44,584 nucleotides of DNA, taken from Syntrophobacteraceae bacterium. GTDB lineage: Bacteria > Desulfobacterota > Syntrophobacteria > Syntrophobacterales > Syntrophobacteraceae. Below the pieces are notes generated by a model. The model made no database searches. It was given only the letters and a program-made list of their open reading frames with translations, and was not told the DNA's origin. Position 1 is the first letter of the stretch, and each line of letters starts with the position of its first letter. Positions 1 through 44,584 of the stretch are shown piece by piece. The translations under genes and the position numbers were made by a program. The stretch is from assembly GCA_031292215.1 (NCBI GenBank), contig JARLHO010000020.1:1-44584 (forward strand). The letters run 5' to 3'.

Positions 1-2
1 CA

Positions 3-1091
3 TTGGGGGTCGATCCATTTTCCAAGTTGAGGTACCTGGGGCATCTTTTAGCCGAGGGGGCCGGTTTATGGGCGCCGTTTTACGGGAATGTGCTCTGGTT
101 GATCGTTTGCGTCGGGACAGCGGGTTTAATTGTCGTGTGGATATTTTTTACTGCCAGGGCCCGGCATGTACCGAGAGCGGCGGTTCTGTCGTACACCGTA
201 CTCTGCCTTCCGTTGAGCATGCTTCCCATGTTGGCGGTCAAGGAAAACGAGTTATCTTTTCGCACGCAGTTCGTGATGGAAGCAATCTTTGTTTATCTTG
301 TTGTAAGCGGTTTATCGATCTTGAGAACAGAACTATACGCTCGACTCAAACAATCTTGGATCAGGTTTGGAACCGTTGCTTTGTTGGTGGGACTGGTCGT
401 AGTATTTGCTTTTGCAGCTCGCTATAATGTCTACACCGGAATAGTGAAACCTAACGCCCGTGAAGTGGCGGCACTGAGTATGGCAATCCGCAAGATGGAC
501 GGATTTCCTCAAAAAGTCACATACATCGTGGCGCCACAGGAGACATCGTATGGTGACAGTATTGCCGAGTTTGGCGTAATCTCGTCTCCAATGCCATGGG
601 TGACCCGTGCGATGCTCGAACTCATATTTATAAAGGAGCACGAGGGGGGGAGCGCCTTCACCACAACGGTTCGTCGACATGATGGGTTTTGCGTTCGCTA
701 CGGTGCGGGAGTCCCCGGAACCGGGCCGGTGGTTGACGGTTTCCACTTGTTGGCCGCCCACTTGAAGCATGTCCATGATCGCTACTGGGGGGATATACAG
801 CAGGATTCGCAGGGGTGGTGTTTATCAAATTGGTTGGGAGTTTTTAACAATCGTATTTTCCCATACATTTTTAACTGCGAGTTGGGATGGCTGTTCTGTT
901 CGGGCAAAGGCCTCGATGACTACTGGTTCTGGAATCCTGGGCTTGGCTGGTTTTGGACCTCTCCCGGAGTTTTTCCTAACCTTTATTTGAAAAAGGACCG
1001 GTCATGGGTGGCAGTCTCACAAACGATCGGCGTATATCGCATTTACTATTACAAGAAGAAAAAGTGGGAAACGTTCCCCGGTCCTTACTAG
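3..1091 (+). CDS. Polytopic membrane protein, C-terminal part (5'-truncated by window edge)
   Basis: The frame is open to the left edge, so this is the 3' part of a longer gene. The visible 362 residues begin with about four hydrophobic segments (around residues 28-50, 58-78, 88-106 and 122-140), followed by a soluble region. The last ~90 residues are unusually aromatic, with repeated motifs such as LGWLFC, FWFWNPGLGWFWT and FPNLYL ending near RIYYYKKKKWE. This Trp/Tyr/Phe-rich repeat pattern resembles aromatic C-terminal repeats I recall from surface or envelope proteins of other bacteria; that comparison is from memory. The arrangement would fit an envelope polysaccharide membrane enzyme, but no catalytic motif is visible, so function is not assigned. 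No partner gene lies downstream in the same direction; a repeat and leftward tRNAs follow. Confidence 0.6.
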   Translation: MGVDPFSKLRYLGHLLAEGAGLWAPFYGNVLWLIVCVGTAGLIVVWIFFTARARHVPRAAVLSYTVLCLPLSMLPMLAVKENELSFRTQFVMEAIFVYLVVSGLSILRTELYARLKQSWIRFGTVALLVGLVVVFAFAARYNVYTGIVKPNAREVAALSMAIRKMDGFPQKVTYIVAPQETSYGDSIAEFGVISSPMPWVTRAMLELIFIKEHEGGSAFTTTVRRHDGFCVRYGAGVPGTGPVVDGFHLLAAHLKHVHDRYWGDIQQDSQGWCLSNWLGVFNNRIFPYIFNCELGWLFCSGKGLDDYWFWNPGLGWFWTSPGVFPNLYLKKDRSWVAVSQTIGVYRIYYYKKKKWETFPGPY

Positions 1092-1275
1092 TGTTTAGAG
1101 TGCGACCCGGCCGGGAGCAGAAAGTTTGTCATGGGGAGGCAGCCCTCTCTAACCCCACAGCAGGTCGATTGGAGAAGGCTCATGAAATATCCAGGCTGGT
1201 GTTACATTCCTTAAAGTGGGCCAAATCGAGTTGACGCAATCAACAGAGTCGAAATCCCCCCACCCCCTTTGAAAA

Positions 1276-1492
1276 CTTACAATTACCCACACATGCGCCC
1301 ACCTATCTCCTTTTGCAAAGTTGCAAATAAGGGGGGCGAGCGAGCCCAGCCGGTCCATGCGCTTCATTGCAAGCGACTGGAGAGTAAATCCCCCCACCCC
1401 CCCTTTGCAAAAAAGGTGGTCGATCAGGCCAAGCCCCTTTCTCGGGAGTCTCCGCTAAGGGGTAAGTGGGCTGAGGTGTGGGGAATTGTAAG
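1276..1492. repeat. R1 palindromic intergenic repeat, copy A
   Basis: About 217 bp bounded by imperfect inverted ends: the left end starts CTTACAATTACCCACACATG and the right end is its near complement ending GGGAATTGTAAG. Inside is a C-run/G-run hairpin (CCCCCCTTTGC followed by AAAAAAGGTGG). The same architecture recurs at 25979, 33861, 39078 (partial, rearranged) and 44388 (cut by the edge). Not coding on either strand. It occupies most of the gene-free stretch 1092-1590. Confidence 0.85.
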
Positions 1493-1589
1493 GACGCAAC
1501 CTGGCATCAAAGCTAACCGGTCAAGGCCTTGGAGGAACAGAGGAACTACCCGACATCCCAAGCGAGGAGGATACAGCCTCGCTTCCAAC

Positions 1590-1623
1590 GGAAAAAGGGA
1601 CTACGGTTAATCCCGTAATCCCT
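1590..1623 (-). terminator. Rho-independent terminator of the tRNA unit
   Basis: Read leftward: AGGGATTACGG, short loop, CCGTAGTCCCT, then five T. Stem of about 10 pairs with one internal mismatch, lying about 10 nt beyond the tRNA-Glu 3' end. Confidence 0.7.
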
Positions 1624-1633
1624 TAATCCTGCA

Positions 1634-1706
1634 TAGTCCCAACGGGGTTCGAACCCGTGTCTCCGGCGTGAGAGGCCGATATCCTAGACCACTAGACGAT
1701 GGGACC
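1634..1706 (-). tRNA. tRNA-Glu (anticodon CTC)
   Basis: Leftward cloverleaf: acceptor GGTCCCA pairs with TGGGACT (one G-T), T arm ACGGG-TTCGAAC-CCCGT, anticodon stem CGGC/GCCG around loop CTCTCAC, giving anticodon CTC. The 3' CCA is not encoded (ATGC follows). It is co-oriented with and 12 nt from tRNA-Gln. Confidence 0.93.
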
Positions 1707-1718
1707 GTTAGAAAACCA

Positions 1719-1792
1719 TGGCTGGGGGACTAGGATTCGAACCTAGGTAGGCAGATCCAGAGTCTGCAGTCCTTCCGCTGGACGATCCCCCA
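1719..1792 (-). tRNA. tRNA-Gln (anticodon CTG)
   Basis: Leftward cloverleaf: acceptor TGGGGGA/TCCCCCA, T arm CTAGG-TTCGAAT-CCTAG, anticodon stem GCAGA/TCTGC around loop CTCTGGA, giving anticodon CTG. The 3' CCA is encoded here, unlike the neighbouring tRNA-Glu. First gene of a two-tRNA transcription unit. Confidence 0.93.
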
Positions 1793-1802
1793 ACGGATGG
1801 AG

Positions 1803-1831
1803 ACAATAAACAACAAGCGCTCCAAAGTCAA
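1803..1831 (-). promoter_or_regulatory. Sigma-70-type promoter of the tRNA pair
   Basis: Read leftward: TTGACT, 17 nt, TATTGT, ending about 11 nt before the tRNA-Gln 5' end. Spacing and hexamers fit a housekeeping promoter. Confidence 0.65.
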
Positions 1832-2027
1832 GGCGGAAAGCCGCAAGAACGAAAATGCAACGGAAAAAGGAAAAAGAAGGCGACTCAGAGGAGCAACCCT
1901 TGGGGCGAGGCCGATTAGGGCGCACCTTCTTTGCAAACACTAAATTCCCCGGTTCCCTAGAACGATAAAACCCTGCTATAATCCCTCCCTGGAATAGAGA
2001 TTTGAATTTTTTCACGGAGGCGAAACC

Positions 2028-2225
2028 ATGACTACCGTAATGCCGGAAGGCGAACCACTGCGCAAGGCCGTAAAATGGATCTCGGCACAGATCGGGGAAT
2101 ACCCGGATAAGCCCGTGCAAAAATGGGTAAATGAGGCAGTGGTAAGATTTGACCTCTCGCCAAGGGACACCGAATTTCTGATGTCTTTTTATAAAAAAGG
2201 CGGAAGTTCGCCGCAGGCCAATTGA
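2028..2225 (+). CDS. Small protein of unknown function, 65 aa
   Basis: ATG is preceded by CACGGAGGCGAAACC, a strong ribosome binding site at 7 nt. A perfect TATAAT lies at 1977-1982, though no clear -35 box is seen. The product is soluble and charged, mostly predicted helix, with KAVKWISAQ and VRFDLSPRDTEFL segments and no transmembrane segment or cysteine. I do not recognise the family. It stands alone and converges on kdsD with only 13 nt between stops. The good start signals and gene-like composition make it likely real. Confidence 0.7.
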   Translation: MTTVMPEGEPLRKAVKWISAQIGEYPDKPVQKWVNEAVVRFDLSPRDTEFLMSFYKKGGSSPQAN

Positions 2226-2238
2226 TTTGCCGCCATTT

Positions 2239-3207
2239 CTACAGGCCCGCCCTCACCAGATCGTGGACCCGGATGATTCCAGCGGCCTTGTTTTCGCCGT
2301 CTAAAACCGGCAGGACCGACACCTGAGATGGGCGGTTTTCCATTAAACTCAGGGCTTCTGCGGCCATCCGGCTCTGATCGATCACGATCGGATCTTTGGT
2401 CATCAGTTCGTCGATCTCAAGGTCTAGAAAATTTCCATGGCGCTGCGCGGCCCGGCGCAAATCTCCGTCGGTAAAGATCCCCAAAAGCTCGCGCGAGGCG
2501 GAAACCACCAGGACAGCCCCCATCGCCTTGCCCGTAAGGGTCACCAGGGCGTCGCGCATGAGCGTCCCCGAGAGCGCAACCGGCAACTCCTCTCCCGAAT
2601 GCATCAGGTCTTTTACCCGAAAAAGCAGCCGGCGCCCCAAGGCGCCCGAAGGATGGAGCCTGCCGTAGTCCCGGGTGGAAAACCCCTTAAGGGTTAGAAT
2701 ACAACCCGCCAGGGCATCCCCCAGGACCATCGCCGCAGTGGTGCTGCTGGTCGGGGCAAGATTTAGCGGGCAGGCCTCCGATTCCACCGAGGCATCCAGA
2801 CAGAGATCGCAGTCCCTGGCAAGGGTCGATTGCATTTTCCCGACTATCGCAATGGTCTTTAAGCCCAGGAGCTTAAACATCTGGAGCAACTGCACCACTT
2901 CGGCGGTCTCACCGCTGTTGCTCAAAAAAAGGCCGATGTCGCCGCTCTGAATTATCCCGAGATCTCCGTGCATCGCCTCTACCGGATGGATAAAAATGGA
3001 GGGCGTGCCCGTGCTCGATAGTGTCGCCGCAATCTTTCCGGCCACTAGCCCCGACTTTCCCAAACCGGTAACGATCACCTTGCCTTCTATTTGGCTAAGG
3101 GACAGGGCCGCCTTTTCAAATTCAGAGCCGATCCGGTCGCGAAGGGACTGGAGGGCGCATATTTGCTTGTCGATCAATTCTTTTGCAAGATCAAGACATG
3201 AGATCAT
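2239..3207 (-). CDS. kdsD: D-arabinose 5-phosphate isomerase
   Basis: Interconverts ribulose 5-phosphate and arabinose 5-phosphate, the first step towards Kdo for the lipopolysaccharide core; cytoplasmic. The 322-aa product has an N-terminal SIS domain (about residues 40-180, with VTGLGKSG and SNSGETAE) and two C-terminal CBS domains (about 205-322, with FTDGDLRRA). The length matches characterised KdsD/KpsF proteins of about 325 aa. The start is an ATG 17 nt after the upstream regulator's stop, so the two are probably cotranscribed. No other Kdo genes are present, which suggests an isolated locus. Confidence 0.93.
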   Translation of the reverse strand: MISCLDLAKELIDKQICALQSLRDRIGSEFEKAALSLSQIEGKVIVTGLGKSGLVAGKIAATLSSTGTPSIFIHPVEAMHGDLGIIQSGDIGLFLSNSGETAEVVQLLQMFKLLGLKTIAIVGKMQSTLARDCDLCLDASVESEACPLNLAPTSSTTAAMVLGDALAGCILTLKGFSTRDYGRLHPSGALGRRLLFRVKDLMHSGEELPVALSGTLMRDALVTLTGKAMGAVLVVSASRELLGIFTDGDLRRAAQRHGNFLDLEIDELMTKDPIVIDQSRMAAEALSLMENRPSQVSVLPVLDGENKAAGIIRVHDLVRAGL

Positions 3208-3224
3208 TTTTTAACCGCTAAACC

Positions 3225-4112
3225 TTAGCTTTTCACGTTGAGGTAATTTCTCAAGCTGAATTGTGCATTGTTAATTTTTAGCTTCCTGCGGATATTTTTC
3301 CTGTGGGTGCGCACGGTGCTTTCCGCGATGTGCAGTTGCCGGGCTATCTGGTCGGTGGTTACTCCGTTTTTGATAAGGGAGGCGATCTGCAGTTCGGTAA
3401 AGGAAAGCGCCATTGCCACGCGGGAGTCCATGGCGAAGCCGGTGGTCAAATCCTCAACCTGCCTGGCAAGCATATCGAGTTGCATTGCATACGCGTGAAG
3501 GTTGGGATCGTTTTTTAGCTTTACGACCATTGGAATGATCAGATTTCTTAGTTTCATTGCGATCCGCTTTTCAATTTCTTCCCGTTCCCGTTCTATATTT
3601 TGAGCAAAAATCGAAAGCGCCCTGTTTGTATCCAGAAGCTGTGTGTTGAGGCTTTCCAGCCGCTGCTGCTGCATGAGGAGATCTGAGCGGCTCTGCTTGA
3701 GGTCATCAATCAACCGTTTGGATTCCCGCTCATTTTCCAGGGCTTTAAGGGCCCGCACCACCGAATGGTAGAGCAAGTCGTTTTGAAAGGGCTTTTCGAG
3801 CAGATCGAAGGCCCCGAGTTTCAACGCCCGAATGGCGATCTCCTTATCGGCATACCCGGTTATGATAATAATTTTGACATCGCCGCCAAACTGCGAAATG
3901 AGATCGAGCCCGCAGACATCGAGGATGAAAATATCGAGCAGGATCACATCGCACTTTTTTCGCCCGACACCTTCCAGGGCCGTCCGGGCAGTGGCGAAGG
4001 CTTCTGCGTCAAGCCCCCAGCCCTGAATCACCTCGGTAAGGGTTTCGCAGATCAACTGGTCGTCATCGACCACTATCACCTTGGAATTTCTGAAAGCTTC
4101 CATAACGTCCAC
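3225..4112 (-). CDS. Response regulator: receiver, coiled coil, LuxR-type HTH
   Basis: DNA-binding regulator of a two-component system. The receiver (about residues 10-125) is complete: an acidic VDDDQ pocket, phosphoacceptor Asp in ILLDIF (about residue 60) and Lys in LEKPF. An ~80-residue helical/coiled-coil linker follows, then a LuxR/GerE helix-turn-helix at the C terminus (LSFTELQIASLI, ESTVRTHRKNIRRKL). This layout is familiar from Desulfobacterota. The start is uncertain: AAGGAG lies 4 nt before a TTG (4118) and 10 nt before a GTG (4112), the latter chosen; an ATG follows at 4103. It is followed by kdsD and divergent from the sigma-54 activator at 4445. No kinase lies nearby. Confidence 0.88.
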   Translation of the reverse strand: MDVMEAFRNSKVIVVDDDQLICETLTEVIQGWGLDAEAFATARTALEGVGRKKCDVILLDIFILDVCGLDLISQFGGDVKIIIITGYADKEIAIRALKLGAFDLLEKPFQNDLLYHSVVRALKALENERESKRLIDDLKQSRSDLLMQQQRLESLNTQLLDTNRALSIFAQNIEREREEIEKRIAMKLRNLIIPMVVKLKNDPNLHAYAMQLDMLARQVEDLTTGFAMDSRVAMALSFTELQIASLIKNGVTTDQIARQLHIAESTVRTHRKNIRRKLKINNAQFSLRNYLNVKS

Positions 4113-4444
4113 TTTCAATACTCTCCTTCGGAGCGGCTAGAGCGACGAGCACATCCGGGCAGCTTTGCAATGGAAAAAACCTTCTGGTTACCGAAAGACC
4201 CTTCGAAGAGAACTTGCCCCAATTTTGGTCTAACACCCGGGTACTTTAGTTACCAAAAATTGGAACTAAACGCAATAAATTAGCTATTTAGTATGAAATG
4301 CCATATAATGTTTTCGATCCGACTTCCTTAAAAATTTTTCGGCAGCGGTTAAGCTGCGATCCCACAGAGCCGATACATGGTGGAAATCATTCGGGGTTTT
4401 GCAGCGGTTTTTTTCTTACGGTCACCTGATGGTATTGAGCTGAA

Positions 4445-5794
4445 ATGGCAAAAGTGCTCCTCGTCGAATATGATCATGGCTGGCAGGATATTGCCATGCA
4501 GGGCCTAAACGGTCACAGGATAGAATGTTGCTCGGCTTTAACCGAGGCCTACAAGCGGCTGGAAACCGAAACGTTCGACGTAGTCATAGTGAGCATAGAA
4601 ACCAATTACGGCGATAATATTGGAAACCTCAAAAACAAGCTCCCCCCCCATACGCCGGTACTCGTGGCAAGCGAGCAGACAAAGACCGAAGCCGTGGTCC
4701 AGGCGATAAGAGGGGGGGCCTTCGACTTCATTACCAAGCCATACACCCCATCGAGGTTAAGACTTGCCGTCGAACAGGCCATCGAGAATCGAGCCCTTAG
4801 AAACGAAATCGACTATCTGCGGCGAACCCAGGACGTAACTTACGATTTCGACAGGATAATAGCCTTTAGCCCGGCAATGGGAAAGGTCATCTCCACTCTA
4901 AAGAGGATCGCCGATTCGGAAGCAACGATCCTTATCACGGGGGAAACCGGCACCGGCAAGAGCATGCTCTCCGGAACGGTCCATTTTAACAGCCGGAGAC
5001 GCACGAAGCCTTTTGTGAAAATTAACTGCGCAAATATACCCGAGACACTCCTGGAGAGCGAACTGTTCGGACATGAAAGAGGGGCTTTTACGGGGGCGGC
5101 CAAAACCCGGACAGGACGCCTCGAGCAGGCCAACGGCGGCTCGGTTTTCTTAGACGAAATAGGCGAGTTGTCTCCGATCTTACAGGCGAAGCTTCTTCGG
5201 GTGCTGGAGGAAAAGTGCTTCGAGCGACTCGGCGGAAATCAAACGATCCGAACCGATATCCGGATAATAGCGGCTACGCACAAAGATCTCGAAGCCGGTG
5301 TCGAGGCGGGCTCTTTTAGACAAGATCTCTATTACCGGATAAATGTTTTACGAGTGCATCTTCCGCCTTTGCGAGAAAGAGCGGAGTGCATCGAACCCCT
5401 TTGCAAACACCTGGTTGAAAAGACCTGCCGCGAACTAAAAAGAAATTTCAACGGAATGGCGCCGGGGGTAATGGAGCTTTTTAGACGCCATCCATGGCCG
5501 GGGAACATCCGCGAGCTTTCAAACACGATAGAGAGGGCGGTGCTTCTTGAGGAAAGCAACCGTATAACCACGGACAGCATCACTTTGTCGGGGTTTTCGA
5601 ATAGAGCCGAAATTCCCGCAAGGCCCATAAAAGATCTTGAGACAAGCGAAAAAGATCTGCTCGTAAAAGCCCTCGAATTAGCCGACTGGGTTCAAAAAGA
5701 CGCTGCCACGCGGCTGGGGGTGACCGCTCGAAAGCTCAACTACATGATCAAAAAACACGGGATAACCCACGGGAAATGGCGAAAAAACAGGTAG
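4445..5794 (+). CDS. Sigma-54-dependent activator with degenerate receiver domain
   Basis: NtrC-type enhancer-binding protein, 449 aa. Domains: receiver-like (1-118), AAA+ (about 135-370) and Fis-type HTH (about 405-445). The AAA+ domain is intact: Walker A GETGTGKS (166-173), GAFTGA sigma-54 contact loop (213-218) and Walker B VFLDEIGE. The receiver is not canonical: the phosphoacceptor position is Ser (DVVIVSIE, residue 50) and the usual acidic pair is EY (LLVEYDHG), while the KP near residue 98 is kept. Phosphorylation-independent control is therefore likely. It is divergent from the LuxR-type regulator, with 332 nt between the starts. That gap shows no definite sigma-54 promoter or operator to my eye. 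Confidence 0.9.
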   Translation: MAKVLLVEYDHGWQDIAMQGLNGHRIECCSALTEAYKRLETETFDVVIVSIETNYGDNIGNLKNKLPPHTPVLVASEQTKTEAVVQAIRGGAFDFITKPYTPSRLRLAVEQAIENRALRNEIDYLRRTQDVTYDFDRIIAFSPAMGKVISTLKRIADSEATILITGETGTGKSMLSGTVHFNSRRRTKPFVKINCANIPETLLESELFGHERGAFTGAAKTRTGRLEQANGGSVFLDEIGELSPILQAKLLRVLEEKCFERLGGNQTIRTDIRIIAATHKDLEAGVEAGSFRQDLYYRINVLRVHLPPLRERAECIEPLCKHLVEKTCRELKRNFNGMAPGVMELFRRHPWPGNIRELSNTIERAVLLEESNRITTDSITLSGFSNRAEIPARPIKDLETSEKDLLVKALELADWVQKDAATRLGVTARKLNYMIKKHGITHGKWRKNR

Positions 5795-5837
5795 CTGGGG
5801 CAAAGCGGGCCACCGACATCCTGATGGCTGTAAGTAA

Positions 5838-5947
5838 CAGGCCGTTGTTGGGGTTCGCCCTTGCTCACCCCAACGTTAGTGCTGGGATTGTAAATTACAA
5901 AAACGCAATACAGGCCGTTGTTGGGGTTCGCCCTTGCTCACCCCAAC
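5838..5947. repeat. Two direct copies of a 37-bp unit containing an inverted repeat
   Basis: Copies at 5838-5874 and 5911-5947 are identical over 37 bp and spaced 73 bp apart. Each ends in a dyad, GTTGGGGT, 12 nt, ACCCCAAC. They lie in the gene-free stretch 5795-6045. The sequence resembles a REP-type extragenic palindrome; no T-run follows, so it is not an ordinary terminator. Confidence 0.8.
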
Positions 5948-6045
5948 CTACTCGCTACTCGCTACCGACACCCCTTATCCCCTTAATAGCTGCAATCGGG
6001 AACAAAAACTCCGGGGCCTTCCCGCGATCCCGGCACGCGACATCA

Positions 6046-6376
6046 TCAGCGGACCTCGAGGACGGAAATTCGCCCGGCTTCCGCCCGTTCTCTACGGGGA
6101 CGGATAATTATTTCGACGTCGCGATTCGAGCGCCGTTAGAAATTCGAGCAGCCGTTCAACCGAAAATCCGTCGAGCCGGTAATTCTTCAAGGCGGAAACC
6201 TTCGGTTGCGCAACATTTAGCAGGGTTGCGACCTCAACTAGTTTGAGCTTGCGGTTCTTGATAATCTCATTTATCAGGAAGGCAAGCCTCGTTTTCGTCT
6301 GTCGCTCGCAAGCGTCTGTAAATCCCAAATCGGCAAATACGTTTGCCGTGCCCTCGGTGATACTATCTTCATTCAT
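6046..6376 (-). pseudogene. XRE-like HTH regulator (HTH_37/antitoxin type), frameshifted near the 3' end
   Basis: The reading frame starts MNEDSITEG at 6376, with AAGGGG upstream. It contains the HTH core of antitoxin-like XRE proteins (VFADLGF near the N terminus, then LLNVAQPKVSALKNYRL and GFSVERLLEFLTALE). In the present frame it stops at 6092. One extra base at about 6124 breaks the expected C terminus: in the next frame the sequence continues RDVEIIIRPRRERAEAG to a TGA at 6046-6048, the usual ending of this family. So the gene is either newly frameshifted or carries a sequence error; the shortened product (94 aa) retains the HTH. These proteins normally pair with a RelE/Gp49-type toxin upstream, but none is visible in 6377-6657. 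Confidence 0.7.
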
Positions 6377-6582
6377 GGTCTTTACCCCTTTCGGATTCCC
6401 ATGGCATGTTCCGTATGGTGGCGCAAAGAAGTGGTCAACGCGAATAAGAGGTTGCATAGTGGTTATAGCGTACGTGGCGACGGGGCCGCTCCCCCTTTTT
6501 TGCCCCGTTCCAAAAGCGGTGGAAGTCGAGTCGTCCAGAGGCCTTTTAGGACCCGCTGCGGGAGGGGTCCCCCAAAAATAAT

Positions 6583-6632
6583 GGTGACAGGTTCGCCGGG
6601 ATCGGGGCGAGGGCCTCGATCTTTTTGTCACC
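6583..6632. repeat. 50-bp repeat with GGTGACA...TGTCACC ends, copy 1
   Basis: Bounded by the 7-bp inverted repeat GGTGACA/TGTCACC and containing GGCGAGGGCCTCGAT. The same 50-bp arrangement, inverted, is at 18155-18204. Both copies lie 24-25 bp upstream of a Uma2 reading frame, so this flank is shared by the paralogues. A half-copy may be present near 7169-7185. Confidence 0.8.
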
Positions 6633-6657
6633 GGGCGCTGGGGAAAGGAGAGATGAT

Positions 6658-7149
6658 TTGGAATGGCGTGAAGTCCTCGAGCATCCGAGCTTACAAGACC
6701 TGCCTTTCAAGATCGAAACAAACGAATGGGGAAAGATTATTATGTCCCCGGCTTCAGACACACATGCCTTATATCAAGGAAGTATATTCGAATGGCTTCT
6801 ACGCTTGAGCGGGAAAAAAGGGAAGGTCGTAGCCGAATGCCCCGTTCAAACTTCTAAAGGCATAAGAGTTGCCGACGTCTCCTGGAGAAGCATGGCATTT
6901 CTTAAAAAGCACGGAATACGCAACCTTACACTCCCCTAATCCCCGGAAGTCGTAGTTGAAATAGAGTCTCCCTCCAACAACGCCGCCGAGCTGGAAGAGA
7001 AAAGACACCTCTATTTTGCAGTAGGCGCAAGGGAATTCTGGCTTTGCGATGAGGATGGCAATGTGCGGTTTTTCACCCCCCGGGGAGAACTGAAAAGAAG
7101 CGAGTTCTTCGGGGAATTTCCCGAACACATCGACATCGAGGTTGCGTGA
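6658..7149 (+). pseudogene. Uma2-family (PD-(D/E)XK-like) protein, nonsense-disrupted
   Basis: Starting at a TTG with AAAGGAG upstream, the frame encodes a close paralogue of the intact gene at 17642-18130 (shared ETNEWGKI, QTSKGIRVADV, VVVEIESPSN, GAREFWLCDE and HIDIEVA). A TAA at 6937-6939 replaces the GAA (Glu) of the paralogue in LPESPE, cutting the protein before the catalytic E..SPS segment. Downstream the frame is intact to a TGA at 7147-7149. This is a recent nonsense mutation in an otherwise complete gene. The family is nuclease-like with unestablished cellular function. Confidence 0.88.
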
Positions 7150-7228
7150 GCAGGGAGCAAAAATAGTGACGGGCGCGCCGGGATCGCCACGAGAACCGCA
7201 CGGGTTTAGCGCAATCGCCGGCGCCGGT

Positions 7229-8965
7229 TTAGCGTTGGCTCAACTCCGCGTTTAGTTTTTCGATGTTTGTCCTGGCAAAATCGATGTCCGGATCGAGCTC
7301 CAGGGCTATGCCATAGAGCCGGATCGCTTCCTGCTTATGGCCCAGTTCCCGCAGATTGGACCCGATGTTTGCGTAGTCAATCGCCGAGCCCGGATCCAAA
7401 TCGATGGCCCGCTCAAAGGAAGCAATCGATTCGTTGTGCCTTTTTAGCTTGAAGTAGCAAAACCCCTGGAGATTAAAGATTTCCTTTAGTTCCGGGTTGG
7501 CCTTTTCAGCGAGGGAAAGTGCATCCAGGGCCTCCTCGTATCTTTCCAGCTCCTTTAGGCAAGAGGCTATATGGACATATATGCTTCCGATTTCCCCGGG
7601 GTCGGGGGACTGGTCGAGAGCGCGGGTAAAAAGCGAAAGGGCTGCCTCAACGTCCCCGCGTAACTCCAGGCTGTGGGCGAAGAAAAAACTCAGGTCGTAG
7701 CGGGGACCGAAAGTGGAAAGAAGCCGTTCCATTTGCCGTACCAGTTCGTCACCGTCCAGCCCCCTCAAAAGGGTTCGCGCCGCATGCTGGGCGAAATCGG
7801 TGTTGCGGGTGTGGTCCAGGAAGTGAGCGCCGGGGATGATCGTATACACCGCGGGGATCTCCAACCCGGGATGAGTTGCATTTATTACCAGCACCTGGAG
7901 CCCTCTTTTCCCAAGAGCCGCCACACACCTTTCGATTTCCACCCGGATGTTGTTGTCGTCGTGATTTGGCAGATCCGTTATGGACCGTTTCCCGTCGCTT
8001 TTCATAAGATATGCGGCTTCTTTAAGGCTTGCATACTTGGGAAGTGTCGGGGTGTAGGAAGTGTGGCTCTGGAAATCTCCCGCCAACTGGGCGGTTTCGG
8101 TGAGAGCCCGGCAAAGGGATTTTTCGGGATTGGAGGTGGTGCCCGCAGTAAAGACTATCTCGCTTTTTTCGGGAAAAGTGGACGGATCGTAAGCAAGGGC
8201 GGCAACGGTTGGCACCCCGGTATCGAGAGAGAAGTCCCGCAGGAACAACTCGATTCCATTGGCTCTAAATTTGTTTACCAGTTCGATTGCCGCAGGATCT
8301 GTCAGGGAATCGACGTCGATTTCGGGTGTGAGCGTCAAGTCGTTGCTGATAATCGAGCCGACATGCCTTTCGACCACTTCGCACATCCCCTGCATGATCG
8401 CTTCCTCGAGGGTGTTTCCACTTGCCGGCCCGTTATATTCGTTGATCGAGTAGAACCAATCGATTGGCGCCCACTGCTCGCGCCCAAGCGTCAGGTTAAA
8501 CGCCTTTGCCCACCTCAGGGGCAAATCTTTTAAAAATTCGAGGCACAGATACGTTGGCGTAGTGGTGTCATGGACCGATTTTTTAAGGTCCTCCACCGAA
8601 ACGGCGAAGTCGTCGAGGTCCTTGTACTGAAAAACCGGGAAGGGAAACTGCTCGATAAACGAAAAAAAGCTGAAACGCTCGATAAGTTCCATCAGGGCGC
8701 TGGCCTCGGATTGCTCGGCGGTAGCACCTTTTCCCATCTGCTTTTTGGTGCCGATCACACGGACGGCGTCTTCGCCGCATAGGCTTATAAATACGGGAAT
8801 GTCAAGCCTGCCGGTATCTATTCGGACCGTTTTGGCAAGCACATCCCTACCCAGCCGGGACAAACGCTCCCGCACCCGGGAGATGGTCTGCTCGGGGGTG
8901 CAGGCCTTGTCCTGGTCATGGCTGTACTTTTTGAAACTGTCTTTAATCTCGATATTGGAAAACAT
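7229..8965 (-). CDS. YcaO-domain protein with C-terminal TPR repeats
   Basis: About 578 aa. Residues ~40-415 form a YcaO domain with the expected acidic ATP/Mg motifs (SEASALMELIERF; EEAIMQGMCEVVERH). YcaO proteins use ATP to activate backbone amides, giving azolines or thioamides. Residues ~425-578 are at least three tetratricopeptide repeats (LERYEEALDALSLAEKANPE; LKRHNESIASFERAIDLDP; LGHKQEAIRLYGIALELDP) instead of the Pro-rich tail of azoline-forming YcaOs. The start ATG at 8965 is chosen because it leaves 28 nt to the upstream rnd stop, whereas a more upstream start would overlap rnd. No precursor peptide, TfuA or dehydrogenase partner is visible. Substrate unknown. Confidence 0.88.
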   Translation of the reverse strand: MFSNIEIKDSFKKYSHDQDKACTPEQTISRVRERLSRLGRDVLAKTVRIDTGRLDIPVFISLCGEDAVRVIGTKKQMGKGATAEQSEASALMELIERFSFFSFIEQFPFPVFQYKDLDDFAVSVEDLKKSVHDTTTPTYLCLEFLKDLPLRWAKAFNLTLGREQWAPIDWFYSINEYNGPASGNTLEEAIMQGMCEVVERHVGSIISNDLTLTPEIDVDSLTDPAAIELVNKFRANGIELFLRDFSLDTGVPTVAALAYDPSTFPEKSEIVFTAGTTSNPEKSLCRALTETAQLAGDFQSHTSYTPTLPKYASLKEAAYLMKSDGKRSITDLPNHDDNNIRVEIERCVAALGKRGLQVLVINATHPGLEIPAVYTIIPGAHFLDHTRNTDFAQHAARTLLRGLDGDELVRQMERLLSTFGPRYDLSFFFAHSLELRGDVEAALSLFTRALDQSPDPGEIGSIYVHIASCLKELERYEEALDALSLAEKANPELKEIFNLQGFCYFKLKRHNESIASFERAIDLDPGSAIDYANIGSNLRELGHKQEAIRLYGIALELDPDIDFARTNIEKLNAELSQR

Positions 8966-8993
8966 AGGATCACCGCTTTTGCAGGTTGTATGG

Positions 8994-9887
8994 TTATTTA
9001 ACGGCCGCTTCGTCTTCCTGCTCTTCGCTTTTGCGGATAAGATCAAGGAGATGAATGGCGACGTGCGAGGAAAGATAGACGCGGGGCATGCCCTTTATTT
9101 TATTGAAATCCTGGACGTTTTTGGGACGCGCAAGGGCGATGCTCAAAAGCGTCTCGTTGGTAAGTATGCGGAAGGGAGCGCGGTCTCGGCGGCGGGCCTC
9201 TTTTTCCCGAAACAGGTAGAGGGCCTTAAGGATGCGCTTTCCGGCAAGGTCCAAAGACTGTGCTCCGTAGATGTGTAAAAAATCGCCGGGGCGGAAATTT
9301 TTCTTCACTATCTGCTGGGCGCAAAGCTTTTCGAAGGCCTCACGGGCCGAGCCGAGCAGTTCTTTTTCTTCGAGTTCCGCAACCAGCCGGTGTCGCAGCG
9401 GGATAAGAAAGTGAGTATCGAAGCGGGCGTATTCGATCTGCTCGTCTTTCAGGGGGCGTTTTCCCCAGTCGTGGCGCTGCCATTTCTTGTTAAGACTTAT
9501 GCCGAAGTACTCAAGCAGAATCGGCGCGAGCCCCAGGTGCTTGTAGCCCAGGATCTTTGCGGCTATCGAGGTATCGAAGACGTTTCGCATCACGAATTTG
9601 AAATCCCGCTTGAGTCCCGCGATGTCGTTTGGGGCGGCATGGAAGATCTTTTCCACATCGGGGTTGGCGAGGACTTCACCAAAATCCTGAATATCTCCGA
9701 CCGAAAGAGGATCGATGACATAATCCTCTTCACCGGTCGACACCTGAATCAGGCATATACGGTTAAAGTAGGCGTGGAAGCTGTTGGACTCCGTATCGAC
9801 TGCGACGTGCGTGGACTTTTCGACCTCTAGGAGAAATTTTGAGAAATCACGCCGGCTTTCGATAAGAACTACGCTGTTAAATTCCAT
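8994..9887 (-). CDS. rnd: Ribonuclease D-like 3'-5' exonuclease
   Basis: Processes 3' ends of tRNA and other small RNAs; cytoplasmic. The 297-aa product has a DEDDy exonuclease domain: motif I VAVDTES (Asp31, Glu33), motif II FHAAPNDIAGLKRDF and motif III YARFDTHFL (Tyr and Asp). A C-terminal HRDC-like region follows (about residues 200-285, with PFRILTNETLLSIA). It is shorter than E. coli RNase D (375 aa), as in many non-enteric homologues that have a single HRDC domain. It is 28 nt upstream of the YcaO gene in the same direction and may be cotranscribed with it. Confidence 0.9.
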   Translation of the reverse strand: MEFNSVVLIESRRDFSKFLLEVEKSTHVAVDTESNSFHAYFNRICLIQVSTGEEDYVIDPLSVGDIQDFGEVLANPDVEKIFHAAPNDIAGLKRDFKFVMRNVFDTSIAAKILGYKHLGLAPILLEYFGISLNKKWQRHDWGKRPLKDEQIEYARFDTHFLIPLRHRLVAELEEKELLGSAREAFEKLCAQQIVKKNFRPGDFLHIYGAQSLDLAGKRILKALYLFREKEARRRDRAPFRILTNETLLSIALARPKNVQDFNKIKGMPRVYLSSHVAIHLLDLIRKSEEQEDEAAVK

Positions 9888-9950
9888 GATGGAGGTTTTC
9901 CGCCTTTTTCTCCTATGTTATTTTAAGACAGCAGCGATAATACGGTCGAA

Positions 9951-10462
9951 ATGAACGAACGCAAAGGCAAAACCGAGCCGATGCGCCGGTCCACACGGCA
10001 CAAACCTACTTGCGATTTCTATACTCCGTTTAAGGAGTTAGATCAACTGTTTGGACCGACTTTTTCCACCCGCCGCACCCATTTGGACGAGCCCCCGGAA
10101 AAAACCGAGGTTTATCTTATCGATATCAAAGGAGAAACCTACGACCACCTCCTTTTTAAAAGAGCCATGGCCGATGTGAACCCTTTGCTTGCCGACGCAG
10201 GTGAAAAGGTGGCGTTGCGCCTCGCGCGCAAGAGTCCACGCTTTTTGGTCGAAGAGGAGGCCCGGGCCTACGCGCAACGAATTCCAAGGACCGGGAGCCG
10301 GTGCTGAAAAAGAGCGTGGTCACCTGGTTTATGCGGGCGCCGCTAAAAAGAGTGGTCCTCGCATTCGCCTCCGCCCGCTCTTATGACGGCGGCTGGGGGG
10401 CGTTTTACGTGCTGCTCCGAAAAAACGCGGACAAGGCCCCGCCAGTTACGCCGGCGCGATAA
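9951..10462 (+). pseudogene. Smr-domain protein, internally deleted and frameshifted
   Basis: The first frame (from ATG 9951) carries a typical Smr-protein N-terminal region (FYTPFKELDQL; LFKRAMADVNPL). It stops at 10307 after reading out of frame. From about 10274 another frame supplies the C-terminal end of an Smr domain (NSKDREPVLKK, then RVVLAFASARSYDGGWGAFY, then VLLRKN) to a TAA at 10460-10462. The middle of the domain, including the hallmark LDLHG and HGRG motifs, is missing. The simplest reading is a deletion that joined the two ends out of frame. Smr proteins are nucleases acting in DNA or ribosome quality control; this copy should be inactive. Its end overlaps maf by 17 nt. Confidence 0.72.
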
Positions 10463-11057
10463 TATTTTCCCCCAGCAGCCAATCGATAACTTCACAAAGA
10501 GGCAGACCTACGACATTCGTATACGAGCCGTGAACGGAGCGCGCAAGGAAAGCCCCGGCGCCCTGAATGCCGTATGCTCCCGCCTTGTCCAAGGGCTCGC
10601 CCGTTTTCACGTAGGCCTCGATTTCACCTTTGGATAGAGTTTTAAAGCTTACGCGCGTCACAACAGAACCCGTTCTCGCTACATCTTTCCCTTCGCCTTT
10701 GCGGACAAGGCATAGGCCGGTAATTACCTCGTGGTCCCTGCCGCTCAAGGTTTCGAGCATGCCGACAGCAGCACTCGTGTCCGCTGGCTTTCCGAAGATG
10801 CGGTCTTTAACGACCACTATGGTGTCGGCGCCAAGGACCCAGGCGCCGGGGTGAGCGCGCGAGACAAATTCGGCCTTAAGGCGAGCGCAATCTTTAGCGG
10901 TTGCAGCAGGGCCTTCCGGCCCAAAGCGACCATCGGGCGGGGCCGGTTCGTCTATCCGGCTGGGGTGGGTCGTGAAAACGAGCCCGGCTAAGAGCAGCAG
11001 GCTCTTTCTTCGCGGGGACTCCGATGCCAGGACGAGTGGACAAAGCATCCGAAACAT
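10446..11057 (-). CDS. maf: Maf-family nucleoside triphosphate pyrophosphatase
   Basis: House-cleaning enzyme that hydrolyses non-canonical or pyrimidine NTPs to the monophosphate. The 203-aa product has the Maf signature near the N terminus (LASESPRRKSLL), the conserved ADTIVV and KP segments (LGADTIVVVKDRIFGKP) and the EAYVKTGEPLDKAGAYGIQG block near the C terminus. Length is usual for the family. It starts 3 nt after the nadA stop, so translational coupling is likely; it is the last gene of the leftward rrf2-MOSC-nadA-maf run. Confidence 0.93.
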   Translation of the reverse strand: MFRMLCPLVLASESPRRKSLLLLAGLVFTTHPSRIDEPAPPDGRFGPEGPAATAKDCARLKAEFVSRAHPGAWVLGADTIVVVKDRIFGKPADTSAAVGMLETLSGRDHEVITGLCLVRKGEGKDVARTGSVVTRVSFKTLSKGEIEAYVKTGEPLDKAGAYGIQGAGAFLARSVHGSYTNVVGLPLCEVIDWLLGENIIAPA

Positions 11058-11060
11058 CGG

Positions 11061-12110
11061 CTATCCCAGCGCCAGCATGCGGTCCAGGGCAACTCTTGCC
11101 CCCGCTTTAATCTCTTCGTCGACCCTTACCACGTTCATCTCCCCCACGTTTTCAACCGTTTGGAGGAGCTTTTCAAGGCTGATTTTGGCCATATTCGGGC
11201 AAAGCGAGCGGTGCAGCTCGATAATTTTTTTATCCGGATACTGCGAGGCAAGCCGCTCGATCATGTTTATTTCCGTTCCGATGACTATTGTCGATCCGGC
11301 GGGCGCCTCCCTGACATACTTTTCGATGCGGCTGGTCGACCCGCAGGCATCGGCCAGCGCCACCACCTCGCGGGGGCATTCGGGATGAACGATTATCTTT
11401 GCCTCGGGAAACTCGGCTCGTCTTTTCTCGATGTGGTCGCGTGTAAACCTCGTGTGGACAAGGCAGTAGCCGTCCCAAAGAACCAGCCTGGCACGCCTTA
11501 GGGCTTCCGGATCGTTTCCGCCCAATGGCTTATCCGCAGCCCAGACAACCATCTCGTCATCTTTTAACCCGAGATCGTAGCCGGTGTTGTGGCCAAGGTG
11601 CCTGTCGGGAAAAAAGAGGACCTTTTCCCTTTGCGCAAACGCCCACTCAACCGCTTTGGCGGCGTTAGACGAAGTGCACACGACCCCTCCACGATCGCCG
11701 CAAAAGGATTTGAGTTCGGCATCCGAGTTCATGTAGACCAGGGGGGTCGCCGAGCCCTTCCCGGCGATGGATTCGAGTTGTTCGAAGGCGGATTTGACCG
11801 TTTGCGTATCCGCCATCTCCGCCATCCAGCACCCGGCCAGTTCGTCTGGAATCTGAACGACCTGGTGGGGTTTAGCCAGAATGGCGGCGCTTTCCGCCAT
11901 GAAGTGCACGCCGCAAAATACTATGTAGCGGCATTCCCGGTCCGCTGCGGCTTTCCTGGAAAGCTCAAAAGAGTCTCCAGCGAAATCGCCAAGCGAAACG
12001 ATCTCTTTTTTCTGGTAATGATGGGTTAGGATTAAAAGTTGGCTGCCGAGTTCACGCTTTTTTACCCGGATCTTTTCTATCAGTTCCTCATCGTGTAGAC
12101 GATTATCCAT
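11061..12110 (-). CDS. nadA: Quinolinate synthase
   Basis: Condenses iminoaspartate with dihydroxyacetone phosphate to quinolinate in de novo NAD synthesis; a [4Fe-4S] enzyme of the cytoplasm. The 349-aa product shows family blocks LILTHHYQKKEIV, CGVHFMAESAAIL (first cluster Cys), FFPDRHLGHNTGYDLG, HPECPREV (second Cys) and HRSLCPNMAKISLEKLL (third Cys). Length is normal. No nadB or nadC is adjacent. It sits in a run headed by an Rrf2 regulator, consistent with, but not proof of, Fe-S-responsive control. Confidence 0.95.
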   Translation of the reverse strand: MDNRLHDEELIEKIRVKKRELGSQLLILTHHYQKKEIVSLGDFAGDSFELSRKAAADRECRYIVFCGVHFMAESAAILAKPHQVVQIPDELAGCWMAEMADTQTVKSAFEQLESIAGKGSATPLVYMNSDAELKSFCGDRGGVVCTSSNAAKAVEWAFAQREKVLFFPDRHLGHNTGYDLGLKDDEMVVWAADKPLGGNDPEALRRARLVLWDGYCLVHTRFTRDHIEKRRAEFPEAKIIVHPECPREVVALADACGSTSRIEKYVREAPAGSTIVIGTEINMIERLASQYPDKKIIELHRSLCPNMAKISLEKLLQTVENVGEMNVVRVDEEIKAGARVALDRMLALG

Positions 12111-12171
12111 CTGGATACCCTTTGTCTCCCGGCCCCCCGTAAAGGGACCCTATCTAAAAATCATCCCCGCC

Positions 12172-12621
12172 TCATTCGTTGGCGGCGACTGCCCCAACAG
12201 GACTAATGCGGTCGCCGCGCCGTATGGGGCCCCCTTCGAGAACCCTTGCAAAAACGCCTTCGCGCGGCATGATACAGTCGCCGGCCTGGTAGTAGATCGC
12301 ACATTTTTTGTGGCATTCTTTTCCGATCTGCGTGATTTCAACCAGGGCCGACTCACCCAGCCGGAACCTTGAGCCAATCGCAACGGTGGGCCAGTCGATA
12401 CCCTCGGTGGCGATATTTTCGGCAAAATCTCCAAATCCGACCGAAAGGCCTCCAGCCTTGGCCTTCTCGATACTCTCCGTTGCCAGAAAACTCACCTGCC
12501 GATGCCAGGGTCCGGCATGAGCATCGCCCTGGATGCCGTGTTCGACCGTCAAAAGAGCCTCCTCTACAGGTTCTTTCCGGGTGCCTTTTTTTTTGCTAAC
12601 GGCAATCGATATTATTTTCAT
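12172..12621 (-). CDS. Small MOSC-domain protein
   Basis: The 149-aa product is a stand-alone MOSC domain, related to the C-terminal domain of molybdenum-cofactor sulfurases, a family proposed to carry sulfur or metal-sulfur groups. Motifs seen: VEHGIQGDAHAG near residue 30, FGDFAENIATEGID, and the Cys-containing GKECHKKCAIY. The last has the pattern of the conserved Cys of short MOSC proteins. AAGGAAG lies 6 nt before ATG. It is 38 nt from the rrf2 stop and 61 nt from nadA, in one orientation; the substrate is not evident. Confidence 0.88.
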   Translation of the reverse strand: MKIISIAVSKKKGTRKEPVEEALLTVEHGIQGDAHAGPWHRQVSFLATESIEKAKAGGLSVGFGDFAENIATEGIDWPTVAIGSRFRLGESALVEITQIGKECHKKCAIYYQAGDCIMPREGVFARVLEGGPIRRGDRISPVGAVAANE

Positions 12622-12659
12622 TCCAATCTTCCTTCAGTCAGCGGTTGCCCTTGCGGCTG

Positions 12660-13115
12660 TCATGGCTTGTGATCTTCGGCCTCATCGCATTCTTCGGGAC
12701 TGCCCACGCAAGCCACCCTGTCCATGAGATCCTTCAAATTGATCGCCTCAAGCTTTTCCAGAAACGCCTGGGCGGCCTCCGCCCAGATGACCCGGGTCAC
12801 GCAACGCTCCCAGCGGTCGCACTCCCCGTCCCCATTCGAGCATCCGGCCAGTTTGAGTCCGCCTTCCAGAAGTGTCACCACCTCCGCCACGGTAATCTCC
12901 TCGGGGGGTCTGCTCAGCAGGTGTCCACCCTTGGGCCCCCGAACGCTTATTATGAAATCGGCCTTCTTGAGGCGCGATGCAATCTGTTCGAGGTACTTTA
13001 CGCCAATCCCCTGCCTTCTGGCGACAGCTCCCAGTTGGACCGGCCCCTTGGCGGCGTGTAGAGCCAAATCGAGCATAAACCGAACCCCGTACCTGCTCCT
13101 GGTGGAAAGCTTCAT
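12660..13115 (-). CDS. Rrf2-family transcriptional regulator
   Basis: 151 aa with the Rrf2 winged helix at the N terminus (KLSTRSRYGVRFMLDLA; GVKYLEQIASRLKKAD; VRGPKGGHLLSRPPEEITV). Three Cys (LAGCSNGDGECDRWERCVT) are arranged like the [Fe-S] ligands of IscR/NsrR-type proteins, so it probably senses Fe-S status, redox or NO. It heads the leftward run with MOSC, nadA and maf. The divergent gene at 13311 is a ferredoxin, and the 195-nt space between them holds two dyads that could be operators. Confidence 0.9.
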   Translation of the reverse strand: MKLSTRSRYGVRFMLDLALHAAKGPVQLGAVARRQGIGVKYLEQIASRLKKADFIISVRGPKGGHLLSRPPEEITVAEVVTLLEGGLKLAGCSNGDGECDRWERCVTRVIWAEAAQAFLEKLEAINLKDLMDRVACVGSPEECDEAEDHKP

Positions 13116-13210
13116 CCAAAACCTCTCGAAATGGCTGTGTGTAAAGGCAAGGCGACATTTTATAGTATCTTTTTCATGTCTTACGGGTCAAGAGTTATAA
13201 GACCGATTCA

Positions 13211-13270
13211 CCGACTCACGGAGTCGGAGATACTTATATCGGGCAAAAAAAATATTTGGAGTTTTGCCCG
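13211..13270. promoter_or_regulatory. Two dyads in the rrf2/ferredoxin divergent region
   Basis: CCGACTC-ACG-GAGTCGG at 13211-13227 and CGGGCAAAA-13 nt-TTTTGCCCG at 13240-13270. Both are perfect inverted repeats between divergent starts, 40-100 bp ahead of the ferredoxin gene. They could be operators for the Rrf2 protein or leader hairpins; this is inference. Confidence 0.5.
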
Positions 13271-13310
13271 GTAATGTTATTTTAACTTGGACGAACCAAG
13301 GAAGGAAAAA

Positions 13311-13733
13311 ATGCATTCAAGAACTCTGGTACTAAGATTTCCGAAAGAAATAGTCGACAAACCCATAATAATCAGCCTTGTGCGCGACTATAACCTGGAT
13401 TTCAATATCCTTAAGGCGCAAATATTTCCGCGAAAAGAGGGGTTGCTGGTCTTGGAGCTGCGCGGAACGGCGGAGGATTTCGAAAAGGGGATCCGTTATC
13501 TCGAAGAATCCGGTGTACTGGTGGAACCAGTGGGCCAGGGAATTCGCCGCGACGATGAAAGATGCTTCCAGTGCGGCGCCTGTACGGCGGTATGTCCCAC
13601 CGGAGCGCTCTCTGTAAAAAAGCCGCAGATGGAGGTCGAATTCGATGCCGAGCGCTGCAGCGCTTGCGAGCTGTGCGTGAAGACCTGCCCTGTCAGAGCC
13701 ATGATCGTAACCTTCGATAAGGCCATTGCCTGA
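13311..13733 (+). CDS. NIL-domain 4Fe-4S ferredoxin
   Basis: 140-aa electron carrier. Residues ~1-75 form a NIL domain (ACT-like; TLVLRFPKEIVDKPIISLV-type start, LVLELRGTAEDFEKGI). Residues ~80-140 hold two [4Fe-4S] motifs, CFQCGACTAVCPTGAL and CSACELCVKTCPVRAM. NIL domains usually occur in methionine transporters; NIL-ferredoxins are found in anaerobes with homocysteine/sulfur metabolism and in other redox pathways, so no pathway is assigned. The ATG at 13311 follows AAGGAAGG closely; an upstream TTG at 13287 has no such site. Divergent from the rrf2 gene, and first of a rightward cluster of redox proteins. Confidence 0.9.
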   Translation: MHSRTLVLRFPKEIVDKPIIISLVRDYNLDFNILKAQIFPRKEGLLVLELRGTAEDFEKGIRYLEESGVLVEPVGQGIRRDDERCFQCGACTAVCPTGALSVKKPQMEVEFDAERCSACELCVKTCPVRAMIVTFDKAIA

Positions 13734-13879
13734 CACACGACCATTTTGCTGTGGCCAACAGTCGGTTTATCACCGAGTCCCCGGGTTGGTAGTGGTCCGG
13801 AGCGCTGGTGCTTCTTAGATTTATACAATGTCTTTTGGATACGGGAAATTTTACTCCAGACCGGGGATGGAGTTCCTCT

Positions 13880-14608
13880 ATGGCTGAAAAAAATCATTCC
13901 AATAAGCTTCTAAAGGATGTAAAGCATAAGGGGTTGGAGTCCGGCGAACGCGGGGCGCGACCGGCAATCGAACTGGTGCTCAAGTGCGATACCATGGGAT
14001 CGGTTGAAGCCGTTTCCACTCTTATCTCCAAACTCGATATTCCGGAAGCCGAAGTAAAGACTATCAGCTCCGGGGTGGGCGACATCAACAAGCAGGATCT
14101 GCTGATGGCTTTGAGCGGCAGCAGACTCATCGTGGGATTTAACGTGGAGGTCACCCCGAAGCTCGAACAGTGGGTGAAGGAAAATCGAGTCGAGATTCGA
14201 CTGCACAAAGTAATCTACCGGCTTGCAGAGGATCTCTCGGCCATCGCTCGCACCATGGCCCCTGTGCGGACCGAAGATAGAGTACTCGGAAAGTGCGCGG
14301 TGATCGCCACTTTCAAATCCAAAAAAGGCGGGGTTATTCTCGGGTGCGAGGTAGTCGAAGGGGCGCTCCAGGTGGGCAAACGGTTCCGTGTGGTAACAGC
14401 CATGGGGCCCGTTCACAGCTCCCGGATCGAATCCCTTCAGATCGATAAGCAATCGGTAAAGGAAGCCCGGGCAGGCCAGCAGGTCGGCGTCCAGATTTCG
14501 GGCTCCACTTTTGGCAAGGTCGGCGATTTTATAGAATGCTACGATGAGATAGTGGGCAAGAAGGAAAAATGGTCTCCAAGGGGCGATATTATTCATATGG
14601 GTTCTTAA
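13880..14608 (+). CDS. Stand-alone IF-2 C-terminal-domain protein (no GTPase domain)
   Basis: 242 aa from the ATG with GGAG 7 nt upstream. Nearly the whole protein aligns by eye with domains III and IV of translation initiation factor IF-2: LVLKCDTMGSVEAVS, then SSGVGDINKQD, LIVGFNVEV, IRLHKVIYRLAEDL, VLGKCAVIATFKSKKGGVI and GQQVGVQISG...GDFIECYDE. The G1-G5 GTPase motifs and domain II are absent, and no such motif lies upstream in any frame between 13734 and 13880. It therefore could bind initiator tRNA or the ribosome through the C2-like barrel, but cannot work as IF-2. It lies in a rightward row between the NIL ferredoxin and thioredoxin-like genes, 20 nt before the latter. Confidence 0.85.
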   Translation: MAEKNHSNKLLKDVKHKGLESGERGARPAIELVLKCDTMGSVEAVSTLISKLDIPEAEVKTISSGVGDINKQDLLMALSGSRLIVGFNVEVTPKLEQWVKENRVEIRLHKVIYRLAEDLSAIARTMAPVRTEDRVLGKCAVIATFKSKKGGVILGCEVVEGALQVGKRFRVVTAMGPVHSSRIESLQIDKQSVKEARAGQQVGVQISGSTFGKVGDFIECYDEIVGKKEKWSPRGDIIHMGS

Positions 14609-14628
14609 TTAAAATGGAGTGAGGGAAG

Positions 14629-15204
14629 ATGAAGAAACGGGAATTCGCAATACTCTGTCAAATCATAATCTGTTCATTGATTCTTTTCATGCCGCGCACC
14701 GGGGCAGCGTTTGGCTTCGATGCCGCCAAGCGATTCGAAAGCGCCAAGGTCACCTTCCCTGCGCCCGATTCCACGCAAGCCGAAAAGTATCTCGGCCTCA
14801 AGGCGATGAAGCCGTTTACAGTAGGCGATGTCAAAGCGAAGGTGGTCGTAATCGAGTTCATGAGCGCTCTTTGCGAATACTGCTCTTTAAATTCCAAGGT
14901 GATGAACAATATCTACAAAACGGTGCAGGAAAACCCGCAACTGGCAGCCAATGCCAAGGTGATGGCCATAGGGATGGCCAATAGCGATGCGGAGCTCAAT
15001 GCGTTTAAAAAACAGCACGGAGTCCTTTTCCCGATGCTAAACGACGCCGACGGGTCGATAGGAACGGCCATGGGAAATATGCCGACACCTACCACGCTGA
15101 TAGTTTCAACGGCTACGGGCAAGGTGCTCTTCAGCCATGTCGGGGTCATTTGGAGCTCCGATGGGTTTGTCAAAAAGATTGAAAACTTGATCAACAAGAG
15201 TTAA
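14629..15204 (+). CDS. Exported thioredoxin-like protein, CEYC motif
   Basis: 191 aa. N-terminal signal sequence (residues 1-27, hydrophobic IICSLILF, ending near GAAFG), then a TlpA/peroxiredoxin-type fold. The active-site-like motif is C82-E-Y-C85 after VVVIEFMSAL; the cis-Pro loop is MPTPTTLIV. A CxxC of this kind supports thiol-disulfide exchange in the periplasm, though the exact substrate is unknown. GGGAAG lies 2 nt from the ATG. It is 12 nt before the cNMP-rhodanese gene, and the group to 16664 looks like one operon. Confidence 0.85.
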   Translation: MKKREFAILCQIIICSLILFMPRTGAAFGFDAAKRFESAKVTFPAPDSTQAEKYLGLKAMKPFTVGDVKAKVVVIEFMSALCEYCSLNSKVMNNIYKTVQENPQLAANAKVMAIGMANSDAELNAFKKQHGVLFPMLNDADGSIGTAMGNMPTPTTLIVSTATGKVLFSHVGVIWSSDGFVKKIENLINKS

Positions 15205-15216
15205 CGGCAACCATAC

Positions 15217-16128
15217 ATGGACATCGAAGACAAGCAAACTTTACTGCAAAACTCAATCTTTTCCGATTTGCCCGGCGAAGAACTGGCCGAACTTGCGCGA
15301 ACCCTGGAAACCAGGGTCGCGCAGCCAGACGAAATGATTTTTGAGGTGGGCGATCCAGCCGATGCCTTCTATATTATCGGCTCCGGTCAAGTCAGGATAT
15401 TTGTAAAACATAAAAACAGAGCCGAGCGGGAACTAACCGTTCGCGGAGAGGGCGAACACTTCGGCGAGGTGTCTCTTATGACCGGCGAACCGCGTACGGC
15501 CAACGCCCAAAGCCTTGCCGAAACGCACCTTCTCGTGGCCTCACGGGAGCAATTCGAACGTCTCATACACGATTACCCGGAATTGTCTCGCAAGTTCGTG
15601 CGAGAAATACGCGGATGGCTTCTTGAGGACGAGAAAATTATCGAGGAAGAAGCAGAGGTCCTGATCCGCTCTTCCGGGGCGTCATGGTTTGATTTCGTCA
15701 TCGTCCTCGGGGTGAGTATTCTTCTGGCGGTAGCCTTTAATTTTCTTAGCCCCAACGGAATTTCACTTATTCCGGAACAACCCGATGCGGTCCCGGCGAT
15801 CAGCGCCTCCCAAGCCATGAATGAGTACTCGCAGGGCAAGGCTTTGATCGTAGACGCCATGCCTAATAATTTCTACCGGCTAACACACATAAAAGGCTCG
15901 CTGAACCTGCCGCCCGCCCAATTCGACATCTTATACATGGCGAGCTTTCCCAAGGAAGATAAATCCATGGCAATAGTGGTTTACGGAAGCACGATAAGCG
16001 CTCCCTACGACCTGGAAACCGCCGGCAAGCTTTTGCTGCGCGGCTACAGCAATGTGAGGATTTTGGAAGGTGGCCTTAAGGCCTGGGAGGCCGGGGGCTA
16101 TCCGGTGGAAAAAAAGGTTTCGAGATGA
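15217..16128 (+). CDS. Cyclic-nucleotide-binding-like domain, membrane helix and Cys-less rhodanese
   Basis: 303-aa three-part protein. Residues ~8-135: CRP-type effector domain (IFEVGDPADAFYIIGSGQV; GEHFGEVSLMTGEPRTA). Residues ~160-180: one transmembrane helix (FVIVLGVSILLAVAFNFL). Residues ~195-300: rhodanese fold (SQGKALIVDAMPNNFYRLTHIKGSLNLPP-type entry and ILEGGLKAWEAGGYPVEKK end). The catalytic Cys loop is replaced (IVVYGSTISAPYD), so sulfur transfer is unlikely. No DNA-binding domain follows the effector domain. Its position between a thioredoxin-like gene and a MauE-like gene, which it overlaps by 4 nt, points to a membrane-linked redox or signal role. Confidence 0.87.
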   Translation: MDIEDKQTLLQNSIFSDLPGEELAELARTLETRVAQPDEMIFEVGDPADAFYIIGSGQVRIFVKHKNRAERELTVRGEGEHFGEVSLMTGEPRTANAQSLAETHLLVASREQFERLIHDYPELSRKFVREIRGWLLEDEKIIEEEAEVLIRSSGASWFDFVIVLGVSILLAVAFNFLSPNGISLIPEQPDAVPAISASQAMNEYSQGKALIVDAMPNNFYRLTHIKGSLNLPPAQFDILYMASFPKEDKSMAIVVYGSTISAPYDLETAGKLLLRGYSNVRILEGGLKAWEAGGYPVEKKVSR

Positions 16129-16664
16129 TTCGCGGCCCTATAAAACTTGCAATAACCAGCCAGTATCTTTCTTTCGCCCTAAGGGTCCTGCTCGGTTCCT
16201 CCTTCATCTACGCAAGTCTTGGCAAGATAACCCATCCGGCCCAGTTCGCGCAAGCCGTAGCCAATTACCGCATCGTGCCATACATGTTCCTGAATCTCGG
16301 AGCGGTGATTCTGCCCTGGATTGAACTCATTACAGGTCTTTTTTTGATCATCAGGTTCAAATCCCATGCCTCGGTTATCGTGATCGGGCTGCTTCTGGTA
16401 ATGTTCGAGGTTATGATACTGATCAACATGTATCGCGGAACCCCTATCTCCTGCGGATGCTTCGATTCCGTGGGCGAACAGATAGGATGGAAAAAAGTCT
16501 TCGAGGATGCGCTCATGCTGGCCTTCGTCGTGCAAATCTATTATTTTGACAGGCTGGAGTTGATGGAAAAATTAAAATCCACAATGGGCGGTGGCGGACG
16601 CTTAACCACGACCGGGCCCTCACCGGTTCGCCGCGGCGAGCGCAAGAAAACAGTCACCCGATAA
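16125..16664 (+). CDS. MauE/DoxX-like redox membrane protein
   Basis: 179 aa with four hydrophobic helices (about 13-33, 52-70, 76-97, 120-138) of the MauE/DoxX family, whose members support disulfide formation or quinone-linked thiol oxidation. A CGC motif sits in the loop GTPISCGCFDS. The Gly/Arg-rich tail (GGGGRLTTTG to the end) looks unstructured. It overlaps the preceding gene by ATGA, showing translational coupling, and is 23 nt before a further small membrane protein. Confidence 0.88.
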   Translation: MIRGPIKLAITSQYLSFALRVLLGSSFIYASLGKITHPAQFAQAVANYRIVPYMFLNLGAVILPWIELITGLFLIIRFKSHASVIVIGLLLVMFEVMILINMYRGTPISCGCFDSVGEQIGWKKVFEDALMLAFVVQIYYFDRLELMEKLKSTMGGGGRLTTTGPSPVRRGERKKTVTR

Positions 16665-16687
16665 GTTCAGGATATTTTCGAGTTTAT

Positions 16688-16960
16688 ATGATCTCAACCA
16701 TTTTGGCTCTTTTGGGCATAACTTTGATATACACCGGATTTCTGGCTTCCTCCGCGCATATCACCACAGGGATCGTGGCAACCTGCGCGGGTGTGGTTTT
16801 TCTCGCCAAACCAGCGCTCGAAGCGCTGAAGCTCTACAGGAAACACTTTGGCGGTGCTCCGCAAAGCGGCCCTCGCGGCGGCGGTTCACGAAAGCGCGGC
16901 GCCCAAAAGGTCTACCTCAAAATTGTTAAGTCCGAGGACGAAAAGCCGACAATTCATTGA
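16688..16960 (+). CDS. Small membrane protein, 90 aa
   Basis: Two hydrophobic segments (ILALLGITLIYTGFLA and TTGIVATCAGVVFLA, residues ~4-20 and 27-42), then a basic Gly/Arg-rich tail (about 55-75, RGGGSRKRGAQK). I do not recognise the family. It follows the MauE-like gene by 23 nt in the same direction and has a similar Gly/Arg-rich end. No clear ribosome binding site is seen, so the call is tentative. Confidence 0.55.
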   Translation: MISTILALLGITLIYTGFLASSAHITTGIVATCAGVVFLAKPALEALKLYRKHFGGAPQSGPRGGGSRKRGAQKVYLKIVKSEDEKPTIH

Positions 16961-16962
16961 AG

Positions 16963-17542
16963 TTATGGCGCATACCGCGCCTGCCGCCGCAAATCGTTTA
17001 AATTTATCTCTATTTCAGCAAAAGGCTCGGCCCGCACCTTGGCCTCATCGGTGAAAAGCCCGGCAACGATGTAAAAACCTTCCTGTCATCGGAATACTTC
17101 CAGCGTATTCTCTATTGGGTCGATGAGCCAGAGGAAGGGAATCTTGTACTGGGCGTAAATGGGCATTTTTTTCATCCGGTCCAGCCTCCTGGTACCAGGC
17201 GAGAGCATTTCACAAACCCAGTCGGGAGGGACCGAAATCCAGTTATCGGGCCCCTCATCGGGGTATCTTTCCTCTCTCCAACCGGCGAGATCCGGAACGA
17301 TGGCGTGTTCCCCAAGCTTTATTTCCAGCTCGATGATAAGGACCCAACCGCCGGGGCCCCCACTTTCCCCGAATCGATAAAAACCAATAAGCTTGCTTCC
17401 CGGAGCTGATGTCGCGTAGGTGTGGCGGCAAGATGGTCGTGGGGTAGCAATCAGCTCCCCGTCGAAGACTCTCTGCGCTCATGGTGTCCGCAACACCAAA
17501 AAGATCGTCGTAGGTGGCGTTTTTCTTCGCGGTTTCCGACAT
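16963..17542 (-). pseudogene. Uma2-family protein, frameshifted and nonsense-disrupted
   Basis: Begins MSETAKKNATYDDLF at 17542 with a GGGGGAGTTCGCA site upstream. After TMSAES the frame shifts (near 17462-17475). The adjacent frame then runs VFDGELIATPRPS, VLIIELEIKLGEHAIVPDLA, WREERYPDE, VCEMLSPGTRRLD and FLWLIDPIENTLEVFR, meets a TGA at 17086-17088, and continues QEGFYIVAGLF...KVRAEPFAEIEI to a TAA at 16963-16965. This is the other common Uma2 subtype, with D in IVPDLAGW and E in EMLSPGT. At least two lesions make it non-functional. The TGA does not fall on a Cys position, so selenocysteine is not indicated here. Confidence 0.85.
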
Positions 17543-17641
17543 TGCGAACTCCCCCTTTTATTTTTCGAGAATCTTCCGATATGGATACAATTTTAAATCC
17601 TGCCCTGCCCCCCCCCCCGAAAACGGACCGTTTCCCCGGCT

Positions 17642-18130
17642 CTACGCAACCTCGATGTCGATGTGCGCTGGAAATTGCCCAAAAATCTCGCTCCTTCCTA
17701 TTTCCCCTTCAGGATTGAAGAAACGCATATTGCCTTCCTCATCGCAGAGCCAAAATTCCCTTGCGCCTACTCCAAAATAGAGATGTCTTTTTTCTTCCAA
17801 CTCGGCTGTGGTGTTCGATGGAGACGCTATTTCAACAACGACTTCCGGGGATTCGGGGAGTTTAAGCTTGCGTATTCCATGTTTTTTGTGGAATGCCGCG
17901 CTTCCCCATGCGACGTCGGCAACCCTTACGCCTTTGGAGGTCTGAATGGCACATTCGGTGGAAGTCACTCCTTCTTTAGCTAATCTGCCGAGTGTTTTGT
18001 CAATATGGCTTTGATATACGCCATGCGCGTAGGAGGCGGGCGCCATCATAATCTTTCCCCATTCATTCGTCTCGATCTTGTAGGGCAGGTCTTTAAGGCT
18101 AGGGTCCCTGACAACTTCTTCCCATTCCAT
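17642..18130 (-). CDS. Uma2-family (PD-(D/E)XK-like) protein, intact
   Basis: 162 aa, complete. Family motifs: TSKGVRVADVAWGS (catalytic-type Asp), SPEVVVEIASPSN (Glu), ELEEKRHLYFGVGAREFWL (Lys and the conserved aromatic strand) and a hydrophobic end ...HIDIEVA. The fold is restriction-endonuclease-like; biological role is not established, although the family expands in some genomes and is often linked to mobile DNA. Start MEWEEV at 18130. It is a close paralogue of the broken gene at 6658 and shares its upstream 50-bp repeat. Confidence 0.87.
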   Translation of the reverse strand: MEWEEVVRDPSLKDLPYKIETNEWGKIMMAPASYAHGVYQSHIDKTLGRLAKEGVTSTECAIQTSKGVRVADVAWGSAAFHKKHGIRKLKLPESPEVVVEIASPSNTTAELEEKRHLYFGVGAREFWLCDEEGNMRFFNPEGEIGRSEIFGQFPAHIDIEVA

Positions 18131-18154
18131 GGGTTCTTCTCCCCGAAAACGGCT

Positions 18155-18204
18155 GGTGACAAAAACATCGAGGCCCTCGCCGCAATCCCATTGATCTTGT
18201 CACC
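18155..18204. repeat. 50-bp repeat with GGTGACA...TGTCACC ends, copy 2 (inverted)
   Basis: Same 50-bp length and GGTGACA/TGTCACC ends as 6583-6632, inverted relative to it, and at the matching distance upstream of the Uma2 start. A separate dyad CCCGGCA...TGCCGGG follows at about 18236-18257. The rest of 18131-18628 shows no gene that I can support; a perfect TATAAT is at 18560-18565. Confidence 0.75.
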
Positions 18205-18628
18205 AATCAATCTTGCAGCAACGCTTCCAAATGATCCCCCGGCAGCATCATTGCCGGGACCCCAACGTAGGCGCGACCATCCGCACATCATTTGCTCCCG
18301 CATCCAGGAAAAGGAATCCTGCCGGGTGAGGCGACACAGTCCCACCACCGCATTATTTTATACCTTTTTCGCCCTAGCCGGAAGCTTTTTCGCCGCCGTT
18401 CACTTCAAGTCCCCGGATCCTTTTCCCGGTTGCCGACACTCTGTTCCTTTGCTCCCCGCTCAGCCCTCGGCACTCGGTTCTTATGACAGGCTCAACCGAC
18501 GAGACCTTCCTTATTTCAAAAAATGAACCATCGCCAGGGCCATCCTTTCCACGCGCCACTATAATCATCTTACAGGCCTTAAGGATTTTGCTTATCTTTC
18601 CCGTGTAAATGTGATAGAAGCGCAAACG

Positions 18629-18662
18629 ATGGTTAACCTTTTTTGCCAATGGGGTTAACCAT
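18629..18662. promoter_or_regulatory. BirA-like biotin operator
   Basis: ATGGTTAACC, 14 nt, GGTTAACCAT: a perfect 10-bp inverted repeat. Its form and spacing match the known BirA operator type (TTGTTAACC-N14/15-GGTTAACAA). It ends 33 nt before the bioB start, so the BirA-biotinyl-AMP complex probably represses the whole bio operon here. A possible promoter lies upstream (TTGCTT, 18 nt, TGATAG, or the TATAAT at 18560). Confidence 0.85.
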
Positions 18663-18695
18663 TGTGGCGCGACTTTGGCGAAAGGTCTTCATCTC

Positions 18696-19670
18696 ATGGG
18701 AAACCCTGAAGTAAAAGCCATCCGGAGGGCGGCCGAAAACGGCGAGCCGCTACCGGACGGGGCGGCCTTCCATATTTTGCGCTCCCCCGTAACGGAGCTA
18801 CCCGAGATTTTCGCGGCGGCAAGCATGGTTCGCAGGCGCTATTTCGGGAATACGGTCGGGCTTTGTTCCATCTTTAGCGCCCAAAGCGGGGCCTGTTCGG
18901 AGGATTGCGCGTTTTGCGCTCAGGCGTCCTGCCATAATACCGATACTTCGTTCCACCCGCTTTGCTCCAGGGAGGAGATGGCGCAAGCCTTCGAGGAAGC
19001 AGCGCAACTTCCCCTCACCCACTTCGGGGTTGTCACCAGCGGCTGTGCGCTTTCAAGCGAGGGGGTCGAGCGGGTGTGCGGGGTAATCGAGGAAAAGCGC
19101 CATGCACGCCTTGGCTGGTGCGCCTCTTTTGGGTGCCTCGACTACGACCAACTCTTGCGGTTGAAGGCAGCGGGGCTCAAAAGATTTCATCATAATCTTG
19201 AGACCGCGCCGAGCTTTTTCCCGCAAATTTGCTCGACACATAGCTACGATATTCGCTTGGAAACCGTTAGAAACGCAAAAAGGGCGGGACTGGAAGTCTG
19301 TTGCGGCGGGATTTTCGGCCTGGGGGAAACGGCCGAACAACGGGTCGAGTTTGCCCGGCTCCTAGCAAGGGAGACCATCGAGTCGATCCCTCTAAATTTT
19401 CTTATTCCCATCCCCGGCACAAGGCTTGAGAAGGTAAAAACTCTTAAGCCCCTCGATATCCTGCGCATCGTTAGCATGTTTCGGCTAACCAACCCCGGGG
19501 CTGAGGTGAGGGTTTGCGCCGGGCGCGTTCACCTGGGAGATCTCCAGTCGATGATATTTCTTGCCGGGGCCAACTCGATGATGATCGGCCGTCTTCTTAC
19601 GGTTGCCGGCCAGGGGGTTGACCGGGATCTTAAGATGCTTGAAGACCTCGAGGTCGATTATGAACTCTGA
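18696..19670 (+). CDS. bioB: Biotin synthase
   Basis: Radical SAM enzyme that inserts sulfur into dethiobiotin, the last step of biotin synthesis. The 324-aa product has the radical-SAM triad CSEDCAFC (Cys67, 71, 74), QSGAC before it, the YNHNL-equivalent FHHNLETAPSFF and the NFLIPIPGT block. The ATG at 18696 has AAAGG 10 nt upstream; a TTG at 18675 has no such site. First gene of the bio operon, directly behind the BirA-like operator; it overlaps bioF by 11 nt. Confidence 0.95.
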   Translation: MGNPEVKAIRRAAENGEPLPDGAAFHILRSPVTELPEIFAAASMVRRRYFGNTVGLCSIFSAQSGACSEDCAFCAQASCHNTDTSFHPLCSREEMAQAFEEAAQLPLTHFGVVTSGCALSSEGVERVCGVIEEKRHARLGWCASFGCLDYDQLLRLKAAGLKRFHHNLETAPSFFPQICSTHSYDIRLETVRNAKRAGLEVCCGGIFGLGETAEQRVEFARLLARETIESIPLNFLIPIPGTRLEKVKTLKPLDILRIVSMFRLTNPGAEVRVCAGRVHLGDLQSMIFLAGANSMMIGRLLTVAGQGVDRDLKMLEDLEVDYEL

Positions 19671-20817
19671 GGAGTGGATCGACGAGGAACTGGCGCGACT
19701 TGGGCAAAAGTGGCTAAAACGGCGTCTTTTGGTTTTCGGGGGCGCGGGGGGAAAGATAAAGATAGACGGCAGAACTTTTCTTAATTTTTCCTCAAACGAT
19801 TACCTGGGGCTCTCGCACCACCCGGAGGTGGTATCGGCAAGCCGCAGATACCTGGAATCCTACGGCTGCGGCGCCACGGCCTCAAGGCTTGTAACCGGAA
19901 CGCTGCCCCCGCACGTGGAGCTCGAAGGGGCGCTGGCGGCCCTCAAAGGGTATGGGGCGGCCCTGGTTTTCGGGAGCGGCTTTCTTGCAAACACCGGGAT
20001 AATCTCCTCCCTTGTGGGGAGATGCGATCACGTTTTGGGCGACAAACTGGTTCATGCCAGCATAATCGACGGTATAGCGCTTAGCCGGGCAACGTTTAAG
20101 CGTTTCCGCCACAACGATCCCGAACATCTCGAAACCCTTCTGAAACAGTGCCCGACATCGGGGCGCAAGCTGGTTGTAACCGAGTCGGTCTTTAGCATGG
20201 ACGGAGACATCGCACCTCTTCCCGAAATAGTGTCGCTTGCCGCCCGATACGGCGCCATGACCATGGTCGATGAAGCCCATGCGACCGGAGTGTTTGGCCC
20301 GGGGGGCGCCGGATTGATCCGCGAATACGGCTTGGAGGACAGGGTAAACGTTTCAATGGGCACGCTCAGTAAGGCGCTTGGCGGGTATGGCGGGTTTATC
20401 GCCTGCTCCGTGGCGCTTCGGGAACTGCTCGTAAACCGGGCCCGCGCCTTTATTTACACCACCGGCCTCCCCCCCTCGGTAGTGGGAAGCGCCCTGGGCG
20501 CGCTTTCCGTTATCGAAAAAGCGGGCAACCCCGGGACACGGCTCCTCGACCGGGCTGCGGTTTTTAGAAAGCGGTTGGAGGCGGCCGGCCTGGACGTCCT
20601 AAATTCGAAGAGCCAGATCATTCCCGTTCTTCTCGGGGATAATGGCAGAGCGCTTGCGACAGCCGAAAGACTAAAATCGAGAGGCATCCTTGCCGCGGCC
20701 ATCCGGCCTCCTACGGTGCCGGAGGGGACCGCGCGCCTCAGGCTCTCGCTAACGCTTGACCACGGCGAGGACGACCTGGAATGGGCGGCCGGAGAAATTA
20801 TCGAGGCGTGCCGATGA
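19660..20817 (+). CDS. bioF: 8-amino-7-oxononanoate synthase
   Basis: PLP enzyme condensing pimeloyl-ACP with L-alanine. 385 aa, usual length. Motifs: NFSSNDYLGLSHHPEV, GCGATASRLVTGT, TMVDEAHATGVFGP (aspartate over the PLP ring) and SMGTLSKALGGYGGFI, with the PLP lysine in LSKALG. The ATG at 19660 lies inside the end of bioB, so translation is coupled; bioF in turn overlaps the bioH ATG by ATGA. Confidence 0.95.
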   Translation: MNSEEWIDEELARLGQKWLKRRLLVFGGAGGKIKIDGRTFLNFSSNDYLGLSHHPEVVSASRRYLESYGCGATASRLVTGTLPPHVELEGALAALKGYGAALVFGSGFLANTGIISSLVGRCDHVLGDKLVHASIIDGIALSRATFKRFRHNDPEHLETLLKQCPTSGRKLVVTESVFSMDGDIAPLPEIVSLAARYGAMTMVDEAHATGVFGPGGAGLIREYGLEDRVNVSMGTLSKALGGYGGFIACSVALRELLVNRARAFIYTTGLPPSVVGSALGALSVIEKAGNPGTRLLDRAAVFRKRLEAAGLDVLNSKSQIIPVLLGDNGRALATAERLKSRGILAAAIRPPTVPEGTARLRLSLTLDHGEDDLEWAAGEIIEACR

Positions 20818-21554
20818 GAAGAGCTCCAATCGTTTTCATTTCGGGCTGGGCACACGGAGAGGAAGCTCTTCGCCCGCTCGCCGAGGCGATGGCCGCCTCC
20901 GGGCGCATCGTTTCAAATCTTAGTCTTGCCTCCTGCGGCCCTTTTGAGGATGGGGATAAAAACATTTCAGCCTATGGTCGTTTTGTTTCGAGCCATCTCG
21001 ATACATCGGGTGAGCCTGCCACGATAGTCGGGTGGTCGACCGGAGGCGTTGTGGCGCTTGAGACGGCTGCTCGCTATCCAGAGAAAGTGGACCGACTGGT
21101 TCTACTGAGCACGACCGCTAGATTTTGCTCGGACAAAGACTACACTTCGGGAGTTAACCCCGCTGTCCTGCGGGCAATGATTCGAGGGCTACGGAAAAAC
21201 CCCGAGGACGTGGTATCGGATTTTATAAGGGAAGCGATGCATCCCCTCGATATAGGCGCGGAGGTTTTAGCAGCGAGAACCCAAAGCGCGCTTGCGGCCG
21301 GAACGGTCTCGCTTGCGCACGGCCTGAAGTACCTTTTGGCCGCAGACCTCCGGCGCGATTTGCCCTCGCTAGCCCTTCCCTGCCTCATCGTTCACGGCCT
21401 GCAGGACAGGATCGTGCCGGTTGAGGCCGGCCGGTATCTTACTGCGAACCTTCCCGATTCCGAGATCGTCATGTCCTCAGCTGGCCATTGCCTTCCAGAG
21501 CAGTGCGAAGAGGGGCTTATCCGCCGAATCGGCCAATTTCTGGAGCGATTGTGA
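20814..21554 (+). CDS. bioH: Alpha/beta hydrolase, probable pimeloyl-ACP methyl ester esterase
   Basis: 246-aa alpha/beta hydrolase with nucleophile elbow GWSTGG, acid in HGLQDRIVP and histidine in SSAGHCLPEQ, forming a Ser-Asp-His triad. In biotin synthesis a BioH-type esterase removes the methyl group placed by BioC when the pimeloyl chain is complete. Assignment rests on the triad, the length and its position between bioF and bioC; sequence-divergent BioG/BioK-type replacements are not indicated. It starts in ATGA overlap with bioF and ends in GTGA overlap with bioC. Confidence 0.82.
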   Translation: MRRAPIVFISGWAHGEEALRPLAEAMAASGRIVSNLSLASCGPFEDGDKNISAYGRFVSSHLDTSGEPATIVGWSTGGVVALETAARYPEKVDRLVLLSTTARFCSDKDYTSGVNPAVLRAMIRGLRKNPEDVVSDFIREAMHPLDIGAEVLAARTQSALAAGTVSLAHGLKYLLAADLRRDLPSLALPCLIVHGLQDRIVPVEAGRYLTANLPDSEIVMSSAGHCLPEQCEEGLIRRIGQFLERL

Positions 21555-22348
21555 AAACCCGCGTAGCCTCCTCATCGGTTTTGGCCCGTTTTGCTGCCGC
21601 CGCACACACCTACGACCTGGAGTCGCGAGTCCAGCGGGCGGTAGCCCAAAAGCTTGCCGCCATGCTTCCAGCCTCCGCGGCCACCGGGAGCGTACTGGAG
21701 ATCGGGTGCGGCACCGGCCTTTTAACGGAGCTTTTGCTAAACCGTTTCCCTTCGGCTGTAATCGATGCCCTCGACATTTCGGGGCCCATGATAGATGCGG
21801 CGAAAAAACGCATGGGGGAATGTGAAAGGCTCTTGTGGCACACAGCCGATGCCAGGAGGTTTTGCCCGCAGAAACAATTCGAGCTTATCGCCAGCAGTTC
21901 GGCCCTCCACTGGATGACACCGGCAGGTGAAATCATGGAGCGTATCTCCTCGATGCTCGAGCCGGGCGGCGAGCTGGCCTCAGCCGTTATGGTCGAAGGG
22001 ACCCTCGGTGAGCTCCGAGATGCCTGCGGGCGGCTTTTCCCCCGTAAGGGAGAAGCGGTTCACCTTCCAAGCGAGGAGGAAATCCTTTGCGCCATTGCCG
22101 GGGCCGGGCTTACGATCGGGCAAATCCGCTTGGAGCAGATGCGCGAGACCTGCGGTTCGACGCGCGAATTACTGCGCAGCCTAAACCGGCAGGGGGTAAC
22201 GGGCAGACCGGAGGGTGGCTCCAACCTGCTCAATCGCACCGAACTGCTAGAGCTTATCGAGTATTATGACCGCAAGTTTTGCACTCCCGAGGGGGGGGTG
22301 ATTGCCACCTACTGTGTTCTCTATGTGACTGCGAGGAAGGAAAGATGA
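21551..22348 (+). CDS. bioC: Malonyl-ACP O-methyltransferase
   Basis: SAM-dependent methyltransferase that caps malonyl-ACP so that fatty-acid enzymes can extend it to pimeloyl-ACP. 265 aa from a GTG in overlap with the bioH stop (GTGA). Motif I VLEIGCGTGLLTELL, then SSALHWM and a FAAAAHTYDLESRVQ N terminus typical of BioC. It overlaps the next gene by ATGA. Confidence 0.9.
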   Translation: MKTRVASSSVLARFAAAAHTYDLESRVQRAVAQKLAAMLPASAATGSVLEIGCGTGLLTELLLNRFPSAVIDALDISGPMIDAAKKRMGECERLLWHTADARRFCPQKQFELIASSSALHWMTPAGEIMERISSMLEPGGELASAVMVEGTLGELRDACGRLFPRKGEAVHLPSEEEILCAIAGAGLTIGQIRLEQMRETCGSTRELLRSLNRQGVTGRPEGGSNLLNRTELLELIEYYDRKFCTPEGGVIATYCVLYVTARKER

Positions 22349-24438
22349 AGGCTCCCCGGGGATTTTTCATTACGGGTACGGATACCGATGCGGGTAAAAC
22401 GGTTTCAGCCGCTGCGGTTTTGGTTTCACTTCGCACCTCAGGAATCGATGCTGTCCCGATGAAACCGGTTCAAACCGGGGGTGTTTTTTCTAAAGATCGC
22501 CTGCACAGCCCGGATATCGACTTTTGTCTGCGCATGGCAGCTCTTTCGCCCGACCCGGAAGAGATTTGCGATATGGTCCCCTACATCTATCGGCAGGCCT
22601 GTTCGCCCCATCTGGCCGCAGCAAAGGAAGGCCGAGAAATCTCGATTTCGCGCATAGTCGAAGCATTCGGCAATCTGAAAAAAAGACACGAATGCGTTGT
22701 CGTAGAAGGAGCGGGTGGACTTCTCGCGCCAATTGGGGAAGATACGACGATGGTCGACCTCATGGCGGCACTGGGTCTTCCCGTGATTCTTGTAGCCCGC
22801 CCGGGGCTTGGGACCATTAATCACACGATGCTCTCGGTGAGGGAACTAAAACGCTCGGGCCTCCACCTGCACGGCATCGTATTTTGTGAAACCACAAGCG
22901 GTGGCTGGGGAGAAATCGAGCAAAACAACATGGAAACCATCGCAAGACTTGCAAAGACGCAGGTCCTGGGACGAATTGGCTACATGGAGGAACTAAGCAG
23001 GCCCGACCCGCCCTCCGGACTGCTCCAAAAGGCCCTGCCGCCAGATGTTTTCCGAGGCGAGACCGGCATGGAAAGGCCTTATGAAGTCTTCGGGGAAAAA
23101 GGGACGCAGGAGCTCGCGGGCGGGGTGGATGCATACAACGAGATCGACCGGGCAAGCCTTTGGCATCCTTACACGAAACATTCCTCGGCAAGGGAGGGAT
23201 TCCCGGTAATCGCCAGGGGAGAGGGCGTATATCTTTTCGACACGGCGGGCAACCGGTACCTGGACGCCATCTCTTCCTGGTGGGCCTGCAACCTTGGCCA
23301 CGGCAATAAGAGACTGGTCGGGGCGCTCGTTAGTCAGGCGCGTAAACTTCAGCACAGCATACTGGGCAACCTCACTCATCCGCGAGCGGTCGAACTGGGG
23401 TCAGGGCTTGCGAAAGTCTTTCCCGACACGCGAAGAAGAACGCTTTTTGCGAGCGATGGCGCCAGCGCGGTCGAAGCGGCCCTGCGGGTCGCCCTTCAAT
23501 ACTGGCACAACCGTGGCGAGAGCGGCCGCACGAGGTTTGCAGCTTTTGAGGACGGCTATCACGGGGACACCATCGGGGCGATGTCCGTTGGGTATCTGCC
23601 CGCTTTTCACAAACCATACAGCCCGGTTCTTTTCCCGGTTCACAAAATCAAAACGCCGGACTGCTGCGCCTGTCCGGTCGAAAAATCGCGCACGGACTGC
23701 GGGATGGAGTGCTTTTCTCTTATCGAGTCCGTCGTGGTTAACCACGCGCGCGAGCTTGCCGCCGTGATCGTTGAGCCGCTATGCCTTGGCGCGGCAGGCA
23801 TGAAAATGTACCCGGCCGATTGCCTGAGAAGGCTCGCCGAGCTTTGCAGGCAAAACCGGGTTCTTCTGATCGTAGACGAGATCGCCATGGGCTTTGGGCG
23901 AACCGGCAAGATGTTTGCCTTCGACCACGCAGGGATCGACCCCGACATCGTTTGCATCGGAAAAGGGCTCTCCGGGGGATATCTGCCCATAAGCGCCGCA
24001 GTGGTAAAGGAAGAGATCTTTACGACCTTCGCCGATGAACCTCTGGACCACACCTTCTACCACGGCCACACGTTTGCGGGAAATCCCGTCGCTGCCGCCG
24101 TGGCGGTCGAATGCCTGGATATCTACCGGGAAGAAAACATAGTGGAACGAGCCGAGACGACCGGAAAAGCGCTTGCCGCAAGCGTTGAAGGTTTGCGAGA
24201 CGTTTGCGGGGTCGAAAACCTCAGGACCCTCGGAATGATCGCAGCCTTTGATTTAACAGAAAGAAAAGGAGTTACAGGCGTTGAGCGGGCCAGGCGGATC
24301 TGTTCGGATATGCTAAAAAAAGGCGTCCTAATCCGCCCCCTTGGGCCGACACTTTACCTCATGCCGCCATTAATAGCCGATACGGCGCTCCTTGAAGAAA
24401 CGGCAGCTTCTCTTCTGGACGCCGTTAAGGCTCTTTGA
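22345..24438 (+). CDS. bioDA: Fused dethiobiotin synthetase / DAPA aminotransferase (BioD-BioA)
   Basis: One uninterrupted 697-aa frame from ATG 22345 (AGGAAGG upstream). Residues 1-~215 are BioD: P-loop GTDTDAGKTVS, MKPVQTG and VVVEGAGGLLAPIGE. After a ~50-residue linker, residues ~265-697 are BioA: SLWHPYTKHSSA, ISSWWACNLGHG, DGYHGDTIGAMSVG, IVDEIAMGFGRTG and PLP lysine 540 in CIGKGLSGGY. The protein would carry out two consecutive steps, KAPA to DAPA (BioA) and DAPA to dethiobiotin (BioD). The domain order BioD then BioA matches the eukaryotic BIO3-BIO1 fusion. Last gene of the operon. Confidence 0.93.
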   Translation: MKAPRGFFITGTDTDAGKTVSAAAVLVSLRTSGIDAVPMKPVQTGGVFSKDRLHSPDIDFCLRMAALSPDPEEICDMVPYIYRQACSPHLAAAKEGREISISRIVEAFGNLKKRHECVVVEGAGGLLAPIGEDTTMVDLMAALGLPVILVARPGLGTINHTMLSVRELKRSGLHLHGIVFCETTSGGWGEIEQNNMETIARLAKTQVLGRIGYMEELSRPDPPSGLLQKALPPDVFRGETGMERPYEVFGEKGTQELAGGVDAYNEIDRASLWHPYTKHSSAREGFPVIARGEGVYLFDTAGNRYLDAISSWWACNLGHGNKRLVGALVSQARKLQHSILGNLTHPRAVELGSGLAKVFPDTRRRTLFASDGASAVEAALRVALQYWHNRGESGRTRFAAFEDGYHGDTIGAMSVGYLPAFHKPYSPVLFPVHKIKTPDCCACPVEKSRTDCGMECFSLIESVVVNHARELAAVIVEPLCLGAAGMKMYPADCLRRLAELCRQNRVLLIVDEIAMGFGRTGKMFAFDHAGIDPDIVCIGKGLSGGYLPISAAVVKEEIFTTFADEPLDHTFYHGHTFAGNPVAAAVAVECLDIYREENIVERAETTGKALAASVEGLRDVCGVENLRTLGMIAAFDLTERKGVTGVERARRICSDMLKKGVLIRPLGPTLYLMPPLIADTALLEETAASLLDAVKAL

Positions 24439-24516
24439 TGCGCGGGTCTTAGCAAGCGGACAAAGCTCCCGGAATATAAAATTTTCGGGGGCCGCAGCCA
24501 TACCGTCTCAATTATC

Positions 24517-24543
24517 TTGACACTGCCGTCCTCATTTTATAAG
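24517..24543 (+). promoter_or_regulatory. Candidate promoter upstream of the acetate transporter
   Basis: TTGACA at 24517-24522 and TATAAG at 24538-24543, 15 nt apart (slightly short). It would give a leader of about 300 nt. No riboswitch fold is recognised in 24544-24848, and no other gene is supported in this 410-nt gap. Confidence 0.4.
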
Positions 24544-24848
24544 TTGCATACCGTTGTGACGTAAAGTTTGCTTTTATCCTTTTTTTCCAATCCTTTTTTT
24601 GATATATTCGCTCCATGTTCTCACTCTTGTTGCTGAGATTACTTCCCCTGCTCTCCTGTTTTGTCGACTGTCTCGTTCGGATTCCAAGCCTCTAATTTTT
24701 AAGGTTTTTTGCTAAGATCGGTTTTAGGTCGTCATTTTTTAGTAAGGGGGGTGATAGGCGTCTCGACTACTAGCGTCGATTCCAGTCATGAATCATCGAT
24801 TTAATTTCTTATTAACTTAAGGCATTCTTATCCTAGGAGGTTTTTACC

Positions 24849-25472
24849 ATGGCAGCACAAGCACAGGGAAATCCGGCAGTTGTAGGGCTTGCAGGCTTCG
24901 GTGCAACCACGCTTCTTCTCCAGTTTCATAATCTTGGTTTATGCCACGCCGGCGTTGTTTTTTGCCTTGCCCTCGCATTTGGCGGGATGGCGCAGCTAAT
25001 CGCCGGCTTCCAGGAATTTAACACCGGAAACAATTTCGGTTTCTGCGCTTTTACGGCATACGGCGCTTTCTGGATCGCGCTTGGGGCCATTTTCTTTATT
25101 CTGGAGTGCGAGACCGTTCCGGGACAGACTTTTGTTCACGAATTCCTCAAGATCACGCCGACCGATGTAGGTTGGTTCATGGTGACGTTCACGGCATTTA
25201 CTTTTATTCTTTTGATCGGCTCCCTTGCAATCCATACCGCGATGTTTCTTACGTTCCTAACGCTTGTCATCGGCTTTATCGGCCTTGACGCGGTATTTCT
25301 GGCCGGTATGAAACAGGTGCTGACCATCACCGCGATCGACCTGATAGCATGTGCGCTGCTCGCATGGTACATGATGGCTCACGTGATATTCCTGCAGGTT
25401 TTCGGCAAAAACGTTCTGCCTGTCGGCGCCCCGCTGATTGGAAAACCGCAGTTGGCAGCCAAGGCCGCCTAA
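24849..25472 (+). CDS. satP: AceTr/GPR1-FUN34-YaaH family acetate transporter
   Basis: 207 aa with six hydrophobic helices and the family signature NPAVVGLAGFG near the N terminus. Other family features: GGMAQLIAGFQEF, FTAYGAFWIALG and the compact length. Characterised members (SatP) take up acetate or succinate with protons or act as channels. AGGAGG is 7 nt before the ATG. It is monocistronic: a long leader precedes it and a strong terminator follows, suggesting high expression. In a sulfate-reducing or syntrophic anaerobe acetate traffic would be central (inference). Confidence 0.92.
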   Translation: MAAQAQGNPAVVGLAGFGATTLLLQFHNLGLCHAGVVFCLALAFGGMAQLIAGFQEFNTGNNFGFCAFTAYGAFWIALGAIFFILECETVPGQTFVHEFLKITPTDVGWFMVTFTAFTFILLIGSLAIHTAMFLTFLTLVIGFIGLDAVFLAGMKQVLTITAIDLIACALLAWYMMAHVIFLQVFGKNVLPVGAPLIGKPQLAAKAA

Positions 25473-25501
25473 CTTCTGTTTCTGTTTTGCGCGGATCAAT
25501 T

Positions 25502-25541
25502 ACAGCCCGTTCGAGATTACGTCGAACGGGCTGTTTTTTTC
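25502..25541 (+). terminator. Rho-independent terminator after satP
   Basis: Stem ACAGCCCGTTCGA / TCGAACGGGCTGT (13 perfect pairs), 7-nt loop, then seven T. It is 29 nt past the satP stop. Confidence 0.95.
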
Positions 25542-25544
25542 AAA

Positions 25545-25754
25545 TCCGCCATCAAGCTCTACAACAACCGAACCAGCGCTCGGGCAGGTGAAGTCGGCAA
25601 TATAGCTGCCAATGCCTTTCCGCCAATGGAAAACCCGACCATCGAGTTGTTTTCGCCGGACTTTGGACCAGACCAGAGAGCCTGGTTCTGCATCGGTCAT
25701 CCTCTTTTGCAATTCTCTCGTGAATGGTTTGGGGCTACTCCTAAATGGAAGCAT
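25545..25754 (-). pseudogene. DUF559-family nuclease remnant, 3'-truncated
   Basis: Read leftward from ATG 25754: MLPFRSSPKPFTRELQKRMT, then VWSKVRRKQLDGRVFHWRK, IGSYIADFTCPSA and VVVELDGG, the N-terminal half of a DUF559 (Vsr-like endonuclease) protein. After ELDGG (25545) similarity ends at the satP terminator; the second half of the nuclease domain is missing. A small insertion (AEPGSLVWS) also disturbs the family's usual AERxLW. It is a decayed fragment. Confidence 0.72.
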
Positions 25755-25841
25755 TATAAAAATCCCTCCAGGCCAGGGGCGTCAAAAGCGCCCCTCGTTT
25801 TTTTTACCGCGACCTTGCCCCCCGCAAATCCCCCCAACCCC

Positions 25842-25954
25842 CAATACTGTTCACTTAATGTTTAACTTTATTCCCTGTGCGCAGGCATGGTCCCAAAAGA
25901 CTTCCTCCAATTAAGATATCAGAATGTACTTTTATTATTAAGTGAACAGTATTG
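25842..25954. mobile_element. MITE-like element M1 with 18-bp perfect inverted ends
   Basis: 113 bp. Ends CAATACTGTTCACTTAAT and its exact complement. Flanked by a 10-bp direct repeat CCCCAACCCC (25832-25841 and 25955-25964), a target-site duplication inside the C-rich arm of an R1 repeat. No coding capacity, so it would move only with a transposase supplied elsewhere. Confidence 0.85.
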
Positions 25955-25978
25955 CCCCAACCCCCCTTTGAAAAAAAA

Positions 25979-26196
25979 CTTACAATTACCCACACATGCG
26001 CTCACCTATCTCCTTTTGCAAAGTTGCAAATAAGGGGGGCGTACGAGCCCAGCCGGTCCATGCGCGTCATTGCAAGCGACTGGAGAGTAAATCCCCCCAA
26101 AGCCCCTTTTGCAAAAAAGGGGGGCGATCAGGCCAAGCCCCTTTCTTGGGAGTCACCGTTAAGGGGTAAGCGGGCGTATGTGTTGGTAATTGTAAG
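25979..26196. repeat. R1 palindromic repeat, copy B
   Basis: 218 bp; both inverted ends present (CTTACAATTACCCACACATG on the left; right end finishing GTTGGTAATTGTAAG) with central hairpin CCCCTTTTGCAAAA-AAGGGG. Additional R1-like C-run and G-run pieces flank it (25824-25842 and 26205-26260). No gene is supported in 25955-26294. Confidence 0.88.
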
Positions 26197-26294
26197 CTTT
26201 TAAAAAAAGGGGGACGATCGAGCATGGCCCCGTTTGGAGAAAAAGGGGGGCGCGATTTAGCCTGGCCGGTCCTTGGGAGTCATTGGCCCCCGGT

Positions 26295-27593
26295 TTACCT
26301 CTCGGGCGCCCTGTAGTTTTGCTCAACTATCCGGGTGAGGCTTTCGCGCGTATTGAGGCCGGGGTCCTGCTGGACCAGATCGAAGAGGTTTTGAAGCACC
26401 TTCCCCACTTGCGGTCCGGGCCCTATGGAAAGAATTTTTATAACGTCGTTTCCGCCAAGGGCAAGATCGCGGACGCTAAAGGCCGAAATAGCCCCGAGCT
26501 GGGCTTTCACGCGGGCTCTAAGGCGGTCGATATCCACAGGGCTCCATACGCCTGAGAGCGCCCGGGCTTTCGCAAGGTCTAAAAAATCCTCTACCAGTTC
26601 GCGGCCGACTCCGGTAATGAACCGTCTAAGGCTCGCATCGCTCCAGGAAAAGGTTTGCTCGTCGAATTGACGGCTTACAAGCATTGCGACCTCACCGGTC
26701 AGCCGGTTCGACATATTCCAGCTTTTCATCGTCTCCACTGCGACGGCAGCGCTTGGAGACCGCGAGTCCCCGCCGGCCGCCGGGTCTTCGCAGGAAAGGG
26801 CCGCTTTGTGAAAAAGGGCTGCCAGCCTCAGGCGAATCCTTGGCGGGCAACTCAGGATACAGGCAAGGGTATGATCGAGGATGGATACGCCTGAGCCATT
26901 GAGGGGCAAAACAGGATGAAGGGAAGGAAGAAGTATTTGGAGGGCGCCGCTTTGCCTTAGAAGCTCGAAAGCCCGAAAGAGGTCGGGGGAGGTCAAAATT
27001 TTTAGAATTTCGTCTCGAATCCTTTCCCCGGAAACCTCGGCAAGATTTGGGGCAAGCTCTATCATGGCCTCCAAAGTTGCGGGGTCGATTTGAAAGCCGT
27101 ACATTCCGCAAAGCCTTGCAGCGCGAACGATCCTTAGAGGGTCTTCCAAAAACCTCGCGGCCGGTTCCCCGACCCCTCGTATCAGGCCGGCAGCCAAGTC
27201 CCGGCGTCCCGCGTTAGGGTCTAGCAACGCGCCTTCGGGGTAGGAAAGCGCCATAGAATTGATGGTAAAATCGCGCCGCGCAAGATCTTCTACAATCCCC
27301 GCCTCTTTTGAGACCGCGATGCTGGTCACCTCGATATCGCGAATCCGTGTGTGGACCTGGACCGTGCCATGCCTCAACCCCACGGGGATAACCGAGGGAA
27401 AAAGGGAGATTATCTCAACACTTTTTGCGCTCGTCGCAAGATCCCAGTCCCTGGGTTGGATTCCCCGCAAAAAATCGCGCACCGCCCCTCCAACGAGCCA
27501 CACAGAAAATCCGGCCCGGCGAATTTTTTCCATTGCTTTCAAAACATCTTCGGGAACGAAGGAAAGCCCCGGTTTAGCCGAAGTGATCAACAT
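26295..27593 (-). CDS. CCA-adding enzyme / poly(A) polymerase family nucleotidyltransferase
   Basis: Adds or repairs the 3' CCA of tRNAs (the tRNA-Glu at 1634 needs this), or polyadenylates RNA. 432 aa from ATG 27593 (MLITSAKPGL); more upstream starts lack similarity. Class II signature VWLVGGAVRDFLRG with catalytic Asp pair in RDWDLAT (Asp49, Asp51), then EVTSIAV, RRDFTINSMALSYPEGALLDP and EDPLRIVRAARLC. A C-terminal HD-like region (ILDHTLACIL) follows. Whether it is CCA-, CC/A- or poly(A)-specific cannot be judged. Confidence 0.9.
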   Translation of the reverse strand: MLITSAKPGLSFVPEDVLKAMEKIRRAGFSVWLVGGAVRDFLRGIQPRDWDLATSAKSVEIISLFPSVIPVGLRHGTVQVHTRIRDIEVTSIAVSKEAGIVEDLARRDFTINSMALSYPEGALLDPNAGRRDLAAGLIRGVGEPAARFLEDPLRIVRAARLCGMYGFQIDPATLEAMIELAPNLAEVSGERIRDEILKILTSPDLFRAFELLRQSGALQILLPSLHPVLPLNGSGVSILDHTLACILSCPPRIRLRLAALFHKAALSCEDPAAGGDSRSPSAAVAVETMKSWNMSNRLTGEVAMLVSRQFDEQTFSWSDASLRRFITGVGRELVEDFLDLAKARALSGVWSPVDIDRLRARVKAQLGAISAFSVRDLALGGNDVIKILSIGPGPQVGKVLQNLFDLVQQDPGLNTRESLTRIVEQNYRAPER

Positions 27594-27747
27594 AATAGCG
27601 GGCGCCTCATGACAAATAGGTGTTGGAAAAAGGCTTGATATTTTCTTCCCGTCAAATATAATGGGCAGCCGTGCACTATGGCAAGCGGTATTGACGCTCA
27701 ATCGAGTTCTTTTATCAGCCAATAAATCATGTAGGATGGGGTTGTAC

Positions 27748-27894
27748 ATGGATACCGACAAAGCATACTCAACAATGCGGGAAGCCAATCGGATAATCGA
27801 GGATTTCCCCATCGGGAAATACGCGCTCTACTCCCTGCTTTTTTTGGCGGAAATCGCCCTTTGCTTCCTTGTCGTCAGCTCGTTTAAGGGTTGA
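27748..27894 (+). CDS. Small single-span membrane protein, 48 aa
   Basis: Starts MDTDKAYSTMREAN with GGATGGGG about 8 nt upstream; a longer start at 27736 is possible. One hydrophobic helix (YALYSLLFLAEIALCFLVV). I do not recognise it. Its stop lies within the -35 region of the leu promoter. Divergent from the CCA enzyme. Confidence 0.5.
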   Translation: MDTDKAYSTMREANRIIEDFPIGKYALYSLLFLAEIALCFLVVSSFKG

Positions 27895-27919
27895 CTTGCC
27901 CGGTTTATATGGGTATATG
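27891..27919 (+). promoter_or_regulatory. Promoter of the leucine attenuator/leuA unit
   Basis: TTGACT at 27891-27896, 17 nt, TATATG at 27914-27919; expected start near 27926, about 35 nt before the leader peptide ATG. Confidence 0.65.
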
Positions 27920-27959
27920 GCTAAAATAGCGGCAGATTATTCGCGGGGGTGTTTTTGAA

Positions 27960-28049
27960 ATGATCGGCGAGACGTCTTCTCTACTACTACTAGCACTACT
28001 ACCAGGTCCGCTAAGACGGACGGGAGGACCAGGCGCCTTTTGCATGTGA
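27960..28049 (+). CDS. leuL: leuA leader peptide (29 codons, Leu-rich)
   Basis: ATG after GCGGGGGTG encodes MIGETSSLLLLALLPGPL and ends CMstop at 28047-28049. Seven leucines in 12 codons, all written CTA, an uncommon codon in the surrounding GC-rich genes where CTC and CTT dominate. It is followed by a pause-type hairpin (GTCCG...CGGAC) and a Rho-independent hairpin before leuA. This is the classic transcription-attenuation layout: ribosome stalling at CTA codons when Leu-tRNA is short favours antitermination. Confidence 0.9.
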   Translation: MIGETSSLLLLALLPGPLRRTGGPGAFCM

Positions 28050-28076
28050 TATAAGACAAAAGACTACGTTACTACC

Positions 28077-28107
28077 AAAGGCCATGGGTTCTCCCCCATG
28101 GCCTTTT
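28077..28107 (+). terminator. Leucine attenuator terminator hairpin
   Basis: AAGGCCATGGG / CCCATGGCCTT (11 pairs), loop TTCTCC, followed by TTTTT overlapping the stem end. Antiterminator partner: GCCTTT at 28035-28040 can pair with AAAGGC at 28077-28082, the 5' arm of this hairpin. leuA starts about 50 nt downstream. Confidence 0.9.
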
Positions 28108-28155
28108 TGCTTGTAGAGGACCCTTAACAGCCTGTTTGGAGCAAAGGAAAACGAA

Positions 28156-29679
28156 ATGGCCAGGAAAGTACATATATTTGACACAACTCTTCGGGATGGC
28201 GAACAGGTGCCGGGGGCAAAGCTCAATAAGAGGCAAAAACTCGAAATCGCCGAGCAGCTTGCCAAGCTAAATGTTGACGTAATCGAGGCCGGGTTTCCCT
28301 GTTCTTCGCCGGGAGACCTCGAAGCGGTGCGGGAAATCTCCCGTCAGGTGCGGGGCCCGATCATCGCAGCACTCGCCCGCACGGTAAAAGAGGACATCGA
28401 CATCGCGTGGGAGGCGGTAAAAGAGGCAGAGAGGCCAAGGATCCACGTTTTTGTCGGCTCATCTGACATACACATTCAAAAGAAGCTGCGAAGCGACCGC
28501 GAAAAGACGCTCGAGATGGCAGTAGATGCGGTAAGGCATGCGAAAAGCCTTTGCCCTGACGTCGAGTTTTCGACTGAAGACGGGTCGCGAACGGAGTTCG
28601 AATTTTTGTGCCGCATCATCGAGGAGACCATTCGGGCCGGGGCGGGTGTCATAAACGTTCCCGATACGGTCGGATACGCTCTGCCCGAAGAGTACGGCGA
28701 CCTCATCTACCGGCTGAGGCAAAGAGTTGTCTCGATGGAGCGGGTTCTTTTGAGCGTCCACTGCCATAACGACCTTGGCCTTGCGGTGGCAAACAGCATG
28801 GCGGCGATCCGCAACGGGGCCGACCAGGTGGAGTGCACGATTAACGGGATCGGCGAAAGGGCCGGCAACGCTTCTTTAGAAGAGATCGTCATGGTTTTGA
28901 AGACCCGCGCCGAGAGCTACCAGGCGACTACGGGGATCGACTTTAAAGAGATATACCGCACGAGCCGAATGGTCAGCAGGATCATGAACGTCCCCGTGCA
29001 GCCCAACAAGGCGATAGTTGGGAGCAACGCCTTTTCTCATTCCTCGGGGGTCCACCAGGACGGGGTTCTAAAAGACAGGACCACCTACGAGATCATGAAA
29101 CCCGAGGAGTTGGGGATCCGGCAGCAAACTCTGGTGCTTACGGCCCGCTCGGGACGCTCGGCTCTTAGGCACAAACTTGCCGAACTGGGGTATTCGCTCG
29201 ACTCCGAGACCTTCCAGCGCATCTACAACCGGTTTATCGACGTGGCCGACCGCAAGAAGGAAATTACCGCCCAGGACCTCCAGACAATCGTTGAAATCGA
29301 GGTATCGAAGGTTTTCGAGACCTACAAGTTGCACAGCCTGCAGATAATGAGCGGCAACAAAATGGTGCCCCTTGCCTCCATAACCCTTGAAAAAGACGGA
29401 GAGCTCCACACCGACGCGGCGACGGGAAACGGTCCGGTTGACGCGGTTTTTAAGGGTATCGAACGCATAACCGGCATCACGGGCAAACTTTGCGACTACG
29501 ACCTCAAAGCCGTTACAACGGGTACGGATGCGCTCGGCGAGGCCATGGTGCGCGTGGAAATAGGAGATGCAATCTACTCGGGCATCGGGACGAGCCCCGA
29601 TGTGATCGAAGCAACCGCTCGCGCCTACCTTAATGCCTACAACCGCTACTTTGCAAACGGGGGGGCGGAAAAAGTTTAA
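28156..29679 (+). CDS. leuA: 2-isopropylmalate synthase
   Basis: Condenses 2-oxoisovalerate with acetyl-CoA, first committed step of leucine synthesis. 507 aa: N-terminal HMGL TIM barrel (1-~270; FDTTLRDGEQVPGAKL, HCHNDLGLAVANS metal site, NGIGERAGNASLEE) and C-terminal LeuA regulatory domain (~390-500) for feedback inhibition by leucine. AAAGGA is 7 nt before ATG. It is regulated at two levels: attenuation by the leader upstream and feedback. leuB, leuC and leuD do not follow, so the other genes are elsewhere. Confidence 0.95.
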   Translation: MARKVHIFDTTLRDGEQVPGAKLNKRQKLEIAEQLAKLNVDVIEAGFPCSSPGDLEAVREISRQVRGPIIAALARTVKEDIDIAWEAVKEAERPRIHVFVGSSDIHIQKKLRSDREKTLEMAVDAVRHAKSLCPDVEFSTEDGSRTEFEFLCRIIEETIRAGAGVINVPDTVGYALPEEYGDLIYRLRQRVVSMERVLLSVHCHNDLGLAVANSMAAIRNGADQVECTINGIGERAGNASLEEIVMVLKTRAESYQATTGIDFKEIYRTSRMVSRIMNVPVQPNKAIVGSNAFSHSSGVHQDGVLKDRTTYEIMKPEELGIRQQTLVLTARSGRSALRHKLAELGYSLDSETFQRIYNRFIDVADRKKEITAQDLQTIVEIEVSKVFETYKLHSLQIMSGNKMVPLASITLEKDGELHTDAATGNGPVDAVFKGIERITGITGKLCDYDLKAVTTGTDALGEAMVRVEIGDAIYSGIGTSPDVIEATARAYLNAYNRYFANGGAEKV

Positions 29680-29793
29680 ACGCCCCGGGGTTGGGTAAAG
29701 GCACTAAATCGGGCCGCCCTTTCTTGCACAAATTTTTAGAGGCGTTAGAATGAGCACTTGATTTGGATCATAAGTTCGATTAGTCGGTAGATA

Positions 29794-30612
29794 ATGAAAA
29801 GATTCGAAACCGATGCGATAGTTCTCAGTTCATGCGACCACGGTGAATCGGATCGGCTGGTGAGCTTTCACTCGGCCGACTTCGGCAGGCTGCGCGGACT
29901 TGCCAAAGGCGCAAGGAGAAGCAAGAAAAGATTTGCCAACGTATTTGAACCGTGCAGCCTTGTTCGCCTGGAATGTCGAGAGAAAAATTCTTATCTATGG
30001 ATAGAAGCCTGCAAACTGGTGGAACCTTATCTTCCGATGCGCGCCGATATTGAGAAGTGGGCCTATGCAGCGCTTTTTTCAGAAATTGTTCTGGCGATGG
30101 TCCCTGAAGGGGAGCCGCACCCTGCCCCGTTTTTTCTTCATAAAGAGACCCTCGATAGATTGGAGCGGGACAAAGACCCTCAACATGTGTTATTATTAGC
30201 GCTGTTGCGTTTTCAGTTACTCATGGGTTACATGCCTGCTCTGGACGGATGCGCGATTTGCCGGCGCTCGCTTAAGACCGCCCAGAAATGGTTTTTGCAG
30301 CCGGCACAGGGAAAACTTGTATGTATCGATCATTTTTCTCGTGACAGTGGCTATATTGCCCTGGATATCGGCACACTGGCGTTAATAGATTATATGAGGA
30401 AAATTCCGCTCGAAAAAACCTGGCGGCTGCAGATGCGCCGGGAGATGAGAGCGCCGCTTCTTACAGGCATTCTCGACTGGTTTCGGTATCATACCAGAAA
30501 GGAAATTCAAAGCGTCAAGGTGCTCGAACAGATTTTTCCATCGTGCGGGATTTGGAGTTCAAAGGTAGACGGCGCAGCGGGAAGGCGGAGGCGATTGCAA
30601 ACCCAATGCTGA
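29794..30612 (+). CDS. recO: DNA repair protein RecO
   Basis: Mediator that loads RecA on SSB-coated DNA with RecR. 272 aa: N-terminal OB fold (TDAIVLSSCDHGESDRLVSFHS; RGLAKGARRSKKRFANVFEP) and helical C-terminal part with a zinc-type Cys pair GCAICRR and later LVCIDH, only partly matching the usual four Cys. A Lys/Arg-rich C terminus ends the protein. 114 nt after leuA in the same direction. Confidence 0.9.
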   Translation: MKRFETDAIVLSSCDHGESDRLVSFHSADFGRLRGLAKGARRSKKRFANVFEPCSLVRLECREKNSYLWIEACKLVEPYLPMRADIEKWAYAALFSEIVLAMVPEGEPHPAPFFLHKETLDRLERDKDPQHVLLLALLRFQLLMGYMPALDGCAICRRSLKTAQKWFLQPAQGKLVCIDHFSRDSGYIALDIGTLALIDYMRKIPLEKTWRLQMRREMRAPLLTGILDWFRYHTRKEIQSVKVLEQIFPSCGIWSSKVDGAAGRRRRLQTQC

Positions 30613-30664
30613 TCCGATGTGATTTAGCAACCAATATTTTCCATAAGCAAATGAGGCGGCTTCT

Positions 30665-31372
30665 ATGCTGACGATTGGTCATTTCGCGGAAATCGCTCAT
30701 AATTCCCCCTGGCTTGCGATAGGTCTCTCGTTTGTCGGAGGCGTTCTGGCAAGCTTTACCCCGTGCACCTACCCGATGATCCCGATAACGGTTGCGTTTA
30801 TCGGCGGCAAAGCAAACGGCAGCAGGCGCAGGGGTTTTTTGCTCTCTCTTTTTTACGTGCTGGGGCTAGCCATTGTCTATTCGACGCTGGCGGTCTTCGC
30901 GGCACTTACCGGCCAAATGTTCGGGGCTCTTACGGCCAGTCCGTGGGTGTACCTGGTTGTGGCCAACGTTTTGCTCTTTTTTGGGCTCGTGATGCTCGAA
31001 GCGATTCCGCTGGGTCCGCCCGGTTTTTTAAATAATTTGAAGGTAACGGGGTTTTCGGGACACGATGTGTTTACGAGCATGATACTGGGCGGGGCATCGG
31101 CCCTGGTTGTGAGCACCTGCACGACTCCCATTCTCGCCTCGCTTCTGGCGGTTGTGGCCGTAAAACGGCAGATCGCGCTCGGAATCGGCATGGTGTTTTC
31201 TTTTTCCCTGGGTCTGGGGGCGCTGGTGATCGTTGTGGGCACATTTACGGGGTTGCTCGCCTCACTGCCTCGTTCGGGAAAATGGATGGTCAGGGTACAG
31301 AAGGTTTTTGGAATCCTTATGATTATTGCAGCGCAGTATTTTCTAATCAAAACAGGAGAATTTCTGATATGA
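30665..31372 (+). CDS. ccdA: CcdA/DsbD-type thiol-disulfide membrane transporter
   Basis: 235 aa, about six transmembrane helices. Carries electrons from cytoplasmic thioredoxin across the membrane for cytochrome c maturation or periplasmic disulfide reduction. The key Cys lie in LASFTPCTYPMIPITVAFIG (helix 1) and VVSTCTTPILAS (helix 4), the canonical pair. GAGG lies 8 nt before ATG. It overlaps the following tlpA-like gene by ATGA, a natural partner. Confidence 0.93.
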   Translation: MLTIGHFAEIAHNSPWLAIGLSFVGGVLASFTPCTYPMIPITVAFIGGKANGSRRRGFLLSLFYVLGLAIVYSTLAVFAALTGQMFGALTASPWVYLVVANVLLFFGLVMLEAIPLGPPGFLNNLKVTGFSGHDVFTSMILGGASALVVSTCTTPILASLLAVVAVKRQIALGIGMVFSFSLGLGALVIVVGTFTGLLASLPRSGKWMVRVQKVFGILMIIAAQYFLIKTGEFLI

Positions 31373-31860
31373 AACTAAAAACCGGCAAAAACTTTGTTGT
31401 CTCCATCCTCTCGGCCCTGCTGTTTACAACCCTGATATCGTCTTTGCCGGCCAGAGCCGCTGGGCCGGCGCCGGGTTTCACCCTGCAAAGCATCGACGGC
31501 TCCACGGTATCGTTGAGCCAGTTTAAAGGACAAAAGCCGGTCCTTCTCTACTTTTTCGCCACATGGTGCCATTTTTGCCAGGCAATGGGCCCCAAGGTGT
31601 CCGCCCTGCGAAAATCCACCCCCGAATCCCAGTTGGCCATTGTGGCGATCGATGTTGGAAGCGGGGATTCCCTGGAGAAGGTAAAACGCTATGAAAAGGA
31701 CAGCGGGGCAACCTACACGGTTCTCTACGATCAGGGTTCCAAGGTGACGCGCTCCTACGGCGTAGAGGGAATACCCAATATTGTCCTGGTGGACAAAAAC
31801 GGCGATATCAAATACCAGGGCAGCGATCTTCCGCCCGACGTACTCAGCCTTGTGAAATAA
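31369..31860 (+). CDS. TlpA/ResA-like periplasmic thioredoxin
   Basis: 163 aa with signal peptide (1-31, ending PARAAG) and thioredoxin fold: active site TWCHFC (Cys67, Cys70) instead of CxPC, and cis-Pro loop EGIPNIVLVDKNG. It would receive electrons from CcdA encoded just upstream (4-nt overlap) and reduce periplasmic targets such as apocytochrome c. 26 nt before glgC. Confidence 0.92.
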   Translation: MKLKTGKNFVVSILSALLFTTLISSLPARAAGPAPGFTLQSIDGSTVSLSQFKGQKPVLLYFFATWCHFCQAMGPKVSALRKSTPESQLAIVAIDVGSGDSLEKVKRYEKDSGATYTVLYDQGSKVTRSYGVEGIPNIVLVDKNGDIKYQGSDLPPDVLSLVK

Positions 31861-31886
31861 CAGGCCGTAAAGAAGAGTCCACATCG

Positions 31887-33152
31887 ATGAAAGATGTACT
31901 CACCATCATAATGGCCGGGGGCAAAGGCAATCGGCTCATGCCCCTTACCTCCGACCGGTCCAAGCCTTCCGTCCCCTTTGGAGGCATATACCGGCTTATC
32001 GATATACCTCTTAGCAACTGCATCAACTCTCAGCTCTACAAGATCCTGGTATTCCCCCAGTACAAGTCCCAGTCCCTTGTCGACCACCTCGAAGAAGGGT
32101 GGAAGATATTTTCCGGGGACCTGGGCCACTATCTGCGAATCGTCGCCCCTCAGCAAAGGACCGGAGAAGACTGGTACCGGGGAACAGCCGATTCGGTCAG
32201 GCAAAACCTCTACCTGATCGAACGCGAGATGCCCCGCTATGTTTTGATTCTTTCCGGCGACCACGTCTACAAGATGGACTATTCGGCTTTCCGCGATCAT
32301 CACGAAAAAGTCGGGGCGGACGCCTCGGTGGCCCTTTTGGAAGTGGACCGCGCGCAAGGCGCCGAGTTCGGGATAGCTGAAGTCGATAACGATTTCAGAA
32401 TCCGCGCCTGGCAGGAAAAGCCCAAAGAGCCCAAGCCCATCCCCGACGACCCCGACAGGTGCCTGGCCTCGATGGGAATATACCTGTTTAAGACCGAACT
32501 GCTCCTCGATCTTCTCTACAAGATGGACTACCATGATTTTGGAGGAGACATAATCCCCAGGATCCTCGATCAAGTGAAGGTCTTCGCCTACCCTTACCGG
32601 CGCCTCAACCGGATAAGCGACTACATCCGCCAGGCGGACCCCGACGGCGTAAGGCGGCGCCAACTTGTCGAAACCACCCGCGACTCCCAGTACTGGAGAG
32701 ATGTCGGGACTCTTGACTCCTATTGGAACGCCAACATGGATTTGACCGGCGTGGACCCCTTTTTCAATCTCTACGGCTACCTTTGGCCCATACGAACCAG
32801 GGCGCACCAGTACCCCCCGGCGAAGTTCGTCTTCAACCTGCCCGATCATGCCGGCACAGCGGTCGATTCCATGATTTCGCCCGGCTGCATAATAAGCGGG
32901 GGCACAGTCAGGAGTTCGGTCCTATGCTGTGATGTGACGGTTCGAAGCTGGGCGCAGGTGGATGAATCGGTCATTATGGACCATGTCGAAGTTGGCCGCC
33001 ACTGCAGGATCAAAAAGGCAATCATCGACAAGGATAACGTTATCCCCCCCAATACCGAGATCGGCATAAACCCGCAGGCCGACAGAGAACGGTTCACCGT
33101 GACCCCGCGAGGGATCGTGGTTGTGCCCAGGGGTTTTTTCAAGGCCAAATGA
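31887..33152 (+). CDS. glgC: Glucose-1-phosphate adenylyltransferase
   Basis: Makes ADP-glucose for glycogen. 421 aa, normal length. N-terminal nucleotidyltransferase: IIMAGGKGNRLMPLTSDRSKPSVPFGG-type pyrophosphorylase loop, YRLIDIPLSNCINS, LSGDHVYKMDY and QEKPKEP. C-terminal left-handed beta-helix with hexapeptide-like repeats (MISPGCIISGGTVRSSVL). Other glg genes are not present. It overlaps the convergent receiver gene by 14 nt. Confidence 0.95.
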   Translation: MKDVLTIIMAGGKGNRLMPLTSDRSKPSVPFGGIYRLIDIPLSNCINSQLYKILVFPQYKSQSLVDHLEEGWKIFSGDLGHYLRIVAPQQRTGEDWYRGTADSVRQNLYLIEREMPRYVLILSGDHVYKMDYSAFRDHHEKVGADASVALLEVDRAQGAEFGIAEVDNDFRIRAWQEKPKEPKPIPDDPDRCLASMGIYLFKTELLLDLLYKMDYHDFGGDIIPRILDQVKVFAYPYRRLNRISDYIRQADPDGVRRRQLVETTRDSQYWRDVGTLDSYWNANMDLTGVDPFFNLYGYLWPIRTRAHQYPPAKFVFNLPDHAGTAVDSMISPGCIISGGTVRSSVLCCDVTVRSWAQVDESVIMDHVEVGRHCRIKKAIIDKDNVIPPNTEIGINPQADRERFTVTPRGIVVVPRGFFKAK

Positions 33153-33531
33153 ATCGCTTGCACCACCGGGTCATCATTTCCGAGAGCTCGGAGAGAAAAA
33201 AAGGCTTCTCCAAACAGTCGTCCATCCCGGCATCCAGACATCGGCTGCGGTCCTCGTCGGTGAAATTGGCCGCAACCGCTATGATCGGAGTCCTGAGGCC
33301 TCCCCGCCACTGCTCCCTTCGCCGTATCAACCGAGCCGCTTCCATACCGTCCATCACCGGCATGCGGCAGTCCATCAAGACGACATCGTAGCCGCTCGAC
33401 TCCATGCTGCTAAGCACTTCACAACCGTTGGAAGCCACATCGACCCGGCATCCCAGGGCCTCAATCATGGTGCGCCCCACTTCCTGGCTAATGGGGTTGT
33501 ATTGGGCCAGAAGAACAGACGATTTTTTCAT
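33139..33531 (-). CDS. Stand-alone receiver domain with atypical acidic pocket
   Basis: 130-aa single CheY-like domain. The phosphoacceptor is kept (YDVVLMDCRMPVMDG) and so is the Lys (CLEKPF). The acidic pair that binds Mg2+ is replaced by Gln-Tyr (VLLAQYNPISQEV), and the usual Thr/Ser after strand 4 is Ala (IIAVAANFTDED). The sequence otherwise resembles receivers of hybrid histidine kinases, so it may be a detached, phosphorylation-impaired derivative. Start MKKSS at 33531 chosen because similarity begins there. No kinase nearby. Confidence 0.82.
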   Translation of the reverse strand: MKKSSVLLAQYNPISQEVGRTMIEALGCRVDVASNGCEVLSSMESSGYDVVLMDCRMPVMDGMEAARLIRRREQWRGGLRTPIIAVAANFTDEDRSRCLDAGMDDCLEKPFFLSELSEMMTRWCKRFIWP

Positions 33532-33985
33532 CCCGCATCCCCGATAAGACATTGCCGCTGCCGTATGAGGGGAAAGAGCCGGCTGGTTGGCGTCTCTTCC
33601 CACCAAGATTATCCTGCGTGCAACAAGCTATAATCACGTTTTTCGAAAAGTTAAGCCGGGGTTTGAGGCGCGACGCCAATCGAAAGCCCAAGCGCCAGCC
33701 CAAAGCCTGTGCCCGGCATAATAGCAAAGAGCCTGGGGAAGTTTTTGCAAAAGGGAAATTTCGCAAAGAAAGGGGGCACATTGCCTCAAAATGGCCCGGG
33801 ACTGCTCAAAGCCTTGGATGTATGGAGCCGGGAAAAGGAATCGGAAGGGGCTACTCCAGATGACAATTACCCACACATGCGCCCACCTATCTCCTTTTGC
33901 AAAGTTGCAAATAAGGGGGGCGAGCGAGCCCAGCCAGTCCATGCGCATCATTGCAAGCGGCTGGAGATTAAATCCCCCCAACCCC

Positions 33986-34213
33986 CAATGCTGTTCAGTT
34001 AAGAAGTCCCAATCCTTGATCGTAACTCCCGATCCTTGATCGATGGTCCCGATCCTTGATCGATGATTCAGGTCTGCGCCCCCTCACGGGGGCGTCTCTT
34101 TCTTTTTCTTTCTTTTCCGGGGGTATCGGCCTTACGGCCTCACCCCCCGGCTAATGGCTTTGATCCCTCCGGGATCACGATCGTCGCTCTAGTCGGTTAA
34201 CTCAACAACATTG
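33986..34213. mobile_element. MITE-like element M2
   Basis: 228 bp with imperfect inverted ends CAATGCTGTTCAGTTAA and TTAACTCAACAACATTG, flanked by the 10-bp direct repeat CCCCAACCCC (33976-33985 and 34214-34223). The target is the same position of R1 as used by M1. The interior has three 20-bp tandem repeats and a right half shared, inverted, with M3 at 44249. Confidence 0.82.
34007..34066. repeat. Three tandem 20-bp repeats inside M2
   Basis: Units of form TCCCGATCCTTGATCGATGG at 34007, 34027 and 34047, with one to four differences each. Confidence 0.8.
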
Positions 34214-34411
34214 CCCCAACCCCGCAAAAAAAGGGGGGCGATCGGGCCAAGCCCCTTCTTGGGAGTCTCCGCTAAGGGGTAAGTGGGCGCATGTGAGGTT
34301 AATTGTAAGCTACTCCTGGGGGGGGCGAGCGCGCGGGAGGGGCGGGAAGTGGCGCCTCGATTGCGCATCCCCCCCCCTTCCCGCCTGTGGCTAAGCCGTG
34401 TCTTTTGCGCA

Positions 34412-34690
34412 TTACCACCAGTAGGGCGAATAATAGTAGTTGTAAGGATAGTAGGTGTAAGGGTAGTAGTAACCATAAGAATAGGGGTAGTAATAATAGC
34501 CATAATAAGGATAATAGCCGCCCCTATAGCCATAATGGCCATACCCGCGCCCCCCATGGCCATAATAGCCGCGGCCATAATGGCCGCGGCCATGATAGCC
34601 GTAAGCAAAGGCCGCGGGCGCCCCCATGGAAAGTGTTGCCAAAATCGCGAAAACCGCCAAAGCTATTTTCAAACCGCGAACCATTTTCAT
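34412..34690 (-). CDS. Exported Gly/Tyr-rich repeat protein
   Basis: 92 aa from ATG 34690 with GGGAGG 7 nt upstream. Signal peptide (1-29, LKIALAVFAILATLSMGAPA, cleavage near AFA). The mature part is almost only Tyr, Gly, His, Arg, Pro (GRGHYGRGYYGHGGRGYGH, then YPYYGYYYYPYSYGYYYPY, ending YYSPYWW). Low-complexity, likely disordered or surface-associated. Function unknown; similar Tyr/Gly-rich secreted peptides occur as envelope proteins. Confidence 0.72.
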   Translation of the reverse strand: MKMVRGLKIALAVFAILATLSMGAPAAFAYGYHGRGHYGRGYYGHGGRGYGHYGYRGGYYPYYGYYYYPYSYGYYYPYTYYPYNYYYSPYWW

Positions 34691-35037
34691 CTCACAACCT
34701 CCCTTCGTAGCTGGTGTAAGAAACATCTACAATTCCCCCCCATATTTATTAATCACTGCCAAACGCGAATTAGACGAATCGCCCGGCGATAAAGTTCACA
34801 TTTCAACGACTCCAGGGGAAAAAAGATTGCCGCCGCAACCAAGGTGTGTGGTCGAAGGTAAAGGGCTCGATTTTGCATACGAAGAAAATTGGGTTGCCCT
34901 TTGACCATAGTGCTGTTAAATTCGCCACGTTATACTTTTTTTCCTCTGAGCGCCGGATGTCGTTTGACCCCGAGCGTATTGCAACCGGAGACCTTCGTCA
35001 GGCCTGGTTCAAAATTGGCTATAGCAAGGAAATCCAC

Positions 35038-36363
35038 ATGTCGAAGAATCGAAAGCTTTTGTTTTTCATCCCGGCCATTGTCCTGAGTTTAACGTTCGGG
35101 GGCCGTTTAACGCTCGTAAAGGCCGCCGATCAACCGGAAAAACAAGATACTTATCACTATTTGAAGCTCTTTAGCGACATCATGACGATCGTGCAGGATA
35201 ACTATGTAAAAAAGACAGACCAGAAAAAGCTCATGTATGGGGCTATAAACGGGATGCTGCGCGAACTCGATCCCCACTCTTCCTTCCTTACGCCTACCGA
35301 TTACAAGGAACTCCAGATCGAGACCAGGGGAAAATTCGGCGGCTTGGGCATCGAGATAACGATCAGACACAACGTCTTGACCGTTGTGTCCCCGATCGAG
35401 GGCACCCCGGCCGACAAGGCGGGCATAAAGGCCAACGATGAGATTTTAAAAATCGACGATCAGCCCACGCAGGGCATGTCGCTTATGGACGCCGTGACAA
35501 AGATGAGAGGCCCCAGGGACAGCAAAATAAAGCTGATGATTTTTCGAAAGGGGCTGACAAAACCGATGGACATGGAATTGGTCCGGGCGGTCATTGCGAT
35601 TAAGAGCGTAAAGTCGATGACGCTCGCACCGGGGTTTGGCTACGTAAGGATTTCGAGCTTCGAAAGCGGCACCTCGACCGATCTGCGCAAAGCGCTCGAC
35701 AAGCTCCAGGCGGCCAATCCCGGCGGCCTGCAGGGCCTTGTAGTCGATTTAAGGAATAATCCCGGCGGGTTGCTCGATCAAGCCGTCGAAGTAAGCGATC
35801 AGTTTCTCGACGGAGGCCTGATCGTCTATACCGGCGGACGACTCGCAGACCAGAAGATGCGCTTTGAGGCCCACAAAAAAGCCCATCCCCTCACCTTTCC
35901 CATGGTCGTGCTGGTTAACGGAGGGTCGGCAAGCGCATCGGAAATTGTCGCCGGAGCGCTGCAGGATCACAAAAGAGCCATAATCATGGGCGAACAGACC
36001 TTTGGCAAAGGCTCGGTGCAGACGGTAATTCCGTTAAACGACGGCTCGGCCCTAAGGCTTACGACCTCTCTTTACTACACGCCCTCCGGAAGGTCCATTC
36101 AAGCCCAGGGGATAACGCCCGATATTGTGGTGAAAAAGACAGGCCTCGATAAAGGCGGCGCAAAAAGCGATGAATCGACTTTCATCCGTGAAAAGGACCT
36201 CCCCGGTCACTTTAGGGACCAGAATCCGACCGTAGCCAAAAAATTAAAGGCTACGGCCGCACAGATCGCGGCCAAAAAGTTTGTAGACGGGGATAACCAG
36301 GTAAGCCGCGCGCTCGACCTGCTAAAAGGCTACAGGATAATGGCCCAAACGCAGTATAAATAG
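35038..36363 (+). CDS. ctpA: C-terminal processing peptidase (S41)
   Basis: Periplasmic serine protease. 441 aa from ATG 35038 (AAGGAA upstream). Signal-anchor (LLFFIPAIVLSLTFGG), then PDZ (about 95-165; GLGIEITIRHNVLTVVSPIEG) and S41 catalytic domain with Ser299 in GGSASASEIVAGAL and Lys324 in TFGKGSVQT. The 310 nt upstream (34727-35037) shows no other supported gene. 74 nt ahead of yibQ, the usual neighbour in Gram-negative envelope loci. Confidence 0.93.
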   Translation: MSKNRKLLFFIPAIVLSLTFGGRLTLVKAADQPEKQDTYHYLKLFSDIMTIVQDNYVKKTDQKKLMYGAINGMLRELDPHSSFLTPTDYKELQIETRGKFGGLGIEITIRHNVLTVVSPIEGTPADKAGIKANDEILKIDDQPTQGMSLMDAVTKMRGPRDSKIKLMIFRKGLTKPMDMELVRAVIAIKSVKSMTLAPGFGYVRISSFESGTSTDLRKALDKLQAANPGGLQGLVVDLRNNPGGLLDQAVEVSDQFLDGGLIVYTGGRLADQKMRFEAHKKAHPLTFPMVVLVNGGSASASEIVAGALQDHKRAIIMGEQTFGKGSVQTVIPLNDGSALRLTTSLYYTPSGRSIQAQGITPDIVVKKTGLDKGGAKSDESTFIREKDLPGHFRDQNPTVAKKLKATAAQIAAKKFVDGDNQVSRALDLLKGYRIMAQTQYK

Positions 36364-36437
36364 GCCCGGTTGGCCTGGCTGCCCTTGTCAAAAATCACTC
36401 TCGGTGATTGTGCAAAGGCAGCCGGAGAAGAAAAATC

Positions 36438-37478
36438 TTGCCGTCTGGGAATCGGACTAAAACCGGTAAAGCAAAAGAAGGGGGGAAAGGCAAAAGTCGC
36501 CTCAAGGCCGCTGCGCCTCCCCCTAAAAGGCCTGCTACGCCGGTTTTGGTCGCATGGGGCCTTGCCCTGATTTTGCTGGTCTCTCTTTTATATTTTGCCG
36601 ACAGGGGCCGCAATCTGCCCCCCAGCCCCCAGCCCCCAAAAGTTGCAAAAACCTCCGGCGCCCCGACTTCCGGCCTCCGGGGTCCGACCAGGCGGCCAGG
36701 CCCAAGGCCCGCTCACAGCGCCGCCCCACCCCCTACGATCCGGCAGGCCGTAAGCCCCGCCAACGTTTTACCGGCGCCTAGGCCACATACCGGCGCAGTC
36801 CCCGCCAAACCCGCTCGGGCTCGACTCTCTGTCGTTATAGACGATTTTGGCCCCAACCTGGCTATCGCTCGTCAATTCGCCTCTATTCCTTTTCCCGTCA
36901 CCTTATCGGTTCTGCCTTTCCTGGCCCATAGCGGCCAGATCGCAGCGATGGCGCGCCAGAGAGGCCGGGAAGTCATCTTGCATCTTCCCATGGAGCCCGT
37001 AGACAGCCGCATCAACCCCGGGCCGGGCGCCCTTATGGTGTCCATGTCTTCCGACCAAATCCGGCTAAGCGTTGTCGCAGCCCTTACTACTTCCCCCTAC
37101 TTTGACGGCGTAAACAACCACGAGGGCTCCCGGTTGACCCAGGACGCCAAAGCCATGAGGACCGTCCTTGCCGAGCTAAAGGATCGCAAACTTTTTTTTC
37201 TGGACTCTATGACCATAAATACGAGCGTCGGGTGGAAAGAAGCCCGTCTCATGGGAGTGCCCACGTTCAAGCGCGATATCTTTCTTGACGACAACCTTTC
37301 GGCGGCCGCCATTCGCCTGCAGATAGAAAAGGCAGTTAAGATCGCCAAAGCGCGTGGAGCGGCCCTTGCCATCGGACATCCGCATGAACTCACTTTGCGG
37401 GCGCTGCTCTCTTCCGCGGCCTATTTCAGACAAGAAGGCGTCGAGATGGTTTTCGCCCGCGACCTGGTTGGCAGGTGA
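36438..37478 (+). CDS. yibQ: YibQ-like divergent polysaccharide deacetylase
   Basis: 346 aa. A Lys-rich cytoplasmic N terminus, one membrane anchor (residues ~34-55, VLVAWGLALILLVSLLYFAD), a Pro-rich linker to ~130, then the YibQ domain with SVVIDDFGPNLAIAR, PVTLSVLPF, ILHLPMEPVD, GVNNHEGSRLT, FLDSMT and IGHPHELT. It has the fold of carbohydrate deacetylases; activity is unproven. The start is uncertain: TTG 36438 has GGAGAAG 8 nt upstream. Likely cotranscribed with ctpA. Confidence 0.88.
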   Translation: MPSGNRTKTGKAKEGGKGKSRLKAAAPPPKRPATPVLVAWGLALILLVSLLYFADRGRNLPPSPQPPKVAKTSGAPTSGLRGPTRRPGPRPAHSAAPPPTIRQAVSPANVLPAPRPHTGAVPAKPARARLSVVIDDFGPNLAIARQFASIPFPVTLSVLPFLAHSGQIAAMARQRGREVILHLPMEPVDSRINPGPGALMVSMSSDQIRLSVVAALTTSPYFDGVNNHEGSRLTQDAKAMRTVLAELKDRKLFFLDSMTINTSVGWKEARLMGVPTFKRDIFLDDNLSAAAIRLQIEKAVKIAKARGAALAIGHPHELTLRALLSSAAYFRQEGVEMVFARDLVGR

Positions 37479-37506
37479 GCAGAGCGGGGAGGGTCGATGT
37501 CAGAGC

Positions 37507-37560
37507 GCCGATGGTCCCCACAAAAGCCACGGACTCCCGGTGTCATCGGCTTCTTTTTTC
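37507..37560 (+). terminator. Candidate terminator after yibQ
   Basis: GCCGATG (37507-37513) pairs with CATCGGC (37544-37550), followed by TTCTTTTTTC. The loop is long (30 nt) and may contain a second small stem. Confidence 0.45.
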
Positions 37561-37708
37561 CCGATACGAAATTATCCCTTAATTTATTATGCTCTTATTG
37601 ATTGGAAATTTTAGCGCGCCATAAGACCGAGTGAGAAGAACCCCCGAGGGATTAGCGGGCAGGTGGGAGGCCTTGGCCCGCGTCACTTGACTGCTGAGGA
37701 GAAATTTA

Positions 37709-38767
37709 ATGAAAATGTACGCCCTTTCTAAAACGGTTTTTGCTTTAGCCTGCTTTTTTTCGTCCACTTTCCTCCTGCCCGGCTTTGCATTTGGCGCCCA
37801 AAAGCCTTTGCCCCAACAGCGGCCTGCGGCTCATCCCAAAATCCTGGTCCAGGAGCCCGATTACAATTTCGGAACGGCAGTACAGGGAACCACGGTCGAG
37901 CACGCCTTCGCGGTGAAAAATACCGGCAATGCGGTGCTACATATTCGCCACGTAAAGGTTGGTTGAGGCTGCACGCTTGTCCGGTATGAGCCGGCAATCC
38001 CTCCCGGCGGCGAGGGAAAGATGATAATGAAGGTGGAACTGTCCGACTCCCATGGAAACATAGTCAAAACGGCGACCATTGACAGCGATGACCCCGATAA
38101 GCCTTTGGTGGGCCTAAAACTCGAAGGCATTGTAAAAGCCATCGTCACGATGAAGCCTTCGGCAAATGTCGTGCTTAGAGGTTCGGCGGGCAGTATTTCC
38201 GAGTCCAGCGTCGATCTTGAGGCCACAACAACGCCGTTTCATATCGAGAGCACCGAGACGAACCTTTCGGGGAAAATTAACTACTCCCTTCAAACGGTTT
38301 CGGATGGAACCCACTACAGGCTTAAGGTCTCAAACCTTCTCCCCAAAGGGAGCTACTCCGGATTTATAAGACTTAAGACCGACCTGCCAAAGGCCCCGTA
38401 CTTGCTCGTACGCGTGATGGGGGTCATCAAGGGCGAAATAGCGGCGACACCGGAAACAGTCATTATCGGAATGCTCAGCCCCGGAAAACCCGTGCGTACA
38501 GGCTCCGTTAGCGTCACCCGCGGCGATGGCAAACCGTTTTCGATCACAGGCCTTTCCTATGATAAAAGTCTCCTGTCGGTTTCTCGCAAAAAAGTCGAAA
38601 GCCCAAACGGCTACGTGCTAAATATCGAGCCAAAGCTCGATGGCCAAAGCCCGGGGTCGGTCAAGCAAGCGCCCCTGACGGTCGAAACAAACGCTGTACC
38701 GGGCGGGAAGGTTTCTGTGCTGGTCCTTATTTTCAACAATTCGGGTGGCGCCAATACCAAGCGTTAA
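37709..38767 (+). CDS. DUF1573-family exported protein with in-frame UGA (candidate selenoprotein)
   Basis: One frame of 353 codons crossed by a single TGA at 37964-37966 (codon 86). Start ATG 37709 with GAGGAG 8 nt upstream; signal peptide 1-29 (FALACFFSSTFLLPGFAFG). Residues ~52-120 are a DUF1573 immunoglobulin-like domain (DYNFGTAVQGTTVEHAFAVK; PPGGEGKMIMKVEL). In this family the strand is followed by the conserved C-G-C-T motif; here it reads VKVG-UGA-GCT, so UGA sits on the first Cys. Downstream the frame continues for 267 codons without a break, with a second beta-rich region. A hairpin follows the UGA in SECIS position. Sec-containing translation is inferred; a nonsense mutation is the alternative. 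Confidence 0.75.
37964..37997 (+). promoter_or_regulatory. UGA codon and candidate bacterial SECIS hairpin
   Basis: Ten nt after the UGA: TTG-T-CCGG, loop TATGAG, CCGG-CAA (37977-37997), a 7-pair stem with a bulged T. From memory of E. coli fdhF, its SECIS hairpin begins 11 nt after UGA and also has a bulged U. Loop sequence and SelB recognition cannot be judged by eye. Confidence 0.55.
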
Positions 38768-38860
38768 CCGTGCCGACGAGTTTGCATGGTTCAATATGGG
38801 TCAAAAAGATGGGTTTCACTGCGTTTCACCCATCCTTGTATCTTAAAAAAGAGCATGGGA

Positions 38861-38900
38861 TTAAGAATAGGGAGGGAGTAAACTCCGTCCCTGTTCTTAA
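38861..38900. repeat. Long imperfect palindrome, 18-bp arms
   Basis: TTAAGAATAGGGAGGGAG, TAAA, CTCCGTCCCTGTTCTTAA: arms of 18 with two mismatches. It lies in the gene-free stretch 38768-39530. Neither terminator-like (no T-run) nor part of R1. Confidence 0.7.
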
Positions 38901-38961
38901 GGATATCGAGGTCGAAAAACCTGAGTACTGAATAACCCGAAATCTTTTACTCTGCCGATAG

Positions 38962-38985
38962 AAAACCCGATCATCGGGTTTTTCG
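38962..38985. terminator. Bidirectional terminator-like hairpin
   Basis: AAAACCCGA-TCA-TCGGGTTTT followed by T. An A-run on one side and T-run on the other let it work in either direction. About 195 nt past the DUF1573 gene. Confidence 0.7.
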
Positions 38986-39077
38986 CCTAGCTTAAATCGT
39001 CGCTCGTTTTTGACCGGATCCTTGCCCCCCCGAACTGATGGGTATTGGACAGTTGATTCGTTTTTTCTAGCGCCGGC

Positions 39078-39194
39078 AGAGTAAATCCCCCCAACCCTCC
39101 TTTGCAAAAAAAGGGGGGCGATCGAGCCAAGCCCCTCCAGACGCGAGTCATTGCAAAAGGAGATAGGTGGACGCATGTGTGGGTAAATTGTAAG
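39078..39194. repeat. R1 repeat, copy E (partial, rearranged)
   Basis: Begins AGAGTAAATCCCCCCAACCC with the central hairpin. Instead of the usual right arm it has the exact complement of the R1 left arm (ATTGCAAAAGGAGATAGGTGG, split from the end GGGTAAATTGTAAG). It is a half-element whose terminal arm came from the other end, as recombination between arms would give. No gene is supported in 38768-39530. Confidence 0.8.
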
Positions 39195-39530
39195 GATAAC
39201 GGGTGCGCCCACACACAAGAGGCTTCAGGAGAGCCAAATAAAGGCTCCCCGAAGCGATGGGTTGCACTTCATTCCCCCCATCCTACAGCGGCTCCCGACA
39301 GGGGCTGGGTTGGGTGAAGCGAAACCCGACAAATTAACCTTAATTCTCTCGTTGCCGCTCGCTCAGACATGTTGCACGCGAAGAAGTGAAGAAGTTCGAA
39401 AAGTCGCGATATCGGCAAAAACACAGCCAGCCCAACCAAATGGTTGGGTTCAAAAGACCAAAAGGCGCAAGTAGATTCTCCACGCATATCCTTTGCGGCT
39501 TCGCGTGAGACTTCATCCATGCCGTAACCG

Positions 39531-41748
39531 CTATGCCAGAGCCACCTGGTCTCGTCCCTGGCTTTTGGCCAGATAGAGGGCCATGTCCGCTGCCTTAAGG
39601 ACAGCCTCCGGCGTCGTTCCATGCTCGTCGTATAAGGCGACTCCAACGGAAACCCTTACTTCGCCCAGCTCTTTTTCCCGGTAATGAACCTTTATTTTGC
39701 TTACCATGCCGCGGATGTTTTCGGCGCGCTCCATGGCCATGTCTTTGGAAACGGCCGGCAGAATTATGATGAATTCCTCTCCGCCATAGCGACAGGCGAC
39801 GTCTTCTGCGCGAATGGAGTTTTTCAAAAGAGACCCCACCTCAGACAAAAGGATGTCTCCGGCATCATGGCCGTAGGTATCGTTAAAAACCTTGAAATGG
39901 TCAATATCGAGCATAAAGACGGCCACGGCAAGGCCCTGTCTTTTTGCGCGATGGAACTCGCGATCGAGGCATTCCTCCATGAAGCGTCTGTTGAAAAGTC
40001 CCGTTAGCGGATCTCGGATAGACTGACTGCGCAAGGTTTCTCTCAAGTTCAAATTGGCCAGGGCCAGCGCGATGTGGTCGGCGACAGCGACCGCAAGGCG
40101 CTGTTTGGACTCCATGACGCGCCTTGTGACCTCGGGGGAATGGCCCCCCGCAGGGCGAGAGGAACCGCAGATGGAACAGCCCCATGACCTCGCCCTGGGC
40201 AACCAGCGGAACGCAAAGATAATTCATGGAGGGCGCGGTGCGGATATGTCGACAGCAAACTCCCCCGCCGGATTCGGCGGATGCATGCACTTTCCCCTGC
40301 CTTAGACCCCAGCAGTCGTCATAGGAAATCGACTCCTCCCCCGGTGCATAGCCACCCCAATAGAGAGCCGCCTCCATAGCGGCGCGGGGTTCTTTGAACA
40401 AACCAAGAAAACCCGCATCGAAGGCAAACAGTTTCTCGACGAAATGGCTTATGACGAAGTAGGTTTCCTCCCGGGCATGGCATATTTGAAGCAAGTCGAG
40501 CATCTCGTTTAGTCGGGAAATTTCATAGCTGCGCTGTTCGAGCTCCACATGGGATTGCCGCAGGCTCTCCTCGGCCCGTTTTCGCTCCGTGATGTCAAGT
40601 AAGGATATGACGCTCTTATTGGTATGGGGTATCGCAGCGACGGTCATATACACATCCCTTGACTGCCCCTGGCCGTTTTTGAAGGACGCTTCGTAGTTTC
40701 TTGGAGCGGCATGGGGGTCAACCCGTCTCAGACGATGGTACTCCTTCATCCAGGCCAGGTTTTCGTCCATAAAAAACTCCGTCCATCTCTTCTTGCCTTC
40801 CACTTCATCTTTGGAGCAGCCGCAGAGTCTGGCAAATTCAGCATTGGCAAGAGTTATGGTCGAGTCCTCTTCGACGATAACCGTTGCATTACCCGTGTTT
40901 TCGAAGATGGTGCTGTATTCGCTCTGCGATTTCTTCAATGCCTCCCAGGTCCTCTGACGCTCCTTTGCTTGCCCTTGGAGTTCGTTATTGGCAGCCTCCA
41001 GGGCGCTTAGCGCCGTTTTGATTTCACTGAGGTTTCTCGCCACACACACGCTTCCGACCACCGTCCGGTCTTTGCCCTTGAGAACGCTTAGAGAAATGTC
41101 AAAGGGAAGGGTAGAGCCGTCTTTTCTTTTCATGTCGATTTCGTGGTTCTTAACCGAGCCTTCACTGCGGAGTCTGGCCAACATTTCTTCCAGCTCGTCT
41201 TTTTTGGCGTAAAGATCGAAAGCGGCCTTGCCCCGAAGTTCTTCAAGCGTGTAGCCGTACAGATTCTGCGCCATGCGGTTCCATTGGACGAACTTGCCCT
41301 GATTGTCCACGATCCCGACAGCATCGGGGGAATTTTCAAGAACATTTTCCAGGTATTCTTTGGTTTGCCTCAGTTCTTCTTCGCTTCGGCGCTTCTCGGT
41401 TACATCTATGCCTATGCACAAAATGGCTTTGACCATGCCATCCGGGTCGCATATCGCGCGCCCATGCCATTCCACCGACAGCAAATCGCCACTTCGGGTG
41501 AGTAGTCCCGTTTCAACCGTTTGGCCGGCAAATCCGATCGCAGTCATCCCAAAAAGTTTGGAGAGTGCTTCATGATCTTTTTCAGGAATAAAGGATGTCA
41601 AGGAAACCTTCGAGTCGATAGCATCGGCGGCGCCGTTTATAATCTTTAGCAGCGCAGTGTTCGCCAACAGGATTTTGCCGTCCAGCCCAACGACCGTGAG
41701 AAAAATCGGAGAATCCTCGATAAGCGATCTGTATAGCTCCTTTTCCAT
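39531..41748 (-). pseudogene. Multi-PAS, GAF-like, GGDEF diguanylate cyclase with frameshift
   Basis: Intended product of about 738 residues from ATG 41748 (AGGAG 7 nt upstream). Three PAS domains (DSPIFLTVVGLDGKILLAN; NSPDAVGIVDNQGKFVQWN; NTGNATVIVEEDSTITLAN), a GAF-like region (~430-540) and GGDEF. The frame breaks after MGLFHLRF at a run of six C on the plus strand (40144-40149): with five, the protein reads on as HSPEVTRRVMESKQRLA to the complete GGDEF domain, with active site RYGGEEF and product-inhibition site RAED. As written, translation ends at 39901 with nonsense sequence. This may be sequencing or assembly error, or a genuine contraction/expansion of the run. Confidence 0.85.
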
Positions 41749-41807
41749 TGTCCGGCTCCTCGCCATGGCCCGTTTCGCTCTTTTGCCCCCGTTTAACGGA
41801 TAGCGCC

Positions 41808-42233
41808 CTAATCGTCTAAACGGATATTTTTCGACCTTTTCTGCTTTTGGGTGCTCTGCCGCCTTTTCTCCTCGACCCGGCGAAGCCTGGCCGCTCGGCT
41901 GACCCTCGTCCTCTTTCTTTTCGGGATCTCCCGCAGAGCATCGCGCACCAGTTCCACAAACCGGTGAACGGCCAATTCCCGGTTTGCCGCCTGGCTGCGC
42001 GTCTGCTGGGATATTACCCTGAGCACCCCGTCCTTTCCGATGCGATTGGCAAGCCGGCGCATCAGCAGCGCCTTCTGTTCGACGGATAATCCTGGTGAGT
42101 TCACCACATCGAACCAAAGGGTTACGCGGCTATTTAGCTTGTTTACGTTCTGCCCGCCCGGTCCGCTGGCGTGGGAAGCGGTAAACACCAGTTCGTCTTC
42201 GGAAATTGCAATGTGCTCATCGATCATTATCAT
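41808..42233 (-). CDS. arfB: ArfB-like peptidyl-tRNA hydrolase (rescue release factor)
   Basis: Frees peptides from stalled ribosomes. 141 aa: catalytic GGQ at residues 26-28 within TASHASGPGGQNVNKLNSRV, followed by the family's basic tail (RKRTRVSRAARLRRVEEKRR; STQKQKRSK) that fills the empty mRNA channel. Lacks the codon-recognition domains of RF1/RF2. Start at 42233 or at a second ATG (42227). 59 nt from the PAS-GGDEF gene in the same direction. Confidence 0.92.
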   Translation of the reverse strand: MIMIDEHIAISEDELVFTASHASGPGGQNVNKLNSRVTLWFDVVNSPGLSVEQKALLMRRLANRIGKDGVLRVISQQTRSQAANRELAVHRFVELVRDALREIPKRKRTRVSRAARLRRVEEKRRQSTQKQKRSKNIRLDD

Positions 42234-42553
42234 GCGATTTTGCCTGTCTCCGGCCGGAGAATATAGCACACAGGGAGAAAGTAACCACGAGAAAGGAGGC
42301 TTGAAAAGGAGCCCCATATCTTAGGCTGCAATTGCTGCATCGCAGGAAGCATTCGCGTCCCGATTGCGTCCATGTTTTTCCTGTGCATGGCAGGGGCAGT
42401 TCTGCTCCTTGGCCGTTACCTCGGCGGACAGCGTACTTTCTTTTCACCAAATATACATAATCCCCCCAATATTTTCCCTTGTTCCAGGGTCTTACATTGC
42501 CCTGGAGAACCACTGCCTTTGGCAATAAAGAGATTTGTCTGGAGGAAAACAAA

Positions 42554-42961
42554 ATGAGCTTTTTTGAGGATCTGGCACAAAAGGTTGCCGGTGGGCTCCA
42601 AGGTCAAAAGGGAGAACTGGTGGAAGGAGCGATGGGTTTTCTAACGAGCCGCGAGACAGGCGGTTTGGAAGGACTCGCTCAGACATTCAAAGAAAAAGGG
42701 CTCGGACATGTTATCTCGTCCTGGGTGGGCGAGGGGGAAAACGCCGCCATCACCCCCCAACAGGTCGAGGAGGTCATGGGGAGGGACGTGGTTCAGGAAT
42801 TGGCGCAGAAGGCCAATATTTCCGTCGATGAGGCCAAAACGCAGCTTTCCCAGCTATTGCCCAGCCTGATAGACAAGGTCACCCCCGAAGGGAAAATGGC
42901 CGAAGGGGGTCTGCTCGATAAAGGAATGGAACTCCTGGGAGCACCGTTTTCCAAAAAGTAA
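42554..42961 (+). CDS. YidB/DUF937-like protein
   Basis: 135 aa from ATG 42554 with GGAGG 7 nt upstream. Gly-rich N terminus, then segments typical of YidB: GLAQTFKEKGLGHVISSWVG, AITPQQVEEVMG, ANISVDEAKTQLSQLLPSLID and VTPEG. Family function is unknown. Soluble with no signal peptide. Divergent from arfB, with a 320-nt intervening region holding no further supported gene. Confidence 0.88.
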   Translation: MSFFEDLAQKVAGGLQGQKGELVEGAMGFLTSRETGGLEGLAQTFKEKGLGHVISSWVGEGENAAITPQQVEEVMGRDVVQELAQKANISVDEAKTQLSQLLPSLIDKVTPEGKMAEGGLLDKGMELLGAPFSKK

Positions 42962-42965
42962 AAGC

Positions 42966-42988
42966 AAAGGGGCCCCCCTTTTCGTTTG
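42966..42988 (+). terminator. Candidate terminator after the yidB-like gene
   Basis: AAAGGG-GCCC-CCCTTT followed by TCGTTT. Short loop and imperfect U-tract; only 5 nt past the stop. Confidence 0.45.
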
Positions 42989-43037
42989 TGTCAAAGCGTT
43001 GGGCTAGCCTAATCAACCAATGGGGTTTGCGAACCGG

Positions 43038-43958
43038 TCATCGCACTGTGATGTAGTCTTTGATCCTGTCAAAGGTGTGTTGTTTAATGCCCTTCACCTT
43101 CATGATATCTTCGATTTTATGATAAGGTCGGCCTTCGATGATTGCCCGGGCCTTGACGGAACCAATGTCGGGGAGTTTGTCCAGCTCCTCTTTTCCGGCC
43201 GTATTGATGTCCACCTTTTGCCCGGCGATTAGTTTACCGGCACGCCCTTTCTCTTTTGCACTCGCCGCCGGTTTTGCCGGTGGCTCCGACTCCGGGGGCG
43301 TAGAAGGCTTTTGAACAGCCGGCGCAGGGACTGACCGAGCGGGGGCCCCTGCTACGGTAACCTTGTCCTTGAGCGCCTCTACCTTGCCTTTGCTCATGCC
43401 CTTCACTTTGCTTAAATCATCAACGCTCCTGAATGGTCGGGCGGCGACGATTTTTTTGGCTGTAGCCCGACCGACACCCGGAAGGGCTTCCAAAGCGCTA
43501 AGAGAAGCAGTGTTGAGATCTACGGGCTCTCTTTCTTCAGCCGCCGGAGCTTTTGATTCTTTGGCCTTGGTAACGGCTTTAGCTTCGCTTTTTTTCCTTT
43601 CTTCCCTGGAGGTCTTTTTCTCTTTCCCGGCGGCTTCAAAGGCAGATGGAGCCGAACCTGCCCCGACTGACAGGGAGGATGCAAAGGACTTGATCTTTTT
43701 GGCGCTCAGGCCGGCTTTACTGAGTTCCTCAAGAGATTTGTAGGGACGGTTGGAAATGATTTCTTTTGCTGTAGTCGGCCCGACACCCTTTACGGCTTCC
43801 AGTTCAGCCAGACTCGCGGTGTTGACGTTAACCGGTCTCTTTTTTTTCGCCGCAACAAGAGATGCCCCCTGGCTAAAGGTCAGAACCAACACCGACACGG
43901 TTACCACCAGTGCAATCCGCCACGCCGTCCGTAACGATTTGTCAGTACCCGTATTCAT
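43038..43958 (-). CDS. Exported protein with three ComEA-type helix-hairpin-helix domains
   Basis: 306 aa. Signal/anchor segment at ~10-35 (IALVVTVSVLVLTFSQGA). Three HhH units: VNVNTASLAELEAVKGVG (about 44-100), VDLNTASLSALEALPGVG (about 143-200) and VDINTAGKEELDKLPDIG (about 245-300), joined by Lys/Glu- and Pro-rich linkers. ComEA proteins bind incoming DNA in the periplasm; most have one HhH unit, so a triple version is unusual. Start at 43958 because AAAGGGG is 6 nt upstream; an ATG at 43964 abuts it. No other competence gene nearby. Confidence 0.87.
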   Translation of the reverse strand: MNTGTDKSLRTAWRIALVVTVSVLVLTFSQGASLVAAKKKRPVNVNTASLAELEAVKGVGPTTAKEIISNRPYKSLEELSKAGLSAKKIKSFASSLSVGAGSAPSAFEAAGKEKKTSREERKKSEAKAVTKAKESKAPAAEEREPVDLNTASLSALEALPGVGRATAKKIVAARPFRSVDDLSKVKGMSKGKVEALKDKVTVAGAPARSVPAPAVQKPSTPPESEPPAKPAASAKEKGRAGKLIAGQKVDINTAGKEELDKLPDIGSVKARAIIEGRPYHKIEDIMKVKGIKQHTFDRIKDYITVR

Positions 43959-44248
43959 GGACATCCCCTTTCAGTCGTACGAATTTTTGCTAAAAATTGG
44001 GCTCAAAAGAGGCCGCCTCGGCAAACCGTGCGCTGCACGGGCAGGCAGGATGCGGACTGCAGCCCAAGGAACATCTCCAAAGATTCCTGGAAATGAGGAA
44101 GGTAAAAACAACTTTAGAACTGTCTACCGGGATAGTCATTGCGGCCCGATGAAGCAAGTTGGAAGTGGTATTTTCATTCGAGACTGTGCCGTAGCCGGCC
44201 ACCCGGGCAGAGGAAAAGGACAGATACGCGGGGATCTGCGCTCCCCCC

Positions 44249-44364
44249 CAATGTTATTGAGGTAACCGACTAGAGCGACGATCGCGATCCCGGAGGGATC
44301 AAAGCCATTAGCCGGGCGGTTGAGGCCGTAAGGCCGATACCCCCGGGGCGGTTCAACAACATTG
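44249..44364. mobile_element. MITE-like element M3, related to M2
   Basis: About 116 bp with inverted ends CAATGTTATTGA and TCAACAACATTG. Its interior is the reverse complement of the right half of M2 (GCCGTAAGGCCGATACCCCC; GATCCCGGAGGGATC). Flanking C-runs do not show the clear 10-bp duplication seen for M1 and M2. The rest of 43959-44248 shows no gene. Confidence 0.7.
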
Positions 44365-44387
44365 CCGCGCCCCCCCCCCACAGGTTC

Positions 44388-44584
44388 CTTACAATTACCC
44401 ACACATGCGCCCACCTATCTCCTTTTTGCAAAATTGCAAATAAGGGGGGCGAGCGAGCCCAGCCGGTCCATGCGCGTCATTGCAAGCGGCTGGAGAGTAA
44501 ATCCCCCCAACCCCCCTTTGCAATAAAAGGGGGGCGATCAGGCCAAGCCCCTTTCTTGGGAGTCTCCGCTAAGGGGTAAGTGGG
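44388..44584. repeat. R1 palindromic repeat, copy F (cut by window edge)
   Basis: Left end CTTACAATTACCCACACATG at 44388, hairpin CCCCCCTTTGC-AATAAAA-GGGGGG, and the beginning of the right arm (AAGGGGTAAGTGGG) at the edge. Confidence 0.85.

Follow-up and report, generated by a model that had tools for sequence, protein, structure and literature searches.

A long DUF1573 protein from a Syntrophobacteraceae bacterium with a predicted selenocysteine-cysteine pair, and its gene neighbourhood

Proteins of the DUF1573 family (PF07610) carry a C-G-C motif, and selenoproteins of this family have been listed before. A table in PMC2398784, which puts the family in print by 2008, gives OS_HP2 (pfam07610) with the motif UxC and three figures (2, 2 and 354), of which the third reads, from the column arrangement, as the number of Cys homologues; the passages of that paper drawn on here give OS_HP2 no function. 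A table in PMC9312934 contains a "DUF1573 domain-containing protein" (pfam07610, motif UGC) credited to Zhang and Gladyshev 2007, a work whose title, as cited there, names a symbiont of Olavius algarvensis, and a table in PMC13188914 again has a DUF1573 selenoprotein with the motif UGC. NCBIfam holds a corresponding model, NF041425, "OS_HP2 family (seleno)protein". A second described system of relevance is the EnvC-SddA module of Escherichia coli, in which, according to the parts of PMC12440217 used here, the PF04748 protein YibQ (SddA) deacetylates denuded peptidoglycan strands, is encoded with envC and is tied to the control of septal amidases.

The window analysed here is a stretch of 44,584 nucleotides from a Syntrophobacteraceae bacterium (assembly GCA_031292215.1, contig JARLHO010000020.1), and it contains a gene of the DUF1573 kind with a single in-frame TGA. 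An earlier reading of the same DNA, made from its letters alone (the sequence-only reading), had presented the gene as a candidate new selenoprotein and knew of no described DUF1573 selenoprotein; that novelty falls away, as PMC9312934, PMC13188914, PMC2398784 and NF041425 already have such proteins. The features of the gene are as follows.

37709..38767, plus strand: coding sequence of the predicted DUF1573 selenoprotein, ATG to TAA, 353 codons including the stop, 352 residues, Sec at 86
37697..37701, plus strand: AGGAG, likely ribosome-binding site seven bases 5′ of the ATG, read from the sequence
37847..38128, plus strand: DUF1573 domain (PF07610), residues 47–140, spanning the TGA (E 2.5e-16; 59.9 bits against a cut-off of 26.1)
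37964..37966, plus strand: TGA codon 86, taken as selenocysteine; the sole in-frame TGA of the coding sequence, the same in 49 of 57 places
37970..37972, plus strand: TGC codon for Cys88, the Cys of the U-G-C pair; UGC in 49 of 49 long-form Sec genes
37977..37997, plus strand: SECIS-like hairpin with a bulged U at 37980, from folding and a synonymous-codon test on 49 genes, with a third-position pair kept

The residues around codon 86 are HVKVG-U-GCTLVRYEP, with VGUGCT corresponding to residues 84–89. The sequence-only reading had placed the lone TGA of the 353-codon frame at the first Cys of the C-G-C motif, and both the frame and the Cys homologues agree with this placement: all five Cys homologues read CGC at the codon 86 column. 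Ordinary gene calling splits the gene into frames of 85 and 248 residues, the latter starting with an ATG at 38021, and the whole protein would therefore be missed; the long-form alignment provides a means of recovering this form from other genomes.

Conservation of the TGA was assessed by a search of 59 whole genomes, that of the window included, which gave matches in 47. The alignment at codon 86 comprises the 57 best places, all of them long forms and the window among them, with frames read with TGA left open. Its column holds 49 TGA, five Cys, one Thr, one Ser and one gap, the gap belonging to a gene that runs off its contig end, and U or C thus occupies the Sec site in 54 of 56 aligned rows. 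The motif is UGC in each of the 49 Sec long forms and CGC in each of the five Cys forms, and the UGC columns are three of the 13 invariant columns in an alignment of 52 U/C rows, from which the Thr and Ser rows were left out. The four closest relatives among the 59 genomes (66, 65, 58 and 57% identity to the window protein) all have the TGA, as do distant homologues at 27 to 34% identity from other families of the class and phylum; from 66 down to 27% identity, TGA homologues occur not only in the genus and family of the window but also in a second family of the order, in three families of the class and in two further ones of the phylum. Across the phylum, 151 of 395 genomes (that of the window included) match at an E value of 1e-20 or better, and among the first 30 places listed in that scan 27 have a TGA inside the match and three have none, with a TGA counted anywhere in the match. 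Relatives outside the home phylum were also encountered in the genome scan, in an Acidobacteriota MAG (L160, 29% identity) and a Bacteroidales MAG (L165, 26%).

The two rows with neither U nor C come from a single genus, and tRNA-Sec is present in both genomes. One, L040 (genome G014), has Thr-Gly-Cys at the Sec motif, and the other, L043 (G022), has Ser-Gly-Trp and has lost the second Cys too. As judged from these aligned sequences, the Sec site can decay, or the function can be lost. The sequence-only reading had proposed aligning homologues at codon 86 for exchange between Cys and Sec, and such exchange is seen, with 49 TGA against five Cys. It had also held that a residue other than Cys at this codon in close strains, or further decay of the gene, would speak against selenocysteine; neither occurs within the genus, but Thr and Ser stand at the site in the two genomes just described, which belong to another genus of the family.

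The genome that contains the window (4.89 Mb, 96.9% complete) has the machinery for selenocysteine insertion. A tRNA-Sec with anticodon tca is present, together with SelA (614.4 bits against a cut-off of 267.9), SelB (361.9 against 242.25) and SelD (384.1 against 125), so that all four components named in the sequence-only reading as a check on its proposal were found. SelD itself carries one in-frame TGA (...RAAGUAAKIG...), a sign of Sec decoding in this organism. In the relatives, tRNA-Sec lies above the cut-off in 48 of 58 genomes. Under strict filters none was found in five genomes that have a TGA gene, G019, G021, G023, G039 and G052, which are 88, 88, 95, 89 and 93% complete; these absences are weak counter-evidence because the filters were stricter and the drafts are only 88 to 95% complete.

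The hairpin starts ten bases past the TGA, with a 5′ arm at 37977–37979 and 37981–37985 and a 3′ arm at 37990–37997. Closure of a U-G pair makes the tip AUGA; with that pair open it is the six-base UAUGAG. Folding thus recovers the stem with a bulged T and a 6-nt loop that had been described at this distance from the TGA, the loop being of four or six bases. Folds of 61 or 101 bases keep the upper stem, with a different lower stem in the 61-base fold. Taken by itself, the hairpin of the window has z values of 0.96, 0.22 and −0.02 against dinucleotide shuffles and is marginal against synonymous codons (z = −1.69, p = 0.062); it is conservation that lifts it above chance, with TGA in 49 of 57 places and a mean synonymous-codon z of −1.97 over 49 genes.

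In the synonymous-codon test, codons were swapped for synonyms drawn from the same gene and 30-base folding windows were refolded. Those beginning at codons +2 and +4 past the TGA gave mean z values of −1.64 and −1.92 for the 49 Sec genes. The remaining folding windows, from codon −20 to +58 with TGA-containing ones left out, ranged from −0.39 to +0.39, save for −0.69 at +8 and −0.98 at +10, folding windows that share bases with the end of the hairpin or with another potential one, CCCTC ... GAGGG, at 37999–38016 (bases 36 to 53 from the T of the TGA; mean z of −0.98 at offset +10). Gene by gene, p falls below 0.05 in 24 of the 49 Sec genes and below 0.1 in 38. The z values are not independent, as these genes share descent. 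Seven genes without Sec have a z of −0.93 at the peak position; the Thr form keeps a strong hairpin (z = −2.45), which fits a recent loss of Sec.

Base pairing was also compared across genes. Bases 15 and 33, both third positions of codons, are pairable in 41 of 49 Sec genes (GC 16, CG 11, UA 9, UG 3, AU 1 and GU 1), and five or six of the six stem pairs can form in 34 of 49 Sec genes versus one of seven others. The register is not uniform: many genes pair 15-33 to 20-28, and in the window the pairs run from 18-31 to 21-28 and U17 is bulged. A formal pair count, made in a common register for 19 plus-strand loci among the 49 Sec long forms, gave 76.3% paired cells, a value matched by 1 of 500 shuffles, and a covariation score of 0.242, matched by 3 of 500; in the same 19 genes, the numbers of pairs with two-sided changes and of pair types did not exceed those of the shuffles (432 and 481 of 500). 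Sliding the register by −1 raised the covariation score to 0.271 and lowered the paired cells to 56.1%. The outcome of the formal count is mixed, in part because the clade of the window uses a shifted register, and we therefore rely on the synonymous-codon test, by which the stretch just downstream of the UGA appears to be under selection for a hairpin, with the window alone marginal and the 19-gene count mixed.

Comparison with known SECIS elements was less telling. The Rfam model SECIS_1 (RF00031) had no match in the genome of the window and none in 14 controls either, and is thus uninformative here; the whole of Rfam gave a single weak snoRNA match, far below its cut-off, over 37900–38100. 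The usual bacterial SECIS consensus has an early G in the apical loop. The loop of the window, AUGA or UAUGAG with one U-G pair deciding, appears not to have that G, which may count against a SECIS assignment.

On the conservation of the TGA, the hairpin in SECIS position and the Sec machinery of the genome, the gene almost certainly encodes a selenoprotein in which Sec stands for the first Cys of C-G-C, as the sequence-only reading had proposed. NF041425 matches the window protein over its full length at 95.5 bits, under its cut-off of 100 (90.7 bits in the genome search). Among eight relatives, two exceed the cut-off (L057 at 116.5 and L061 at 116.4) and six score 74.8 to 99.1; L057, L061 and L052 (98.3 bits) all belong to the deacetylase neighbourhood described below. 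With this score we place the protein among the DUF1573 UGC selenoproteins, at the margin of NF041425. It shares with OS_HP2 and the listed DUF1573 selenoproteins the domain, the motif UGC and Sec as first residue of C-G-C, and differs in having two further beta domains and a deacetylase neighbourhood, both absent from the published descriptions found, as far as their excerpts go. From the Cys proteins of PF07610, which have the same domain and a CGC motif (as in the five long-form Cys homologues), it differs by Sec as the first Cys. Possibly new are the deacetylase and S41 context of the long form, the CcdA-adjacent paralogues and the relocated partner Cys of the short paralogues, all described below; this judgement rests on the parts of the literature surveyed on DUF1573, OS_HP2, CcdA and Syntrophobacter selenoproteins, of which the last two hold nothing on this gene.

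In terms of architecture, the hydrophobic N-terminus reads, by eye, as a signal peptide, and three beta domains come after it; no catalytic domain is recognised. The structure model of residues 30–352 (mean pLDDT 91.5, pTM 0.69) consists of strands only, with no helix of at least four residues, and this predicted all-beta protein is not a thioredoxin-fold oxidoreductase. The first domain is, in the model, of the PapD-like/ASH fold: it superimposes on a PapD-like domain of human HYDIN (2e6j; Z 11.4, rmsd 1.8, 99 aligned) and also matches PF22544 (E 2.2e-07), a fold in common with the HYDIN, ASH and PapD-like Ig domains that says nothing of function. The second and third domains are Ig-like on weaker fold matches. 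Matches to the whole model are chains of Ig-like domains, for example 9ijj_C with Z 11.8 at an rmsd of 21.5, and are uninformative on function, and solved structures searched by sequence yielded a single weak match, 2qsv (E 0.0046). Sec86-Gly-Cys88 is predicted to lie in a short loop between model strands 48–55 and 60–64. Beyond the signal peptide the protein has no Cys other than Cys88, which makes it the sole possible internal partner of Sec86.

A C-G-C pair is able to act as a catalyst of disulfide exchange. Two genes further upstream in the window are of interest in this regard.

30665..31372, plus strand: CcdA/DsbD-type membrane protein, a possible electron source 6.3 kb upstream (PF02683, E 5.8e-41)
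31282..31860, plus strand: thioredoxin-like protein with a WCHFC motif, start unsettled, adjoining the CcdA gene (PF00578, E 1.2e-22)

In four genomes of the genus of the window the distance to the upstream CcdA gene is 5.6 to 6.3 kb, and in three the thioredoxin-like gene is found 5.1 to 5.8 kb upstream. Closer associations were found when 42 loci were scanned with profiles built here, the CcdA profile coming from five genes that include L076's own (genome G020). The only CcdA matches printed are in four loci, L076, L189, L191 and L192, each on the same strand as a long-form DUF1573 match and 235 to 485 bases upstream of it, and three of the four are independent of the genes from which the profile was built. 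L192 is a Cys form with a CcdA neighbour, and in L191 a thioredoxin-like gene, recognised by a look at the sequence, precedes CcdA. Periplasmic reductants of the CcdA and thioredoxin-like kind thus adjoin several long-form paralogues and lie about 6 kb from the gene of the window; with its all-beta structure, the DUF1573 protein would not itself belong to such a system but be its client or partner.

A second clue comes from 20 short single-domain paralogues (L166–L185), all picked from TGA-bearing ones, four of them from genome G015. All 20 have TGA at the Sec column, with the motifs UGS (7), UGC (5), UGT (4), UAS (2) and UGL (2), so that the Cys at +2 is lost in 15 and replaced by Ser, Thr or Leu. 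Instead, a Cys stands at +27/+28 in 19 of the 20, versus none of 56 long forms with a Cys at +24 to +30. On the model of the window protein the +27/+28 place would fall between strands 73–81 and 87–97, at the same end of the domain as the Sec loop. The partner Cys thus appears to relocate and yet to stay within reach, which is what a Sec-Cys redox pair would need, and the short paralogues offer a natural experiment on the need of Sec for a thiol partner. Their hairpin test gave a mean z of −1.80, and their neighbours showed nothing in common beyond two groups of four and three loci.

These observations can be rationalized with a periplasmic selenol-thiol redox protein. SelB and Sec-tRNA, whose genes are present, would decode TGA 86 with the aid of the hairpin ten bases on; the product, a full-length protein of the DUF1573/OS_HP2 kind with signal peptide and three beta domains, would be exported; the selenol of Sec86 would attack a periplasmic substrate, which may be a disulfide, a peroxide or a sulfur compound; the thiol of Cys88 would resolve the intermediate as a selenenylsulfide; and a CcdA-thioredoxin relay would re-reduce it. 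A redox role is probable on this evidence, and we give the whole account up to that role, selenoprotein and thiol-selenol exchange together, a probability of roughly 0.6. The sequence-only reading had left the role of the exported Sec-Cys pair as either redox or metal; the redox half is now the better backed, by the CcdA neighbours and the relocated Cys, though we still infer it, and the metal half is less likely.

In its metal form the proposal is that the Sec-Cys pair binds a periplasmic metal or metalloid, such as copper, mercury or arsenic, with no redox turnover. UGC would make a compact pair of soft-metal ligands, and the paralogue locus L191 also has, by a look at the sequence, an RND-like transporter and an arsenate-reductase-like gene. 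RND-like genes were, however, seen only in L191 and L076 among 14 loci inspected, with none identified beside the gene of the window; the CcdA neighbours favour redox, and the residue at +2 is Ser, Thr or Leu in 15 of the 20 short paralogues. We consider metal binding unlikely and retain the redox role.

What the redox protein might act on is suggested by the genes directly upstream.

36408..37478, plus strand: divergent polysaccharide deacetylase, PF04748 (YibQ/SddA family), adjacent upstream (E 1e-74)
34846..36363, plus strand: S41 carboxy-terminal processing peptidase with PDZ, second upstream (E 3.6e-60)
37537..37559, plus strand: terminator-like hairpin and T-run between the deacetylase and DUF1573 genes, weak (one found, shuffles mean 2.3)

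A deacetylase homologue lies upstream in 28 of 50 long-form neighbourhoods (24 of a first set of 30 and four of 20 further loci) and an S41 homologue in 24 of the 50 (20 of 30 and four of 20); in the first set the deacetylase homologue shares the strand of the DUF1573 match and precedes it by 43 to 489 bases. No deacetylase was found upstream in the other 22 of 50, some of which have short flanks. In one genome, G017, genes for an ABC ATPase, FtsX (FtsX_ECD, E 2.3e-09) and an M23 peptidase (E 7.6e-27) lie further upstream, an arrangement that reads as FtsEX-EnvC, with the names FtsE and EnvC being a reading of the sequences. Genes that cluster with the G017 FtsX were found in eight of 30 neighbourhoods and with its M23 gene in seven, both counts limited by flank length. 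The upstream neighbours identified in the window do not include FtsX or M23 genes; they do include GlgC-like, thioredoxin-like and CcdA genes. The resemblance to the E. coli EnvC-SddA module, as far as PMC12440217 was drawn on, lies in a PF04748 deacetylase gene linked to FtsX and an EnvC-like M23 gene, in G017; the difference is that an adjacent DUF1573 gene belongs to the lineages searched here, and the main text of PMC12440217 has no word beginning with "selen".

In a tree of 56 long forms, which comes with a warning of long branches, the window falls inside a well-supported group (100/99) made up of nine deacetylase-linked genes of its genus. The deacetylase linkage needs six changes on the tree, and a single origin of the linkage is therefore not established. 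In the clade of the window a deacetylase and an S41 peptidase stand beside the gene, and the most promising lead is therefore a target in the maturation of the envelope or of peptidoglycan. We advance it tentatively; the gap of 230 bases between the deacetylase and DUF1573 genes, which holds the weak terminator-like site, leaves a shared transcript putative and counts against the envelope link. The PF04748 link and the CcdA neighbours provide two handles for making a function testable.

A more specific proposal, which we regard as speculative and rather doubtful, is that the long form is part of an FtsEX-EnvC-Ctp-deacetylase module, in which it would act as a CcdA-fed periplasmic selenol sensor or catalyst coupling the remodelling of peptidoglycan, or cell separation, to envelope redox state, with the paralogues having swapped the partner of Sec from the neighbouring Cys to another loop at the same domain end. 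If true, the long DUF1573 form would be a selenoprotein of cell-wall biology. Within the same module the protein could instead be structural, a scaffold whose Sec merely guards against over-oxidation, as its three beta domains without a recognised catalytic domain and the conserved gene order might suggest. U or C in 54 of 56 rows, the place of UGC among the invariant columns and the occurrence of other long-form paralogues in other neighbourhoods argue against a scaffold, and we think it quite improbable; a selenol-thiol redox protein remains the preferred reading.

The readings that dispense with selenocysteine fare worse. If the TGA were a true stop, an 85-residue secreted peptide would be made and a second protein started separately, for which the ATG of the 248-residue frame could serve. 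The Pfam domain, however, crosses the TGA, the Cys homologues form a single frame, and the codons past the TGA favour a hairpin; two genes are thus very improbable, and we rejected them on the conserved TGA, the open frames of the homologues and the hairpin preference. A pseudogene, sequencing error or assembly error, which would look alike as a lone stop in one frame of a draft genome, is ruled out for practical purposes by the same TGA in 49 of 57 places in many genomes assembled separately, where the reading frame stays open before and after it.

Several other genes deserve mention. In other genera, the loci L057 and L058 have, downstream on the opposite strand, two radical SAM-like genes and one HemB-like gene by a look at the sequence, maybe an alternative haem pathway. 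Within the window, positions 7229–9046 on the minus strand encode 605 residues in which a YcaO cyclodehydratase domain is fused to a run of TPR repeats, and positions 15217–16128 on the plus strand join a cyclic-nucleotide-binding domain and a rhodanese domain in one frame. A single 719-residue frame at 22279–24438 on the plus strand contains AAA_26 and class-III aminotransferase domains and is presumably a BioD-BioA fusion; a radical SAM gene with a BATS domain is nearby at 18675–19670. Close to the end of the window, positions 43038–43964 on the minus strand encode a 308-residue protein with three helix-hairpin-helix stretches.
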